A DNA stretch of 64,000 nucleotides, taken from positions 1-64,000 of the forward strand of contig JAJSAM010000014.1 of the NCBI GenBank assembly GCA_024274785.1. The letters are read 5' to 3'. A model generated the notes under the pieces. The model was not told the origin of the DNA. It searched no databases and saw nothing but the letters and a program-made list of their open reading frames with translations. Source of the stretch: Planctomycetota bacterium (GTDB taxonomy: Bacteria > Planctomycetota > JAJSAM01). Position numbers and translations under genes: made by a program. Shown here piece by piece: positions 1 through 64,000 of this stretch (positions are counted from its first letter, which is position 1; each line of letters starts with the position of its first letter).

Positions 1-116
1 GTGAGATCTTGAACGGGAAAAGTGCAATCTACCCGGGGACGAAGCTCCGGCTGCGGTACGCCGTCCGCGGCTCGAAGTGGGTCACGGAAGCGAACGGCGT
101 ATGTCAGGAGTTCTGA
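1..116 (+). CDS. 3' end of an unidentified protein (partial)
   Basis: An open frame enters from the left edge (codons in phase with base 3) and ends at a TGA at 114-116. The last 37 residues include the stretch PGTKLRLRY, which resembles the end of a small beta-rich or LysM-like domain, but the piece is too short to assign. It runs convergent with the next gene and is separated from it by only 2 bases. The rest of the gene lies outside the window. Confidence 0.4.
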   Translation, partial: EILNGKSAIYPGTKLRLRYAVRGSKWVTEANGVCQEF

Positions 117-118
117 GA

Positions 119-1129
119 CTACTGCCCGAGGCGTTTGCGCGCCCACTCAAGGTCATGCTGTCGCTGCCGATCCCTTCTGATGATCTCCCGGGCTTCAACG
201 ACTTCAGCCCTGTAGTGCTCCCGACGATCCTCAAGCTCAGTCTTGAGCGCGTCGAGTTTCTTCATGGCTTCAGCGAAGTCCTTCAGATACTTCGCGCTCC
301 CGCTGCCGACAATTGACGCAGCTCGGTAGGAGCCCTTTCCCTCCGTCATCTCCGAGATGGTGTGAGAGAGGTACATAGGGGTGCCGACGACGGTCAAGGC
401 GAGACCGCCTATGATTTTGAATCCATGCTCGATGCCTTGGAAGACTCGGCTTCCTAGGAGCTGTTGCTGGATGCCCTCAATCCGGTTCTGGTCGAAGTTA
501 GAGACGGCGGTCTCGGCTTCAAGGATGCGCCGCATCAGGTCGTAGCAGGCGTCGCAGGGGCTTTGAGGCGTTGAGGTCGCGCCGCACTCAGAACAGCCGG
601 ATGTCGCCGTCCTCTGCGTGTGCTGGTCTCCTGCGGAAGAAGCTCTATCGGGTCTGCCCACGGGCGAGAGTCTCTTCGCGACAGCAGAGCGACTAAGAGG
701 AGGACCGCCGCCTGATGCAAAGGTATTGGTCAATTCGAACGAGTGCCCACAAATGCAGTCAACGGTCTCTCCCTTCGAGTAGCCGGTCACTCCGAACCGA
801 GAGCCGCACTCTGGGCACCGTGTTCTCTGTCGCTGTCGCCTTCCGATGGTGGTTCCTCCGCAGGAGCTAGCCCGAAACCGCCGTATGGAAGCATCGACAA
901 ACCGGGCAGTCCAGCTTGAGCAGTCTGCCTCTGACCCCACACCCACGGGGCGCCTCGCCGCCAACCCACCTCCACCCAGAGAAGCCCCAGGTCGTTGAGA
1001 GACTCCTCCAGGAGTCCCCCTGGATGGGTGTGGCTCTTCGTGGCGATGCGTAGCCCTGAGTGCCCCTGAGAGCCCGCCACGAGGATGCCGACCCAGCCAG
1101 GGAGCCCTTTGGATACCTTTGGAGACCAA
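119..1129 (-). CDS. Zinc-ribbon protein with C-terminal coiled coil, unknown function
   Basis: I do not recognise the family. The convincing part is the C-terminal ~230 residues, from about position 830 downwards. It has a CPECG...CICG zinc-ribbon pair, a low-complexity linker, a second CSECG...CDAC pair, then one hydrophobic segment (IIGGLALTVVGTPMYL) and a charged helical coiled-coil tail rich in Glu and Arg. The first ~100 residues of the open frame look non-coding, so the real start is probably near 870-900. No ATG is in frame there, although a GGAGG sits upstream of an ATC codon near 850. Treat the 5' boundary as unknown. It is most likely a cytoplasmic or inner-membrane-associated metal-binding protein. 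Confidence 0.5.
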   Translation of the reverse strand: MVSKGIQRAPWLGRHPRGGLSGALRATHRHEEPHPSRGTPGGVSQRPGASLGGGGLAARRPVGVGSEADCSSWTARFVDASIRRFRASSCGGTTIGRRQRQRTRCPECGSRFGVTGYSKGETVDCICGHSFELTNTFASGGGPPLSRSAVAKRLSPVGRPDRASSAGDQHTQRTATSGCSECGATSTPQSPCDACYDLMRRILEAETAVSNFDQNRIEGIQQQLLGSRVFQGIEHGFKIIGGLALTVVGTPMYLSHTISEMTEGKGSYRAASIVGSGSAKYLKDFAEAMKKLDALKTELEDRREHYRAEVVEAREIIRRDRQRQHDLEWARKRLGQ

Positions 1130-1222
1130 TCGGGGCAGTAAACGGCGGATTACCGAAGGCAGGGAGAGAGGGGGTTTCCGCGCATAAGGCAGGATAGGTG
1201 AGATCCTTAAGGTGGATTAGGC

Positions 1223-1299
1223 TGGCGTCCCCGAGAGGACTCGAACCCCTGACCTGTGGTTTAGGAAACCACCGCTCTATCCTGCTGAGCTACGGGGAC
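1223..1299 (-). tRNA. tRNA-Arg (anticodon CCU)
   Basis: On the minus strand a complete cloverleaf folds: acceptor GTCCCCG paired with CGGGGAC, D stem GCTC/GAGC, anticodon stem GTGGT/ACCAC around loop TTCCTAA (anticodon CCT), T stem AGGGG/CCTCT around TTCGAGT. The discriminator G is followed by an encoded CCA. It decodes AGG. The neighbouring region (1.4-6.2 kb) is full of broken accessory genes, as is common beside tRNA integration sites, but I found no repeated tRNA 3' end that would mark an att site. Confidence 0.95.
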
Positions 1300-1812
1300 G
1301 CCGTGGGTTAATCGGCGCAATATAGCAGTCCGGTGATGTCCTGCCGATGATTTGGGGGCAGTCTGGCGACGACGACCTGGGGTACGGGGGTGTGTTCGGG
1401 GTGCCCCGCGATTGCCCCCAGCACTGCCAGACGGCAAGATGGCTGTGGGTTGTTGGCGGCGGATTCATAAGGGACCCCGCGGCAGACTTACGAGGGAGGA
1501 GCTTCGGACGGTGTGGAAGCGGGAGGGCACGCACTTCGCGCCGTGGCTGGCGGACGCAGAGAACCGCCTGCTCCTCGGAGAGACGATCGGAACGGAACTC
1601 GAGCTCGTGGGGCAGGAGAAGAGCGTCGGCCCGTTTCGTGCGGACATTCTCTGCAGGAACACCGCGGACTCTTCGCTGGTCCTTATCGAGAACCAGATCG
1701 AGCGGACCGACCGCACACACCTCGGCCAAATCCTGACTTATGCCGCCGGGCTGGACGCCGTCACGATCATCCGGATCGCGGCGCGCTTCACAGAAGTGCA
1801 TCGTGCGCCGCT

Positions 1813-1890
1813 CGCAGATTCTGCGTGACGCTGCCGGACTGCCAGCACGGTCGCCCGGAGGTCAACCCTCCATTGCGGCTGGGCCGCGCG
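1813..1890 (+). repeat. Dispersed repeat B, copy 1 (inside a broken gene)
   Basis: Begins with the palindrome CGCAGATTCTGCG, then TGACGCTGCCGGACTGCCAG and a GGAGGTCAACCCTCC self-complementary stretch, ending GGCTGGGCCGCGC. Four other copies occur (5758-5870, 11782-11860, 25261-25320, and reversed at 61441-61525). This copy interrupts the DUF4268 gene, so the element can sit in coding sequence. Confidence 0.8.
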
Positions 1891-1920
1891 GTGGATTCTG
1901 GTCGAGCTTCTTCGCCCTCC

Positions 1921-1970
1921 TCGACTGGGTGTCCGGCGGCAACCTATCGGGTCGCCGGACACCCAGTCGA
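1921..1970. repeat. Perfect 18-bp inverted repeat (hairpin)
   Basis: Left arm 1921-1938 (TCGACTGGGTGTCCGGCG) is the exact reverse complement of 1953-1970, around a 14-nt loop. There is no T tract, so it is not a standard terminator. It lies directly after repeat B copy 1, inside the part of the DUF4268 gene that has lost its normal coding sequence, and may be part of the rearrangement that broke the gene. Confidence 0.75.
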
Positions 1971-2260
1971 GAGTACTGGATGGACTGGGGGATCGGTCGG
2001 AGCGGTTTCCACCTGGCTGGGGTTGTGGGATTCCGTGACGGCTGAATCGCAGCGGAATTGGGTGTTGCCGGAGGCGACGGCCACGCGCACTTCCATCTCC
2101 TCAGGCAACAGCGGAATGAGATCGAAGAGGAACTGGGTGAGGCTTCGGAATGGGACTTCAAGGACTCACGGAAGACGGTTTACCTCCGGATTCGGCGGAA
2201 GGGCGTGGATCCGATGAACTCGGAGAGATGGCCGGAACTCCAAGGGTGGCCGCGAGAGGC

Positions 2261-5249
2261 TTACTTTTTTTTGATCGACAACTCGTCCCAGAGTCCCGGT
2301 GGTACCGCTTCCGGCAGTTCCCACCGCACCGTGATCGGGCGTTCTCCCTCCCAATCGAGGAAGCGGACCTCACCGCAATAGAGGAAAGGTGCGGCTCGCC
2401 CCTGGACCTTCTTGGTTCCTCTGATGAACAGGTGGACAGCATGTCCGTTCACCTCATGCCCCGCGATCAGTCGACCTCGCTTGCCCTCCCGCGTGGTCTG
2501 GTTCTGGCTCTGCCACTGAAAGGTCGCCGGGGAGAGGAACCGGTCCCGGTACTGGAAGTCGGACATCATGTCCTTCTTCTCCAGGGTCACCAGAAGAAAA
2601 GGGTCACCAGAAGAAAGAGGTGGCCCGGGATGCTAACGAAACCCAGGTTCCACTTGCCGGGGTTGAACTTCAGGCCGAAGAGGCCGGGGATCTCCTCCCT
2701 CGAGTAACGCCGCCAGAGTTCGGCCTCGAGTTCGCCCCGAGAGTGGCCGAGTAGAGTCAGCTCGTAGCGCTCGCCATCCCACCTCAGAACGACCTGGTGA
2801 TTTGTGCCGGGGAGCCCCGCATCGGGGCCGAACCAGCTTCGGAGGATAGCGGCCAGCTCGTTGTTTCCGTCCGCCCTTCGTCTGGCGGCGCTCACCGTGG
2901 ACTCGGCAAGATCCAGCTCGATGGTCTCCTCACCGATGACGACTTCGGTCCAGCCCTGGGGAGGTCCGGGTGTCGCTTTCGATCGAGAGGGTGGAGGATC
3001 GGTTGCTTGTTCGGGTGGCCCACCTTGATTGTGATCTCCCCGGGCGAGGCGTCCGAACCTCCGCGCAGCAGGTACTCAGCGAGACGCCACTCGACAATCT
3101 CCCGCGTAAGCTCCTGGAAGGCCTCGCGGTTCTCCTCCGAGACCGCGAGCCTCGCATGGAGCACACCGTGCTCGTACGTGAAATACTTCCCGCCCTCGGT
3201 TCCCTTGCCACCTGTCCACGCCGCGATCGGGTTCTGCACCAGGAGCTTCTCGAGCAGCTTCCCATCCCCGAAAGCTCGACCAAGGTCGGCCTGGAGCACG
3301 GCGGAACCCGAGCAGATCCGATGAACCTCCTCTCGAAGCTCGCCCAACTCGATCTCACCCGGGATCTGGTCCTCGTTGAGGAGCGCCCTGAGAACCAGCA
3401 TCTTGTAGCGTTTCGTCATCGGCGTGGCCTCGAGGGTATCCAGGAAATCGCCGACTTCGCTCAGCGCAGCCCTTTGCAGCTCATCAAGATCGCCTTCCGC
3501 GGATACGAAACGAAACCAGGATCCGTAAGCCTTGCGGACCGATCGAGGCTTATAGCCTTCGTGGAAGGCCTGGCTCGCCGCGGGGCGAACGCCCCGTCGC
3601 GCCCGGAAGTCCTCGTAGTAGGCCTTGACGGCATCGGGCGCGGAGGTCCGGAGAAGACCTTCAGGATATCGACGGCCTCGAGGTCGTACGTTACTTCGCA
3701 TCCGGGAGGCAGCTCCGGCTTGCCTTCCTCAAGGCTCCTCAGCGCCTGCGCGATCTCCGCATCGCCCGAACCCAGGTCGAACAGAACCTGCGCTTGCAGC
3801 AGGAATGTCCGATGGTTCCCGATGTAGTCGATGACGTTGAGGTGCGTCTTTCCCTTCGCCAATCTCAGCCCGCGGCCCAACTGCTGCAACCACAGGATCC
3901 GCGACTCGGTGGGGCGGAGCATCATCACGGTGTCGATGTGGGGGACGTCCACTCCCTCGTTGAACATGTCCACGGAGAAGACGACATCGAGCTTTCCCGC
4001 TTCCAGGTCCTCGAGGGACTTGGTCCGTGGCGAGCTCGTCTCGCGGGAGTGGACGGCCACCGCGCGCAACCCGGCATCCTGGAAGAAGCGCGACATAAAA
4101 TCGGCGTGTTCCGTCGAGCAGCAAAAAGCCAGAGTTCTGGTGCCTGCTCGGGTCCGGTGCTGCTCGAACGCGTTCTCGGCCCGGGCCTGCGTGGCGACCG
4201 CTCGAGTCAGTTCGTCGATTTTGAAGCGGCCACTGCGCCAGGGGATGTTCTCGTAGTCGACCTCGTCCGGCACACCGAAGTAGTGGAACGGACTCAGATA
4301 AGCTCGCCGGATTCCCTCGGCCAGGTCGCAACGATAGACCAGGTTCTCCCCGCAGAGCGCCAGGAGATCGCCGCCGTCCGTCCGCTCCGGGGTGGCTGTG
4401 AGGCCGAGCAGGAACTTCGGCTCGAAGTAGTCGATGAGTCGCCGGCAGGTGGTCGCCGCGGCATGGTGGAATTCATCGACGACGATGTAGTCGAACTCGT
4501 TCCGATCGAACACCCTCAGGTGATTCGCGCGACCGAGAGTCTGGATCGAGGCGAACAGCACATCGGCCTCGGGCTGCCTCTCTTTACCCGTGTAGTTGCC
4601 GAGTCTCGCTTCGGGCCGGATCTTGCGGAAGGTGTCGAGCGACTGAGCCAGAATCTCCTCCCGGTGTGCGACGAACAGGATGCGCTGGAACTCGGGCCGG
4701 TTGCTGTCGAACGCGCTGAGCCAGGTCTTTCCGAATTCCGGTTGCGAGCACCACCAGTCCCGCGCGATTGCCCTCTGCCCTGGTTGCGGTGAGCATCTGC
4801 AGTGCTTCCCGCTGGATATCGTTGGGTTTGGGGGGCGCATCCGGTCTCTCGCGGATGACTTCGATCGGGCGTGCCTGCTCCGGTCGGCGGCGCTGCTCGT
4901 AAGCATCGACCCACTCCGCAGTGAGCGGCACAGTGGACCGGTGGCGGAACAGTTCGTCGAATGCTCGCGCCACCTCGCTGAACCCGGCATGCTCGCGCGA
5001 CGACAGGATCCGATAGTTCCACTCGAGCCCCGTGACCAGCGCCGACTCGGACAGGTTCGAGCTGCCTATGAACGCCAGGCCCTCGCCGGCCGCATCACGG
5101 AAGATGTAGGCCTTGGGGTGGAAGCTGCCAGTGCGAGTCTCGAAGACTCGAAGTTGAACGCGTCCTTCCCACAAGCCAACGACGAACTCGGATTCATAGA
5201 AGACCCGGGATGCCGATGGACTGCAGAGCGGACAAGCTTCCTCGGTCAT
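2261..5249 (-). pseudogene. Broken HIT/PLD/DEAD-box helicase with DUF3427 domain
   Basis: Reading minus-strand frames in order gives one large gene. The start MTEEACPLC at 5249 resembles the first residues of a HIT domain. This runs straight into a phospholipase-D-like half (SFHPKAYIF, FIGSSNLSESAL), so the rest of HIT and the first PLD half are deleted. Then comes a superfamily 2 helicase: Walker A, VVDEFHH (DEAH-like box), GLTATPERTDG, QQLGRGLR motif VI. Last is a DUF3427 C-terminal domain (NHQVVLRW, FQWQSQNQT, VHLFIRG, FLYCGEVRFLDWEGERPI). Breaks seen: one extra base inside Walker A (4733-4738), a shift near 3651, a shift near 2945, and a 17-bp tandem duplication at 2584-2617. Members of this family are often found in defence islands. 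The start overlaps the SprT stop as ATGA, so the two formed an operon. Confidence 0.85.
2584..2617. repeat. 17-bp tandem duplication that frameshifts the helicase
   Basis: GGGTCACCAGAAGAAAA is followed at once by a second copy (last base changed to G). Removing one unit restores the minus-strand reading LLVTLEKKDMMSDFQYRDRF, which is the expected continuous DUF3427 sequence. With both units the frame ends at TGA after LFFW. Confidence 0.9.
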
Positions 5250-5731
5250 TCGCGACCTCTCCTGGTGATCTCCATTCGCCCGTCCAGACCCGCCTCGACG
5301 CAAGCCGCACAGCGCCACTGCAAAACGGACCGGTGCGCCCCTCGATATGCCTGGCAGACAGGACAGCGGTGAACGAAGACACTGGTCGCTCGCCCGGCGG
5401 AGCGGCGGGGAGTCGGAGTCAGCTTCGCCGTGATGTGTGTCCGGGGTTCGAAGCCGGCCGCTCGGACAAGCGATGCCCACTCCTTTCCGTGCGGCTTGCG
5501 GGACGGGCCGTGGATTTGGTGGACGGCAACGTGGGCGAATTCGTGGCAGAGCGTCTCTTCCAGGGCTCGGGACAACGAACCGAACAGCTCCGGGTGCAAC
5601 CTGATGATTCCCTGATGGGGGATGCAGCGGCCGAGCGAGACTCGCAGTCGCGGGCTGACTTCGATGCGGACCGGCTCACCAGGTTCTGGCAGTCCCCAGA
5701 GTTTCCCCCATCTACCGAGGTGGAGGCCCAA
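5246..5731 (-). CDS. SprT-like zinc metallopeptidase
   Basis: A 161-residue SprT-like protein. The zinc site is HEFAHVAVHQIHG with a downstream HGKEW, and the C-terminal part has a CPVC...CAAC zinc ribbon, as in SprT/Spartan-like domain proteins. No ATG is available. I place the start at TTG 5731, because GGAG lies 6 bases upstream and the conserved LGLHLGRWGKLWGLP follows immediately. The region upstream of this start is occupied by repeat B copy 2, which may have replaced the original 5' end. The stop overlaps the start of the broken helicase gene (ATGA), so the pair was co-transcribed. Relatives act on DNA-protein crosslinks or are of unknown function; the role here is not determined. Confidence 0.7.
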   Translation of the reverse strand: MGLHLGRWGKLWGLPEPGEPVRIEVSPRLRVSLGRCIPHQGIIRLHPELFGSLSRALEETLCHEFAHVAVHQIHGPSRKPHGKEWASLVRAAGFEPRTHITAKLTPTPRRSAGRATSVFVHRCPVCQAYRGAHRSVLQWRCAACVEAGLDGRMEITRRGRE

Positions 5732-5757
5732 CTCTCGCTCCGCATGTTCTGCAGTAC

Positions 5758-5870
5758 TGGCGTTCAGAATCTTCGCAGCACTTGCAAAACCTGCGTGACG
5801 CTCCGGGACCGCCGGCACAGTCGCCCGGAGGTCGACCCTCCATTGCGGCCGGGCCGCGCTGTGGGGCCAC
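5758..5870 (+). repeat. Dispersed repeat B, copy 2
   Basis: Shares the core CTGCGTGACGCT, CGCCCGGAGGTCGACCCTCC, ATTGCGGCCGGGCCGCGC with the other copies, and the extension GTGGGGCCAC with copy 3. It borders the SprT gene 5' end on one side and the transposase remnant on the other. Bases 5871-5941 hold no recognisable gene. Confidence 0.75.
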
Positions 5871-5941
5871 GACCTGGCCCACCAGGCGATCCTGGACAAG
5901 ACGCTGTTCGGCATGCACGTCGTGCCGGCCATCGCCCGACC

Positions 5942-6178
5942 ACGGGATCGTCGATCGCGACGGGCGTGATCGAAGGAGCCCGCCTCTACCAGATCAAGGA
6001 TCGCCTGGACATCTCGGACGCCAGGTGGAGCGTGCCCGGCGCCGAAGCGGTGCGCCGTTTTCGATCCATGCGCTCGAGCGGAGATTTCGAGGAGTACCGG
6101 CACTTCCATCTTCGGGGGGAGTGGGAACGAAACCACCGGAACCTCTACCCCGAAGGATTGCAAAGCAAGGCCGCGTGA
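5942..6178 (+). mobile_element. C-terminal remnant of an ISKra4-type transposase
   Basis: The last ~78 residues of the frame read ATGVIEGARLYQIKDRLDIS, then ARWSVPGAEAVRRFRSMRSS and GDFEEYRHFH. This matches the usual end of ISKra4-family transposases (GSGVIEGACR...KDRM...RW...GAEA...R). The catalytic N-terminal two thirds is absent, so the element is dead. No terminal repeats are visible. Bases 6179-6424 downstream are non-coding. Confidence 0.6.
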
Positions 6179-6424
6179 CCATCGGTCTGAAGAATCTGCA
6201 ATCTTTCTGTTTATGTGAAAAGTTCCCGGCGATTTCCCCAATAGAAGACGGGATCGAGCTGGTTTCTCAGCTGCGGGCCAGGCAATCTGGCGCTGGAGTC
6301 CGTCTCTCTGGGCATGGACGCTCCCCCTGTACCTTTGGGCACGGAATTGGCGGGTCTCTTGGTGTGGCTCGCCTCGGCATGGCGCCTCCTTCATCATCAG
6401 GAGGCACGGGACTGGAAGGAATGT

Positions 6425-7396
6425 ATGCGGAACGTACGAAGAGCAATATTGGCCATATTGGGCATAGTGGTCGTGATCACGACGATGACCGTCAATGCGA
6501 ACGCGGGGCAGATCACTGAACTCTGGCAGGTTGATGACCATGGCAACCTGACGAATCTCTCCCGGTTGTGGGCGGATCAGGGGCGCTTCGTCGGCCCCAT
6601 CGACGACTTCGACAACGACGAGGCGTTCGGCCTGACCGCTACCTGGATTCAAAGCGGAAATGACGTCTATTACTCGTCAGGCGGGGCGTTCTCAAGCAGC
6701 TTGACGGCTGGTTTCACCGGCCCGATAACGAATCTGGAAATGATGACCTTTGATGAGGCCACGTTCACCAGCGATGGTGAGCTCTGGAAACTGACCTCCA
6801 GCGGCGGCCTGTTCAATGTGTCGGCATTTTATAGAGATCACGGTCACTTCTCCGGCCGGATTGATGATTTTGACAGTGACGAGGAGTTCGGCCGCAGCCG
6901 CCTGTGGATCCAAAGCGGAAACGATATTCATGTCACCGCCCTTGGAACCATCTCACCCAGCTTGACCTCCGGTTTCAGCGGGGAGATATCGAATATGGAA
7001 ATGAAGAGCGATGAGGAGGTTTGGTTTACGAGCGACGGTGAACTCTGGGTGCTCAAGACCAACGGCGACCTGTTCAATGCATCGAAGTTTTATAGAGATC
7101 ACGGTCATTTCTTCGACCCCATTGATGACTTTGACATTGACGAGGTGTTCGGCACCAACCGACTGTGGCTCTTGAGCGGGAGCGACATTTATGTCGCCGG
7201 GCCCTGGCCTCTCGCAGTCAGCCGGACCCCTGGTCTCGCAGGTCAGGTGTCCAACCTGGAGATGGTTTCCTATGACACCGCATGGTTCACCCTGACGACC
7301 GTCGTACCCCTCCCCTCCGCCGCATGGCTCGGCTTCGGCCTGCTCGGCCTGCTGGGAGCGGCGAGGTGGTTCAGGAAACGCGGCCTGCCCGCTTAA
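6425..7396 (+). CDS. Secreted VPLPA-CTERM protein with three internal repeats
   Basis: A 323-residue protein. ATG 6425 is chosen because GGAAGGA precedes it and an N-terminal signal peptide follows (MRNVRRAILAILGIVVVITT). The mature part contains three tandem copies of a ~73-residue unit, each with FYRDHGHF or equivalent, IDDFD.DE.FG, LW..SGNDI and S.LT.GF.G.ISN.EM. The C-terminus is VPLPSAAWLGFGLLGLLG followed by an Arg/Lys-rich tail. This is a VPLPA-type sorting signal expected to be processed by an exosortase, leading to surface or extracellular-matrix display. Base composition is visibly less GC-rich than the neighbours, suggesting acquisition. The ligand or structural role is unknown. 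Confidence 0.85.
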   Translation: MRNVRRAILAILGIVVVITTMTVNANAGQITELWQVDDHGNLTNLSRLWADQGRFVGPIDDFDNDEAFGLTATWIQSGNDVYYSSGGAFSSSLTAGFTGPITNLEMMTFDEATFTSDGELWKLTSSGGLFNVSAFYRDHGHFSGRIDDFDSDEEFGRSRLWIQSGNDIHVTALGTISPSLTSGFSGEISNMEMKSDEEVWFTSDGELWVLKTNGDLFNASKFYRDHGHFFDPIDDFDIDEVFGTNRLWLLSGSDIYVAGPWPLAVSRTPGLAGQVSNLEMVSYDTAWFTLTTVVPLPSAAWLGFGLLGLLGAARWFRKRGLPA

Positions 7397-7591
7397 GAGG
7401 CAACGGGAGGGACCACCCGATCCAGCCCATTCTCAGGTTCTCTCGGTTCCCCGACTCAGGTGGCACTGCTGGTCAGGATGGTTTTCGAGGTAGACCTCCT
7501 GATGTGTTTGAAGTCATGATGTTGCCGGGCGGAGGCTTGCCTCCCCCGTGGCATGACCGGCAGGCTCACCGCGTTCATGGGGGGCGTGACA

Positions 7592-8722
7592 ATGGGTAGT
7601 CGCGGACATCCGGGAAAAGTGCGGGCGGTCTTCCCGCTCGCCGCGTCGCTGGTGATCGGGGTCGTGTCCGCCACATTTCTCTGTGGCTGCGGAGGGGACG
7701 AGGCGGCAGCGAGTCCACGCTTCGACGGCAAGGATGTCGAAGCGTGGACCGATGAACTCGGCAGCGAAGACGAAACTCTCCGCAGGCGCGCCATCGAACA
7801 GCTCGGTGCGGGAGGATCGGCCGCCGCGGCGGTGCTGAGGAAGATCATCGTCATCGGGTCGGGAGATACCCGTGACACCCTGCGGTGGTTGCGTGCCGGC
7901 GAGATGGCCGAATCCGCCCTTGCCCGCATTGGCGCCCCCGCCGTCCCGGCGATCGTCGATGCCCTCGGTGACGACAACTCCTGGGCACGGATCCACGCGG
8001 CCGGCGCGGTGAGCAGGATGCACCCTGCGCCGGTGGAGGCAGTCGAGCGCCTCGCGAGGAACCTTTCCCACGAGGACTCGACCGTGCGCACCGTCTCTGC
8101 GCGCGCCCTGGGGGAGATCGGTACCGCCGCGGCCCCCGCCGCCCCGGCGCTCGTTACGACGCTCCGTGACGAGGACCGCCATGCACGTGAGGCGGCCGCG
8201 ACGGCTCTCGGCGGGATCGGTGCACCCGCGGCCGATGTCGCGCACGACGCGCTCGTGGAGGCGTTCGCCGACGGCGTGGAGGACGTTCGCGCGGCAGCCG
8301 TTCAGGCGCTCGCGAAGGTCGGTCCGCGCTCGAGCGCGCTATCGGCGCTGCTCGAACTCCTGGGAAGCGATGACCTGGCTTCCATGTACGTCCCGGACAC
8401 GATCGGAGCGATGGGGGCGGAGGCCGCTCCCGCCGTACCTCGACTGATCGCCGCACTCGGCCACAAGGACTGGGATCGCCGCTCAAGCACGGCGGTCGTG
8501 TTGGGGAAGCTGGGACCGCGCGCTGCCGCCGCAGCGGACTCCCTCCTCGGCCTGCTGGACGACCGGATCATGATGGTGCGCGAGGCTGCGGCCGAGGCTC
8601 TGGGGCTCATCGGGGCCGCACGAGAGGACGTGCGGAAGAGGCTCCGTGTGCTCGCGGCCGAAGACGAGGAGAAGCGCGTCCGGACGGCCGCGAAAGACGC
8701 CCTCGAGCGACTCGGCGACTGA
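7592..8722 (+). CDS. HEAT-repeat lipoprotein
   Basis: A 376-residue lipoprotein: signal peptide with lipobox FLCGC, then about eight HEAT-type repeats (pattern VR..AA.ALG.IG...A...L...L.D, for example VRTVSARALGEIG and VREAAAEALGLIG). HEAT solenoids bind proteins; no enzymatic motif is seen. The start at ATG 7592 follows a G-rich stretch; in-frame ATGs at 7553 and 7577 are alternatives but would lengthen the signal peptide. It stands alone, with 195 bases of non-coding sequence before it. Confidence 0.8.
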   Translation: MGSRGHPGKVRAVFPLAASLVIGVVSATFLCGCGGDEAAASPRFDGKDVEAWTDELGSEDETLRRRAIEQLGAGGSAAAAVLRKIIVIGSGDTRDTLRWLRAGEMAESALARIGAPAVPAIVDALGDDNSWARIHAAGAVSRMHPAPVEAVERLARNLSHEDSTVRTVSARALGEIGTAAAPAAPALVTTLRDEDRHAREAAATALGGIGAPAADVAHDALVEAFADGVEDVRAAAVQALAKVGPRSSALSALLELLGSDDLASMYVPDTIGAMGAEAAPAVPRLIAALGHKDWDRRSSTAVVLGKLGPRAAAAADSLLGLLDDRIMMVREAAAEALGLIGAAREDVRKRLRVLAAEDEEKRVRTAAKDALERLGD

Positions 8723-8775
8723 ACTGCACGAGCCACCGCACCGGGTTCGACACGCACGGTGCGAGACCCTGCCCG

Positions 8776-9092
8776 TCAGCAGGTGTGTTCCGCGGACGCG
8801 TACGACGTGAGGATGCGGCTCCAGAGTGGCAGGGAGAAGCCGAACAGATGCCCGAGCAACGGACCGTCGCGAGGAACCGGTGGGCCGCCCTCCTTTCCGC
8901 CGATGAGCGAGTCGAAACCCATACCGAGCAGCCTCGCGGCCAGCGCAGGATCGGCGAGGTGGTGTCCTGCCGGTTGCGAGAGCCTGGGAATGTGACGGAG
9001 AACGACCTGGACGAACCTGGCCAGCCCGACTGATCGAGGCGGTACCTTTCACCGATCAGGCTGAATTCGCTCCGGGACGTTTCGCCCATCAT
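8776..9092 (-). pseudogene. Small frameshifted gene, unknown function
   Basis: Two minus-strand frames join into a plausible ~105-residue protein. It starts MMGETSRSEFSLIGERYRLD at 9092, then shifts by one base near 9025 into RFVQVVLRHIPRLSQPAGHH and LADPALAARLLGMGFDSLIG, ending at TGA 8776-8778. I do not recognise the family. The rest of the 8723-9211 gap shows no other gene. Confidence 0.4.
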
Positions 9093-9211
9093 TGGTGGAA
9101 GGGCCCGCGCCGCTCATTGTCTCGGGGCGATTCTGACGGGACCGTGGATCCGGCGATAGAATGCGGCCACCGCACCTTGTCAGTCCCTCGAAGGCTACCC
9201 AGGAGAATTCG

Positions 9212-10753
9212 ATGAAACGCCTGTTGTTGTTCGCTGTTGTGCTTTCGCTGCTCGTCGGCTACGTCGTCGTCGACCAGTTCCCGTTGGCGCGGGCGCAGGA
9301 TGCCGCGACGCCGAAAACGAAGATGAAGATGAAGACCCGGGTGCCCGAGGGAGTCGAGACGCCGGACACGCTGGAAACCCCCATCGGCACCCTGACCTCG
9401 ATCGACGGCGTGCCCGATGCGGGAACCACGCAACTCGTCTACGACAACCTGGACTTCCAGCGCGCCACCCAGGCTTTCCTGACGACCCTGCCGATCGCGT
9501 CGCTCTACGGGATGAAGAAGGGCTACTCCGGGTTCGGGCCCGCCAACACGACCGTGCTTCTCTTCGAAGACCTCATGGACTCCAGGGCCCTGTGGCTCAC
9601 GGCGAACACGGTCTCCGTCTACATGGCCTGCTGGATGGAACTCGGCGACGAACCCATGGTCATCGAGACTCCGCCCAACGTCCTCGGCTTCGTCGATGAC
9701 GCCTGGTTCCAGTTCGTGGTGGACTTCGGCAACGCCGGTCCGGACCGGGGGAAGGGCGGCAAGTTCCTGATCCTCCCGCCTGGTTATGACGGCGACGTGC
9801 CGGAGGGCTACTACGTGGCCCGCACCACGACCAACGGCAACTGGGTGGTCTGGCGTGGATTCCAGGTCGACGGCTCGCCAAAGCCGGCGATCGATGCGAC
9901 CAGGAAGCTGTTCCGCATGTACCCGCTGTCGAAGAAAGACAACCCGCCGGAGCTGAACTTCGTCAATGTCTCCGGCAAGTATCACAACACCATCCACCGC
10001 ATGGACTTCGGCTACTGGGAAGAGATCAACGAGACCATCCAGGCCGAACCGCTCGAGGGCCTGAACCCCGAAACCCGCGGCCTGCTCGCGTCCATCGGCA
10101 TCGAGAAAGGGAAGCCCTTCGATCCCGATGCGCGGATGAAGACGATCCTCACCGAGGCGGCCAAGGTCGGCTCCGTCACGGCCCGAGCCCTTGCGGCCCG
10201 CCCGAGGGACCAGCGCTTCTACCTCTACCCCGGCAAGCGGGTCTGGACGAACCCATTCATCGAGGGTCGCTACGACTTCCTGCTCAACGGCGCCCGCCTG
10301 CTCGATTCCCGCGTCTACATGCACTTCTACGCCACGGGAATCACGCCCGCGATGGCGATCAAGAACGTGGGAAAAGGGTCGCAATACGCTATCGCCTACC
10401 TGGACAACGAGGGCAACTCGCTGGACGGCAGCAAGACCTACCGGATTCACCTGCCGCCGAACGTGCCCGCCAGGGACTTCTGGTCTTTCACGCTGTATGA
10501 CAACCAGACGCGCTCCATGCTCCAGACCGATCAGCGACTCCCGGGGCTCGATAACAACAAGCCGGACATGAAGCAGAACGCCGATGGCTCCTACGACATC
10601 TACTTCAGCCCGACGCCGCCCGAAGGCTTCGAGAACAACTGGATCCAGACCGTTCCGGGTAAAGGGTGGAACACCATCTTCCGGCTCTACGGCCCCATGC
10701 AGGCCTTCTACGACAGGACCTGGATGCCGGGCGATCCGGAAATCGTGAAGTAG
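9212..10753 (+). CDS. Secreted DUF1254/DUF1214 protein
   Basis: A 513-residue exported protein. ATG 9212 has AGGAGA upstream and begins a signal peptide (MKRLLLFAVVLSLLVGYVVV). The N-terminal half is DUF1254 (TPDTLETPIGTL, QLVYDNLDFQRATQAFLTTLP, MELGDEPMVIETPP). The C-terminal half is DUF1214 (RYDFLLNGA, YRIHLPPNVPARDFWSFTLYD, then NNWIQTVPGKGWNTIFRLYGP). The order and length are typical of full-length family members. Function is not established for the family; it is probably periplasmic. The acid-phosphatase lipoprotein gene follows after 80 bases on the same strand. Confidence 0.88.
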   Translation: MKRLLLFAVVLSLLVGYVVVDQFPLARAQDAATPKTKMKMKTRVPEGVETPDTLETPIGTLTSIDGVPDAGTTQLVYDNLDFQRATQAFLTTLPIASLYGMKKGYSGFGPANTTVLLFEDLMDSRALWLTANTVSVYMACWMELGDEPMVIETPPNVLGFVDDAWFQFVVDFGNAGPDRGKGGKFLILPPGYDGDVPEGYYVARTTTNGNWVVWRGFQVDGSPKPAIDATRKLFRMYPLSKKDNPPELNFVNVSGKYHNTIHRMDFGYWEEINETIQAEPLEGLNPETRGLLASIGIEKGKPFDPDARMKTILTEAAKVGSVTARALAARPRDQRFYLYPGKRVWTNPFIEGRYDFLLNGARLLDSRVYMHFYATGITPAMAIKNVGKGSQYAIAYLDNEGNSLDGSKTYRIHLPPNVPARDFWSFTLYDNQTRSMLQTDQRLPGLDNNKPDMKQNADGSYDIYFSPTPPEGFENNWIQTVPGKGWNTIFRLYGPMQAFYDRTWMPGDPEIVK

Positions 10754-10833
10754 CCGCTTCCGGCCGGGGGTGGCGAATGCGGTCACTCCCGGTCTGCGGC
10801 ATGACCTCGAGTTCTGAAGGAAGGTGTGGAGAG

Positions 10834-11610
10834 ATGCGCATGAACACGCTGAAGTCTCATGTGGCTCTGACCCTCCTGCTGGCCCTGTCCCTCACGGCGT
10901 GTGCAAGCACCGGCGCCGCCGGCCTCCCCCCCGACGTGGGCGAGGTGATGCACGGCTACCTGAACGGTTACCTGGCGGCCGATGATCGCCCCGACAGCCT
11001 GGCCATTCTTCCCCCTCCGCCGAAGCCCGGCTCGGCCGCGCAGGCCCGTGACGAGGAAGTGGCTCGCACCACCTTCGCCCTTCGCGGCGGCGAGCGTTGG
11101 GACCGGGCCATGCAAGACGCCGTCCTGCGGTTTCCCGACGCCGCGGAACGTTTCGAGGAGGCGATCGGGTTCGCCGTCACCGAAAAGGACACGCCGTGGA
11201 TCTACCATGTGCTCCGGCGCACGCTGGCGGATGCCGGGCTCTCCACGGAGAGCGCCAAGAAACACTACCGGCGGCCTCGCCCGTTCATGGTCAACGGCCA
11301 GCCCATGGGTGTCCCCGACGCTGACGAAGAGTCCTACCGGAAGGACGGGTCCTATCCCTCCGGTCACACCGCGGCCGGCTTCGTCTGGGCCCTGGTTCTC
11401 GCTGAATTGGTCCCCGAACGTGCGGATCAGATCATCCGTCGCGGGTTGGAGTTCGGTCGAAGCCGCACGGTTCTCAACGTCCACTGGCAAAGCGACGTGG
11501 AAGCGGGCTACATCATGGGCTCGGCAACCTTCGCCCGTCTTGCCTCGAACGAGGAGTTCCGCCACGACATGGAAATGGCGAAGCGCGAGGTGCGGTCGAT
11601 CCGTAAGTGA
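10834..11610 (+). CDS. PAP2-type class A acid phosphatase lipoprotein
   Basis: A 258-residue lipoprotein (lipobox LTAC). The vanadium-haloperoxidase/PAP2 active-site motifs are all present: KKHYRRPRPF (motif 1), GSYPSGHTAAGF (motif 2) and SRTVLNVHWQSDVEAG (motif 3, with the His and Asp). This is the PhoN-like class A non-specific acid phosphatase arrangement, releasing phosphate from monoesters in the periplasm. The start at ATG 10834 follows AAGGTGTGGAG. It may share a transcript with the DUF1254 gene upstream. Confidence 0.88.
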   Translation: MRMNTLKSHVALTLLLALSLTACASTGAAGLPPDVGEVMHGYLNGYLAADDRPDSLAILPPPPKPGSAAQARDEEVARTTFALRGGERWDRAMQDAVLRFPDAAERFEEAIGFAVTEKDTPWIYHVLRRTLADAGLSTESAKKHYRRPRPFMVNGQPMGVPDADEESYRKDGSYPSGHTAAGFVWALVLAELVPERADQIIRRGLEFGRSRTVLNVHWQSDVEAGYIMGSATFARLASNEEFRHDMEMAKREVRSIRK

Positions 11611-11711
11611 AGGGGGACTGCGTGCGGGTTTTCCGGCACGGGCGTGACCACCGCGGACGGTGTCGCCTTGTGGCTGGTCGAGACGGCGCTCGACCCTCCG
11701 ATCCGATCGGA

Positions 11712-11745
11712 CTCCGACACTCAACCTGAGTCAGCTTGATACCCC
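11712..11745 (+). repeat. Short palindromic repeat C, copy 1
   Basis: CTCCGACACTCAACCTGAGT followed by CAGCTTGATACCCC. It contains the inverted repeat ACTCA/TGAGT. Similar copies lie at 35886-35907 and, on the opposite strand, at 59123-59156. It sits about 100 bases downstream of the acid phosphatase stop. Confidence 0.55.
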
Positions 11746-11781
11746 TCGCCGCTCACAGGTTGCTTCAGCCTGCGAACGCCT

Positions 11782-11860
11782 CGGCGAGACTCCCGGACCG
11801 CCGGCACAGTCGCCCGGAGGTCGACCCTCCATTGCGGCCGGGCCGCGCTGTGGGGCCACA
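11782..11860 (+). repeat. Dispersed repeat B, copy 3
   Basis: CTCCCGGACCGCCGGCACAG, CGCCCGGAGGTCGACCCTCC and GGCCGGGCCGCGCTGTGGGG match copy 2 almost base for base. It ends 6 bases before the stop codon of the convergent esterase gene. Confidence 0.8.
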
Positions 11861-11865
11861 AACGA

Positions 11866-13098
11866 CTACTCCCACTCCTCCGTCCCCTTGAGCAGCCGGC
11901 GGTGTTTCTTCGCGACGGCCTTGTCCTTCCGATATGCCGCGAGCATCGCCTTCGCCCTCCCGACGCTCTCGCCATCCGCGACGTAGCAGTCCTCCCGGAT
12001 GGCCAGGCACGCCTTGATCGCGCCCTTCACGTCATCGATGTCTCTCGCGGCCTCGGCCCGGCCCCAGAGTTCGTCGGCCGCCTCGTTCTGCGTCGTGACC
12101 CGTTTGTCGAACGCCGCCTTCACCTCGGCGCAAAACGGGACGCCTTCGAACTTCTGGAAGTAGACCCGCCAGTCCGGGAGCCACCTGGAGTTCCGGTCGG
12201 CATCGATGGCGCGCTTCACCTTCTTGCCGTCCTTTTCCGCGGCCTTTTCGATCTTCTTCAACGTGCTCACCACGGTCTTCCAGAACTTCTCCCGGCCGCT
12301 CTCCTCCTCCTTGATCTCACTGAGGGCCCAGTAAGCCCGGGCGGGCTTCCCGCCGTTGAAGAGCTTCATGCCGTACTCGTAGTAGTCCTTCGGCGTCTGC
12401 AGCACCTCGGCATTCTCATCGAGCCAGTCGAGCGCGGCCTGCACCGCGGCCTGGTCGATGCGATGCCCCAGCCCGGGGACACTTCGAAAGAAGAGCTTCT
12501 TCTTCCAGCCGGCCTTCCGGAAAGCGTCCCGCGTCCTGGTCGCGTTGTCGAAGGGGACCGTGCCGTCGGCTTCGCCATGGACGATCGCGACGGCGAACTT
12601 GTCCGCGTCCTCCTTTCTCGCGAGGGCCGGATTGGGGAGGCCGCCCCCCACGCAGAGATAGCCGGCGAACCGATCGGTGTGGGAGAGCCCGAAACCGAAG
12701 GTGAAAAACCCGCCGCGCGAAAACCCGCCGATGAAGGTCCGGCGCACGGTATAGGCCTGCTGGACCTGGTCGAGCACGTCCATCACCCGGGCCTCCTCGT
12801 CCATCTGCCAGGAGCCGTTCGCGCGGGCGTCGGGGATGGCCACGATCCAGTCGGGCTTGAAGTTGCGGCTCTTCAGGCCACGGGCCGCGTTGGCGTGGTT
12901 GTCGCCGGCGCCGTGCAGCCAGAAGAGCAGCGTGGCGCCCTTCTTCCGGTCATAGGACTTCGGGACGATCAGGGTGTAGGTCGCGCCTTTCGGGGCGGTG
13001 AGCACGAAATCCCCCGTCTCGTGATCCGGCTGGGCCAGGAGCGGCGCGGCGATCAGCAGGGCGAGGGCGAGGGCGAGAACGGTCCAGGCGGTCTTCAT
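11866..13098 (-). CDS. Secreted alpha/beta hydrolase (PHB-depolymerase/esterase-like)
   Basis: A 410-residue exported hydrolase. After a signal peptide (MKTAWTVLALALALLIAAPL) comes an alpha/beta-hydrolase domain: oxyanion region LLFWLHGAGDN, nucleophile elbow GFSRGG (Ser), acid VHGEADGTVPF (Asp) and GLGHR (His). This resembles LpqC/feruloyl-esterase or polyhydroxybutyrate depolymerase-type esterases. The last ~150 residues form a helical, Lys-rich extension (EIKEEESGREKFWKTVVSTL) unlike the core enzymes, possibly a protein-binding tail. Substrate unknown. A second member of this broad family is encoded at 46864-48192. Confidence 0.8.
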   Translation of the reverse strand: MKTAWTVLALALALLIAAPLLAQPDHETGDFVLTAPKGATYTLIVPKSYDRKKGATLLFWLHGAGDNHANAARGLKSRNFKPDWIVAIPDARANGSWQMDEEARVMDVLDQVQQAYTVRRTFIGGFSRGGFFTFGFGLSHTDRFAGYLCVGGGLPNPALARKEDADKFAVAIVHGEADGTVPFDNATRTRDAFRKAGWKKKLFFRSVPGLGHRIDQAAVQAALDWLDENAEVLQTPKDYYEYGMKLFNGGKPARAYWALSEIKEEESGREKFWKTVVSTLKKIEKAAEKDGKKVKRAIDADRNSRWLPDWRVYFQKFEGVPFCAEVKAAFDKRVTTQNEAADELWGRAEAARDIDDVKGAIKACLAIREDCYVADGESVGRAKAMLAAYRKDKAVAKKHRRLLKGTEEWE

Positions 13099-13282
13099 GG
13101 CTCCTCCACGACGTCAAGTCGCTGCCTGATGCTCCAGACGATCCGATGATACCGGGCCAGGATCGTTTTTTCGGACTCCGCTGGTGTGATCGCCCCGCGG
13201 CTTCCACAGTGGGGGAAGTCCCTTCACCCGTTTTCGAAGCGGGTGTTCCTGGTACTTCTTGCGATTGAGCCGCAGACTCCAA

Positions 13283-13377
13283 GGGTCCGTCTGGAAAGAA
13301 CTGCTGCATTCGAGGGCCGCTGTATCCCGCCCGGCGGCGCTCTCGGTGCAACGGCGCACCTCTTTCCAGGTGAGGCC
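13283..13377 (+). repeat. MITE-like repeat A, copy 1 (internally deleted)
   Basis: Begins GGGTCCGTCTGGAAAG and ends CTTTCCAGGTGAGGCC, matching the ends of the 163-bp copies, but about 68 internal bases are missing. It lies in the 310-base gap between the divergent esterase and nitroreductase genes. No other gene is seen in the gap. Confidence 0.8.
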
Positions 13378-13409
13378 GAAGTTCATCCGAGAGACGAGAG
13401 GAGTTCCCG

Positions 13410-14015
13410 ATGGAAACCTTCGAAGCAATCCACGCGCGCCGTTCCATCAAGGCGTTCGATCCGGAGCACCGGTTTACCGAGGAAGAAGAGAAGAGGCTGC
13501 TCTTCGCGGCCATCCAGGCGCCGACCAGCTTCAACATCCAGCACTGGCGGTTCGTGGTGGTCAGGGATCCGGCGTTGCGCCAACGGATTCGTACCGAGTT
13601 CGGCAACGACCAGGCGCAGATGACCGACGCGTCCCTGCTGGTCGTCGTGGCGGCGGACGTGATGGCCTGGCGAAAGGAGCCGGCCCGCTATTGGAAGAAC
13701 GCGCCGGATGAGGTCGCGGAGTTGCTGACCAACTGGATCGCCCCCTTCCACGAGGGCCGGGAGTGGCTGCAGCGGGACGAGGCGCAGCGCTCGATCGGCA
13801 TGGCGATGCAGAACCTGATGCTGGCCGCGAAGGCGATGGGCTACGACTCCTGCCCGATGATCGGATTCGACATCGAGCAGGTGGCCGAATTGATCAAGCT
13901 GCCCGAAGATCACGTCATGGGGCCCATGGTGGCCATCGGCAAGGGGACGAAGGAACCCTGGCCGAAGCCGGGGCAGCTCACGCTCGACGAGGTCGTATTC
14001 GAAGATACCTTCTGA
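13410..14015 (+). CDS. Nitroreductase family protein
   Basis: A 201-residue protein of the usual nitroreductase length. The N-terminus METFEAIHARRSIKAFDPEH carries the RRSI/K FMN-phosphate-binding motif, followed by APTSFNIQHWRFVVV (flavin/NAD(P)H pocket) and, later, SIGMAMQNLMLAAKAMGYDS. Members are FMN enzymes using NAD(P)H to reduce quinones, nitro compounds or flavins; the substrate here is unknown. The start has GAGAGGAG a few bases upstream. Cytoplasmic and monocistronic. Confidence 0.88.
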   Translation: METFEAIHARRSIKAFDPEHRFTEEEEKRLLFAAIQAPTSFNIQHWRFVVVRDPALRQRIRTEFGNDQAQMTDASLLVVVAADVMAWRKEPARYWKNAPDEVAELLTNWIAPFHEGREWLQRDEAQRSIGMAMQNLMLAAKAMGYDSCPMIGFDIEQVAELIKLPEDHVMGPMVAIGKGTKEPWPKPGQLTLDEVVFEDTF

Positions 14016-14045
14016 TTCGCCCCGGGCTCGGCGAGGCGGTCCCCT

Positions 14046-14435
14046 TCATCTCACCGGAGTCCGGAGATCCGCTCCCGGGATCAGACCATCGGATCCGCCG
14101 TTTCTCGAACAGCCCGAACAAGAGCAGCACCCCGCCGTGAAAAGCGGGATGACGATCCAGGGGGAGACCCCGAGGATTCCGGGCCGCGTGATCTTGCCGA
14201 GGCTGCCCCAGGTCAGGGCCGTGGACTTCAGGGCCGGGTACGCGTTGCCCTCGACGTGTCCGGGCGCCACCGCTTTTTCGATCGGCCCCGCCGAGCGAAC
14301 GAAGGTGGTGGATGCGCCGAGGAGCTTCGGATTCTCGAGGATCTTTGTCGTCACCACGACGGATACGATGGCCAGCACCCCGACGAGAGCGCCGGCGAGG
14401 CAGGAGCGCACGACGCGGGAGCAGTCAAGATCCAC
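14046..14435 (-). pseudogene. Small membrane protein with C-terminal frameshift, unknown function
   Basis: The start MDLDCSRVVRSCLAGALVG, with one membrane segment (LVGVLAIVSVVVTTKIL), a soluble loop and WIVIPLFTAG as the start of a second segment, looks genuinely coding. At about 14125 the frame goes out of phase in a run of G. In the shifted frame the second helix continues naturally as VLLLFGLFEKRRIRW, so one base appears to be missing. Family not recognised. Bases 14436-14571 hold nothing identifiable. Confidence 0.5.
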
Positions 14436-14571
14436 CCTCGCTCGTGGCCGGCTCGATGGTCACGGCTGTCACTCCGGTCTCCGTTCGTCTTCCCGGCGGC
14501 CACGATGATCATTCGTCCCCGATTGTGTCAATTCTCACGGGCACTGCCCGTCCCTCCGATGGGGACCCGGA

Positions 14572-15693
14572 TCACCCGTCGTCTGCGCCTCTCTCCTGCG
14601 CCCACCGCCACGCGGCGATCGTCCTCCTGGCACAGTCTTCCCAGGTGAACAGGCGCGCTCTTTCCCGCCCCCTGCGGACGAAATCCCGGTGGATTCGTTC
14701 GTCCGTCAGCAGCGTGGCCAGACCATCCGTGAGAGAAGAACCGGAGTGCGGGTTCACGAGGAGCGCCGCATCGCCCGCGGTCTCCTTCATCGCCCCGAGA
14801 TCGGAAGTGAGGACTGCTCTGCCGGCGGCCATCCCCTCCATCACCGGAAGCCCGAAACCCTCCCAGAACGACGGGTAGGCGATGATGCTCGCCGCGGCGA
14901 TCTCGGACGCCAGTTCCTCCTCACCGAGAGCGCCTCTCCAGGTGATCCGGGAAGCGAACTTCGACTGCGCCAGCGCCCGCTGGAAGTCATTGTCCAGCCA
15001 ACCGGAACGCCCCACGAACACCAGGCTCGCCTCGGGAACGCTTTCGGCCACGCTCTCGAACGCCCGCAGCAGACCGAGCTGGTTCTTGCGGGGCTCCAGG
15101 GTTCCGACGCAGAGGACTCTCCGCGCCGGAAATGCCGCCGATGCGAATTCGAAGAAGCGCCGATCCGCGGCGAGGGGCGTGACGAAGACGGAGCTCTCAT
15201 CGACGTCATAGTGATCGAGAAGATCGCGCCTGCTGGTTTCCGATACGGCCACCACCGCGCTCGATGCCGCCAGCTCCCGGTCGACGAAGCGGCGCAGCGC
15301 CCCGGGAACGCCCGGCGGGAACCAATCCGGATTCCTCAGAAAAGCGAGATCGTGCAGGGTGAAGGTGGAGCATGGACAACGCCGGGGGAGGTGTACGTAA
15401 TCCGTGGAGTGGAGAAGATCGAGCTCCCCCGTCCAGTACTCCACCGAAAGAAGCCGGAGCGAGCCCAGGAGCTGAAGCAATCGCCCGGGAAAGCGGGAGC
15501 GCGAAAGGTGGCTCGCGCGGATCTCCGGTGGCAGAGGCAACAGCCCCTTGTTCCTCCAGAACACCGAGAACAGCGAAAGCTCGAGGCCGAGTTCCGGAGC
15601 GAGAGAATCGAGGGCGACCGCCAGATTTCGAGTGTAGCGGGAGATCCCACTCTGCCCGAGGACGGCCGGGCGGAAATCGAGCCCCACTCTCAT
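14572..15693 (-). CDS. Family 4-type glycosyltransferase (GT-B)
   Basis: A 373-residue cytoplasmic glycosyltransferase. The N-terminal Rossmann domain starts MRVGLDFRPAVLGQSGISRY with the Gly-rich acceptor loop. The hinge has FTLHDLAFLRNPDWFP and VVAVSETSRRDLL. The donor domain has VLCVGTLEPRKN and the EX7E motif region PSFWEGFGLPVMEGMAAGRAV. The family transfers sugars from nucleotide donors in polysaccharide or lipopolysaccharide synthesis. The start is set at ATG 15693 because GGAGGGTGG immediately precedes it. No other polysaccharide genes are adjacent. Confidence 0.9.
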   Translation of the reverse strand: MRVGLDFRPAVLGQSGISRYTRNLAVALDSLAPELGLELSLFSVFWRNKGLLPLPPEIRASHLSRSRFPGRLLQLLGSLRLLSVEYWTGELDLLHSTDYVHLPRRCPCSTFTLHDLAFLRNPDWFPPGVPGALRRFVDRELAASSAVVAVSETSRRDLLDHYDVDESSVFVTPLAADRRFFEFASAAFPARRVLCVGTLEPRKNQLGLLRAFESVAESVPEASLVFVGRSGWLDNDFQRALAQSKFASRITWRGALGEEELASEIAAASIIAYPSFWEGFGLPVMEGMAAGRAVLTSDLGAMKETAGDAALLVNPHSGSSLTDGLATLLTDERIHRDFVRRGRERARLFTWEDCARRTIAAWRWAQERGADDG

Positions 15694-15835
15694 CCACCCT
15701 CCTTCGACAGTTCCCATGGACCTTCGTACCGAACCGGGGGAATCCGGCGGCTGCAACTCATACCACGGAGTCCCCGTCGGCGGGAACGTCCGGATCCGGG
15801 AGTATCGCGCATCCGGTGCCCGGGCGGGGGGGCGA

Positions 15836-18595
15836 CTACCGCGCCGATGGGACCATGACGAACTTTCCGCCGTTGTCTTCGGCCAGGCGGCGCAGGAAAC
15901 GGTCGTTGGTCTCCTGGCTGCCGAAGGTGATCACGTTGAAGTGCATCCGGGCGAAGCGGTTTCGCTCCTCGAACCAGGAACGGAGGACATCCGGTTCGGT
16001 GATGTCGCCCACCGTCGGCTTGCCGTCGGTGAGGAAGAACACGGTGTCGGGCGTGTCCTTGAATCCCCCGGAGGGATCCTCGCCCTTTTTCTCATCGAGC
16101 AGGAGGCGAAGCGCATCCACGTAGTTCGTGCGATAGAGCTGCCGGCCGAAGTTGCCTCTCGGCTGCTCCGCCGTGATTCGGCTGAGCGCGGACACCACGT
16201 TGTTCTTCGAGGCCGGCGCCATCGATGACTGCCAACTGCCGGCCACGGTCCGGAAGAAGATCACGTTGAACCGGGTCCGGGGATCGAGGGACGTGAGGCT
16301 CGCTTCGATCTCCCGCTTCGCCAGGTCCGTCTTGCGGGCGCGGGCGGGGTAGCCGCGGCGGTGGCGCCTGATCCAATCCGGATCGAGTTCGATCTCATAG
16401 ACCATCGAAGCCGAAGTGTCGACGACGTAGCACACTCCGCGGGAGTACACGCGGATGCCGTAATAGGTCGGCGGCTCGCCGTAAGTGTGCTCGCCGGCCG
16501 GGGCTTTCTTCGCCTCGCCGGGGTTCGCGGGGATTCCACCGGCGCGCTCCACCTCCTTCACCCACCAGGCGCGCCAGAGCTTCGGGTCGTTCCCGAGATC
16601 GTCCCTCGTGATCTTCTTCAGCGCCCGCCGGATGTCCTGGCGGATCCGGCCGGTCTCGATCTCCATCCTCGCGATGAGAGGCTCGACCCCGCGCATATCG
16701 CCAAGGGCGCCGAGGGAATCCGCCGCAGCGGAGCGAACTTGCCAGTGGGGCGATGAGAGTCCCCTGGAAACCGGCTCCCAGGCGAAGGCCGCGCGGCTGC
16801 CGAACATGGCGAGCGAATCCATCGCCATCAGGCGGACTTTGGGGGAGCGATCCTTCGCCAGCGTCGCCATGTCGCGGAGGGCCGGCTCGTACCGGAGGCG
16901 CGCCAGCGCACGGGCGGCGTGCGCGCGAACGAGCCAGTTGCCGTTGGTGAGCAACGGGAGCAGGGCCGCACCGGCGGTCCGGTCGCCGTGGTCGCCGAGG
17001 ATGCGGGCCAGGTTCGCCAGGACCAGGCTTTGCGAACTCCTGAGTCCGCTCGTCCGAAGCCACTGCCGGACCTGCGGATCGGTGCAACGCGAAAGGGTGA
17101 GCACGGCTGTCTCGCGGACCAGTTCGCTCTCGTGCGCCAAGAGGGGCAGCAGGGTCGCCGCGGTCAGCGGGTCGCGCGTGGATTCCAGCGCGCGGATCCG
17201 GGCGGCGAGCGTGTTCGGATCCGTCTCCGCCCGGATCTCCGCCCGTTCCTTCGCTTCGGGCGCGTCGGGCCGCACCGCATCGATCTCCTTCGGCGTCGGG
17301 GCGATGGACTCCCGCTTGCCGGTGATCCGATCCGCCCAACGGGCCTGCAACTCCTCCGGACTGCAGCCGAAGGCGTCTTTCAGGGCCGCTCGCTGCTCCC
17401 GCCCCAGACGGAGCGAGGCCAGGAAGGCGAGGAACGGCTTGCGATCCTCGGCGAGGAACAGCTCGAACCAGGACCAGGCGCGCAGGTGCATCTCGAGGTC
17501 GAGTCCGCCGAGGGTGTTCACGTCGAAGATCCGCTGGATGGGATGGGCCTTCGGTCGGCGTGCGATGACCCGGAGCATTTTCGGCCACTGCTCTCCACTG
17601 TGCCGGACCTCCCGGCCTTCACCGGCGCAGAAGTTCGCCATCTCCTTCAGGTTTTCGGGGTTCCGGGAGAGCCAGTGCCCGATCCCGGCGTAGGCCCAGC
17701 GCGGCAGAAACTCGTTGCGTCCGTCCACCTTCTTCCAGCAGGAGAGCAGGAGGTGCCCGATCAGGTGGCGCATCTGGAGGTGCAGCCAATGGTCCTCGCC
17801 GTACTTCTGCCTGCTGATCGCCAGGCCGTTGTAGGCGTAGCCGCCCGCGATTCGCTTCACATCGCCGCCGTAGATGAGTTCCGGTTCGGGATGGCCGAAA
17901 CCGGCCAGCGCCACCTCTTCCTTCAGGGACTGCTTCTCGAGCAGGTAGATGGCGCTCGGCCGTGGTCCGTAAAGCCCTTCGCCGAACGTCTCGACGAACT
18001 CCTGTCTCGCGATCTCGGCCCGCTGGATGAAGAAGTGGGCGATCTCGTGCATGCCCATGAACCGCTTCTCCGCCTCCTGGGTGCGGATCCTGAGCTTGCG
18101 GATGTCGGTCACGAGGTAGAAGTGCGGGCTCTCCACCAGGATGAACTTCCGCCGCGGCCCCAGGAGCTTCCGTTCGATCTCCACCTGCCTGCGGATCCGG
18201 GCCAGGCCCTCCGTGTCCCAGGCCTGGCCCTTTGTCCCGCAGGACGGGCAATGCTCCGGGTGGGGGTTCCTGCAGGCGCACTTGCCGGAGAGTCGCGCGC
18301 TGCAGGAGAGCTTCCAGGAGGCCGCGTGCCGGCGGAGGAAGCACTCCAACTTGTGGTTTTGAAGACAGGTTCGGTCCCAATCGCGGGGGAACCGTCGGTC
18401 GCAGGAACCGCGTTTCGCCCGGCATTGCGGGCAGTGGCAGGGGTCGTCCGCCGGATCGACCGGGGCCAGCAGGTAGTGATAGCAGGCCTGGCCGTCCTTG
18501 CAGGTGCATCTCGGAGGCGATGCGACAGCGGGGCCGATGGTCAGCAGGAACAGCAGGGCGAAGGTGAGTGCGGGGGGGCTGAATCTTCGGGCCAT
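15836..18595 (-). CDS. Secreted Cys-rich / HEAT-repeat / VWA-domain protein
   Basis: A 919-residue exported protein. Signal peptide (ALTFALLFLLTIGPAVA), then a cysteine-rich region (about residues 28-130) with CTCKDG, CHCPQC, CACRNPHPEHCPSCG, likely metal-binding. Residues ~150-420 resemble the putative peptidase-like domains of planctomycete secreted proteins (MGMHEIAHFFIQ), without a clear HExxH. Residues ~480-680 are HEAT repeats. The C-terminal ~230 residues are a von Willebrand A domain with the MIDAS motif DTSASM and FFLTDGKPTVGD. The protein probably assembles on or outside the cell surface via metal-dependent adhesion. It reads as one intact gene, unlike several neighbours. Confidence 0.85.
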   Translation of the reverse strand: MARRFSPPALTFALLFLLTIGPAVASPPRCTCKDGQACYHYLLAPVDPADDPCHCPQCRAKRGSCDRRFPRDWDRTCLQNHKLECFLRRHAASWKLSCSARLSGKCACRNPHPEHCPSCGTKGQAWDTEGLARIRRQVEIERKLLGPRRKFILVESPHFYLVTDIRKLRIRTQEAEKRFMGMHEIAHFFIQRAEIARQEFVETFGEGLYGPRPSAIYLLEKQSLKEEVALAGFGHPEPELIYGGDVKRIAGGYAYNGLAISRQKYGEDHWLHLQMRHLIGHLLLSCWKKVDGRNEFLPRWAYAGIGHWLSRNPENLKEMANFCAGEGREVRHSGEQWPKMLRVIARRPKAHPIQRIFDVNTLGGLDLEMHLRAWSWFELFLAEDRKPFLAFLASLRLGREQRAALKDAFGCSPEELQARWADRITGKRESIAPTPKEIDAVRPDAPEAKERAEIRAETDPNTLAARIRALESTRDPLTAATLLPLLAHESELVRETAVLTLSRCTDPQVRQWLRTSGLRSSQSLVLANLARILGDHGDRTAGAALLPLLTNGNWLVRAHAARALARLRYEPALRDMATLAKDRSPKVRLMAMDSLAMFGSRAAFAWEPVSRGLSSPHWQVRSAAADSLGALGDMRGVEPLIARMEIETGRIRQDIRRALKKITRDDLGNDPKLWRAWWVKEVERAGGIPANPGEAKKAPAGEHTYGEPPTYYGIRVYSRGVCYVVDTSASMVYEIELDPDWIRRHRRGYPARARKTDLAKREIEASLTSLDPRTRFNVIFFRTVAGSWQSSMAPASKNNVVSALSRITAEQPRGNFGRQLYRTNYVDALRLLLDEKKGEDPSGGFKDTPDTVFFLTDGKPTVGDITEPDVLRSWFEERNRFARMHFNVITFGSQETNDRFLRRLAEDNGGKFVMVPSAR

Positions 18596-18625
18596 CCCAC
18601 CATCATATCGAACTCGGCGGCGGCC

Positions 18626-19276
18626 TCACTTCCGCATCTTCTTCACCTTCTCCACCTTCGGGACCGCATTGGCGCGGATGTAGGGGTGGTTCGGATTCTT
18701 GTCCGCGAAGTCCTGGTGGTACTCCTCGGCCTCATAGAACCCTTCGAGCGGTTCCAGCGTCGTGACGATCGGCGCGTCGAAGTTCCCCTCCGCGTCGAGC
18801 TTCTCGATGAAGGCGGCCGCGGCGGCTTTCTGGGCCGGGTCGGCGTAGAAGATCGTGGAGCGGTATTGCCGGCCCGAATCCGGGCCCTGGCGGTTCAGTG
18901 TGGTGGGGTCGTGGCTCACGAAGAAGATCTCGAGGAGTCGATCGTAGTTCACCTTCGCCGGATCGTAGGTGATCCGGACCGATTCGGCGTGCTCGGTGGC
19001 GCCGGAGCTGACCAGGTCGTAGACGGCCGTCGCCTCCTTCCCGCCGGCATATCCGGAAATGACCTCCGAGACGCCGTCGAGGGACTGGAACACGGCTTCG
19101 GTGCACCAGAAGCAACCACCGGCGAAGACCGCGGTCCGCGAGGTGGTCGGCTCCCCGGCCGGATTCTCCGCCTTCTCTTCGGGATCGGACGGCGTGGGGG
19201 ATTCCGTACCGTTGCACGAGCTTCCAAAGGCCATGAGGATCACCAGCACCAGAGTAGAAACGAGATCGTGTCGCAC
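18626..19276 (-). CDS. msrA: Peptide methionine sulfoxide reductase MsrA, lipoprotein form
   Basis: A 216-residue protein that reduces methionine-S-sulfoxide in damaged proteins. The catalytic GCFWC motif is in [14 protein letters not shown], followed by [39 protein letters not shown] and YHQDF, all MsrA hallmarks. An N-terminal lipoprotein signal ([13 protein letters not shown]) places it in the periplasm or on a membrane, as in envelope-repair Msr enzymes. The start is GTG 19276, giving the normal signal length. It is transcribed divergently from the DUF362 gene, sharing the 123-base gap 19277-19399. Confidence 0.92.
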
Positions 19277-19399
19277 GCTCGTATCATGCCCCCGGAGACG
19301 GCTCACACCACGGATTTCCCCCCTCTCGGATTTCCCTCCCGGGCGGCCGGGGTGCAACCCGGCTGGCCAACAGGAACAGAGAAGTGGTACACCAGCCCC

Positions 19400-20470
19400 A
19401 TGAGCAAGGTCTATCTCGTACCCATGACCGCCGCGGACTCCGCGGAGACGGTCGAGGCAAGGCTCCGCGCGCTCTGGGACAGCGCGGGATTATCCGGCTG
19501 CTTCACCGAGCACGACCTCGCGGCGCTGAAGCTGCACGTGGGGGAGCCCGGCACGAAGACCTACGTCTCGCCGGGGATCGTCAGGGTGCTGGTGGATCTG
19601 CTCGGCGAGCAGGGGGCCACCCCCTTCCTCACCGATACTTCGGTGCTCTACAAGAGCCCGCGGGACAATGGCGTCGGCCACACCCGGGTCGCCCATGACC
19701 ACGGGTTCACCCTTCAGGCGGTGGGGGCGCCCTTCGTGCCGGCCGACGGACTGAACGGCGCCGACGAGATCGAGGTTCGGGTCGACGGGAAGCACTATGA
19801 CCTGGTGGCGATCGCCTCCGGCATCCTGCAGGCCCGCAGCATGCTCCTTCTGACCCACGCCACCGGCCACCTCGGCACCGGATTCGGCGGCGCCCTGAAG
19901 AACCTCGGGATGGGCTGCTGTTCCCGGAAGGGCAAGCTCCGGCAGCACCACGGGCACCAGCCCCGCATCGAATCCGCAGCCTGCACCGCCTGCGGGACCT
20001 GCGCCGAGTGGTGTCCGGTGGACGCCATCCGGATCGACCAGGTCGCCGCGATCGACGAAGGCCGGTGCATCGGGTGCGGCGAGTGCCTGGCCACCTGCCG
20101 CGACGGCGCGGTGACTTTCGACTGGGGCATCATGGGAGAGGAACTTTCCGAGCGGATCGTGGAGCACGCCGTCGGAGTGGCGCGTGGCAAGTCGGGCCGC
20201 CTGGCCTGCGTCACGGTGGCCATGAACATCACGAAGAACTGTGATTGTCTCGGCGTTTCCGAAGAGGGGTTGCTGCCCGACATCGGGATCCTCGCCTCCA
20301 CCGATCCGGTGGCGATCGACCGCGCCGTCCTCGACCTCGTGGTGGAGCGTTCCGGCCGGACCCTCGAGGAAATGAGCTACCCGGATCGGGACGGCCGGCA
20401 CCAACTCGCCTACGCGGAGGAGGTGGGGCTCGGTGTGAACGGTGTGGACCTGGTGACCATATCGGTCTGA
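19400..20470 (+). CDS. DUF362 protein with a 2x[4Fe-4S] ferredoxin domain
   Basis: A 356-residue cytoplasmic protein starting [16 protein letters not shown]. The DUF362 domain has [35 protein letters not shown] and [19 protein letters not shown]. Inserted at residues ~200-245 is a bacterial-type ferredoxin with two CxxCxxCxxxC(P) clusters ([12 protein letters not shown] and [11 protein letters not shown]). The last part ([18 protein letters not shown]) is again DUF362. This is the common DUF362-4Fe4S architecture; its redox partner is unknown. The stop touches repeat A copy 2. Confidence 0.9.
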
Positions 20471-20633
20471 GGGCCCGTCTGGAATAAGCTGCTGCATCCG
20501 GGGGCCGCTGCATCCCGCTATGCCTTGTCGCTCGTCGGCTGAAACCAGTGAGGTTGCGCCCTCCTCGCGCCTCGCTTTCTCGGGCGCCGCGGCGCTCTCG
20601 GTGTAACGGTCGCACTTGTTTCCAGACGAGCCC
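20471..20633 (+). repeat. MITE-like repeat A, copy 2 (full length, 163 bp)
   Basis: Ends GGGCCCGTCTGGAAT and TTTCCAGACGAGCCC form imperfect terminal inverted repeats of about 14 bp. The interior carries GCTGCTGCATCCGGGGGCC, GCGCCCTCCTCGCG and GGCGCTCTCGGTGTAACGG, as in the other copies. It is inserted directly after the DUF362 stop codon. No consistent target duplication is visible across copies. Confidence 0.85.
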
Positions 20634-20745
20634 CGACTCTTCCCGCGGTTTCCTGGAAGACCGGAGGGCGAATTGCCTGCCCGTCGCATTCGATCGCCCC
20701 CGAAACCGTGTGCCCCGGTGTGTGATCCGGACTACCATCTGACCC

Positions 20746-23070
20746 ATGCGTGCATTCACCATTCTGCTGCTTCTCGTGCCGCTGATCGGTGCGGGTTGTT
20801 CCGACGGCCAGGGGAGAACGACGCCGAAGACCGGGAAGGGGCTCGATCCACTCGTGCCCGTCATTCCGCTGACGGCAACTGAGGCCGCCTACGGCTCTCC
20901 GGCCAGATCGGCGCAGACCGCGACCTTCGTCGGACGGGGAAGCTGCAAGGTCTGCCATGAGTACGAGGACCGGCTCTACCAGGGCTCCGATCACGATCTC
21001 GCCATGGACGTGGCCACCGAAAAGACCGTGCTCGGCGACTTCGACGATGCGGTGTATGAGCGCAATGGCGTGACCTCGCGGTTCTTCAGGAAGGACGGCG
21101 GCTTCTTCGTGAACACCGAGGGGCCGGACGGGAAGCTGCACGACTACGAGGTGAAGTACGTCTTCGGGGTGAGGCCGCTGCAGCAGTACCTGATTCCGTT
21201 CCCCGGTGGCCGCTACCAGACCCTGCCGCTCTGCTGGGACACGCGCGCGAAGGAGGAGGGCGGGCAGCGCTGGTTCCATATCTATCCGGATGAGTACATT
21301 CCTCCCTCCGACATCCTGCACTGGACGGGGGAGAACCAGAACTGGAACTACATGTGCGCGGAGTGCCACTCGACGAATCTCGAGAAGGGCTACGATCTCG
21401 CCACCGACACCTACGACACGACGTGGTCTGAAATCGACGTCTCCTGCGAGGCCTGCCACGGTCCGGGTTCCGATCACGTCGCCTGGGCGGAAGCGCGGAC
21501 CGGTCTCGCCGGCGGCGAAGCGGCAGCGGCTGCCGGCAGGAAGGAAATGGCCCCCTTGAAGGGAGAGGCGCTGATCCAGGCCTGCGCGCGCTGCCACTCC
21601 CGCCGCACCTCGGTCTGGCCGGAGTACGTATACGGCAAGCCGTTCGGCGACGCCCACCGCCTGGTGCTCCTGACGGACATCCACTACTTCGCGGACGGTC
21701 AGATCAAGGACGAGGTCTACGTCTACGGCTCCTTCCTGCAGAGCCGCATGTACCACGAGGGCGTCACTTGCACGGACTGCCACGATCCGCACAGCATGAA
21801 GGTCTACGCGAAGGGCAACGACCTCTGCGCGCGCTGCCACGAACCGAAGACGTACGACGTGGTGGAGCATCACTTCCATGAGCCGGGCACGGAGGGGGCG
21901 GCCTGTGTCTCGTGTCACATGCCGGAGCGCACCTACATGGTCGTGGACCCGCGCCGCGATCACAGCATCCGCATCCCGCGCCCGGACCTGACCCTCTCGA
22001 TCGGCACCCCGAACGCCTGCAGTGGCTGTCACGACGACAAGACGCCGCAGTGGTCCGAGGATGCTGTCGCGAAGTGGTATGGCGCGAAGCGTCGCCGTCC
22101 GGCGCACTTCGGCGAGACGCTGTATCTCGCGCACACCGGCGCGCCGGAGGCGACCGGAGCCCTCAGCCGGCTCGCCCTGAACCAGAGTCAGCCGGCCATC
22201 GCCCGCGCGACGGCGATCCAGGAGCTTTCGATTCGGCCGGGACCGGCCGTGCTGCGGACCATCGAAAGCGCGCTTGGCGATCCCGACCCGAACGTCCGCT
22301 CAGAGGCGGCGCTCGCTCTTCAGGACTACCCGCCGGAGGAACGCCTCCGGGCCTTCGCGCTGCTCGATGATCCGGTTCGGCTGGTGCGCGTGGCCGCTAT
22401 CGAGGCCCTCGCCGGTGTCCGGATCAAGGAACTCAGTCCCGAGCAGCGCGCCGCATTCTCGAAAGCCACCGTCGAGTACGTCCGCTCCGAACTGAGCAAC
22501 TCGGACCGAACTTACGCCCACACGAACATCGGTTCGCTTCTCGTGCGGATGGGGCAGTTCGCCGCGGCGGAGCGCTCCTACCTGACCGCGCTCGACATGA
22601 GGCCGGGAGACATCATCGCCACTGTGAACCTCGCCGACCTCTACCGGATGGTCGCGCGGGACGATGCCGGCGAGAAGGTCCTGCGGGCCGGTCTGGCGGC
22701 GAACCCCGGCGGGGCTCCGATCCATCACGCCCTGGGATTGCTGCTTGTCCGGGAGAAGCGGATGGGAGAAGCCTTCACTTTCCTCGAGCGGGCCGGCGAG
22801 TTGCAGCCCGACGTGCCTCGCTACGGCTACACGCATGCCGTCGCTCTGCACTCCGCGGGGAAGATCGAGGAGGCCATCCGCGCCCTCGAGAAGGTGCATC
22901 AACGTCACGGAGACGACGTCGATGTCATCGTAGCGCTGATTCGTTTCAACCAGGAGGTGGGCAAACTCTCTTCCGCCATCCACTACACCGGGAAGCTGAT
23001 CCGGATTCGCCCGGATGACATCAGTGCGCGCCAGTTGCTTCGACAGCTTCGCCGGGAGCAGCAGAAATGA
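20746..23070 (+). CDS. Octaheme c-type cytochrome with HEAT and TPR repeats
   Basis: A 774-residue lipoprotein (lipobox IGAGC). Eight CxxCH haem-c motifs occur in the first ~430 residues: CKVCH, CAECH, CEACH, CARCH, CTDCH, CARCH, CVSCH, CSGCH. Then come HEAT-type repeats (~455-560) and tetratricopeptide repeats (~580-770: LLVRMGQFAAAERSYLTALD, HSAGKIEEAIRALEKVH). Such multiheme-TPR fusions are periplasmic or outer-membrane electron carriers that dock partners through the solenoid; the electron acceptor is unknown. The following lipoprotein gene overlaps by 4 bases (ATGA), so the two are one operon. Confidence 0.9.
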   Translation: MRAFTILLLLVPLIGAGCSDGQGRTTPKTGKGLDPLVPVIPLTATEAAYGSPARSAQTATFVGRGSCKVCHEYEDRLYQGSDHDLAMDVATEKTVLGDFDDAVYERNGVTSRFFRKDGGFFVNTEGPDGKLHDYEVKYVFGVRPLQQYLIPFPGGRYQTLPLCWDTRAKEEGGQRWFHIYPDEYIPPSDILHWTGENQNWNYMCAECHSTNLEKGYDLATDTYDTTWSEIDVSCEACHGPGSDHVAWAEARTGLAGGEAAAAAGRKEMAPLKGEALIQACARCHSRRTSVWPEYVYGKPFGDAHRLVLLTDIHYFADGQIKDEVYVYGSFLQSRMYHEGVTCTDCHDPHSMKVYAKGNDLCARCHEPKTYDVVEHHFHEPGTEGAACVSCHMPERTYMVVDPRRDHSIRIPRPDLTLSIGTPNACSGCHDDKTPQWSEDAVAKWYGAKRRRPAHFGETLYLAHTGAPEATGALSRLALNQSQPAIARATAIQELSIRPGPAVLRTIESALGDPDPNVRSEAALALQDYPPEERLRAFALLDDPVRLVRVAAIEALAGVRIKELSPEQRAAFSKATVEYVRSELSNSDRTYAHTNIGSLLVRMGQFAAAERSYLTALDMRPGDIIATVNLADLYRMVARDDAGEKVLRAGLAANPGGAPIHHALGLLLVREKRMGEAFTFLERAGELQPDVPRYGYTHAVALHSAGKIEEAIRALEKVHQRHGDDVDVIVALIRFNQEVGKLSSAIHYTGKLIRIRPDDISARQLLRQLRREQQK

Positions 23071-23558
23071 CCGCGCTCGAGAAAGCCCCCATGAAATCCG
23101 CCATCGTCGGCCTGTTCTGCATCGCTGCCGGCCTGTCATTCGTCGCCTGCGGCAGTTCGCCTTCCATCCAGGAGGTGGAGATGCCCGACCTGTCCGTTGC
23201 GATCGAGAATCCGAACTTCGCCCGCATCTATCTCTTCCGCAACGACCAGGAGTTCGGAACCACCCACTACGTTACGATCTATCAGGACGACGAGCGCCTC
23301 GGCATGATCGGCGAGGATGACTTTTTCTGCTGGGAGCGCTACCCCGGCCGCACCAACATCCACATCGTCATCGAGCGATCGGGCCTCCAGTCCGGCACGA
23401 AGCAGGGGGTGGAATTGATCGATCTGGAGCCCGGCATGATCCTCTACGGCCAGATCGAGTTTCCGGTGAAGCGGCGGCGGCCGTACATCATCTGGCTGAA
23501 GCCGGCGGACGGCCGCGAGGCGCTCGCGCAGCGCAAGCCGGCGCCACGGGCGAGGTAG
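23067..23558 (+). CDS. DUF2846-like lipoprotein
   Basis: A 163-residue lipoprotein (signal AIVGLFCIAAGLSFVACG). The pattern ARIYLFRNDQEFGTTHYVTI, then LGMIGEDDFFCWE, then IVIERSGLQS and GQIEFPVKRRRPYIIWL, resembles small DUF2846-type beta-sandwich lipoproteins. The ATG at 23067 overlaps the cytochrome stop; an alternative ATG at 23091 gives a shorter signal. Co-transcription with the octaheme cytochrome suggests a role in its assembly or anchoring. Confidence 0.7.
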   Translation: MTALEKAPMKSAIVGLFCIAAGLSFVACGSSPSIQEVEMPDLSVAIENPNFARIYLFRNDQEFGTTHYVTIYQDDERLGMIGEDDFFCWERYPGRTNIHIVIERSGLQSGTKQGVELIDLEPGMILYGQIEFPVKRRRPYIIWLKPADGREALAQRKPAPRAR

Positions 23559-23645
23559 GAGGGCCCGCACCCCCCGCGTTCGCCGTCGACCATGCCCGGC
23601 CCCTGAGCGGACGAGACGGAGTTTGTCCCACCGATGAGTGGGTGC

Positions 23646-25154
23646 CTACCGCAACTCGACGGCGGCCACGAGCAGGCCGGTGGGGGTGGCCACCACGAAT
23701 CGATACCAGCCCGGCTCGGTGAGTTCGCCGGCCCAGTTGTCGCCTGCGCCCGCTTCGCGGACCGTGGCATACTGCTCTCTGGCATTGGCCGCCGCCAGCA
23801 GGTCCGCGGCCTGCTCCGGGTTGTCCGGGGCCGCTCCCGCTTCGCGGCGGCCACGCTTCGGCAGCTGGCGACGGCCGACGACCAGCAAGGTGGCGCCTTC
23901 CGGCTCCTCGACGGTGTAACTCCAGCCGGTGTCCATCCGTTCGATGCTCACGTCGAGGGCAGCCGGCATTTTCAGCTTCACCGCCGGGTCACCGAGGATC
24001 GCGTACAGCAACGGCTGGTCCCGTCTCAGCTTCGCCTGGTCGATCTCGTCCTCGAGCTTGCCCTCCACGTCGGACAGCATTTTCTCCATGACGAAATCGC
24101 GCATCCCGGCGGCCTTGCGTTGACCGTCCAACCAGACGTCGCCGATTCGCGAACCGCCGGTCCCGAGCCGGGTGAGCAGCGCGCGGCCGGTGAAAAGGTT
24201 CGTCAGGGGATGCGATTCCGTGGTCGCCGCGATGACCACCGGCGGTCCCCCGGGAGTGGCGAGCATCACCTCGGCCATGCATGGAAGTTTCCCGTCGAAC
24301 TCGCCGCTCGAACATGTGAGGAACACCACCGGCGCCACCGGAGTCTTCCCCGCGAGTCCGGATCTGACATCGTCGAGACCGTATCGGACGGCTCCGTCGC
24401 CGTGGCGCATCGCGAACACCGACCGGGGCCCAGCGTGGGCCACGATCGCGGCGAGTACCGCCCCGCTTCTCCACTCGCGATTGAACGTCGCCGGCTGATC
24501 CGGGGGCCAGCCGCAGAGCGGGTTGCCGGCAAGCGAGGAGATGAGATAGCGGTCGAGACTCTTCGGCGCGAACTTCCGCACCGTCGAGACGAGCAGGCCG
24601 GTCGCCATCGAGTCGATTACGCCGCCGTAACCCGGGGCGCCGGCCCACGCGAGCATGCGGAGATCGGAAGTCGTTGGAATTCGCCGCTCGAACTCGAGCG
24701 TCTTCGTCACCACTGCGGCAACCTGCGCAGCCGTCCGCGCGGGGATCCGGCCGACCGGGAAATCGGGCCTGAGGTCGCCGTAGCTGTCGCCATAGAGCGA
24801 GTCGGTGGAGAAGGTCTTTCGCTGCGGGGGACGCCAGCGGTAGAGAGGCCGCGTCATCGGGGCGACCTGCCACTCTTCCGTGTCCTGCCCGGCCTCGAAG
24901 TCGCCGACGATCAGGACGAACGCGGGATCCCGTCCGAGCGCCGCGATCGCCAGGGCGACGGGAGGCGCCGCGATGCGGACGTCGAAGCCCTCCCCGGCGC
25001 GAAATGCGGCGAGGGGGGCGACCGCCTCGGTCAGACCGGGTGGCCCGACGACGAGCCATACCGGCTTCGCGTCCCCGGCCGCCGTGGGGGACAGGGTGAG
25101 CAGAATCAGCAGGATGAGCAGAACCAGCAGCAGGAGAGCGCTCGTGTACTTCAT
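23646..25154 (-). CDS. Secreted gingipain-like (peptidase C25) protein
   Basis: A 502-residue exported protein. The signal peptide MKYTSALLLLVLLILLILL starts at ATG 25154. The domain order matches the catalytic part of family C25: VWLVVGPPGL...AFRAGEGFDVRIA, FVLIVGDF, STDSLYGDSYGD, DFPVGRIPARTAAQVAAVV, then VFLTCSSGEFDG with a candidate nucleophile Cys, and YAILGDPAV. The usual His-Gly motif before the Cys is seen only as MRHGDG or AHAGP, so activity is uncertain. The C-terminal ~120 residues are a beta-rich domain. Probably a periplasmic or secreted cysteine peptidase. Confidence 0.7.
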   Translation of the reverse strand: MKYTSALLLLVLLILLILLTLSPTAAGDAKPVWLVVGPPGLTEAVAPLAAFRAGEGFDVRIAAPPVALAIAALGRDPAFVLIVGDFEAGQDTEEWQVAPMTRPLYRWRPPQRKTFSTDSLYGDSYGDLRPDFPVGRIPARTAAQVAAVVTKTLEFERRIPTTSDLRMLAWAGAPGYGGVIDSMATGLLVSTVRKFAPKSLDRYLISSLAGNPLCGWPPDQPATFNREWRSGAVLAAIVAHAGPRSVFAMRHGDGAVRYGLDDVRSGLAGKTPVAPVVFLTCSSGEFDGKLPCMAEVMLATPGGPPVVIAATTESHPLTNLFTGRALLTRLGTGGSRIGDVWLDGQRKAAGMRDFVMEKMLSDVEGKLEDEIDQAKLRRDQPLLYAILGDPAVKLKMPAALDVSIERMDTGWSYTVEEPEGATLLVVGRRQLPKRGRREAGAAPDNPEQAADLLAAANAREQYATVREAGAGDNWAGELTEPGWYRFVVATPTGLLVAAVELR

Positions 25155-25260
25155 CTCCCGAGTGTACGGGCTCTCGCGGAATGTCCAGTTCCCCCCCCCG
25201 GCAGAAGACCGGGGATCACTGCAGTACCGACGTTTGAATTCTTCGTCGCATTCGCGGAAT

Positions 25261-25320
25261 CCGCGTGACGTTTCCGGACTGCCAGCACGGTCGAGACGAA
25301 GCTCGTCCCTCCGATCGCGG
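25261..25320 (+). repeat. Dispersed repeat B, copy 4 (diverged)
   Basis: CCGCGTGACGTTTCCGGACTG and CCAGCACGGTCG match the first half of the repeat; the second half has diverged into GAGACGAAGCTCGTCCCTCC. Upstream, CTTCGTCGCATTCGCGGAAT is also related to copies 2 and 5. Confidence 0.65.
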
Positions 25321-25352
25321 GGTCGTAGCGCCGGTGCGGAGCGGAATCCAGA

Positions 25353-25381
25353 GGAGGCCGGCGCATGTGACGCCGGCCTCC
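25353..25381. terminator. Hairpin, possible terminator
   Basis: GGAGGCCGGCG (25353-25363) pairs perfectly with CGCCGGCCTCC (25371-25381) across a 7-base loop. It lacks a T tract on either side, so it could be a processing or REP-type structure rather than a terminator. Confidence 0.4.
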
Positions 25382-25472
25382 AGCCTGACATTCGAGAGCC
25401 GGTGCGTGTGGCGAGTCTGGCTCTCTGCGGGTCAGACGACCTCAGAGTGGGCGTCGAATTCCGCCCGGCAAA

Positions 25473-25498
25473 AAGGCCGGCACCGAAGTGCCGGCCTT
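25473..25498 (-). terminator. Intrinsic terminator (minus strand)
   Basis: AAGGCCGGCAC (25473-25483) and GTGCCGGCCTT (25488-25498) form an 11-bp stem with a 4-base loop (TTCG on the minus strand). On the minus strand the stem is followed by TTT from the A run 25470-25474. It would end transcripts coming from the thioredoxin-like gene. Confidence 0.6.
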
Positions 25499-25859
25499 CG
25501 ACGTGCTGATCCCCCGACAACGCGCCCCCCATGAACCCCCCTGAGGGCGCCGCTCCACTCAGCGCTCGAGCGAGGCATGTTTCTCTGCGGCGGTACCTGG
25601 ACCTGAACTCGCCACGATCCAGAATCTCCCGCTCATCCGCGAGGCTGCGGGCGCCGATCGGAGCACCCATGGCAACTTCTTCATCTGCCTCTCCTCACCG
25701 AAAGCGCCGTGGTCCACGGCTGCGTTCATTCCATATCGATGCGACTGAGTGTATCTCGCATTCGCATAAGGGCAAGGGAGAATCTGAAATGGTGAGAGCG
25801 GAGGGTGCTGGCTGTGAAGGCGATCGCGGTGGGCATGGCGCGGCCGGGAATCAAAGAGA

Positions 25860-25892
25860 CGCCCCGGTTCGAAAACCGGGGCGCCCGTTTTT
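25860..25892 (+). terminator. Terminator-like hairpin with T tract (plus strand)
   Basis: CGCCCCGGTT (25860-25869) pairs with AACCGGGGCG (25874-25883) around CGAA, followed by CCCGTTTTT. Its T tract faces the plus strand although no plus-strand gene precedes it. It may serve the minus-strand gene as a bidirectional barrier, or be the relic of a lost gene. Confidence 0.55.
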
Positions 25893-25951
25893 CCAGAAGG
25901 CCCGTATTTCCAGAAGGCCCGTTTTTCCAGAAGGCCCGTATTTCCAGAAAC
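25884..25951. repeat. Four tandem 17-bp units
   Basis: CCCGTTTTTCCAGAAGG and CCCGTATTTCCAGAAGG alternate for four units (25884-25900, 25901-25917, 25918-25934, 25935-25951), the last ending AAAC. It lies just downstream of the thioredoxin-like gene and begins within the T tract of the hairpin at 25860. Confidence 0.85.
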
Positions 25952-25972
25952 AAAGCCGGCTGAATCGGCTTG

Positions 25973-26776
25973 CTACCGACTTTCAGCCGCCTGTTCCGGC
26001 AGGAACTCGGGCCGGAGCTGGCATGAGGCGATGATCTCCGCCTCGTCCTCTTCGATCTTCTTGCGAAGCTCGGCGAGGGCCTCTTCAGCGGCCTTGACCT
26101 TCTTCTCGACGGTCCGGTTGGGACGTTCGTCGAGTTTGGCGCGGTCCTTCTCGACGGACTGACGCTTGACATCCCACTTGTCAAGCCGGTCGAGGATCCC
26201 CTTGTACTCCTTGGCGAACTTCTTGATCTTCTTCGTGAAGCTCTTGTTCCAGGTGTACTCGATGAGCTTGTTGACGCTCGACAGGGAGGTGGCGCGCTTG
26301 CCGTAAACCTTCTTGATCAGCTTCGCGGACGGGTCGAAGAAGTAGAAAGCAGGGGTCTGCTTCATGTACCGCTTCTTCATGTCGCCCTCGGGCAGCTCGA
26401 TGACGTTGACGCGGAAGCAATTGAACCGCCTGAGCGCAATCCCCACGCTCTCGTTGCCCATGATGGCGCCATCGATCTTCTTGATGGTCTTCTCATCGGA
26501 GACGTCCTGGAACCAGACGATGCTGGGACGGTTCGTCGCGACGAGTGCCGGGAACAGCTTTGCGAGCTTCTTTTCCACGGGGAGGGCTGTCTCCCCGTAT
26601 GCGGCTCCGTTCGTGTTCTCAGTCAGGCGCAGATCCTTCCACTGGATCTGAACCCGCTCACGAGCAGGACCACAGCGGCCTCCGCCTCAGCCTGCTTCCG
26701 CCGCGGCCGGCAGCACGTACCAGCTCGCGACGATGAGCAGAGCGCCGAGCGCCCCGATCACCATGAACTTCTTCAT
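25973..26776 (-). pseudogene. Secreted thioredoxin-fold protein interrupted by in-frame TGA
   Basis: From ATG 26776, with GGGAGGAAG upstream, a signal peptide reads MKKFMVIGALGALLIVASWY then VLPAAAEAG, where a TGA occurs at 26687-26689. The same frame continues without a break as RCGPARERVQIQWKDLRLTE and on to a thioredoxin-fold core (SIVWFQDVSDEKTIKKID, cis-Pro region KQTPAFYFFDPSAK), ending in a long Lys/Glu-rich helical tail. The CxxC pair of thioredoxin is absent. Read through, the product is 267 residues. Without readthrough, only a start such as GTG 26578 would express the body, without a signal peptide. Either a nonsense mutation or a base error. Confidence 0.6.
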
Positions 26777-26975
26777 AGAGACTTCCTCCCTCGGGGCAGG
26801 CCCCGAGTGCCAGAAGACAATGCGGTCCAGCAGGAGTATATCGCAGGTGGGGAGGCGGGCAACCAGAAACGGGAGACTGTGGGCAGTCAATTCCCCGGCT
26901 TTCCCGCTCGACCGCCTGCCCGGGCAGCAAGAGCCGGACGGGAAATCTGTCACCCGCGGTTCATGAAGATCGCCC

Positions 26976-26981
26976 TATAAT
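26976..26981 (+). promoter_or_regulatory. Putative -10 box of the two-component operon
   Basis: TATAAT lies 18 bases before GTG 26999. No good -35 box is seen 17 bases upstream, so this may be an activator-dependent promoter. Its position would put transcription start close to or after the ATG at 26984, supporting GTG 26999 as the true start of the regulator. Confidence 0.35.
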
Positions 26982-26998
26982 CCATGCGGGAGGCGACC

Positions 26999-27679
26999 GT
27001 GCGCTTACTACTGGTGGAGGACGAGCCGGACCTGGCGGAGGTGGTCAGGCGCGGCCTCGAGGAGGAGGGATACGCGGTGGACATCTCCCTCGACGGAGAG
27101 GACGGTGCGTGGCGGGCGACCACCATGGACTACGACATTGCGGTCCTCGACATCATGCTGCCCGGTGTGAACGGTCTGGAGATCCTGAGGCGGATGCGTG
27201 AGGCTGGCCGCCACGCGCCGGTTCTCCTGCTTACCGCGCGTGACACCGTTGCGGACCGCGTCCTCGGGCTCGATCTCGGCGCCGACGACTACCTGGTGAA
27301 ACCGTTCGCGTTTTCCGAGTTGACCGCTCGTCTCCGGGCGCTGCTGCGGCGGGGAGCGAAGGGCTCCGGCGGTACGCTCCGCCACAATGACCTGGAGATG
27401 GACCCGGCCCGCCACGTGGTCACTCGCGCCGGCCGCCACGTCGACCTCACCGCGAAGGAGTTCCAGTTTCTCGAGGTGCTGATCCGGGAGCCGGAGCGGG
27501 TCCACACCCGTACCGAACTCATCGAGCGGGTCTACGACGACGAGTTCGACGCCATGAGCAATATCGTGGACGTCTTCGTGAGCCGGCTGCGGCGCAAGCT
27601 GAATCGGTGTGCGGGAGTGAAACTTCTCGCCACGGTGCGTGGGGTCGGCTACCGGCTGGCGGGAGGCGATCACGCGTAG
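26999..27679 (+). CDS. OmpR-family response regulator
   Basis: A 226-residue transcription factor. The receiver domain has the acidic pair in LLVEDEPDLAE, phospho-Asp in IAVLDIMLPG, Thr in LLLTARD and Lys in DYLVKPF. The C-terminal winged helix (LDLTAKEFQFLEVLIREPER and IVDVFVSRLRRKLN then TVRGVGYRL) binds DNA. It most resembles CusR/PcoR-type regulators. GTG 26999 is preferred over ATG 26984 because GGGAGG lies 5 bases upstream of it. The sensor gene overlaps its 3' end, so they form one operon. Confidence 0.92.
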   Translation: MRLLLVEDEPDLAEVVRRGLEEEGYAVDISLDGEDGAWRATTMDYDIAVLDIMLPGVNGLEILRRMREAGRHAPVLLLTARDTVADRVLGLDLGADDYLVKPFAFSELTARLRALLRRGAKGSGGTLRHNDLEMDPARHVVTRAGRHVDLTAKEFQFLEVLIREPERVHTRTELIERVYDDEFDAMSNIVDVFVSRLRRKLNRCAGVKLLATVRGVGYRLAGGDHA

Positions 27680-29069
27680 TCTCCGGACCACCATCCTCGG
27701 TGGGATTCTCGCCTGCGTGGCCGTGGCGACGGTGGCGTTCGCGGCGGCGGTCTATGTCCGCGCCCATCGTCTGGCCTACGCCTCCCTTCGGGACAACCTG
27801 ACGGTTCGTGCCGAGTCCATGGCCTACGAACTCACCCTGGATCACGACGGGCTCGAGTGGGATGTTCCCATCAGGGCGATGCCGGAATACATGGAGCGCG
27901 GGTCCGGCGCCTACTTCCTGCTCTACGATCCGGACGGCGAGATCTTCGCCCGGTCGCCGTCACTTTCGGACCAGTTGCTTCCGAAGCCCGCGGCCTGGCG
28001 TGAAGGCGGGATCTCCTACCGGGAACTCGAGGACGGCCCGGACGGGATTCCCTGCGCCATGGTGGAGATCCCGTTCCGGGTCCGGCTCGAAGATGATGGA
28101 GACGAGGAGGATGAACAAGGATGGGAGGCCCCACCCGAGGAGAAGCTACGCTTCCAACTCCAACTGGCGGCGGACACCCGCGAGCGCGACGCCGGGCTGC
28201 GGCAGATCGCCCTCTTCCTCGCCGCGGCCGGCGCCGGGGTGATCGGCCTCTCCATTCTGTGCGGTCTGCTCGTCTCCCGACGGGTCCTCCGCCCGATCCG
28301 CCGGATGACCGAAGAGGCTGCGCGACTCTCGCCGGAGGACACCAGTCGCCGCCTGGGACCCGGCCACGTGGTCACCGAACTCGGCAGTCTGTCCGAGACC
28401 CTGAACCTCGCCCTCGATCGCCTCGGCGATGCGCTCGAACGTCAGCGGCGCTTCACCTCGGATGCGAGCCACGAACTGCGGACGCCGGTGTCCGTGCTGC
28501 TCGCCAACTCCGAGTTCCTGCTTCGCCGTCCCCGCTCCGTGGATGACTACGTCGAAGGGCTCACGCGCCAGCACCGGACCGCCGTGCGGATGCAGCGGAT
28601 TACCGAGGACCTCCTGACGCTGGCCCGCGCGGACTCGCATGCCTCGAGTTTCGAGCGGACTCCCGTCGACTTTGGCGACCTGACCGCCACGCTCTGTGAG
28701 GAGGTCCGGGCCGTGGCGGATGCGAACGGGATCGATCTCACCTGCCGCGCCGGCCGCGGTGTCCGGGTACTCGGGGACAGCCGTTACCTGTCGCAACTCG
28801 TTGCGAATCTGGTCGGCAACGCGCTCAAATTAACACCGCCCGGCGGTCTGGTCGAGGTCGTGCTCGAGCAGAGGGGCGGGCACGCGACGCTCTCCGTCGG
28901 CGATACCGGGCCCGGCATCCCCGAGGAGGAACAGGCCCGCGTTTTCGACCGGTTTCATCGCGTCGGAGGCGACAGCGGCAAGGAGGGCTCCGGCCTCGGC
29001 CTCGCCATCGTGGCCTGGGTCGCGCGGGCGCATGGCGGGACGGTCCGGGTGGAGAGTGTTCCGGGCTAA
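27639..29069 (+). CDS. Membrane sensor histidine kinase, stop codon near C-terminus
   Basis: Partner of the upstream regulator. One N-terminal membrane helix (ILACVAVATVAFAAAVYV), a periplasmic sensor region rich in acidic residues (DDGDEEDEQGWE), a second helix (IALFLAAAGAGVIGLSIL), HAMP, HisKA with the phosphorylated His in FTSDASHELRTPVSVLL, and HATPase (NLVGNALKLTPPGG, GDTGPGIPEEE, GSGLGLAIV). A TAA at 29067-29069 follows VRVESVPG, but the frame continues with GATFTVEIP, the expected last beta strand, to TAG at 29139-29141. The stop therefore removes only ~23 residues and the kinase may still work. The start GTG 27639 is approximate. Confidence 0.85.
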   Translation: MGSATGWREAITRSLRTTILGGILACVAVATVAFAAAVYVRAHRLAYASLRDNLTVRAESMAYELTLDHDGLEWDVPIRAMPEYMERGSGAYFLLYDPDGEIFARSPSLSDQLLPKPAAWREGGISYRELEDGPDGIPCAMVEIPFRVRLEDDGDEEDEQGWEAPPEEKLRFQLQLAADTRERDAGLRQIALFLAAAGAGVIGLSILCGLLVSRRVLRPIRRMTEEAARLSPEDTSRRLGPGHVVTELGSLSETLNLALDRLGDALERQRRFTSDASHELRTPVSVLLANSEFLLRRPRSVDDYVEGLTRQHRTAVRMQRITEDLLTLARADSHASSFERTPVDFGDLTATLCEEVRAVADANGIDLTCRAGRGVRVLGDSRYLSQLVANLVGNALKLTPPGGLVEVVLEQRGGHATLSVGDTGPGIPEEEQARVFDRFHRVGGDSGKEGSGLGLAIVAWVARAHGGTVRVESVPG

Positions 29070-29141
29070 GGGGCGACCTTCACGGTGGAGATCCCGGTGC
29101 TGCCGGAGGAGGCCGAGCACCCGTCAAGCCCGGCTTCGTAG

Positions 29142-29774
29142 TCAGTCCCGGATCTCCGCCAGCAGGAAGGTCTGCTCCCGCACGAATGGGAGGAGCGATC
29201 GGACCCGCAGGGGTTTCAGACCCGCCTGTCCGGCCTCGGCCACCACGGACTCGACCGGCAGGGAACACCTCGCGGATCTCTTCCGCCAGGGCAGCCCGCG
29301 GCGAAGGCCCTCGAGGCAGCGGGACTGATAGAACGTGAACAGGGCGCGATGGCGGGCCACCCGCGCCAGCTCGGTCAGAATCGCTCCGCGGTCCTCCGGG
29401 TCGGGGTAGTGGTGCAGGAGGCGGACGCTGACCGCCAGGTCCACGGACCGGTCGGTGAGGGGAAGCGCGAAGTTGTCCCCGACCACCACTTCATCGTAGC
29501 CGTCGACGGCCTGCCCCGCCATCTGGTTCGAAAGGTCCACCCCGATCAGGTGTCGGGGATCGAGGGATCTGAGGAACGGGGCCAGCCGACCGTTCCCGCA
29601 AGGAGCATCGAGAATCACCGCACCGGGTGGCATGCCCGTCAACAGTCTCGACATGACCCGGAACTCGGCTTTCGTCGTCGCAGCGCGCTTCCGGTACGAA
29701 GCGGCGCGCTCCCGGTCGTAGTACCCGGCGATCTCGCGACTCGCGTTCCCGCTTCCGCCGTCTTCTGATGACAT
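29142..29774 (-). CDS. Class I SAM-dependent methyltransferase
   Basis: A 210-residue cytoplasmic enzyme. Motif I is VILDAPCGNGRL, the acidic SAM-binding residue is in LIGVDLSNQM, motif II VVVGDNFALPLTDRSVDLAV and motif IV LLHHYPDP. This is a typical Methyltransf_11-type fold; the substrate is not predictable. It runs convergent with the histidine kinase, abutting the end of the longer readthrough frame. Confidence 0.85.
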   Translation of the reverse strand: MSSEDGGSGNASREIAGYYDRERAASYRKRAATTKAEFRVMSRLLTGMPPGAVILDAPCGNGRLAPFLRSLDPRHLIGVDLSNQMAGQAVDGYDEVVVGDNFALPLTDRSVDLAVSVRLLHHYPDPEDRGAILTELARVARHRALFTFYQSRCLEGLRRGLPWRKRSARCSLPVESVVAEAGQAGLKPLRVRSLLPFVREQTFLLAEIRD

Positions 29775-29888
29775 GCTGAAACCTCACACCGTGGCCCGAC
29801 CGGCCCACCGGGAACCAGGAGAGGCCGGCGATCCGGATGGAGGAATCATGAACCAATCCCCAAACAGGATAACGCCACCGGCGCACTC

Positions 29889-29904
29889 ATTTCCAGACGA
29901 GCCC
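29889..29904 (+). repeat. Solo end of repeat A
   Basis: ATTTCCAGACGAGCCC matches only the right end of the MITE-like repeat. It abuts the TAA stop of the lipoprotein gene (29905-29907). A lone end implies excision, deletion or one-ended insertion. Confidence 0.5.
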
Positions 29905-30768
29905 TTACCGCTTCTTCGTCACCGAGACGTTTGTCACCGTCCTCACCCAGCCCTCCTTCCGAAGGGGGGCGGGGGGATAATAGCGCTCGGTGGCGGCGTG
30001 GTAGGTCAAGACGCGGCCGCCGTCGATGTCGAAGAGGAGGGTCTCGCGGGCGGAGATGCGGGCGCCGATCCGCTGGCCGTCGGGGATCCGGGCGTCGATC
30101 TCGCAGGTGATCGTGGCGAGTTTCCGGCCCTCTTTCTCCTCGACGGATTGAAGCCTGGCGCGCATGTCCGCTTCCACCTTGCCCTGCAGCGCGAGGACGC
30201 TCAGGTCCCGTCCGGGCAGCCATGATTCGCCCTCTCGCACCCGCTTTGACGGCAGGAGGCTCGCCGCAATCCGGAGGACCGAGCGGCGGATCTTCTTCTG
30301 CTCCTCCGGCGTCGCCGCGACCTGTGCTCCGCCGGGCATCTCCCGCCACACCTTGCAGGTCTTCAAGGGGTCGACGATCATGTAGGTTCTGCCGTCCACC
30401 GCCGTCTTCCTGCTCCTGCCGTCGACGGTCCGCACGGAACTGAGGTAGCGGCGGACGATGGCGTCGAGCACCACTCCCGTGCCCGTGAGCACGATGTCCT
30501 CATAGACGTCCACTTCCCGCTCCATCTTTTTCGCGGAGCTCTCGAGATCCCCGGCCGCCGGGAAGGGGCCGGGTCCCTGCCGCTCCACGCGCTCCTCCCG
30601 GATCTCGACCTTCTCCTGCCCGCGCCACCGCGGTGAGAGGTCGAAACCGCGCGGTTTCGCGGTCTCCGCGCCGTTTCCACAGGCGGTGGCCAGGAGGATC
30701 ATGGTGAGCAGGATTGCCAGGTGCGGCTTGCGGAACCGGCACCCGCGGCGGAATTCGTGGGGGACCAA
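29905..30768 (-). CDS. Lipoprotein of unknown function
   Basis: A 287-residue lipoprotein. TTG 30768 is chosen as start because AAGGA lies 7 bases upstream and a signal with lipobox LATAC follows. The mature protein is beta-rich (DIVLTGTGVVLDAIVRRYLS, RTYMIVDPLKTCKV, SWLPGRDLSVLALQGK, TLLFDIDGGRVLTY). The pattern of a stated default value with a later strand GGRVLTYHAATERYY recalls DUF6263-like lipoproteins, but the match is weak. It is divergent from dinB, so it shares that promoter region. Confidence 0.6.
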   Translation of the reverse strand: MVPHEFRRGCRFRKPHLAILLTMILLATACGNGAETAKPRGFDLSPRWRGQEKVEIREERVERQGPGPFPAAGDLESSAKKMEREVDVYEDIVLTGTGVVLDAIVRRYLSSVRTVDGRSRKTAVDGRTYMIVDPLKTCKVWREMPGGAQVAATPEEQKKIRRSVLRIAASLLPSKRVREGESWLPGRDLSVLALQGKVEADMRARLQSVEEKEGRKLATITCEIDARIPDGQRIGARISARETLLFDIDGGRVLTYHAATERYYPPAPLRKEGWVRTVTNVSVTKKR

Positions 30769-30781
30769 TGTGCTATCCTTC

Positions 30782-30809
30782 TTGCGTTCGTCATTTGTTC
30801 GTGTATGCT
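30782..30809 (+). promoter_or_regulatory. dinB-dnaE2 promoter with a GTTC-N7-GTTC (LexA-like) operator
   Basis: A -35 box TTGCGT (30782-30787) and a -10 box TATGCT (30804-30809) are spaced by 16 bases. Between and overlapping them lies GTTC (30786-30789), seven bases, GTTC (30797-30800). This is the direct-repeat LexA box known from Alphaproteobacteria. Expected start of transcription is ~30816, which rules out the ATG at 30805 and supports GTG 30829 as the dinB start. Confidence 0.6.
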
Positions 30810-30828
30810 GGATGTGGGCGAGGTTACA

Positions 30829-32070
30829 GTGAACCGGAACATCATACACGTCGACATCGACGCTTTCCTCGCGTCGGTGGAACAAGTGAGGGATCCCTCT
30901 CTTCTGGGACGCCCGGTGATTGTGGGTGGAGAGAAGGGGGATCGGGGGATCGTGCTCTCCTCCACCTACGAGGCGCGGCGCCACGGAGTGATGCCGGGGT
31001 TGATCCTCTCCGAGGCGGCGCGGCTCCTGCCTGAAGCGGTCTTCCTGAAGGGTGACTACCAGGTGGCCCATCGCCTGTCGGAGCGCGCCTTCGACATCTG
31101 CCGGCGCTATACGCCGCTCGTGCAGGTCACCTCGCTCGACGACTGCTACCTGGACGTCACCGGCTCCACACGGCTCTTCGGGCCGGCCCGGAAGGTAGCG
31201 GCGCGGATCTGGCGGGAGGTTTCGCGCGAGGTCGGATTTCGGGTGTCCATGGGGATTGGAGAGAACCGGACGGTGGCCCGGGTGGCTACGGTTTTTGCCA
31301 AGCCCGGCGGGGTGATGGAGATCCTGCCCGGGCGGGCGGCGGAGTTTCTGGCGCCGTTGCCGATCCGCCGCCTCCCGGGGGTGGGGCGCCGTACGGAGAA
31401 GGCGCTTCACCGCTACAACGTGAAGACCATCGGCGAACTCTCGCGGATCCCCCGGGCACTCCTGGCCCGGACCTTCGGCCTCGCGGCGGGGCGGTTGCTC
31501 TTCTACCGCTCCCGCGGCGTCGACGAAGAGCCGGTGGTGCCCGGGCGTGGCCCCCGCTCGGTCAGCCGGGAGACCTCGTTCGACCCCGCGACCGCGGACT
31601 ACGACGTGATCGAGGGGATGCTTTTCTATCTCCTTGAGCGCGCGGCGGCGGCGCTGCGCGCGGAGGGTCTTTCCGCTCGCACGCTCTCGGTGAAGATTCG
31701 CTATGCAGACGGTCCGGGGGACGATCACCCGAGAAACCGGCGTTCGCGTACCCTGCCCCGCCCTTCGGCCCGGGAGCGGGAGCTGTTCGGGACGGCCCGG
31801 AAGATGTTTACCGCACTTTTTACCCGGCGGGTGCGGTTGAAACTGATCGGCGTGGCCCTGTCCGGGCTGGAACGGGAGGGAGGAGGCCAGAGAGACCTTT
31901 TCACGGAGGAGGAACGAAGCCGCACCGCGAAGCTGACCGCCGGCATCGACGACATCCGCGGCCGCTTCGGCTTCAAGGCGATCACTGCGGGACACTCGAT
32001 CGAACTGCTCGGCCGGTATGAGCAGAACGAGCACGGCTTCGTTTTGAAGACGCCGTCGTTGACGAGGTGA
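30829..32070 (+). CDS. dinB: DNA polymerase IV (Y-family translesion polymerase)
   Basis: A 413-residue Y-family polymerase starting NRNIIHVDIDAFLASVEQ. The first catalytic acid is in HVDIDAF. The second catalytic motif reads SLDDCYLDVT where most Pol IV have S-[IL]-D-E, so the Glu is an Asp. Steric and palm residues (SSTYEARRHGV), helix-hairpin-helix IRRLPGVGRRTEKAL and the little-finger domain follow. GTG 30829 has GAGG six bases upstream. The next gene, dnaE2, follows after 54 bases. The pair resembles the SOS mutagenesis cassette, but with a catalytic-looking DinB instead of the inactive ImuB usually paired with DnaE2/ImuC. Confidence 0.92.
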   Translation: MNRNIIHVDIDAFLASVEQVRDPSLLGRPVIVGGEKGDRGIVLSSTYEARRHGVMPGLILSEAARLLPEAVFLKGDYQVAHRLSERAFDICRRYTPLVQVTSLDDCYLDVTGSTRLFGPARKVAARIWREVSREVGFRVSMGIGENRTVARVATVFAKPGGVMEILPGRAAEFLAPLPIRRLPGVGRRTEKALHRYNVKTIGELSRIPRALLARTFGLAAGRLLFYRSRGVDEEPVVPGRGPRSVSRETSFDPATADYDVIEGMLFYLLERAAAALRAEGLSARTLSVKIRYADGPGDDHPRNRRSRTLPRPSARERELFGTARKMFTALFTRRVRLKLIGVALSGLEREGGGQRDLFTEEERSRTAKLTAGIDDIRGRFGFKAITAGHSIELLGRYEQNEHGFVLKTPSLTR

Positions 32071-32124
32071 GCGCCATCCGCGGGCGCCAGGAGCGCAGCC
32101 CCTCGATGTTGGATCAGGTGTCGA

Positions 32125-35100
32125 ATGGCTCCTGTTCCTGACTTCGTTCACCTCCACCTCCACGGCTGCACCTCCCTGCTCGAAGGGGCGGCACCCGCGA
32201 AGCGGTACCTGCCTCTCGCCGCGCGGGATGGGCAGCGGGCGATGGCGCTGACCGACACGAACGGGCTCTACGGGTTCCTGCCGTTCTTCGGGGCGGCGGA
32301 GCAGACCCCGGTGCGGCCGATCATCGGGGCCTGCGTGCGGGAGGTGAACCGGATCGGGGAGTGGGAAGGGGAAGGCGCTCGCGCGGTGTTACTGGTCAAG
32401 TGCCGGAAGGGCTACGGGAACCTCTGCCGGATCATCTCTAAGCGGCATCTTCTGCCTGAAGAATTCTCCATCGAGGGGGCGCTGCTCGAGTGGGGCGCCG
32501 GGTTGATCGTGCTCACCGACGACGAGCCTCTGCTGCGGTCCCTCGCCGGTGAGCTTCCGCCCCGGAATCTGTACGTCGAGCTTCGAGGTACGCCTCGGCG
32601 TGACCCGCTTGAACTGGCCCGGGAACTCGAGCTGCCGGTCGTGGCTACCGGACCGGTGTTCTTCCCGAAGGTGCGGGATCGCGAAGTTCACCGGGTGCTC
32701 ACCGCCATCCACCGGAATCTCCACGTGCGGACCGTTCCGTCCTCGGCTCTCGCGCCGGAATCCGCGGCGTTCGCCACCTGTGAGGAAATGGCCCGGCGAT
32801 TTGCGGGCGTGCCGGAAGCGCTCGCGAACACGGTTTCGATCGCCGACCGTTGCCGGTTTCAGGCGCCGCGCAGCAAGGCCGTCTTCCCCGGCTTTCGCCT
32901 CCCGGGGGGAGAGACGGCGTACTCCCTGCTCTCAAGGCGCAGCTTCGCCGGCGCCGCGAAGCGCTACCGGCCGATGAGTCCAAAGGTGGTCCGGCGGCTG
33001 CGGGAGGAACTCTCGGTGATCCTCGAACTGGGGTTCTCCTAGTACTTCCTGATCGTTGCCGAGATCACCCGGTTCGCGCGGAAGCGGGGCATCCCCATGG
33101 TGGGGCGCGGCTCCGCGGCGAACTCGCTCGTGGCCTACTGTCTTTCGCTCACCATCGTCGACCCCATCGCGTTCGACCTCACCTTCGAGCGTTTCCTGAA
33201 CCGTGCCCGCACCGATCCGCCGGACATCGACATGGACATCTGCTGGAAGGGCCGGGACGAGGTCCTCGAGCACGTCTACGAAACCTACGGCCGGGACCGG
33301 GTGGCGATGATCTGTACCCTGAACACCTTTCAGGGGCGCTCCTCCTTCCGCGAGGTGGCGAAGACCGTGGGGCTCGGCCCGAGTGAGGTGTCGCGATTTT
33401 CGAAACGGCTGCCCCACTTCTACTCCGGCCCGCTTGCGGAGGCGGTGCGGGTGCTGCCGGAGTGCCGCGATCTGCCGGTGGGAAAGGAGCCCTTCCGCAC
33501 GATCCTGAAGGTGGCGGATCGCATCGAGGGGTTCCCGCGCCATCTCTCCGTCCACCCCGGCGGGATCGTGATCACTCCTACCGAAGTGGTGGACTTCGTC
33601 CCGGTGCAGCGCTCCGCGAAGGGGCTGGTCATCACTCAGTTCGACAAGGACCCCATCGAGGAGATCGGCCTGGTGAAGATCGATCTCCTGGGGCAACGCT
33701 CGATCTCCGCCATCGCCGAGACGGTCCGCACGGTGAAACGCAACCACGGCGTCGACGTCGACATTCACGGTATTCCCCCGGAGGACGGGAAGGCCGGAGA
33801 ACTGCTCGCGACGGCTCGGACCATGGGCTGCTTCCAGGTGGAGTCCCCGGGCACGCGGAACCTCTTGAAGATGCTCAACGCGAAGGACCAGCGTGACGCC
33901 ATGGTGGGGCTCTCCCTGATTCGCCCCGGTCCCTCCGCGGGGGGGATGAAAGAGCATTTCGTCCTCCGCAAGGCGGGGGAGGAGCCGCTTTCTTTTCTGC
34001 ACCCGTCGCTGGTCAGCATCCTCGAGGAGACCTTCGGGGTGATGCTCTTCCAGGAGGACATCCTGAAGGTGGCGCACGCCGTGGCCGGCTTCACCCTGAC
34101 CGAGGCCGACCAGTTGCGCCGGGCGATCTCGAAGGAGCGTTCGCATGAGCGCATCCGCGAGATGAAGGACACGTTCGTTTCGCATTCCGTGGAGCGTGGT
34201 ACGGAACAGGCGGCGGCCGCCGCGGTCTGGGCCGCAGTGGAGAACTTCGTTGGCTACTCCTTCTCGAAGGCCCACGCCGCCACCTACGGCCGGATCGCCT
34301 GGCAGACGGTCTGGCTGAAGTCGCGCTATCCCGCGGAATTCATGGCCGCGGTGCTGGCGAACCAGGGCGGCTTCTACGAGGCCCGGGCCTACATGGAGGA
34401 GGCGCGTCGCTTCGGCGTGAAGATTTTGCTCCCGGACGTGAACCGCTCCGCGCGAACCTGGGACGCGATGGACGGCGGCATCCGGATCGGCCTTTCCCAG
34501 GTGCGCGCCCTGAAGGAGAAAACCCTCGACCGGACCTTCGAGGAGCGGCGTGCGTCTTCCTTCGTCTCATTGCGCGACTTCGTGAGCAGGGTCCCCGCCG
34601 AGGAGCGCGAGGTGGCGAACCTGGTCCTGGCGGGCGCCTTCGATGCGTTCGATCTGCCCCGGCCCGAGTTGCTGTGGAAGCTCCGGATCCTCTTCGGCGA
34701 GAAAGGCTCCCCGGCCCGCCGGAAGGCCCGGACCCTCTTCGGGACGGAAGCGGATCTCGATGAGCCCCGGATCGATTTCCCGAAGATCCGCGATTACGCC
34801 GTCGAGCAGCGCGTCGAGTCGGAGTTCGAGGTGCTCGGCCTCTCCGCCACCGCCCACCCGCTCGAATTCTTCGAGGAGTGGTTTCGGGAGAAGGGCGTGA
34901 CCGCCGCGGCGGAGGTGTCGGAGCATGCCGGGGAGATCATCTCGGTGGGGGGGTGGCTCGTGACCACGCGCCGGATTCGCACCAGCTCCGGCGGTTTCAT
35001 GCGATTTATCACCCTGGAGGATCGCACCGGCGTGGTGGAAGTCGTGCTGTTTCCCGACGTCTACCGCCGCTTCGGCCACCTGCTTCGGGGCTACGGCCCG

Positions 35101-35250
35101 TACCTGTTCCGGGGCAAGGTGGAAGACGCGCACGGCGCTTCGACGCTGACCGCGCTGTACGCGGCCCTGGCGCCGACGGAGCCTGTCCCATTCCGCCCCC
35201 GGGGCGGAATGGGACAGGGCGTGGAGGGGGTGGGGCCTACTTCTTCCTGA
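32125..35250 (+). pseudogene. dnaE2: Error-prone DNA polymerase III alpha (DnaE2/ImuC-type) with one in-frame TAG
   Basis: In one uninterrupted frame of 1042 codons there is a single stop, TAG 33040-33042, in GFS-stop-YFLIVAEI, where homologues have one ordinary residue. Before it lies the PHP domain (FVHLHLHGCTSLLEG, ALTDTNGLYG, with the usual TD-H-D changed to TDTN, so exonuclease activity is unlikely). After it come the palm (VGRGSAANSLVAYCL, DPPDIDMDICW catalytic aspartates), HHH and OB-fold (WLVTTRRIRTSSGGFMRFI) domains. Length and features fit DnaE2/ImuC rather than the replicative DnaE. No initiation signal follows the stop; GTG/ATG near 33097 would omit part of the palm. The last ~25 codons overlap the convergent lipoprotein gene. 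Confidence 0.85.
35182..35218. terminator. Perfect 18-bp inverted repeat at the dnaE2 3' end
   Basis: CCTGTCCCATTCCGCCCC (35182-35199) is mirrored by GGGGCGGAATGGGACAGG (35201-35218) with a single C between. It sits inside the last codons of the dnaE2 frame and 19 bases from the end of the convergent lipoprotein gene, so it could terminate both. The dnaE2 tail downstream of it does not look conserved. Confidence 0.6.
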
Positions 35251-35719
35251 ACACCATTTCGAAGGGGGAGCCGCCCTGGGCGGGGACCGTGATCACGCCA
35301 TCCTTGACCGTGGCGGATTGCGTGTCCGGGTTCTCATCCACCTTGCCGTTCTTCTCGGTGGTCGTGATGGTGATCTGGTCACCGTCGAGTTTCCAGGTCC
35401 CCCTGGCGGTCTCGGACTTCGACTCACCGGTCATGGGGTCGGGCATCTTCATGTCGGCCGTGAAGGTGCCGTCCTCACTGATCACCATTTCCGCCTTCAT
35501 GGACTTCACGATGTCGAGCATCATCCCACCCATCGGGACCGGGTCCTCGGCGAGCTTCTTCTCGATGGCGGCCACGGCTGTGTCGGTGTCGAATACCCAG
35601 GTTCCCACCATGGGCGATACGGCTTCTTCCGCACTGTCGCCGCCACCGTCGCTACTCTCGCCACAGGCGGCGAACGAGAGGCAGGCCATGAGCGCGAACG
35701 CAATCCACAACTTCTTCAT
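35237..35719 (-). CDS. Lipoprotein with lipocalin-like/DUF fold, unknown function
   Basis: A 160-residue lipoprotein. ATG 35719 has GGAGGAAGC directly upstream and starts MKKLWIAFALMACLSFAACG (lipobox FAAC). The mature part begins with GTWVFDTDTAVAAIEKKL and has alternating strands (MVISEDGTFTADM, GTWKLDGDQITITTTE, ATVKDGVITVPA, FEMVFRKK) typical of small secreted beta-barrel proteins that report stability or ligand binding. Family not certain. Confidence 0.75.
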   Translation of the reverse strand: MKKLWIAFALMACLSFAACGESSDGGGDSAEEAVSPMVGTWVFDTDTAVAAIEKKLAEDPVPMGGMMLDIVKSMKAEMVISEDGTFTADMKMPDPMTGESKSETARGTWKLDGDQITITTTEKNGKVDENPDTQSATVKDGVITVPAQGGSPFEMVFRKK

Positions 35720-35885
35720 GCTTCCTCCTGTGGGCCCCCGCAGGTCCGCGCGAGCCGGATTGATTGATACCCCCAATGGCGGGCCATTCTGCCTGCCATC
35801 GGTGCGACTCACAAACGATCACGGGGCGGATGGGGTCATTTTTCCGCCCGCCTTCGGTTATGCGCAGCCGATATGGAGACCGGCA

Positions 35886-35907
35886 CTCCGACACTCGATC
35901 TGAGTTG
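35886..35907 (+). repeat. Short palindromic repeat C, copy 2
   Basis: CTCCGACACTCGATCTGAGT and TGC, directly after the hspQ stop (which reads on the opposite strand). A separate TTGATTGATACCCCC at 35760-35775 matches the other end of copy 1, suggesting an interrupted or expanded copy spanning ~150 bases. Confidence 0.45.
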
Positions 35908-36261
35908 CTAGATTTCCCAGCCGGCCCAGATCTCCTCGTTGCGGTGGTGCTTCCCGCCGGCAAAGCCATTGAAGAGGTGCGGGATCAGCGGATGCTCCAC
36001 CGGTTCGTCGGAGCCGTCGGCCATGAGATTCTCCTCCGCGGCATAAGTCACCGACGGAGATCCGTGCACCAGAACGTGATACCAGGGTTGATTTCGTCCG
36101 GGCTGCGTGCGGTTTCCGTAGTACCAGGTTTCCTCGGCCCGGCAGGTCCGGTCGGCCTCGACCACCACGCCGCGGTAACCGTACTGGCGATGGCGGACGA
36201 GCTGGCCCGGAGTGAAGTCGGGCGCCTTGCTGCCCTCACCGTCGATGTCGAAGTCTCTCAT
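35908..36261 (-). CDS. hspQ: HspQ / YccV-like hemimethylated-DNA-binding domain protein
   Basis: A 117-residue protein. The core FTPGQLVRHRQYGYRGVVVE, then WYYGNRTQPGRNQPWYHVLV and TYAAEENL is diagnostic of the HspQ/YccV domain. In enterobacteria HspQ is a heat-shock protein that tunes Lon and binds hemimethylated DNA. A Lon substrate-binding-domain protein is encoded at 50600-51289, but there is no direct link. The N-terminal ~15 residues (MRDFDIDGEGSKAPD) are a short acidic extension. Confidence 0.88.
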   Translation of the reverse strand: MRDFDIDGEGSKAPDFTPGQLVRHRQYGYRGVVVEADRTCRAEETWYYGNRTQPGRNQPWYHVLVHGSPSVTYAAEENLMADGSDEPVEHPLIPHLFNGFAGGKHHRNEEIWAGWEI

Positions 36262-36332
36262 CGCGGGTAGTGGACCATGAGTCGGCAGATCCGCAAAGGG
36301 CTCTTGTTTTCAGACGGAAGGTCGCGGCGAGG

Positions 36333-37226
36333 CTACTTCTCCTTCTCCATCCCTTCGAGCGTGGTCTTCGTCGCGGTGACCAGGATGACGAGGTGGTTGC
36401 CGCCGAACCCCGCAAACGGTATCGCGCCGGCGTCGAAGCCGTAGGTGCCCCCATCGGCAACCGTGCCCGAGCGGACGATGCGAAGTTCGGTCACCTGCGG
36501 AATCTGAATCTCGACGGGGATCTTCTGGCCGCGGTTCAGGATCCGGCTGCGGGTGAGGATCGGCCGCGCGACCTCGGAGAGGGTCAGGTCGAGGTCGATG
36601 TCGATGGCGCCGGTGGTCACGGAGAGAGCCGGCGTCGCTTTCAGGAAGAAACCGTCCCGAGTCGTGTCGATGATCGGGTCGGCCACGATTCCGTTCTCGG
36701 TCCTCTTCGCTTCGAACTCGCGGACATAGCTGATCTGCCGCCCCATGACGATCTCCGCCTCCTGCCCCGCGTAGCAAGCCAGACGGGGGGCACTCGCGAG
36801 CTCACCGCCGCCCGGTTTCGCGAGTCCGGTCAGGATTGCGGTGACGCGGTCGGCATCGACCGGCCCCGCGCTCCTGCCGGTGGGAAGCCCGAGGCCCGCC
36901 GCGCTCGGGAGCTTCAGGAATCGCACTTCGAGAGTGATGATCCGGGATCGCAGCCGGCGCAGTTCCGCCAGGTGATCGGCGATCCGCAACTGGGCCTCCT
37001 TCGTGGCGACGACCACCAGGACGTAGCCCTCCCCGGGGACCAGTTGCTCGATCCCCTCCGCGCCGATCTTCTTCACTTCCCGGACAAGATCCGCCACCTC
37101 CTCATCTCCATCGACGAGGTCGCGAATGTCGAAGATCTGCAGAACCTTCCGGTCCGGTACGGATTCCTGGGCGAGGGACGGGACGGCCAGGAAGACGATC
37201 AACAGGCAGAGAGCGTGATAGCGCAT
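36333..37226 (-). CDS. Exported secretin-domain-like protein
   Basis: A 297-residue exported protein starting MRYHALCLLIVFLAVPSLAQ. The KVLQIFDIRDLV start is the motif seen in many planctomycete exported proteins. A domain like the N-terminal region of secretins (GYVLVVVATKEAQLRIADHL) is followed by a beta domain with RIITLEVRFLKLP, APRLACYAGQEAEIVMGRQI, DIDLDLTLSEV and HLVILVTATKT, the layout of the GspD/PilQ C-domain. It is shorter than a full secretin and lacks the multi-domain N-terminus, so it is probably a minor or orphan secretin-like protein. No secretion system genes are adjacent. Confidence 0.65.
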   Translation of the reverse strand: MRYHALCLLIVFLAVPSLAQESVPDRKVLQIFDIRDLVDGDEEVADLVREVKKIGAEGIEQLVPGEGYVLVVVATKEAQLRIADHLAELRRLRSRIITLEVRFLKLPSAAGLGLPTGRSAGPVDADRVTAILTGLAKPGGGELASAPRLACYAGQEAEIVMGRQISYVREFEAKRTENGIVADPIIDTTRDGFFLKATPALSVTTGAIDIDLDLTLSEVARPILTRSRILNRGQKIPVEIQIPQVTELRIVRSGTVADGGTYGFDAGAIPFAGFGGNHLVILVTATKTTLEGMEKEK

Positions 37227-37279
37227 GTGACACCTCCGGCGCCATCCTCTTCCCCGGCCGTCATGCGGCGGTCACCCGA

Positions 37280-37441
37280 GGGCTCGCCTGGAAAAAGTGC
37301 GGCCGTTGCACCGAGAGCGCCGCTGCGCCCGAGAAAGCAAGGCGCGAGGAGGGCGCAACCTTACCGGTTTCAACGGACGAGCAACGCAGCCCGGCGGGAT
37401 GGAGCGGCCCTCGAATGCAGCAGTTACTTCCAGACGGCCCC
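37280..37441 (-). repeat. MITE-like repeat A, copy 3 (reversed)
   Basis: GGGCTCGCCTGGAAAAAGTG at one end and TTACTTCCAGACGGCCCC at the other; the interior is the reverse complement of copies 2 and 5. It lies between the divergent secretin-like and M23 peptidase genes, so it may affect their promoters. Confidence 0.85.
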
Positions 37442-37485
37442 TGAGCGTTTCCGAAGCGTCTTCGCGATCGTGCTACATTGCCGCG

Positions 37486-38142
37486 ATGGCACGGTTCATG
37501 GCGGTCATCTTCCTGGCTCTCCTGCCCGGTTGTTTCTCCCTCGCCGAGCGGGACAAGCGGGCGCAGGACCAGCGCTTCTACCGTTTGCCCTGGACTGCCG
37601 GGGAGTCCCATCGGTGCATTCAGACCGGTCCGGGCAGCTACAGCCACGAAGGACGGGACGAGTTTGCGGTCGACTTTTCCATGGCGGAAGGCACCGCGTT
37701 GCTCGCCGCTCGGGACGGCGTGGTCCTCGACGTCAGGGAGGACTCCGACCGGGGCGGATCGGATCGGGAATTCGCGGCCGACGGCAACTACGTGCACATC
37801 GGCCACGCGGACGGCACCCGGGCGGTCTACCTGCATCTCGGGAAGGGCGGCGCGATGGTCGATCCGGGAAGACGGGTGCGGCAGGGCGATCCCATCGGTT
37901 TCTCCGGATCCACCGGATGGTCCACCACACCACATCTCCACTTTGCCGTGGAGCGATTGAATCCCGCGACGAAGCGCTGGGCATCGATCCCCTTCGCCTT
38001 CATCGAGGTGCCCGGTTCGGGGGTGCCTCGATTCCTCGGGAAATACCGGTCGCGAAATCAGCCGACCGAGATCAGGTCCACCAGGAAGACCAGCGTCGCT
38101 CCGGGGGGGATGCCCGCGCCGGGAGGGGGACGGTCGCCGTAG
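37486..38142 (+). CDS. M23-family peptidase lipoprotein
   Basis: A 218-residue lipoprotein (MARFMAVIFLALLPGC). The LytM/M23 domain has the first zinc ligands in SHEGRDEFAVDFSMAEGT, the central strand GVVLDVRED, VYLHLGKGG, and the HxH motif in TTPHLHFAVER. Family members cleave cell-wall cross-links or activate amidases. The H of the first motif is in the usual H-x(n)-D spacing, so it may be active. Its last 85 bases overlap the convergent FKBP gene. Confidence 0.85.
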   Translation: MARFMAVIFLALLPGCFSLAERDKRAQDQRFYRLPWTAGESHRCIQTGPGSYSHEGRDEFAVDFSMAEGTALLAARDGVVLDVREDSDRGGSDREFAADGNYVHIGHADGTRAVYLHLGKGGAMVDPGRRVRQGDPIGFSGSTGWSTTPHLHFAVERLNPATKRWASIPFAFIEVPGSGVPRFLGKYRSRNQPTEIRSTRKTSVAPGGMPAPGGGRSP

Positions 38143-38441
38143 GCCAACTCGCCGGGGATCGAGAACTTCGTCGTCCCGCCCTCCTTCATGAGCTGCAGCC
38201 CTTCCGTCCATCCACTGATGACCCGGTCGAGGGGAAACGTGGCGGTCTGCCCGCGCTGGTGCGAGGAGTCGAAGACCTGGCCGTCCTCGAGCCAACCCGT
38301 GTAGTGGACGGTCACGCTGTCCTTCGCGCCGGGCGAGCCGCCGGTGCCTTCGGCGATGACCTGGTATCCCAGGCCGCTGTCGGTGATGGAGACCTTCTCG
38401 GGGTCGAGCGGCGTGAACTCCGGGGTCTGGTTTCCGGCCAT
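38058..38441 (-). CDS. FKBP-type peptidyl-prolyl isomerase
   Basis: A 127-residue cytoplasmic FKBP. Recognisable features: DSVTVHYTGWLEDGQVFDSS, FPLDRVISGWTEGLQLMKEG, KFSIPGELAYGDR and IPPGATLVFLVDLISV, with the Tyr, Asp, Phe, Val-Ile and Trp of the active site all present. It catalyses cis-trans isomerisation of Xaa-Pro bonds. No signal peptide. AAGGAG lies upstream of the ATG. The 3' ends of this gene and the M23 peptidase overlap, an unusual convergent arrangement. Confidence 0.93.
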   Translation of the reverse strand: MAGNQTPEFTPLDPEKVSITDSGLGYQVIAEGTGGSPGAKDSVTVHYTGWLEDGQVFDSSHQRGQTATFPLDRVISGWTEGLQLMKEGGTTKFSIPGELAYGDRPPPGAGIPPGATLVFLVDLISVG

Positions 38442-38527
38442 GGGGTGGGGCTCCTTTTCGGAGAGGATATCCCGTCCCCGCTCCTCCGCGAAAAAAGGTT
38501 GTCCCGAGTTCGCAAAGTCCGCCGGCC

Positions 38528-39469
38528 CTACACCGCCCGGAGGTCGCTCGCCTCGATCGGGAATCCCTCCTCCATGCTCACCCGGTTCTTCCCGCTGAAC
38601 TTGCTGACGTACATCAGGCGGTCCGCCCGCTCCACCAGCGACGAGACCGTGTCCGTGCCGCGCCCGACCGTGGCGCCGAGGGATGCGGTCACCCTGATCT
38701 CCCGGCCGTTGAAGCGGCCCAGGCTGGTTTCGATGAGCGCCCGGAAGCGCTCCGCCGCGCGCAGGAGGGAGGCGGCGTTCACTTCCGAGGCGAGGATGAC
38801 GAATTCCTCGCCGCCCCAGCGTCCCACGAAGTCCGAAGACCGGAGATTGTGTTCGAGGGTCTGGGCGATGGTGCGGAGCATGATGTCCCCGGCTTCATGG
38901 CCGAACTCGTCGTTGATTCCCTTGAATTCATCCAGGTCAACGAAGATGACGCCGAACGGCCATCCGTAGCGGGAGAGTTCGTCGACCTTTCGGCGGAGAA
39001 TCCGCTCCGTGGCCCGGCGGTTGCCCACCCCGGTCAGGCCATCGGTATTGACGACCTCCTCGAGTTCACGCAGGCGATCGAGCGCGGCCACTTGCTGGGA
39101 ACGGTCGCTGAAGGCCTCCATGCCGCCGATGACGTTTCCGTCCTCGTCGTAGAGCGGAGAGGTGTTGATCGTCACCGGGATCCGGTGGCCCAGGGCATGC
39201 CGCAGGAAGGCTTCCACCTTCCACTCGGTGTTTTCCTTTCGGGAGCAGGCCATCACGCAACCGTGGTGATGGCAGAGCCCGGTGCCCTCCTCGTCCACAT
39301 GCACGAGCATGCTGCGGCAGGCCCGGCCTACCGCATACTCGCGCGTGAATCCGGTGATCCTCTCCGCCGCCTCGTTCCAGAAAGTGATCCGGCCCTTCAG
39401 GTCGACGAAGAACACTCCGTCGCTCATCCCGTCGAGCAAGCCGCGTACGATGGGTGACTCGGTCCACAT
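38528..39469 (-). CDS. PAS-GGDEF diguanylate cyclase
   Basis: A 313-residue cytoplasmic protein. The N-terminal PAS domain (residues ~8-130: MSDGVFFVDLKGRITFWNEA and GFTREYAVGRACRSML, CHHHGCVMACSRKE) contains a Cys/His cluster that could bind metal or respond to redox state. The C-terminal GGDEF domain has RWGGEEFVILASEV, the active GGEEF form, and DTDGLTGVGNRR upstream. It makes cyclic di-GMP from two GTP. No RxxD product-inhibition site is obvious. It stands alone in the minus orientation. Confidence 0.92.
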   Translation of the reverse strand: MWTESPIVRGLLDGMSDGVFFVDLKGRITFWNEAAERITGFTREYAVGRACRSMLVHVDEEGTGLCHHHGCVMACSRKENTEWKVEAFLRHALGHRIPVTINTSPLYDEDGNVIGGMEAFSDRSQQVAALDRLRELEEVVNTDGLTGVGNRRATERILRRKVDELSRYGWPFGVIFVDLDEFKGINDEFGHEAGDIMLRTIAQTLEHNLRSSDFVGRWGGEEFVILASEVNAASLLRAAERFRALIETSLGRFNGREIRVTASLGATVGRGTDTVSSLVERADRLMYVSKFSGKNRVSMEEGFPIEASDLRAV

Positions 39470-39512
39470 CGCGCAAACCCCCCTGCTGAAAAGACTTTAG
39501 GTGCAGTCAAGC

Positions 39513-39537
39513 GAATGATTCTCATCCGCACTATAAT
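39513..39537. promoter_or_regulatory. Fur-box-like site next to a TATAAT
   Basis: AATGATTCTCAT (39514-39525) matches the core of classical Fur boxes, and TATAAT lies at 39532-39537. It is about 45 bases upstream of the diguanylate cyclase start, and no plus-strand gene follows. It could regulate the cyclase, or be a leftover of a lost iron gene. The rest of 39470-39738 holds no gene. Confidence 0.35.
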
Positions 39538-39738
39538 CTTTCGGGGATTTGAGTGCGCGAACATTAGAAAATATTCTGGACAATTCACAAGTCAGCGCAC
39601 CGGTTGAGTTGCCTGGTACGCCGGCCTTCACCCCGCCGGGCGGCATCCCCGGCGTGGGCCGTCACTGGTTGATGGCGGCCCGCTCAGCGGCTTTTCCGGA
39701 GGCTGGCCTTCACATTTCATCTTCGTCCCGAACGCAAT

Positions 39739-40185
39739 TCACTCCGCCCGCATCAGTTCATCCACCACGTACGGATTCTCCGTCACCACCCGGTGGACCG
39801 GGCAACGGTTGGCGATGTACTGGAGCCGCTCCATCTGCTTGTCGTCGAACGCGCCGCTGACCCGGATCTCCCGGGTGATGCGCGGGACCCGGTCACGCTC
39901 CTCGTTCTCCGGAAACTCCGGCCACTCTTCGCGCGAGACCCATTGCTGGGAAATCTCGATCTCCACCTTGCCGAGGTCCCACTTCTTGACGTTCGCGTAC
40001 ATGCGAAGCGTCATCGCCGTGCAGGCGCCGAGCCCGGCCAGGAAATAGTGCATGGGAGTAGGACCCTCGTTCGTCCCACCCTTGTCCTCCGGCTCGTCCG
40101 CGATCAGGACGTGGCCACTCGCATCGACGGACACCTTGAGCCCCTCCGTGAGGGACACATTCGCGGTCAACTTTTCGTCTGCCAT
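39739..40185 (-). CDS. OsmC/Ohr-family peroxiredoxin
   Basis: A 148-residue cytoplasmic protein. GGTNEGPTPMHYFLAGLGAC provides the first active Cys on its helix, and the second is in NRCPVHRVVT. This is the OsmC-like fold that reduces organic hydroperoxides. The start ATG 40185 gives MADEKLTANVSLTEGLKVSV; a longer frame upstream has no support. It is divergent from the tryptophanase operon. Confidence 0.88.
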   Translation of the reverse strand: MADEKLTANVSLTEGLKVSVDASGHVLIADEPEDKGGTNEGPTPMHYFLAGLGACTAMTLRMYANVKKWDLGKVEIEISQQWVSREEWPEFPENEERDRVPRITREIRVSGAFDDKQMERLQYIANRCPVHRVVTENPYVVDELMRAE

Positions 40186-40294
40186 GGGAAAGAGTCTACT
40201 TCCGGCCGCTGCGGCGAGCACATTTACCTTTCAGCGCCCGGCGGTCGGTTGCCACAATTCACAGCTTGCCACTATTTCGGACCGGAGGTTTCCC

Positions 40295-41668
40295 GTGAAA
40301 ACGATCATCGAGCCCTTTCGCATCAAGACGGTCGAGCCGATCCGGATCACCACCCGCGAGGAGCGTGAGAAGCTCCTGACCGGGGCTGGTCACAACGTCT
40401 TCCTGCTGGACGCGGAAGACGTGCTGATCGACCTGCTGACCGACTCCGGTACGTCCGCCATGAGCCACCACCAGTGGGCGGCGATGATGCAGGGTGACGA
40501 GTCGTACGCCGGGTCCCGCTCCTGGTATCGTTTCGAGGCGGCGGTGAAGGAGATCTTCGGCTTCGAGCATGTCATCCCGACGCACCAGGGCCGCGCCGCC
40601 GAGCGCCTGCTCTTCGGGATCACGTGCAAGAAGGGCGACGTCGTCCCGAACAACACCCACTTCGATACCACCCGGGCCAACGTGGAGTTCACCGGCGCCG
40701 AGGCGGTCGACGTGGTCATTCCCGAAGGGCGCGAGCCGGAGACCTACCACCCCTTCAAAGGCAACGTCGACCTCGAGGCGCTCGAGAATCTGATCGAGAC
40801 GGTGGGCGCCGACCGGATTCCGATGATCCTGATCACGGTGACGAATAACTCCGGCGGCGGCCAGCCGGTCTCGATGGAGAACATCCGCGCGGTCAGCAGG
40901 ATCGCTCGTTCCCACGGTATCCCGCTCTACATGGACGCCTGCCGGTTCGCCGAGAACGCCTACTTCATCAAGCTCCGGGAAGAGGGCTATGCCGGCAAGA
41001 CGGTCAAGGAGATCGCCCAGGAGATCTTCTCTTACGCCGATGGCTGCACCATGAGCGCGAAGAAGGACGCCTTCGCCAACATCGGCGGCTTTCTCTGCAC
41101 CAACGATCCCGATCTCGCCCGGCAGGAGAAGGACCTCCTGATCCTCACCGAAGGCTATCCCACCTACGGCGGTCTGGCCGGCCGGGATCTCGAGGCCATC
41201 GCCGTCGGGCTGCACGAAGTGCTGGAGGAGGACTATCTCCGCTACCGCTTCGCGTCGACCCGCTACCTCGGTGAGCACATCTCGGCCGAGGGCGTTCCGA
41301 TCGTCCAGCCGCCGGGCGGCCACGCGATCTACATCGATGCCAAGGTGTTCCTCCCGCACATTCCTCCGTCGCAGTTCCCCGGGCAGGCCCTGGCCTGCGC
41401 GCTCTACCTCGAGGGTGGCATCCGCGGCGTGGAAATCGGATCGGTGATGTTCGGCAGGAAGGATCCGGACACCGGGGCGGACATCCCTTCTCCCATGGAA
41501 CTGGTTCGTCTTGCGATCCCGAGACGCGTATACACCCAGAGTCACATCGACTACGTGGTCGAAGTGATCGTCGAGGTCTACAAGCGCCGCGAATCGCTGA
41601 GGGGGCTCGAGATCACCTACGAAGCCCCATTCCTCCGGCACTTCACCGCCCGATTCAAAGAGGTCTGA
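40295..41668 (+). CDS. tnaA: Tryptophanase
   Basis: A 457-residue PLP enzyme that splits L-tryptophan into indole, pyruvate and ammonia. The PLP-lysine is in TMSAKKDAFANIGG, with the upstream cofactor residues in YMDACRFAENAYFI and PTHQGRAAERLLFG. The C-terminal motif GVEIGSVMFGRKDPDTG and LVRLAIPRRVYTQSHIDYVV are tryptophanase-like (tyrosine phenol-lyase has a different segment, with ME-R-G, at this place). The GTG start has GGAGG upstream. The TolC-like gene follows 8 bases after the stop, so tnaA heads an efflux operon. Confidence 0.9.
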   Translation: MKTIIEPFRIKTVEPIRITTREEREKLLTGAGHNVFLLDAEDVLIDLLTDSGTSAMSHHQWAAMMQGDESYAGSRSWYRFEAAVKEIFGFEHVIPTHQGRAAERLLFGITCKKGDVVPNNTHFDTTRANVEFTGAEAVDVVIPEGREPETYHPFKGNVDLEALENLIETVGADRIPMILITVTNNSGGGQPVSMENIRAVSRIARSHGIPLYMDACRFAENAYFIKLREEGYAGKTVKEIAQEIFSYADGCTMSAKKDAFANIGGFLCTNDPDLARQEKDLLILTEGYPTYGGLAGRDLEAIAVGLHEVLEEDYLRYRFASTRYLGEHISAEGVPIVQPPGGHAIYIDAKVFLPHIPPSQFPGQALACALYLEGGIRGVEIGSVMFGRKDPDTGADIPSPMELVRLAIPRRVYTQSHIDYVVEVIVEVYKRRESLRGLEITYEAPFLRHFTARFKEV

Positions 41669-41676
41669 GTCCCGTC

Positions 41677-43320
41677 ATGCGGAAGGTCGTTTCCGGTGCT
41701 CTCCTGCTGCTCCTGATCTGGTTCCCCGCCTGCGCGGATTCGTACTGGGTGGAGGAGGCGGATATCGAGGCGGCGAGGGTCATCGAGGAGAAGAGCGCCG
41801 GCTTCAATAGCTTTCGCCGGAATGACCTGATCATGCCGGCGGAGCAGGACGAGGGGGAGATCGGGCCGACTCCCGAAGAACTGGAGAAGATCCCCCGGAT
41901 CGTCGGCCTGAAGGAGTCGCTCTTCGTCGCCACGAAGTTCAATCGCAACTTCCTCTCCGAGAAGGAGAGCCTGATCCTCTCGGCGCTCAACCTGATCACG
42001 GTCCGGAACCGGTATTCGTGGTTCTTCACCGGGACCCTGGCCTCCCTGCTCACCGACACCGACGCCATTCAACACTCCAATGTCAACCGCGCCCGACTCG
42101 GTGTGAGCAAGATTCTGCCCACGGGCGGCACGCTGTCGGTGGACGGTTAGACGATCATCACGGGGGACGGCCGAGAGGGCGGCTACGTCGGCGACTCTTC
42201 GATTGCGGTGAGCCTGGCCCAACCGCTGCTCCGGGACGCCGGATACGAGACCTCACACAACCAGCTCACCCAGGCCGAGCGGAACGTCATCTACGCCATC
42301 CGTGACTTCGAGCTGTTCCGCGAGGACTTCACGATCCAGGTGACCCGGCGCTACTACGACCTGGTCCAGCTGATGCGGGGACTCGAGAACTCGCAGGCGG
42401 AGTTGAAGTCTCGAGTCTTCACGACGGAGCAGTCGATCGCGCTCTTCGAAGTCGGTGACGCGACCGAGGTCGACAAGCTCCGCTCCGAACGTGAGTACCT
42501 GCGCGTAAAGAACGATGTGATCACGCAGGAGGCCTCTCTCCGTCTGGCGATCGACCGGTTCAAGATCCTCCTTGGACTGCCGACCTCGTTTCCGCTCCGG
42601 ATCCGGCCGGAGGATCCGATCTACAAGGACATCCCGGTCTCCCTCGAGAGTGCGGTCTCGGCGGCGCTCCACAATCGCCTGGATCTCCTGACCGCGAAGG
42701 ACCAGTTCGAGGACGCGCAGCGCGAAGTCCGGGTCGCATCGAATAACCTGCTGCCCGACCTGGACTTCGATGCGACCTATCGCCTGACCTCGACCTCCGG
42801 ACGCACGCCCCTCTCCCCGGCCTTCGACGAGAACTTCTACACCATCGGTCTGAGCCTCGACCTGCCGTTCGAACGGGTGTCGGAGCGCAACGCTTTCCGG
42901 AGCGCGCTGATTTCGATGGAGAGGTCGCGCCGAAGTCTCTCCCTCACCGAGGACAACATCGTCCTGGAAGTCCGCGAGTCCATTCGCAGGCTGCGGCGCG
43001 TGCAGGCCACTCTCGACATTCGCAAACGGGAGATCGACGCCGCGGAGAGGGAAGAGCGCGCCGCGAGCTATCGCTTCGACGAGGGCGAGGCCGACAACCA
43101 GGACGTCTCCGTGGCGCAGGCCGCGGTACGCCGGGCCCGGAACAGCTACATCGCCGACCTCGTGGACTTCGAGACTTCGCGGGTCCAACTGCTCCGGGAC
43201 CTGGGGATCCTGTTCATCGACCAGCAGGGCATGTGGATTGAGCCCGGGGCAGAGTCCCAGTCGGAGCCCCGGTCCCAGTCCGTGTCGGAGTCCCAGTCGG
43301 TGTCGGAGTCGAAGCCATGA
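41677..43320 (+). pseudogene. TolC-family outer-membrane efflux protein with in-frame TAG
   Basis: A single frame of 548 codons with one stop, TAG 42148-42150, in TLSVDG-stop-TIITGDGRE. The N-terminal part starts with a lipoprotein-type signal (ALLLLLIWFPAC) and leads into the first TolC coiled-coil. After the stop comes the main outer-membrane factor body: QPLLRDAGYETSHNQLTQAE, RRYYDLVQLMRG, ALHNRLDLLTAKDQFEDAQR, FYTIGLSLDLPFERVSERN, and an Ser-Glu-Gln-rich tail. No start with a ribosome site follows the stop closely; GTG 42208 would omit the periplasmic entry part. It is followed with ATGA overlap by the MacA-like gene. Confidence 0.8.
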
Positions 43321-44825
43321 AAGCAACTGCCGCTGTTCCCCTCCTGATCCTCACCGTCCTTCTCGTCGCCGGATGCGCCGATGAGAACGGCACCGGAGCC
43401 GAGGGCGTCGAGACCTTCCTGGTCGAGAAGGGCAACATGGAGATCACCTTGACCGAAGCCGGTACCCTGCAGGCCCGCAACCGGGTCGACATCCGGTCGA
43501 AGGTCAAGGCCCAGATCCTCTCCCTCATCGAGGAGGGTACGCTGGTCAAGGCCGGCGACATCCTCGCTGAACTCGACAAGGAGTCCGTGCAGGACGACAT
43601 CGAGCGGCTGGAGGACAACGTCATCCAGCTCACCGCCGATCTGAAGAACGCCCGCACCGACCTCGAAATCCAGATAGCCACGAACGACAGCGATATCGAG
43701 GGCGCCGACCTGAAACTCAAGTTCTCCCGGCTCGGACTCGAGCGCTACGTCGAGGGCGACGCCAAACTGGAGCTTCGCGATCTGGAGCTCAAGCTCGACG
43801 AGGCCCGGGACAAGTGGGAGAAGATGCCAAAGCTCCTCGAGGAGGGCTTCGTCACGGTGGTGGACGCCGAGAAGAACAAGCTCGCCTTCGAGTCCGCCCA
43901 ACTCAAGCTCGAAAACTACAAGAAGTACACCTACCCCATGACCCTCGAGCAGAAGCAGTCGGACGTCACTGAGGCAAAACGCGAGTTGAAACGGGTCAAG
44001 GCCCGGGCCGAGGCCCGGTTCGAAGCGAAGACCGCGGTCGTCCGTCAGAAGGAGCGGCAGTTCGAGACCGCCGTCGGGAAACTGGAGGAGGAGAAGGAGC
44101 GGCTCCAGAACCTGACCATCGTCGCCCCGCAGGACGGCATCGTCATCTACGGCGGCCGGCGGGACCGGTGGGGCAACGTCGAGGACGAGATCAAGGTCGG
44201 CTCCACCGCCTACCCCGGGCGTACGCTGATCGAATTGCCGGACCTCTCCCGGATGGACGTGAAGCTGCAGGTCCACCAGGCGGACGTCCGCAAGCTCCGG
44301 AAGGGCCTGCCCGCGCTCGTCACCTTCCCGGACAAGAGCGCCGGCAAGCAGAAGGGCACCGTGACCGAGATCGGTTCGGTGGCCCAGAGCACTTCGTGGC
44401 GCGATCCGGTCAAGCGGTTCGACGTCACCGTGCAACTCGACGATCGCGTCGAAGGCTTCCGGGCCGGCGTGACGGTCGAGGTGCAGATCGACCTCGGCGA
44501 CCTCGAAGACGTGATCTATCTTCCGCTCCAGGCGGTGTCATCCACCGGTTCGGGGTTCAGCGTCTTCGTGCAGGAAGACCGCCAGGTGAAGCGACGCCGG
44601 GTCTCGCTCGGTCGCTCCAACGAACAGTTCGTCCAGGTGCTGGATGGGTTGAAAGTCGGCGAGAAGGTGCTCCTGACCAACCCCGAGCTGGTGTCCGAGG
44701 ACGATGGCGGCGAGGAGGCCGCCTCCGGCCGGAAGAGTGGAGGCCGTCCGCCGAATGGCCGGCCCGGGGGCGGCAGCGGCCGGAGCGGCAAGGGTGGCAA
44801 GGGTGGGAGGCCGGGCGGGAAGTGA
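43317..44825 (+). CDS. HlyD/MacA-family periplasmic adaptor lipoprotein
   Basis: A 502-residue adaptor that links the inner-membrane transporter to the TolC channel. Lipobox LLVAGC; an N-terminal strand GNMEITLTEAGTLQARNRVD; a biotinyl-lipoyl half RSKVKAQILSLIEEGTLV; an extended alpha-hairpin (residues ~100-260, heptads of Leu/Glu/Lys); then RLQNLTIVAPQDGIVIYGGR and a C-terminal beta-barrel (VEVQIDLGDLEDVIYLPLQA). The last 40 residues are Gly/Arg/Lys-rich (RKSGGRPPNGRPGGG), unusual for the family. GTGA/ATGA overlaps on both sides place it in the tnaA-tolC-macA-macB operon. Confidence 0.9.
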   Translation: MKATAAVPLLILTVLLVAGCADENGTGAEGVETFLVEKGNMEITLTEAGTLQARNRVDIRSKVKAQILSLIEEGTLVKAGDILAELDKESVQDDIERLEDNVIQLTADLKNARTDLEIQIATNDSDIEGADLKLKFSRLGLERYVEGDAKLELRDLELKLDEARDKWEKMPKLLEEGFVTVVDAEKNKLAFESAQLKLENYKKYTYPMTLEQKQSDVTEAKRELKRVKARAEARFEAKTAVVRQKERQFETAVGKLEEEKERLQNLTIVAPQDGIVIYGGRRDRWGNVEDEIKVGSTAYPGRTLIELPDLSRMDVKLQVHQADVRKLRKGLPALVTFPDKSAGKQKGTVTEIGSVAQSTSWRDPVKRFDVTVQLDDRVEGFRAGVTVEVQIDLGDLEDVIYLPLQAVSSTGSGFSVFVQEDRQVKRRRVSLGRSNEQFVQVLDGLKVGEKVLLTNPELVSEDDGGEEAASGRKSGGRPPNGRPGGGSGRSGKGGKGGRPGGK

Positions 44826-53269: not shown

Positions 53270-53782
53270 CTATTCCTGCGTGTAGCTCTGGCCCGGTCGG
53301 AGGAGTTTGAAGTTCGCCAGGCCCTCCTCGCGCAGGACGCGGGTGAAGAAGCCGCAGTTCAGGCAGGAGATGATCTTGCTCGCCTCGGTACCCTGGGTGC
53401 GGGTACCGCAGAACGTTCCCGAAACCGCCCAGCAGATCCGGCCGGAACGTACTCCCGAGTTGACGCCTTCGCCGTGCCTCCCGATCGCCGCGGGGCAGGG
53501 GCCGTCGGGGCCGACATCGTCGCCGCCGGGCTCGCGGCCGCACCGGAGATACTCCCAGCAGTTGATCCTGCGTGGGGCCACCATCGCCTCGGCCCGGACG
53601 ATCATCTCCTCCCGGTGGCGTGGCCGCTGGCGCGAGTAGACCCACTTCTGGTACGTGCGGAAAGGAATGTCGAGCGCTTCGGCCATCTCACGCATCGACA
53701 TCGCGAGCGATTGACGTATCTCCTCCAGGCGTCGGATCGTACGGTCTTCGTGATCGGTCCAGAACTTCTTCGGAGCAGGCAT
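53270..53782 (-). CDS. Helix-turn-helix regulator with two-CW domain
   Basis: A 170-residue protein. The N-terminal ~60 residues form an XRE-like helix-turn-helix (IRQSLAMSMREMAEALDIPF, RTYQKWVYSRQRPRHREE). The C-terminal domain has paired Cys-Trp motifs, INCWEYLRCGREPGG and GRICWAVSGTFC, followed by ISCLNCGFF, which defines the two-CW domain. The cysteines probably bind a metal or Fe-S cluster, making it a candidate redox-sensing regulator. It is divergent from the macro-domain/redox operon that starts ~270 bases away, so it may control that operon. The gap 53783-54054 shows no other gene. Confidence 0.8.
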   Translation of the reverse strand: MPAPKKFWTDHEDRTIRRLEEIRQSLAMSMREMAEALDIPFRTYQKWVYSRQRPRHREEMIVRAEAMVAPRRINCWEYLRCGREPGGDDVGPDGPCPAAIGRHGEGVNSGVRSGRICWAVSGTFCGTRTQGTEASKIISCLNCGFFTRVLREEGLANFKLLRPGQSYTQE

Positions 53783-54054
53783 TTGGCGGATTCCTCAACG
53801 GAACACTTCGATGCGCAAGTGTACCGTTTGGATGATCGCCCACTTCCGGCCTGAATTCCAGGGAAAGTTCAGTGAACCAGTGTTTTAGCCTCGCCCACGC
53901 CAAAGAACGGGGTATGTTTGGTGTGTGGTTTGGGTGGATTTGCGTCCGAAACGGCGTAGTTCACCTCACGATGTTCACCCGGTGTTCCCGGGTTCTCCGG
54001 GGCGCCGCACGCGAAGCGGACGGATGCTCTCCGCCGACCAGGCCCGTGGAGAAG

Positions 54055-54576
54055 ATGATGCGAAACGGCATTTTTCGTCTCGTCCGAGACGATCTGACCA
54101 CCCTCGAACTCGACGCCTTCGTCTACTACGCCCGGCACGACCTCGTACTGGGATCCGGATGGGGCAACGCCATCGCCGCCAGGGGGGGCGTCGGGATTCA
54201 GGAGGGGCTCAACGACCAGGGACCCCTCGAGACCTGCGACGTGCACTTGTCCGGCGCGGGGGACCTGAAGGCGAAACACATCCTGCACGCGGTGGGCCCT
54301 CGATTCCAGGAGGTGGACGTCGAGGGCAAGCTCCGCAGGACGATGCGGAACTGTCTGACCGCCGCGAAGGAGGCGGGGCTCACGTCGCTCGGCTTCCCGA
54401 CGATGGGCGCCGGCTACTACGGTATTCCCATCGACCTCTGCGGAAAGGTCATGGTCGAGGAGATCCAGCGGCATCTCGAGGGGGACACCACGCTCACCGA
54501 AGTGGTGATCTGCGTCCAGGACAGCCGTGAGATGGACGTCTTCAAGCCCATGATCGAGGGAACGCAAGCGAGCTGA
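54055..54576 (+). CDS. Macro-domain protein
   Basis: A 173-residue cytoplasmic macro domain: RDDLTTLELDAFVYYARHDL, GWGNAIAARGGVGIQEGLND and HILHAVGPRF, TSLGFPTMGAGYYGIPIDLC. The macro fold binds ADP-ribose or its derivatives; the Asn/Asp and Gly-loop residues are present, but hydrolase activity cannot be told. ATG 54055 (or 54058) follows GTGGAGAAG. It lies 18 bases before the TmcC-like gene on the same strand, so it is part of the redox operon. Confidence 0.88.
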   Translation: MMRNGIFRLVRDDLTTLELDAFVYYARHDLVLGSGWGNAIAARGGVGIQEGLNDQGPLETCDVHLSGAGDLKAKHILHAVGPRFQEVDVEGKLRRTMRNCLTAAKEAGLTSLGFPTMGAGYYGIPIDLCGKVMVEEIQRHLEGDTTLTEVVICVQDSREMDVFKPMIEGTQAS

Positions 54577-54594
54577 AGGAGAAAGAGGACCGAC

Positions 54595-55299
54595 ATGGAC
54601 CTGCACACCATCCAGATCATTCACTACGTGGCCCTGGCCGTGATGATGGTTGTCTACGCGATTCGGATCCTGTGGTTTCTGAGCTTTCCGGCGGGCAGGG
54701 AGCGCCAGCCGCCAACCGGCACCGGGTCCGTCAACTCGAAGGCGGGTATCATCTATTCCTGGCTCAATGTCGCCAGTCCGAAGGGCATGGAGAGCTACCG
54801 CACGCACTGGTTCCTCTACCTGCAGTTCGTGGTGTTCCACCTCGGCGTCGTGGCGGCCATCACCATGAGCTTCGTGATCGCCGACTTCTCGATACTGATG
54901 AACAACGCCGCCGTGGTGCTGACGTTCCGGGTGCTCATCTGGGGCGCCTGCGCCGTGGGAGTCATGCGGATCATCCGCCGATTCACCGACAAGTACGTTC
55001 GGGCCATCAGCTCACCGGACGACTACTTCTCGGTGATCCTGCTGACGGTGTGGTTCGGCGTCGCCGCGGCGGCCGCGCCCTTCGGGGTGCCGTCATTGCA
55101 GGCCGAAGGAAGTACGCTGCTCATCATCTACTTCGCAGTCCAGACCTTCTTCCTGCTCTACGTGCCGTTCTCCAAGATCTCCCACTACCTCTACTACCCC
55201 TTCACCCGCTATTACCTCGGAAAGAGCCTGGGGCGGCGTGGAGTCTTCCCACTGAAGCACACTGCCGGTCAGCCGACGACCGCGGGAGCAGACCGATGA
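54595..55299 (+). CDS. NarI/TmcC-like haem-b membrane subunit
   Basis: A 234-residue inner-membrane protein with five helices (IQIIHYVALAVMMVVYAIRI, FLYLQFVVFHLGVVAAITMS, AAVVLTFRVLIWGACAVGVM, FSVILLTVWFGVAAAAAPFG and LLIIYFAVQTFFLLYVPFSK). Histidines in helices 1, 2 and 5 (IIHY, VFHLG, ISHY) are placed to ligate haem b, as in NarI, DsrM and TmcC. It ends SHYLYYPFTRYYLGKSLG as in TmcC-like subunits. It would move electrons between the quinone pool and the cytoplasmic Fe-S partner encoded next (ATGA overlap). Confidence 0.85.
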   Translation: MDLHTIQIIHYVALAVMMVVYAIRILWFLSFPAGRERQPPTGTGSVNSKAGIIYSWLNVASPKGMESYRTHWFLYLQFVVFHLGVVAAITMSFVIADFSILMNNAAVVLTFRVLIWGACAVGVMRIIRRFTDKYVRAISSPDDYFSVILLTVWFGVAAAAAPFGVPSLQAEGSTLLIIYFAVQTFFLLYVPFSKISHYLYYPFTRYYLGKSLGRRGVFPLKHTAGQPTTAGADR

Positions 55300-57089
55300 G
55301 CGAGCACACCGGACGGTCCCACAAGGCGCAGATGGTTCTCGAGCGTTACCAGAAGAAGCTGAGTCGACAGGTGGTCGGCTCCCTGGTCGCTTGTGTGCAC
55401 TGTGGCAACTGCACCGATAGCTGCCACTACGTATTGGCCAATCCGGGGGATCCCACCTACGCCCCGGCCTACAAGGCGGACCGGATCCGCAAGCTCTTCA
55501 AGAAGCACTTCGACTGGACCGGCAAGGTCTTTCCCTGGTGGGTCAAGGCCGGCGACGTCATGACCGACGAGGACCTGGAGGAGTTGAAGGATACGGTGTT
55601 CGGCAAGTGCACCAACTGCCGCCGCTGTACTTTCAACTGCCCGATGGGCGTCGACCTCGCCACCTTCAACCGCATGGCGCGCTGCCTGCTCGTCTCCGTC
55701 GGCATCATGCCCGAGGGCGTGGCCGTGGTCAGCAAGGATCAGTGGGAGATCGGGAACCAGATGGGAGTCCTGAAGGAGGACTACCTCGACACCCTCGACT
55801 GGATGTCGGAAGAGGTTTCCGAGGAACTGGACGACCCCGCGGCGGTCATTCCCGTCGATAAGATGGACGCGGAGATCGTCTACACCATCAACCCCCGGGA
55901 GGTGAAGTACGACCCCCGGACCATCGCCGACGCGTTGAAGATCTTCCACGCCGCGGGCGAAAACTGGACTATGCCGAGCGAAGGCTGGGACATGACCAAC
56001 TTCGGCCTGTTCTCCGGTGACGACGACCTCGGCGGGGTGGTGGCGCGGCGCGTCTACGACAAGGTCATCGATCTGCGCGGCAAGAAGCTCGTGATCTCCG
56101 AATGCGGGCACGGCTATCGCTCCACCCGCTGTGAAGGTCCCAACTGGGCGAAGTTCGACATCCCGTTCGAGATGGAAAGCTCCGTCGACACCATGCTGCG
56201 GTACATCAGGGAAGGCCGCATCAAGGTGGACAAGACGAAGAACCCCGACAAGGTCACCTTCCACGACTCCTGCAACAACGCGCGAAGCTGTGGTCTGACC
56301 GAGCCGCCCCGTGAACTCCTGGAGCTCGTCTGCATGGATTTTCAGGAGATGTACCCCAACCGCGAGGACAACTACTGCTGCACCGGCGGCGGTGGGGCGA
56401 TGAGCATGTCGGAGTACACCCCGAGGCGGCTCAAGAGTGCGAAGATCAAGGCCGACCAGTTGAAAGCGACCGGAGCGAAGACGGTGGTGACCTCGTGCCA
56501 CAACTGCGTCGATGGTCTGGCCGACTGCATCCGGCACTACAAGCTCGGCATGGGCGTGACGCAGCTCGTGACGCTCGTGGCGAACGCGCTGGTGTGGGAC
56601 GAGATGCCCGCCGCGCCGGGGAAGCCGGAGATTCCCGAGGGAGTCCCGGCGGAGATGGAGCCGGAGGTGGCGCTGGATCCGGATCCGGAGGAAGCCTCCG
56701 CTTCGGAGGAACCGCCCCTGGCGGGCAAGCGGATCGTGGTGGCCGACGACGACCCGGACCAGGTGATCTACCTGAAATCGGTGCTTTCGGATGCCGGCGC
56801 CGAGATCATCGAAGCAGCCGACGGCGACGAGACTCTCGAGGCATGCCGGAAGGAGTTGCCGGACATGCTGACGCTCGACCTCGAGATGCCGGGTACGCCC
56901 ACGAAAGATGTGTTTGCGAGGCTACGTGACGAACTTCCGGAACTGAGGATCTGCATCGTCACCGGACGCCCTGAACTGCGCGCGCTGATCTACGATCAGG
57001 ACCTCAGGCGCCCCGAGGGCTATCTCGACAAGCCGATCACGGAAGAATCGCTGCTGCGAAACGTGAGGAAGGTCCTCGAGACTTCCTGA
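55296..57089 (+). CDS. HdrD/TmcB-like Fe-S oxidoreductase fused to a receiver domain
   Basis: A 597-residue cytoplasmic protein. Residues ~25-150 hold two [4Fe-4S] motifs (CVHCGNCTDSCH and CTNCRRCTFNCP). Residues ~270-440 hold two CCG-type domains of heterodisulfide-reductase proteins (HDSCNNARSCG, NYCCTGGGGAM, VTSCHNCVDGL), which can bind a non-cubane cluster. After an acidic-Pro linker, residues ~475-597 are a response-regulator receiver: VVADDDPDQV (acid pair), LTLDLEMPG (phospho-Asp), VTGRPEL (Thr) and YLDKP (Lys). The REC fusion is not part of typical HdrD or TmcB. It overlaps the membrane subunit gene and precedes a histidine kinase gene. Confidence 0.9.
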   Translation: MSEHTGRSHKAQMVLERYQKKLSRQVVGSLVACVHCGNCTDSCHYVLANPGDPTYAPAYKADRIRKLFKKHFDWTGKVFPWWVKAGDVMTDEDLEELKDTVFGKCTNCRRCTFNCPMGVDLATFNRMARCLLVSVGIMPEGVAVVSKDQWEIGNQMGVLKEDYLDTLDWMSEEVSEELDDPAAVIPVDKMDAEIVYTINPREVKYDPRTIADALKIFHAAGENWTMPSEGWDMTNFGLFSGDDDLGGVVARRVYDKVIDLRGKKLVISECGHGYRSTRCEGPNWAKFDIPFEMESSVDTMLRYIREGRIKVDKTKNPDKVTFHDSCNNARSCGLTEPPRELLELVCMDFQEMYPNREDNYCCTGGGGAMSMSEYTPRRLKSAKIKADQLKATGAKTVVTSCHNCVDGLADCIRHYKLGMGVTQLVTLVANALVWDEMPAAPGKPEIPEGVPAEMEPEVALDPDPEEASASEEPPLAGKRIVVADDDPDQVIYLKSVLSDAGAEIIEAADGDETLEACRKELPDMLTLDLEMPGTPTKDVFARLRDELPELRICIVTGRPELRALIYDQDLRRPEGYLDKPITEESLLRNVRKVLETS

Positions 57090-57113
57090 GCAAGAGCGAA
57101 ACGGAGGCGCGGG

Positions 57114-58574
57114 ATGGGCAAGCCATACCAGCAGTACTTCAATGCGCTGCCCTGCTATCTGACCGTGCAGGATCGGGACTTCCGGATCATCGACGCCAAC
57201 GATCGCTTTCGTGGCGACTTCGGGGATTGGGAAGGACGGTTATGCTACCAGGTCTACAAGCACCGATCCGAGAAGTGCGAGGTCTGCCCGGTGGAGCGGG
57301 TCTTTCACGACGGCCAGAGCCACCGCAGCGAGGAACTGGTGCGGGCCCGGGACGGCCGGGAAGTCTGCGTCCTGGTGGATGCCACGCCGATCCGGGGGGA
57401 GGACGGCCGGATCGAGTCCGTCATCGAGATGTCCACGGACGTCACTCATATCAAGAGGCTCTCGGACCAGCTGAAGCGAAGCCAGAACCGCCTGCGGCTC
57501 CTGTTCGACGAGGTCCCCTGCTACATATCGATTCAGGATCGGGAGCTCAACATCGTCGAGGCCAACCGGCTGAGCCAGGAGACCTTCGGCAGTTGCCTCG
57601 GGCGCAAGTGCTACGAGGCCTACCGCAAGCGCACGGAGGAGTGTGTTCCCTGTGCGGTGCAGCAGACCTTCGAGGATGGCCGAACCCACAGCCACGAGGA
57701 AGTCCTCACCGATCTCGAGGGGCAGTCACGCCACGTGCTCGTGACGACCTCCGCCATCCGCTCCCCGGACGGTGACATCGACGGTGTGATGGAGATGGCC
57801 GCGGATATCACCACTCTGCGGGAGTTGCAGTCGCAGCTTTCCTCGCTCGGTATGCTCGTCGGTTCCATTTCGCACGGGCTGAAGGGTCTCCTGAACGGGC
57901 TGGCGGGAGGGATGTACCTGGTGAACTCCGGGCTCAGGAAGGAGGACCGGCCGCGGATGCTGAAGGGCTGGGAGATGGTCAAGCGCAACGTCGCCCAGGT
58001 GAAGAGCATGGTCAGTGACATCCTCTACTACGCGAAGGACCGTGAAGTGCTCCGCGAGCCACTGAGTCCCACGGGCGCGGCGCGCGACGCCTGCGACCTC
58101 GTGCAGTCGAGGGCCGCCGACCTCGAGATCGAACTGGTCCGGGAGTTCGATGAGGATGTCGGGAAGCTCGATGCCGACCCGCAGGCGCTCCGGTCCCTCC
58201 TCGTCAACCTGATCGAGAACTCCCTCGATGCCTGCCGCCTGGACCGGAAGAAGCCATCTCACCGGGTGACTGTCGAGGTGAGGGGCACTGGCCGTTCGAT
58301 CCTGTTTTCGATCTCGGACAACGGAATCGGCATGGACGAGGAGACGAGGGAGAAGGCGTTCAGTCTCTTCTTCTCGAGCAAAGGACTTTCCGGAACCGGG
58401 CTCGGATTGTTCATCGCCAACAAGATCGTTCGCGCCCACGACGGGCGAATCGAGATGACGTCAGAGCCCGGAGTCGGCACACAGTTCCACGTCAGGCTTC
58501 CGCGTACCGCTCCGGAAGGAGCGAATGCGGATGCGGATACAATGAGTGCGAAGAGTTCCCAACCGAGGAGCTGA
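57114..58574 (+). CDS. PAS-PAS histidine kinase with cysteine-rich sensor domains
   Basis: A 486-residue cytoplasmic kinase (no membrane helix). Two tandem PAS domains (~residues 8-115 and 125-235) each end with a Cys motif, CYQVYKHRSEKCEVCP and CYEAYRKRTEECVPC, which may bind a metal or sense redox state. The dimerisation helix has the phosphorylated His in VGSISHGLKGLLNG, and the HATPase has LIENSLDACRLD, SDNGIGMDEETRE and GTGLGLFI. It lacks its own DNA-binding output. Possible phosphorylation targets are the receiver fused to the Fe-S protein and the lone receiver encoded 2 bases downstream. Confidence 0.9.
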   Translation: MGKPYQQYFNALPCYLTVQDRDFRIIDANDRFRGDFGDWEGRLCYQVYKHRSEKCEVCPVERVFHDGQSHRSEELVRARDGREVCVLVDATPIRGEDGRIESVIEMSTDVTHIKRLSDQLKRSQNRLRLLFDEVPCYISIQDRELNIVEANRLSQETFGSCLGRKCYEAYRKRTEECVPCAVQQTFEDGRTHSHEEVLTDLEGQSRHVLVTTSAIRSPDGDIDGVMEMAADITTLRELQSQLSSLGMLVGSISHGLKGLLNGLAGGMYLVNSGLRKEDRPRMLKGWEMVKRNVAQVKSMVSDILYYAKDREVLREPLSPTGAARDACDLVQSRAADLEIELVREFDEDVGKLDADPQALRSLLVNLIENSLDACRLDRKKPSHRVTVEVRGTGRSILFSISDNGIGMDEETREKAFSLFFSSKGLSGTGLGLFIANKIVRAHDGRIEMTSEPGVGTQFHVRLPRTAPEGANADADTMSAKSSQPRS

Positions 58575-58576
58575 TC

Positions 58577-58960
58577 ATGGCCGAAGTGGCGAAGAACATC
58601 CTGGTAGTGGACGACGTTCCCGATGAGCGCGGCTACCTGGTGACCGTGCTGGCTGACGCCGGCTATACCGTGGCGGAGGCCGCGGACGGTGAGGAGGCGC
58701 TCGAACACGTCGCGACGGCGCGTCCGGACCTCATCACCCTCGACATCACGATGCCCGAGAAGTCCGGCGTCTCCGTCTACCGGAGTCTGAAGAGCGGCGC
58801 CGACACGAAAGACATCCCGATCATCGTGGTGACCGGCGTCTCCGACGACTTCAGGGAGTTCATCTCCTCACGTCGCCAGGTGCCGCCTCCGGACGGTTAC
58901 CTGGGCAAGCCGGTGGACCACGAGGAACTTCTGAAGACGGTGGAGGGCCTGCTGCCATAG
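58577..58960 (+). CDS. Single-domain response regulator
   Basis: A 127-residue receiver without output domain: ILVVDDVPDERGYLVTVLAD, LITLDITMPEKSG (phospho-Asp), VVTGVSDDF and GYLGKPVD (Lys). It is closely similar in motif layout to the receiver fused to the Fe-S protein (both have PEGYLDKP or PDGYLGKP near the end). It may shuttle phosphate or act as a phosphate sink. It is the last gene of the redox operon. Confidence 0.92.
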   Translation: MAEVAKNILVVDDVPDERGYLVTVLADAGYTVAEAADGEEALEHVATARPDLITLDITMPEKSGVSVYRSLKSGADTKDIPIIVVTGVSDDFREFISSRRQVPPPDGYLGKPVDHEELLKTVEGLLP

Positions 58961-59122
58961 GCATCCTCCGGGATGACCCTGGTGGTTGGATTCCGGCAGA
59001 GACGGCCCGGTGGTTTCGCTCCGCCTGCTGCCGGCCGGAGCGGATCCGCTGCGGGCCCAGGTGGTGCGGTCGAATGGCCAGGCCGTGTTCACCACCCGCA
59101 CGTCTTCCAGGTACCCGGCCCA

Positions 59123-59156
59123 GGGGGTATCAACGCGACTCAGGCTGAGTTCGGAG
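59123..59156 (-). repeat. Short palindromic repeat C, copy 3 (reversed)
   Basis: On the minus strand: CTCCGAACTCAGCCTGAGTC then GCGTTGATACCCC, matching copy 1. It lies between the ends of the convergent receiver and PEP-CTERM genes. The remainder of 58961-59187 contains no clear gene. Confidence 0.5.
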
Positions 59157-59187
59157 CACCGCCCTCCGCGCGACTCTTCCTCTTTCT

Positions 59188-60093
59188 CTACCGCCTCCGG
59201 AGCCGGCGGCGCGCGGCTGCGAAGACGCCGATGAGCCCCACCGAGAAAAGCACCAGGGTCGATGGCTCGGGGGTGCTGGTGTAGGAGAGGTTGTCCATCT
59301 GGAGGAACTCGGCACCCTCGCCCCACTGCTTCCAGGCATCGGGAGTGCCGAGAGCGTAACCGGGCATCGAGACCACGAACCGGTCGATCAAGCCCAGGCT
59401 CGAAGCGTCGAGGTACTGCCAGGACTGGGGATCCAGGGCCATCGTGACACTGCCGACGGAGGAGCCATCGGCGTAACCCGTGATACGGACATTCGACGCC
59501 GACAGCCAGGGACCGGCAGTCTGGCCATTGTCGGCCCAACTGCCCACGAAATCGGCGCCGTGCAGTACGAAGTCCAGGCCGGCCCTGTGAGTCACGACCA
59601 TTTCGTAGAGCACGTCTCCCGTGTCACCGCCGAGGGACGCGAAGCTGTCGGTGTCGCTCAGACTGCCGCCGTACAGACCATTGGCCCGCGTGTAAGTCTG
59701 GACCAGAACGCCCGTCGGCGTCGCGGCGGGAATCGGGCCGTTGCCGTCCCACAGGCCGTTCAGGCTGTTGTAGCCATAGGTATCCGCCGAGCCTCTCCAG
59801 ACCAGGCCACCGTAGGTATCGCCGACATGGTCCCTGCGCCCCGTGTACCAGGGGCCACCATCGTTCGACCCGATCAGCGCTTCCGAGTAGGTCCCGTCGG
59901 CGTTGCGGGCCGTCGTAGTGCCATCCCCCTTGCCGATCAACCCGAGATCATCGAACGTCAACAGTCCTGCCGATGCGGTTTCCCACGCAGAGACGATCGT
60001 CCCGACGGCAACCAGAACGCAACCGATAGTCACAAGTCTCCCCGGCATCGCGGCACCCCGGCACTCCCTGTGCTCCGACCCGTCCAGCCTCAT
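59188..60093 (-). CDS. PEP-CTERM surface protein
   Basis: A 301-residue exported protein. ATG 60093 has GGAGG six bases upstream; signal helix LVTIGCVLVAVGTIVSA. The body is beta-rich and aromatic/Gly-rich (GGPWYTGRRDHVGDTYGGLV, GLDFVLHGADFVGSWADNGQ, ITGYADGSSVGSVTMALDP). This pattern, with DNLSYTSTPEPS before the end, fits the DUF4465 type of PEP-CTERM protein. The C-terminal sorting signal TPEPSTLVLFSVGLIGVFAA plus ARRRLRRR would be handled by an exosortase. A second, different sorted protein is encoded at 6425. Confidence 0.85.
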   Translation of the reverse strand: MRLDGSEHRECRGAAMPGRLVTIGCVLVAVGTIVSAWETASAGLLTFDDLGLIGKGDGTTTARNADGTYSEALIGSNDGGPWYTGRRDHVGDTYGGLVWRGSADTYGYNSLNGLWDGNGPIPAATPTGVLVQTYTRANGLYGGSLSDTDSFASLGGDTGDVLYEMVVTHRAGLDFVLHGADFVGSWADNGQTAGPWLSASNVRITGYADGSSVGSVTMALDPQSWQYLDASSLGLIDRFVVSMPGYALGTPDAWKQWGEGAEFLQMDNLSYTSTPEPSTLVLFSVGLIGVFAAARRRLRRR

Positions 60094-60366
60094 CGAAGCC
60101 TCCGAGACCGGGCGCGGTTCACTCACACGACGAGAAATTGCGGCCATGCGCTTCAGGGGAATGAAAGCGGAAGCAGCGCCTGGTGTCAAGTGGAGCGTGA
60201 ACTTCGCCGAAGGACTTCCGCGGGCTTCGAGTCCTCCATTCGGAGGGACGAGCTTCTTCTCGTCCGCGTGTCACCGAAGGCGACCTCGAGGGGGAACCAT
60301 CCCGGCACCTCCGACGGCGTTTTCAGCGACAACGTGAGTCCGGCATCCTGTTACCCCGACAAACCG

Positions 60367-61341
60367 CTAGTCGGATTCCTCCGACCGCTGCGCCAGCTTG
60401 TCGAGTTCCCGGGCCAGGATGGCGAAGACCTCTTTCGGATTGAGCTGGGCCAGCTTCCCCAGGGTCGTGCCCTCGGCCGCGCTCTCGGCGACCAGCAGCC
60501 CGATGTAGTACCCGGCCTCCGGCGGCACCTGCGTGTCGTTTCTCTCCGCCCCGAAGTAGAGGCGTTTCAGTCGATGGTCGTTCTCGCCGAGGTTCTTCCT
60601 GAGATCCGCGGCGAGTTGGGGGAGCAGGTCGTAGCAGAGGTTCATCTTCTCGACCGGAAAACCGAGGTATGTACTGCGCTTTTCTCCCGGCACCACCACC
60701 GCGGAAGCGTAGGTCGCCAGGCCCTCCGCCCAGAGGGTGCGGTACAGCCCACCACCGCCATCGAAGGTCCGGAGGTGGTGGAAGTGGAAGAGCTCGTGTG
60801 CGAGGGTGATGCGCAGTTGCAGTGTGCCGGGCTTCGTGAAGGACTCGAGCCCGAGTGCGACGACCTCTTTCCCGCCGACCGTCAGCGCCTTGCCCCGGAA
60901 GCTGAAGGAGATCGTGATAAAGATATCGGTGGCCGCTCGCGCCTCCGGCAGCGCCTTCCGGAAATCCCGAGCCACTCCTTCGACCACGGAGACGATCCCC
61001 TGGTTCCGCCTCGCGATGGCGTCGATCCGGGGGGCGATTTCCTCCCAGAAACGTCGGATGCAGACCTGCCGGTAGGCGATCCGGTCGTCGCCCTCCTTGC
61101 GCCGGTAGATCGCGTCGGCGAAGAACTGCGGGTACTTCATTTCGAGCATCTCGGTCCAACGGCGATCCCGGGTCGGACCGTCACTCTCCGCGCAGGTCCG
61201 GTGGTAGGCGATGAAGTCATCGACCATATTGACGACGCGAAACGCCGGGGCGGGGGCATCGCCGTCCTCCTCGGCAAATCCCGCGGCCGCGGTGATGGAG
61301 AGAAGGGCCAGGACCGGTGTGATCGTTACCAGGCGTTTCAT
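60367..61341 (-). CDS. Secreted zinc metallopeptidase-like protein (DUF2268-like)
   Basis: A 324-residue exported protein (MKRLVTITPVLALLSITAAA). The catalytic motif is HELFHFHH, with the third ligand Glu likely in WAEGLATYAS 40 residues later, the gluzincin arrangement of DUF2268-type Zn proteases. Other conserved parts are FITISFSFRGKALTVGGKEV and KNLGENDHRLKRLYFGAE. Probable periplasmic peptidase; substrate unknown. The 272 bases upstream of its stop (60094-60366) hold no gene. Confidence 0.72.
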   Translation of the reverse strand: MKRLVTITPVLALLSITAAAGFAEEDGDAPAPAFRVVNMVDDFIAYHRTCAESDGPTRDRRWTEMLEMKYPQFFADAIYRRKEGDDRIAYRQVCIRRFWEEIAPRIDAIARRNQGIVSVVEGVARDFRKALPEARAATDIFITISFSFRGKALTVGGKEVVALGLESFTKPGTLQLRITLAHELFHFHHLRTFDGGGGLYRTLWAEGLATYASAVVVPGEKRSTYLGFPVEKMNLCYDLLPQLAADLRKNLGENDHRLKRLYFGAERNDTQVPPEAGYYIGLLVAESAAEGTTLGKLAQLNPKEVFAILARELDKLAQRSEESD

Positions 61342-61440
61342 GTCTGCCTCCCTGCAAGGTGATTCTACGCGCGGCGGGGAAGAGGTGGAAGCGGGCGTGC
61401 AGCCTCTTGACCGGAAAAATCGATTACCTAGACTGAATTG

Positions 61441-61525
61441 CCACGGCGCGGCCCAGCCGCAATGGAGGGTCGATCTCCGGGCGACCGTGCTGGCGGTCCG
61501 GGAGCGTCACGCAGAATCTGCGTGC
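61441..61525 (-). repeat. Dispersed repeat B, copy 5 (reversed)
   Basis: On the minus strand: CGCAGATTCTGCGTGACGCT, CCGGACCGCCAGCACGGTCG, then GATCGACCCTCCATTGCGGC. It matches copy 1 closely. An 11-G run follows at 61559-61569, a likely sequencing-prone spot. Confidence 0.8.
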
Positions 61526-61619
61526 GCCGCGAAGGTCTTGAACGTCAGTAGCATAGTCGGGGGGGGGGGTGCTGTTCCTCCTGTGTCGCATTGTCCTGGG
61601 CTTCCGGGGAGATTTCTTC

Positions 61620-64000
61620 ATGCGTATCGCCGCGGCGCTGCTCGTCCTCGTGCTCCTCTCTTCTTCCGCTTTGGCGGCGCCCCCGAACGTGGTCCGCTCC
61701 GAACCGGAAAACGGCACCATCGACGTGCCCGTGGATATCGGCATGCTTCGAATCCACTTCGACCAGGACATGGCCACCGGCTCCTGGACGATCTGGAAGT
61801 CGGAGCGAGGGGAACTCCCGCCCCTGAAGAGGATCTCCGACACTCCGTTCCGTGACGCTCGCACCTTCGAGCTTCCGATGGAGACGCTCGAACCGGGCAA
61901 GACCTACGCCATCCGGCTGAACAACACCGCGCGCGGCAAGCTCGGCTTCCGCTCCGCGGCGGGAGAGCCGCTTCCCGACACCGTGATCGCGTTCCGGACC
62001 GCGGACTCGGCGGCGCCAGCCCCGCAGGAGCCCGACAAGCCGGCGATTCCCGCGAAACCCGCAAAGCCCGGAAAGCCCGGAAAGCCCGGAAAGCCCGGAA
62101 AGCCCGGAAAGCCCGGAAAGATGAACCTGGGCCCGGTCCGCACCGATCCCGACCGGCTGTGGACGGTGCTGGTCTACATGGCTGCTGACAACGACGTGGA
62201 GCGCTTCGCCCCCGAGGCGCTGAATGACATCGAGGCCCGCTTCCCGGACCGGGGGGTGGAGATCATCGTGCTCTTCGACCGCGCGAAGGAGTATGACCGT
62301 TCGCACGGGGACTGGCACGACACCCGCGTCTACCGGGTCAAGCGGGGAAACCGCGATGACGCCCTGGAGTCGGAGCAGATTGCCGGTCTCGGCGAGCTCA
62401 ACATGGGCTCCGCCGACACTCTCGCCGAGTTCATCGCCGCCGGCCTCCGGACGTTCCCGGCGCCTCGCACCTGTCTCCTGATGTGGGATCACGGCATGGG
62501 CTGGGGAGGCAATGCGGTGGATGTGGATGCGCCGGGGGCGAAGAAGAGCCCGGACGAACTGACCCTCCTCGAACTGCGGGATGGTATGGCCCGGGGGCTC
62601 CAGGGCGGGGGGCGCGAGAAGCTCGACATCGTGCTCTTTCACATGTGCCTGATGGCCCAGGTGGAGATCGCGACGGAGATGATGTCGGTGGCTGACTACA
62701 TGGTCGCCTCGGAAGCGATGATCCCCTGCGCGATCGTGCCCTACGGCAATCTGTTGGCGAGCCTGGCCACGCAGACCGACCCTCGCGCCGCCGCCGCGGG
62801 GATGGTGGAGATCTACCGGCAGGCCTATCTGGCGAAGAAGGACGAGGGCTCGACTTCCTCGGCGATCGACCTCGCGAGGCTCCCCGGGTTGCTCGATGCC
62901 ATCGACGCTCTCGCCGGAAGGCTCGTCGGCGCGGCCGATCGCGATTGGCCGACACTCACCCGTTCGCTGTTCTTCTCCGAGAACTACATGGGGCGGACCG
63001 ACTACCGGATGGGGAAGAACGCCACCGCCAGCATCGACCTGCTCGACGCGGTCCGGAGAATGCGCGCCAACTCGAAGGACTTTCCGGCGGAGCCGGAGTA
63101 CCAGCGGCTGGAGCAGGAGTTCAGGGCATGCGTGCTCGACAATTATACCGGGGAGCGATGGAAGCTCAGCCGCGGGCTCGCGATCTACGGTCCCATTCGC
63201 GCCGAGAACCTGGGCGCGGCCTACCGGCAGACCACCTTCGGAAAACGAGGCGGCTGGCTCGGCCTCCTCGACCGCGTACATGCCGCCCAGAAGAGGCAGA
63301 TGTCTCCCCCGAAGGTGAAGGACATCCGGTTGCTCGACGCTGCCGGACGCCCCACGGAAACCGTGACGGGACTCTCCGGGACCCAGGTGCGGTTCACCGT
63401 CGAAGGGCGCAACATCCTGTGGGTGCTGGCCAACCAGGTGAGGCCCATCCGGGAGCCGAAGGGCATGGCGGTGATGTTCCGGACGTTCATTGTCGATGAC
63501 CGCTACGAGAAGCGCAAGGCGGACATGGCGACCGAACTCATCGACCTGGCGATGCCGATCTACGTGGACGGCGACAACCCGATCGCCAAGGAAGCGGGGG
63601 GGCTCGGCTTCAGGGTCACCGACGGAAAGAAACTCTACGAAGCCACGATCGACTACTCGGATCCCTCCCAGTTGCGCCTTCTCCGGGTGCCGGCCATCTA
63701 TCGCCACCCCGAGGATGGTGAGTTCCGGTGCGACATCATGTTCGATGTCAACTGGTCCCGGGCGGTCTTCGTCATCGGCTACATTCCGATGGCCGACGGT
63801 CGCTTCATGCCGAAGCAGTTCATTCCCAAGCCCGACGCGGAGCTCACCCTGCTCTACCAGGTGTTTACCGAGGACAACAAGGTGACGTTCGTGCCGACCG
63901 GCAAGGTGACGTGGAAGGACGGGCTGATGATCATTCCCGTTTTCGACGATCCCGGTCGCTACGGGTTGATGATCGAGGTTGAGTCCATCGAGGGCTCCGG
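61620..64000 (+). CDS. Clostripain-family (C11) protease with Ig-like domain, partial at 3' end
   Basis: At least 793 residues, continuing past the window edge with no stop. Signal peptide MRIAAALLVLVLLSSSALA, then a Big_5/SbsA-like Ig domain (VVRSEPENGTIDVPVDIGML and LEPGKTYAIRLNN), then a repetitive linker of Lys-Pro-Gly units (KPGKPGKPGKPGKPGK). The C11 peptidase domain begins WTVLVYMAADNDVERFAPEA; the catalytic His is in LMWDHGMGWGG and Cys in LFHMCLMAQVEIATEM. It cleaves after Arg or Lys in known members. ATG 61620 has GGGGAG upstream. A long frame on the opposite strand is a shadow. Confidence 0.85.
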   Translation, partial: MRIAAALLVLVLLSSSALAAPPNVVRSEPENGTIDVPVDIGMLRIHFDQDMATGSWTIWKSERGELPPLKRISDTPFRDARTFELPMETLEPGKTYAIRLNNTARGKLGFRSAAGEPLPDTVIAFRTADSAAPAPQEPDKPAIPAKPAKPGKPGKPGKPGKPGKPGKMNLGPVRTDPDRLWTVLVYMAADNDVERFAPEALNDIEARFPDRGVEIIVLFDRAKEYDRSHGDWHDTRVYRVKRGNRDDALESEQIAGLGELNMGSADTLAEFIAAGLRTFPAPRTCLLMWDHGMGWGGNAVDVDAPGAKKSPDELTLLELRDGMARGLQGGGREKLDIVLFHMCLMAQVEIATEMMSVADYMVASEAMIPCAIVPYGNLLASLATQTDPRAAAAGMVEIYRQAYLAKKDEGSTSSAIDLARLPGLLDAIDALAGRLVGAADRDWPTLTRSLFFSENYMGRTDYRMGKNATASIDLLDAVRRMRANSKDFPAEPEYQRLEQEFRACVLDNYTGERWKLSRGLAIYGPIRAENLGAAYRQTTFGKRGGWLGLLDRVHAAQKRQMSPPKVKDIRLLDAAGRPTETVTGLSGTQVRFTVEGRNILWVLANQVRPIREPKGMAVMFRTFIVDDRYEKRKADMATELIDLAMPIYVDGDNPIAKEAGGLGFRVTDGKKLYEATIDYSDPSQLRLLRVPAIYRHPEDGEFRCDIMFDVNWSRAVFVIGYIPMADGRFMPKQFIPKPDAELTLLYQVFTEDNKVTFVPTGKVTWKDGLMIIPVFDDPGRYGLMIEVESIEGS

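Follow-up and report, generated by a model that had tools for sequence, protein, structure and literature searches.

A receiver domain fused to the Fe-S subunit of a predicted membrane redox complex, in a five-gene cassette with a histidine kinase

Why would a protein predicted to carry electrons have a two-component receiver attached to its own chain, with a histidine kinase gene next to it? The question is raised by an operon in a 64 000-nucleotide stretch of a Planctomycetota genome (contig JAJSAM010000014.1, positions 1 to 64 000; 'the window' below). It touches on two open issues: how sulfate and sulfite reducers control electron flow into sulfite reduction, and which cytoplasmic partners serve complexes of the Hmc, Tmc and DsrMK types. 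We found no description of the fusion or of the cassette in the open-access literature; in particular, the accounts of studied tmc clusters searched there do not mention it, in agreement with what the first-pass annotation of this locus had supposed.

The operon and its recurrence

The ORF map of the window shows five co-directional genes (+ strand, 54055–58960) forming one operon, with neighbours either overlapping by 4 bp or separated by 2–24 bp (spacing −4 to 24 bp). They code, in this order, for a macro-domain protein (54055–54576; PF01661, E = 1.1e-18), a NarI/HmcE/TmcC-like membrane cytochrome b subunit (54595–55299), a 597-aa HmcF/TmcB/DsrK-like Fe-S subunit with a C-terminal receiver (55296–57089; Pfam, NCBIfam and AF2), a PAS-PAS histidine kinase (57114–58574; PAS_4, 6e-31 in two stretches; HATPase_c, 2.5e-24) and a lone receiver of the DVU0259 type (58577–58960; Response_reg, 9.3e-22; DVU0259_DivK, 1.3e-26). 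The reading frames, domain calls and gene order proposed in the first-pass annotation agreed with Pfam, NCBIfam and the ORF list; the receiver is indeed fused to the electron-transfer subunit, and the kinase gene adjoins it.

The Fe-S/receiver gene is a single unbroken frame. Its dicluster 4Fe-4S ferredoxin part (55383–55649; Fer4_8, 5.7e-10) has eight cysteines, C33, C36, C39, C43, C105, C108, C111 and C115, which are invariant in 55 sequences. The region that follows (55875–56600; CCG, 1.8e-11, and Foldseek) is two-lobed, with the full Cys set in the second lobe. Two CCG domains had been proposed here: the predicted Fe-S fold points that way, as it resembles two-CCG proteins (Foldseek with the AF2 model, TM 0.73 to LutA and 0.64 to HdrB); Pfam does not, since it finds a single CCG domain (residues 319–403), the first lobe being so degenerate in sequence that an ECGHG stretch alone remains. 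A linker (56607–56723), of low pLDDT and variable length, leads to the receiver (56724–57086; Response_reg, 9.7e-14), for which DVU0259_DivK is the best NCBIfam receiver family and whose phospho-acceptor is Asp528 (56877–56879). The AF2 model of the fusion protein (mean pLDDT 80) has a complete receiver fold.

One could ask whether two genes have been merged by a stop codon missing from a metagenome bin, as the window comes from an incomplete (90% complete), multi-contig assembly. We scanned GTDB species genomes with the Fe-S protein and obtained 465 relatives; among the best 80 of the 465, almost all were fused to a receiver, though this ranking used a receiver-containing query and is biased toward fused forms. 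Receiver-free searches correct the bias: with an Fe-S-only query in Acidobacteriota and Zixibacteria, 39 of the 41 matches had frames of at least 542 aa, enough for the fusion. Altogether, the genome search proposed in the first-pass annotation produced 84 fused frames in many phyla, and we regard an artefact of assembly or gene calling as ruled out, its chance being negligible.

The complete cassette, in the same order and on the same strand, was present in 56 of the 80 loci, and several incomplete ones hit contig ends. Across a dozen or more phyla this order is kept, so that the arrangement is not due to chance; most Fe-S parts are 70–88% identical. According to record titles, the hosts belong to Planctomycetota, Zixibacteria, Gemmatimonadota, Acidobacteriota, Calditrichota, Bacteroidota (Kapaibacterium, Ignavibacteria), Electryonea/Tariuqbacter, Myxococcota, Syntrophaceae and other Thermodesulfobacteriota, LCP-89, Poribacteria, Abyssobacteria, Elusimicrobia and Riflebacteria.

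Relation to known complexes and history of the fusion

The membrane subunit had no match in Pfam; in NCBIfam it matched both HmcE (4.4e-10) and TmcC (2e-8) far under the cut-offs (TmcC, 34 bits against a curated cut-off of 240). Only NarI chains among solved structures matched its AF2 model (pTM 0.78; Foldseek, E ~1e-3). Two histidines, His82 and His197, are invariant (85/85); with two such residues, not four, there is room for one bis-His haem b only, fewer than in NarI.

The first-pass annotation had placed the operon with Tmc, an assignment that the data do not support. The Fe-S subunit scored 326.5 bits with HmcF (curated cut-off 750), 307.6 with TmcB (735; 308–321 in five relatives) and 242 with DsrK (400; relatives 231–248). 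The HmcF cut-off is passed by proteins in 16 of 247 Desulfobacterota genomes. Counts from the Desulfobacterota search that used the full fusion as query are lower bounds, as it scored three candidates per genome and receivers crowded these out. In a quick tree of 76 sequences, whose deeper order is provisional given the long outgroup branches, the fused proteins and a few unfused ones nested among them form one clade, with HmcF and Tmc/Hmc-like sequences elsewhere. Plain Tmc or Hmc membership is ruled out by the curated cut-offs together with the tree; judged by sequence, the Fe-S subunit represents a distinct unnamed group.

Gene content sets the cassette apart as well. As in Tmc (TmcABCD of Desulfovibrio), there are TmcB-like and TmcC-like subunits, and the nearest receiver family is of the DVU0259 type; unlike in Tmc, the cassette receiver is fused, and no TmcA or other multihaem cytochrome is a neighbour. 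The latter absence, noted earlier, was confirmed by a CxxCH scan: the only ORF of the window with at least three CxxCH motifs (20743–23067) lies 31 kb off, and among 80 related cassettes just two have such an ORF within 4 kb. Tmc operons without TmcA have been reported in partners of methane oxidisers (PMC10553843).

With the Hmc system of Desulfovibrio vulgaris the cassette shares its best-scoring curated families, HmcE and HmcF, and regulators of the Rrf2 type, which precede many cassettes; however, HmcA-D (including the 16-haem cytochrome and the NrfD-like subunit) were not found in the operon by gene content and haem scan, and the cassette receiver is covalently attached and the kinase co-encoded. 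Rrf1 is a receiver protein; on this footing, the cassette fusion may be likened to HmcF joined to an Rrf1-like receiver. Regulation of hmc expression has been attributed to both rrf1 and rrf2, which are located beside hmc (PMC10924467).

DsrMK(JOP) resembles the cassette in its NarI-type haem-b and CCG Fe-S subunits, its dsr association and a likely thiol partner, DsrC; the cassette differs in having no JOP subunits and in adding receiver, kinase and macro genes. Its hosts also encode other CCG Fe-S proteins.

The nearest unfused relatives with adjoining receiver and kinase genes are the TPR-NarI-FeS-REC-HK operons of Desulfobacterota (loci L137–L140), ∼45% identical, which make up the neighbouring clade; no macro gene was found in the short flanking stretch examined there. 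In these operons the receiver is a gene of its own, directly between the Fe-S and kinase genes, which by the gene-fusion argument suggests that the Fe-S protein and the receiver act together.

On the tree of 76 sequences the fused state requires four changes. Two unfused proteins, L110 (88% identity, the nearest relative of the window's protein) and L033, nest in the fused clade; the simplest reading of the sequences is that they have probably lost the receiver. Both loci have neither receiver nor kinase, which indicates that a receiver is not essential to the redox complex. A third unfused group (L130–L136) can be either a loss or a relic. A stop separating the receiver in relatives had been named at the outset as evidence against the idea. 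This holds in part: distant relatives have the receiver as a separate adjoining gene and two nested lineages lack it, but nearly all of the best 80 matches are fused.

Proposed phosphorylation of the fused receiver

Residues needed for phosphorylation are preserved on both sides. In the 84 fused receivers, the phospho-acceptor Asp, the Lys and the Thr/Ser are each present 84 times and the acidic pair is kept in essentially all; the window's fused receiver has all of these residues. In 70 kinases, His254, N369, D402 and G404 are each found 70 times, so the phospho-His, N and G boxes are present. The Cys motifs noticed earlier in each PAS domain proved invariant: cysteines 44/55/58 of PAS1 and 166/177/180 of PAS2 are all kept in 70/70. 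The lone receiver, which adjoins the kinase gene in most loci, has its Asp (Asp56 in the window) conserved in 61/61.

Which receiver does the kinase address? With Fe-S distances removed, the divergence of the kinase DHp followed that of the fused receiver with a rank partial r of 0.46, versus 0.12 for the lone receiver and 0.05 for the membrane subunit; these statistics are confounded by relatedness, since related sequences are not independent, and they weaken once L118 and L119, the loci that diverge most, are left out (0.33 for the fused and 0.09 for the lone receiver). In all 200 of 200 subsamples the fused receiver was ahead of the lone one. In L118/L119 both the kinase and the fused receiver are unusually divergent and the Fe-S part is not. 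Taken together, the sequences are suggestive of the kinase co-diverging more with the fused receiver than with the lone one.

L118 also contains an in-frame stop, which is probably a MAG error; selenocysteine was ruled out, the stop being a TAG where relatives have no Cys.

We propose, giving the idea about an even chance of being right, that the cassette encodes a quinone-linked oxidoreductase of DsrC, or of a related thiol protein, and that phosphorylation of the enzyme's own Fe-S subunit gates its activity. The haem-b membrane subunit and the cytoplasmic CCG Fe-S subunit would form a two-subunit membrane complex of the DsrMK/TmcBC/HmcEF type, with electrons probably passing between menaquinol and a thiol/disulfide carrier of the cytoplasm, in a direction that we can only infer. 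The cytoplasmic kinase would sense redox state or a ligand through the three-Cys motif of each PAS domain, autophosphorylate at His254 and then phosphorylate the receiver tethered to the Fe-S protein; the phosphorylated receiver would change electron flow or access of the partner. The lone receiver may compete as an acceptor or lead to a second output. That the Fe-S protein itself is phosphorylated is inferred here.

The roles could also be reversed, with the complex sensing instead of being controlled: the attached receiver would report the redox state of the Fe-S/haem-b pair and so modulate the kinase, which would act via the lone receiver on gene expression. The frequent position of the lone receiver beside the kinase suits such a route, as do the varied dedicated regulators found directly upstream of cassettes (Rrf2, a Cys-rich HTH_17 protein, a sigma-54 activator). 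However, a kinase with its own invariant six-Cys pair of PAS domains needs no second redox input, its divergence tracks the fused receiver above the lone one, and the fused receiver keeps all residues for phosphorylation; we consider this arrangement unlikely.

Less probable still, and in our view improbable, is a receiver that serves as a scaffold or as a stability or localisation domain, e.g. as a docking site for the kinase or the macro protein, and does not switch anything. The low-confidence linker (pLDDT <50 across most of residues 438–469 in the AF2 model; 4–55 aa among relatives, median 19) and the loss of the receiver in L033 and L110 would fit a scaffold; yet a scaffold needs none of the Asp, acidic pair, Thr/Ser and Lys that the fused receivers conserve.

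The conserved covalent link between complex and receiver, with the kinase encoded alongside, opens direct control by phosphorylation to tests with a few purified proteins. It could also explain why receiver genes, as has long been known, sit next to hmc and tmc. One could speculate, with somewhat more doubt than assurance, that the cassette represents a respiratory complex, widespread and so far without a name, whose electron-transfer protein serves dissimilatory sulfur metabolism and is gated directly by two-component phosphorylation, and, by extension, that receivers without DNA-binding domains beside hmc and tmc control the complexes, not transcription.

Link to sulfite reduction, and the neighbouring genes

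A check for co-occurrence with dsr genes had been suggested at the outset, and it gave a clear association. Of 54 cassette genomes, 47 had a dsrA gene, the window's genome among them; of 59 genomes sampled from the surroundings of the window, 3 did. Enrichment was seen within two phyla: 25 of 31 cassette genomes versus 21 of 102 others in Zixibacteria (Fisher 2e-9), and 7 of 10 versus 13 of 189 in Acidobacteriota (Fisher 3.5e-6). The seven cassette genomes with no dsrA match include two of high completeness (G027, 95%; G019, 93%); MAG incompleteness possibly accounts for the missing genes.

A dsrC-like gene adjoins the cassette in nine loci (L033, L044, L063, L085, L086, L102, L103, L106 and L108), at L033 as part of dsrC-dsrKPOJM, and dsrAB is located within 10 kb of the cassette in seven. 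The oxidative marker dsrE was above the cut-off in none of the 54 cassette genomes, but the reductive marker DsrD was present in just 8 of 54; hence a reductive direction is likelier, if not certain.

In these dsr-bearing bacteria, DsrC or a DsrC paralogue would be the best candidate for the thiol carrier. Reduction of DsrC by Tmc and DsrMKJOP has been predicted (PMC10553843). For Hmc and Tmc, the cytoplasmic partner was itself stated to be unknown, and either DsrC or ferredoxin was put forward (PMC4215793), so that the gating mechanism may hold with ferredoxin or another thiol/disulfide protein as the partner, the dsr link reflecting anaerobic sulfur-metabolising hosts in general. Genomes with the cassette and without dsrA, as well as the majority of cassettes with no dsrC nearby, would be expected under such a partner; the enrichment of dsrA that persists inside two phyla and the repeated immediate neighbourhood of dsrC-like genes speak against it, and we think it a minority prospect. 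The dsrA link also supplies a marker, and a candidate path for electrons, in many uncultured phyla that bear dsr genes.

The macro gene opens the cassette in 78 of 80 loci, and the other two start inside NarI at a contig end. The first-pass annotation had tied it to ADP-ribose. The catalytic Asn of the VNAAN type is missing in 79/79 macro domains, where this position reads V[F/Y]YA in nearly all, and a link through ADP-ribose hydrolysis of the MacroD type is therefore doubtful; the glycine loops are retained.

Upstream of the operon, on the opposite strand, is the divergent HTH regulator with a Cys-rich, two-CW-like C-terminus (53270–53782, − strand; HTH_3, 5.7e-4, below the cut-off) to which control of the operon had been ascribed. 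It is a candidate for this role: in L040 and L109, too, a relative 56–58% identical to it precedes the cassette in divergent orientation.

Regulators and extra redox genes near the cassette

Considering cassette loci from genomes of other bacteria (L040-L119, the best 80 of 465 relatives), we saw that the type of regulator encoded in the slot directly upstream of the macro gene varies by lineage; Rrf2, sigma-54 activators, MerR, and an HTH_17 protein that also contains a Cys-rich region and a degenerate receiver were found there. Additional redox genes were also present within 10 kb of the cassette (L044, L059, L072, L083 and L085 are among the loci with extra CCG/NarI genes): about 25 loci have a second CCG Fe-S gene, whose product shares about 30% identity with the cassette protein, and in about 22 there is a second NarI gene (PF02665).

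In-frame stop and receiver-free relatives

The Fe-S gene of L118, one of the two most divergent cassette loci, carries an in-frame TAG (L118:10322-10324) that lies between cluster ligands and does not take the place of a Cys; it is probably a sequencing or assembly error.

The unfused relatives L130-L136 (Desulfobacterota, 64% identity) are encoded without the receiver, as a NarI-FeS gene pair. Downstream of this pair in L130 come genes for a UspA-like protein, a HEAT-repeat protein and a receiver; UspA occurs near tmc as well.

Multihaem ORF and repeats of the window

A 775-aa ORF similar to cytochrome c7/c554 (window 20743-23067) combines eight CxxCH motifs with HEAT and TPR repeats. A 115-nt element, which may be a dispersed repeat in this genome, forms an inverted pair upstream of the operon (window 50438-50552 and 53074-53188), its copies 89% complementary and 2.5 kb apart. 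Eight copies of the 9-bp tandem repeat CCCGGAAAG are located at window 62049-62120.
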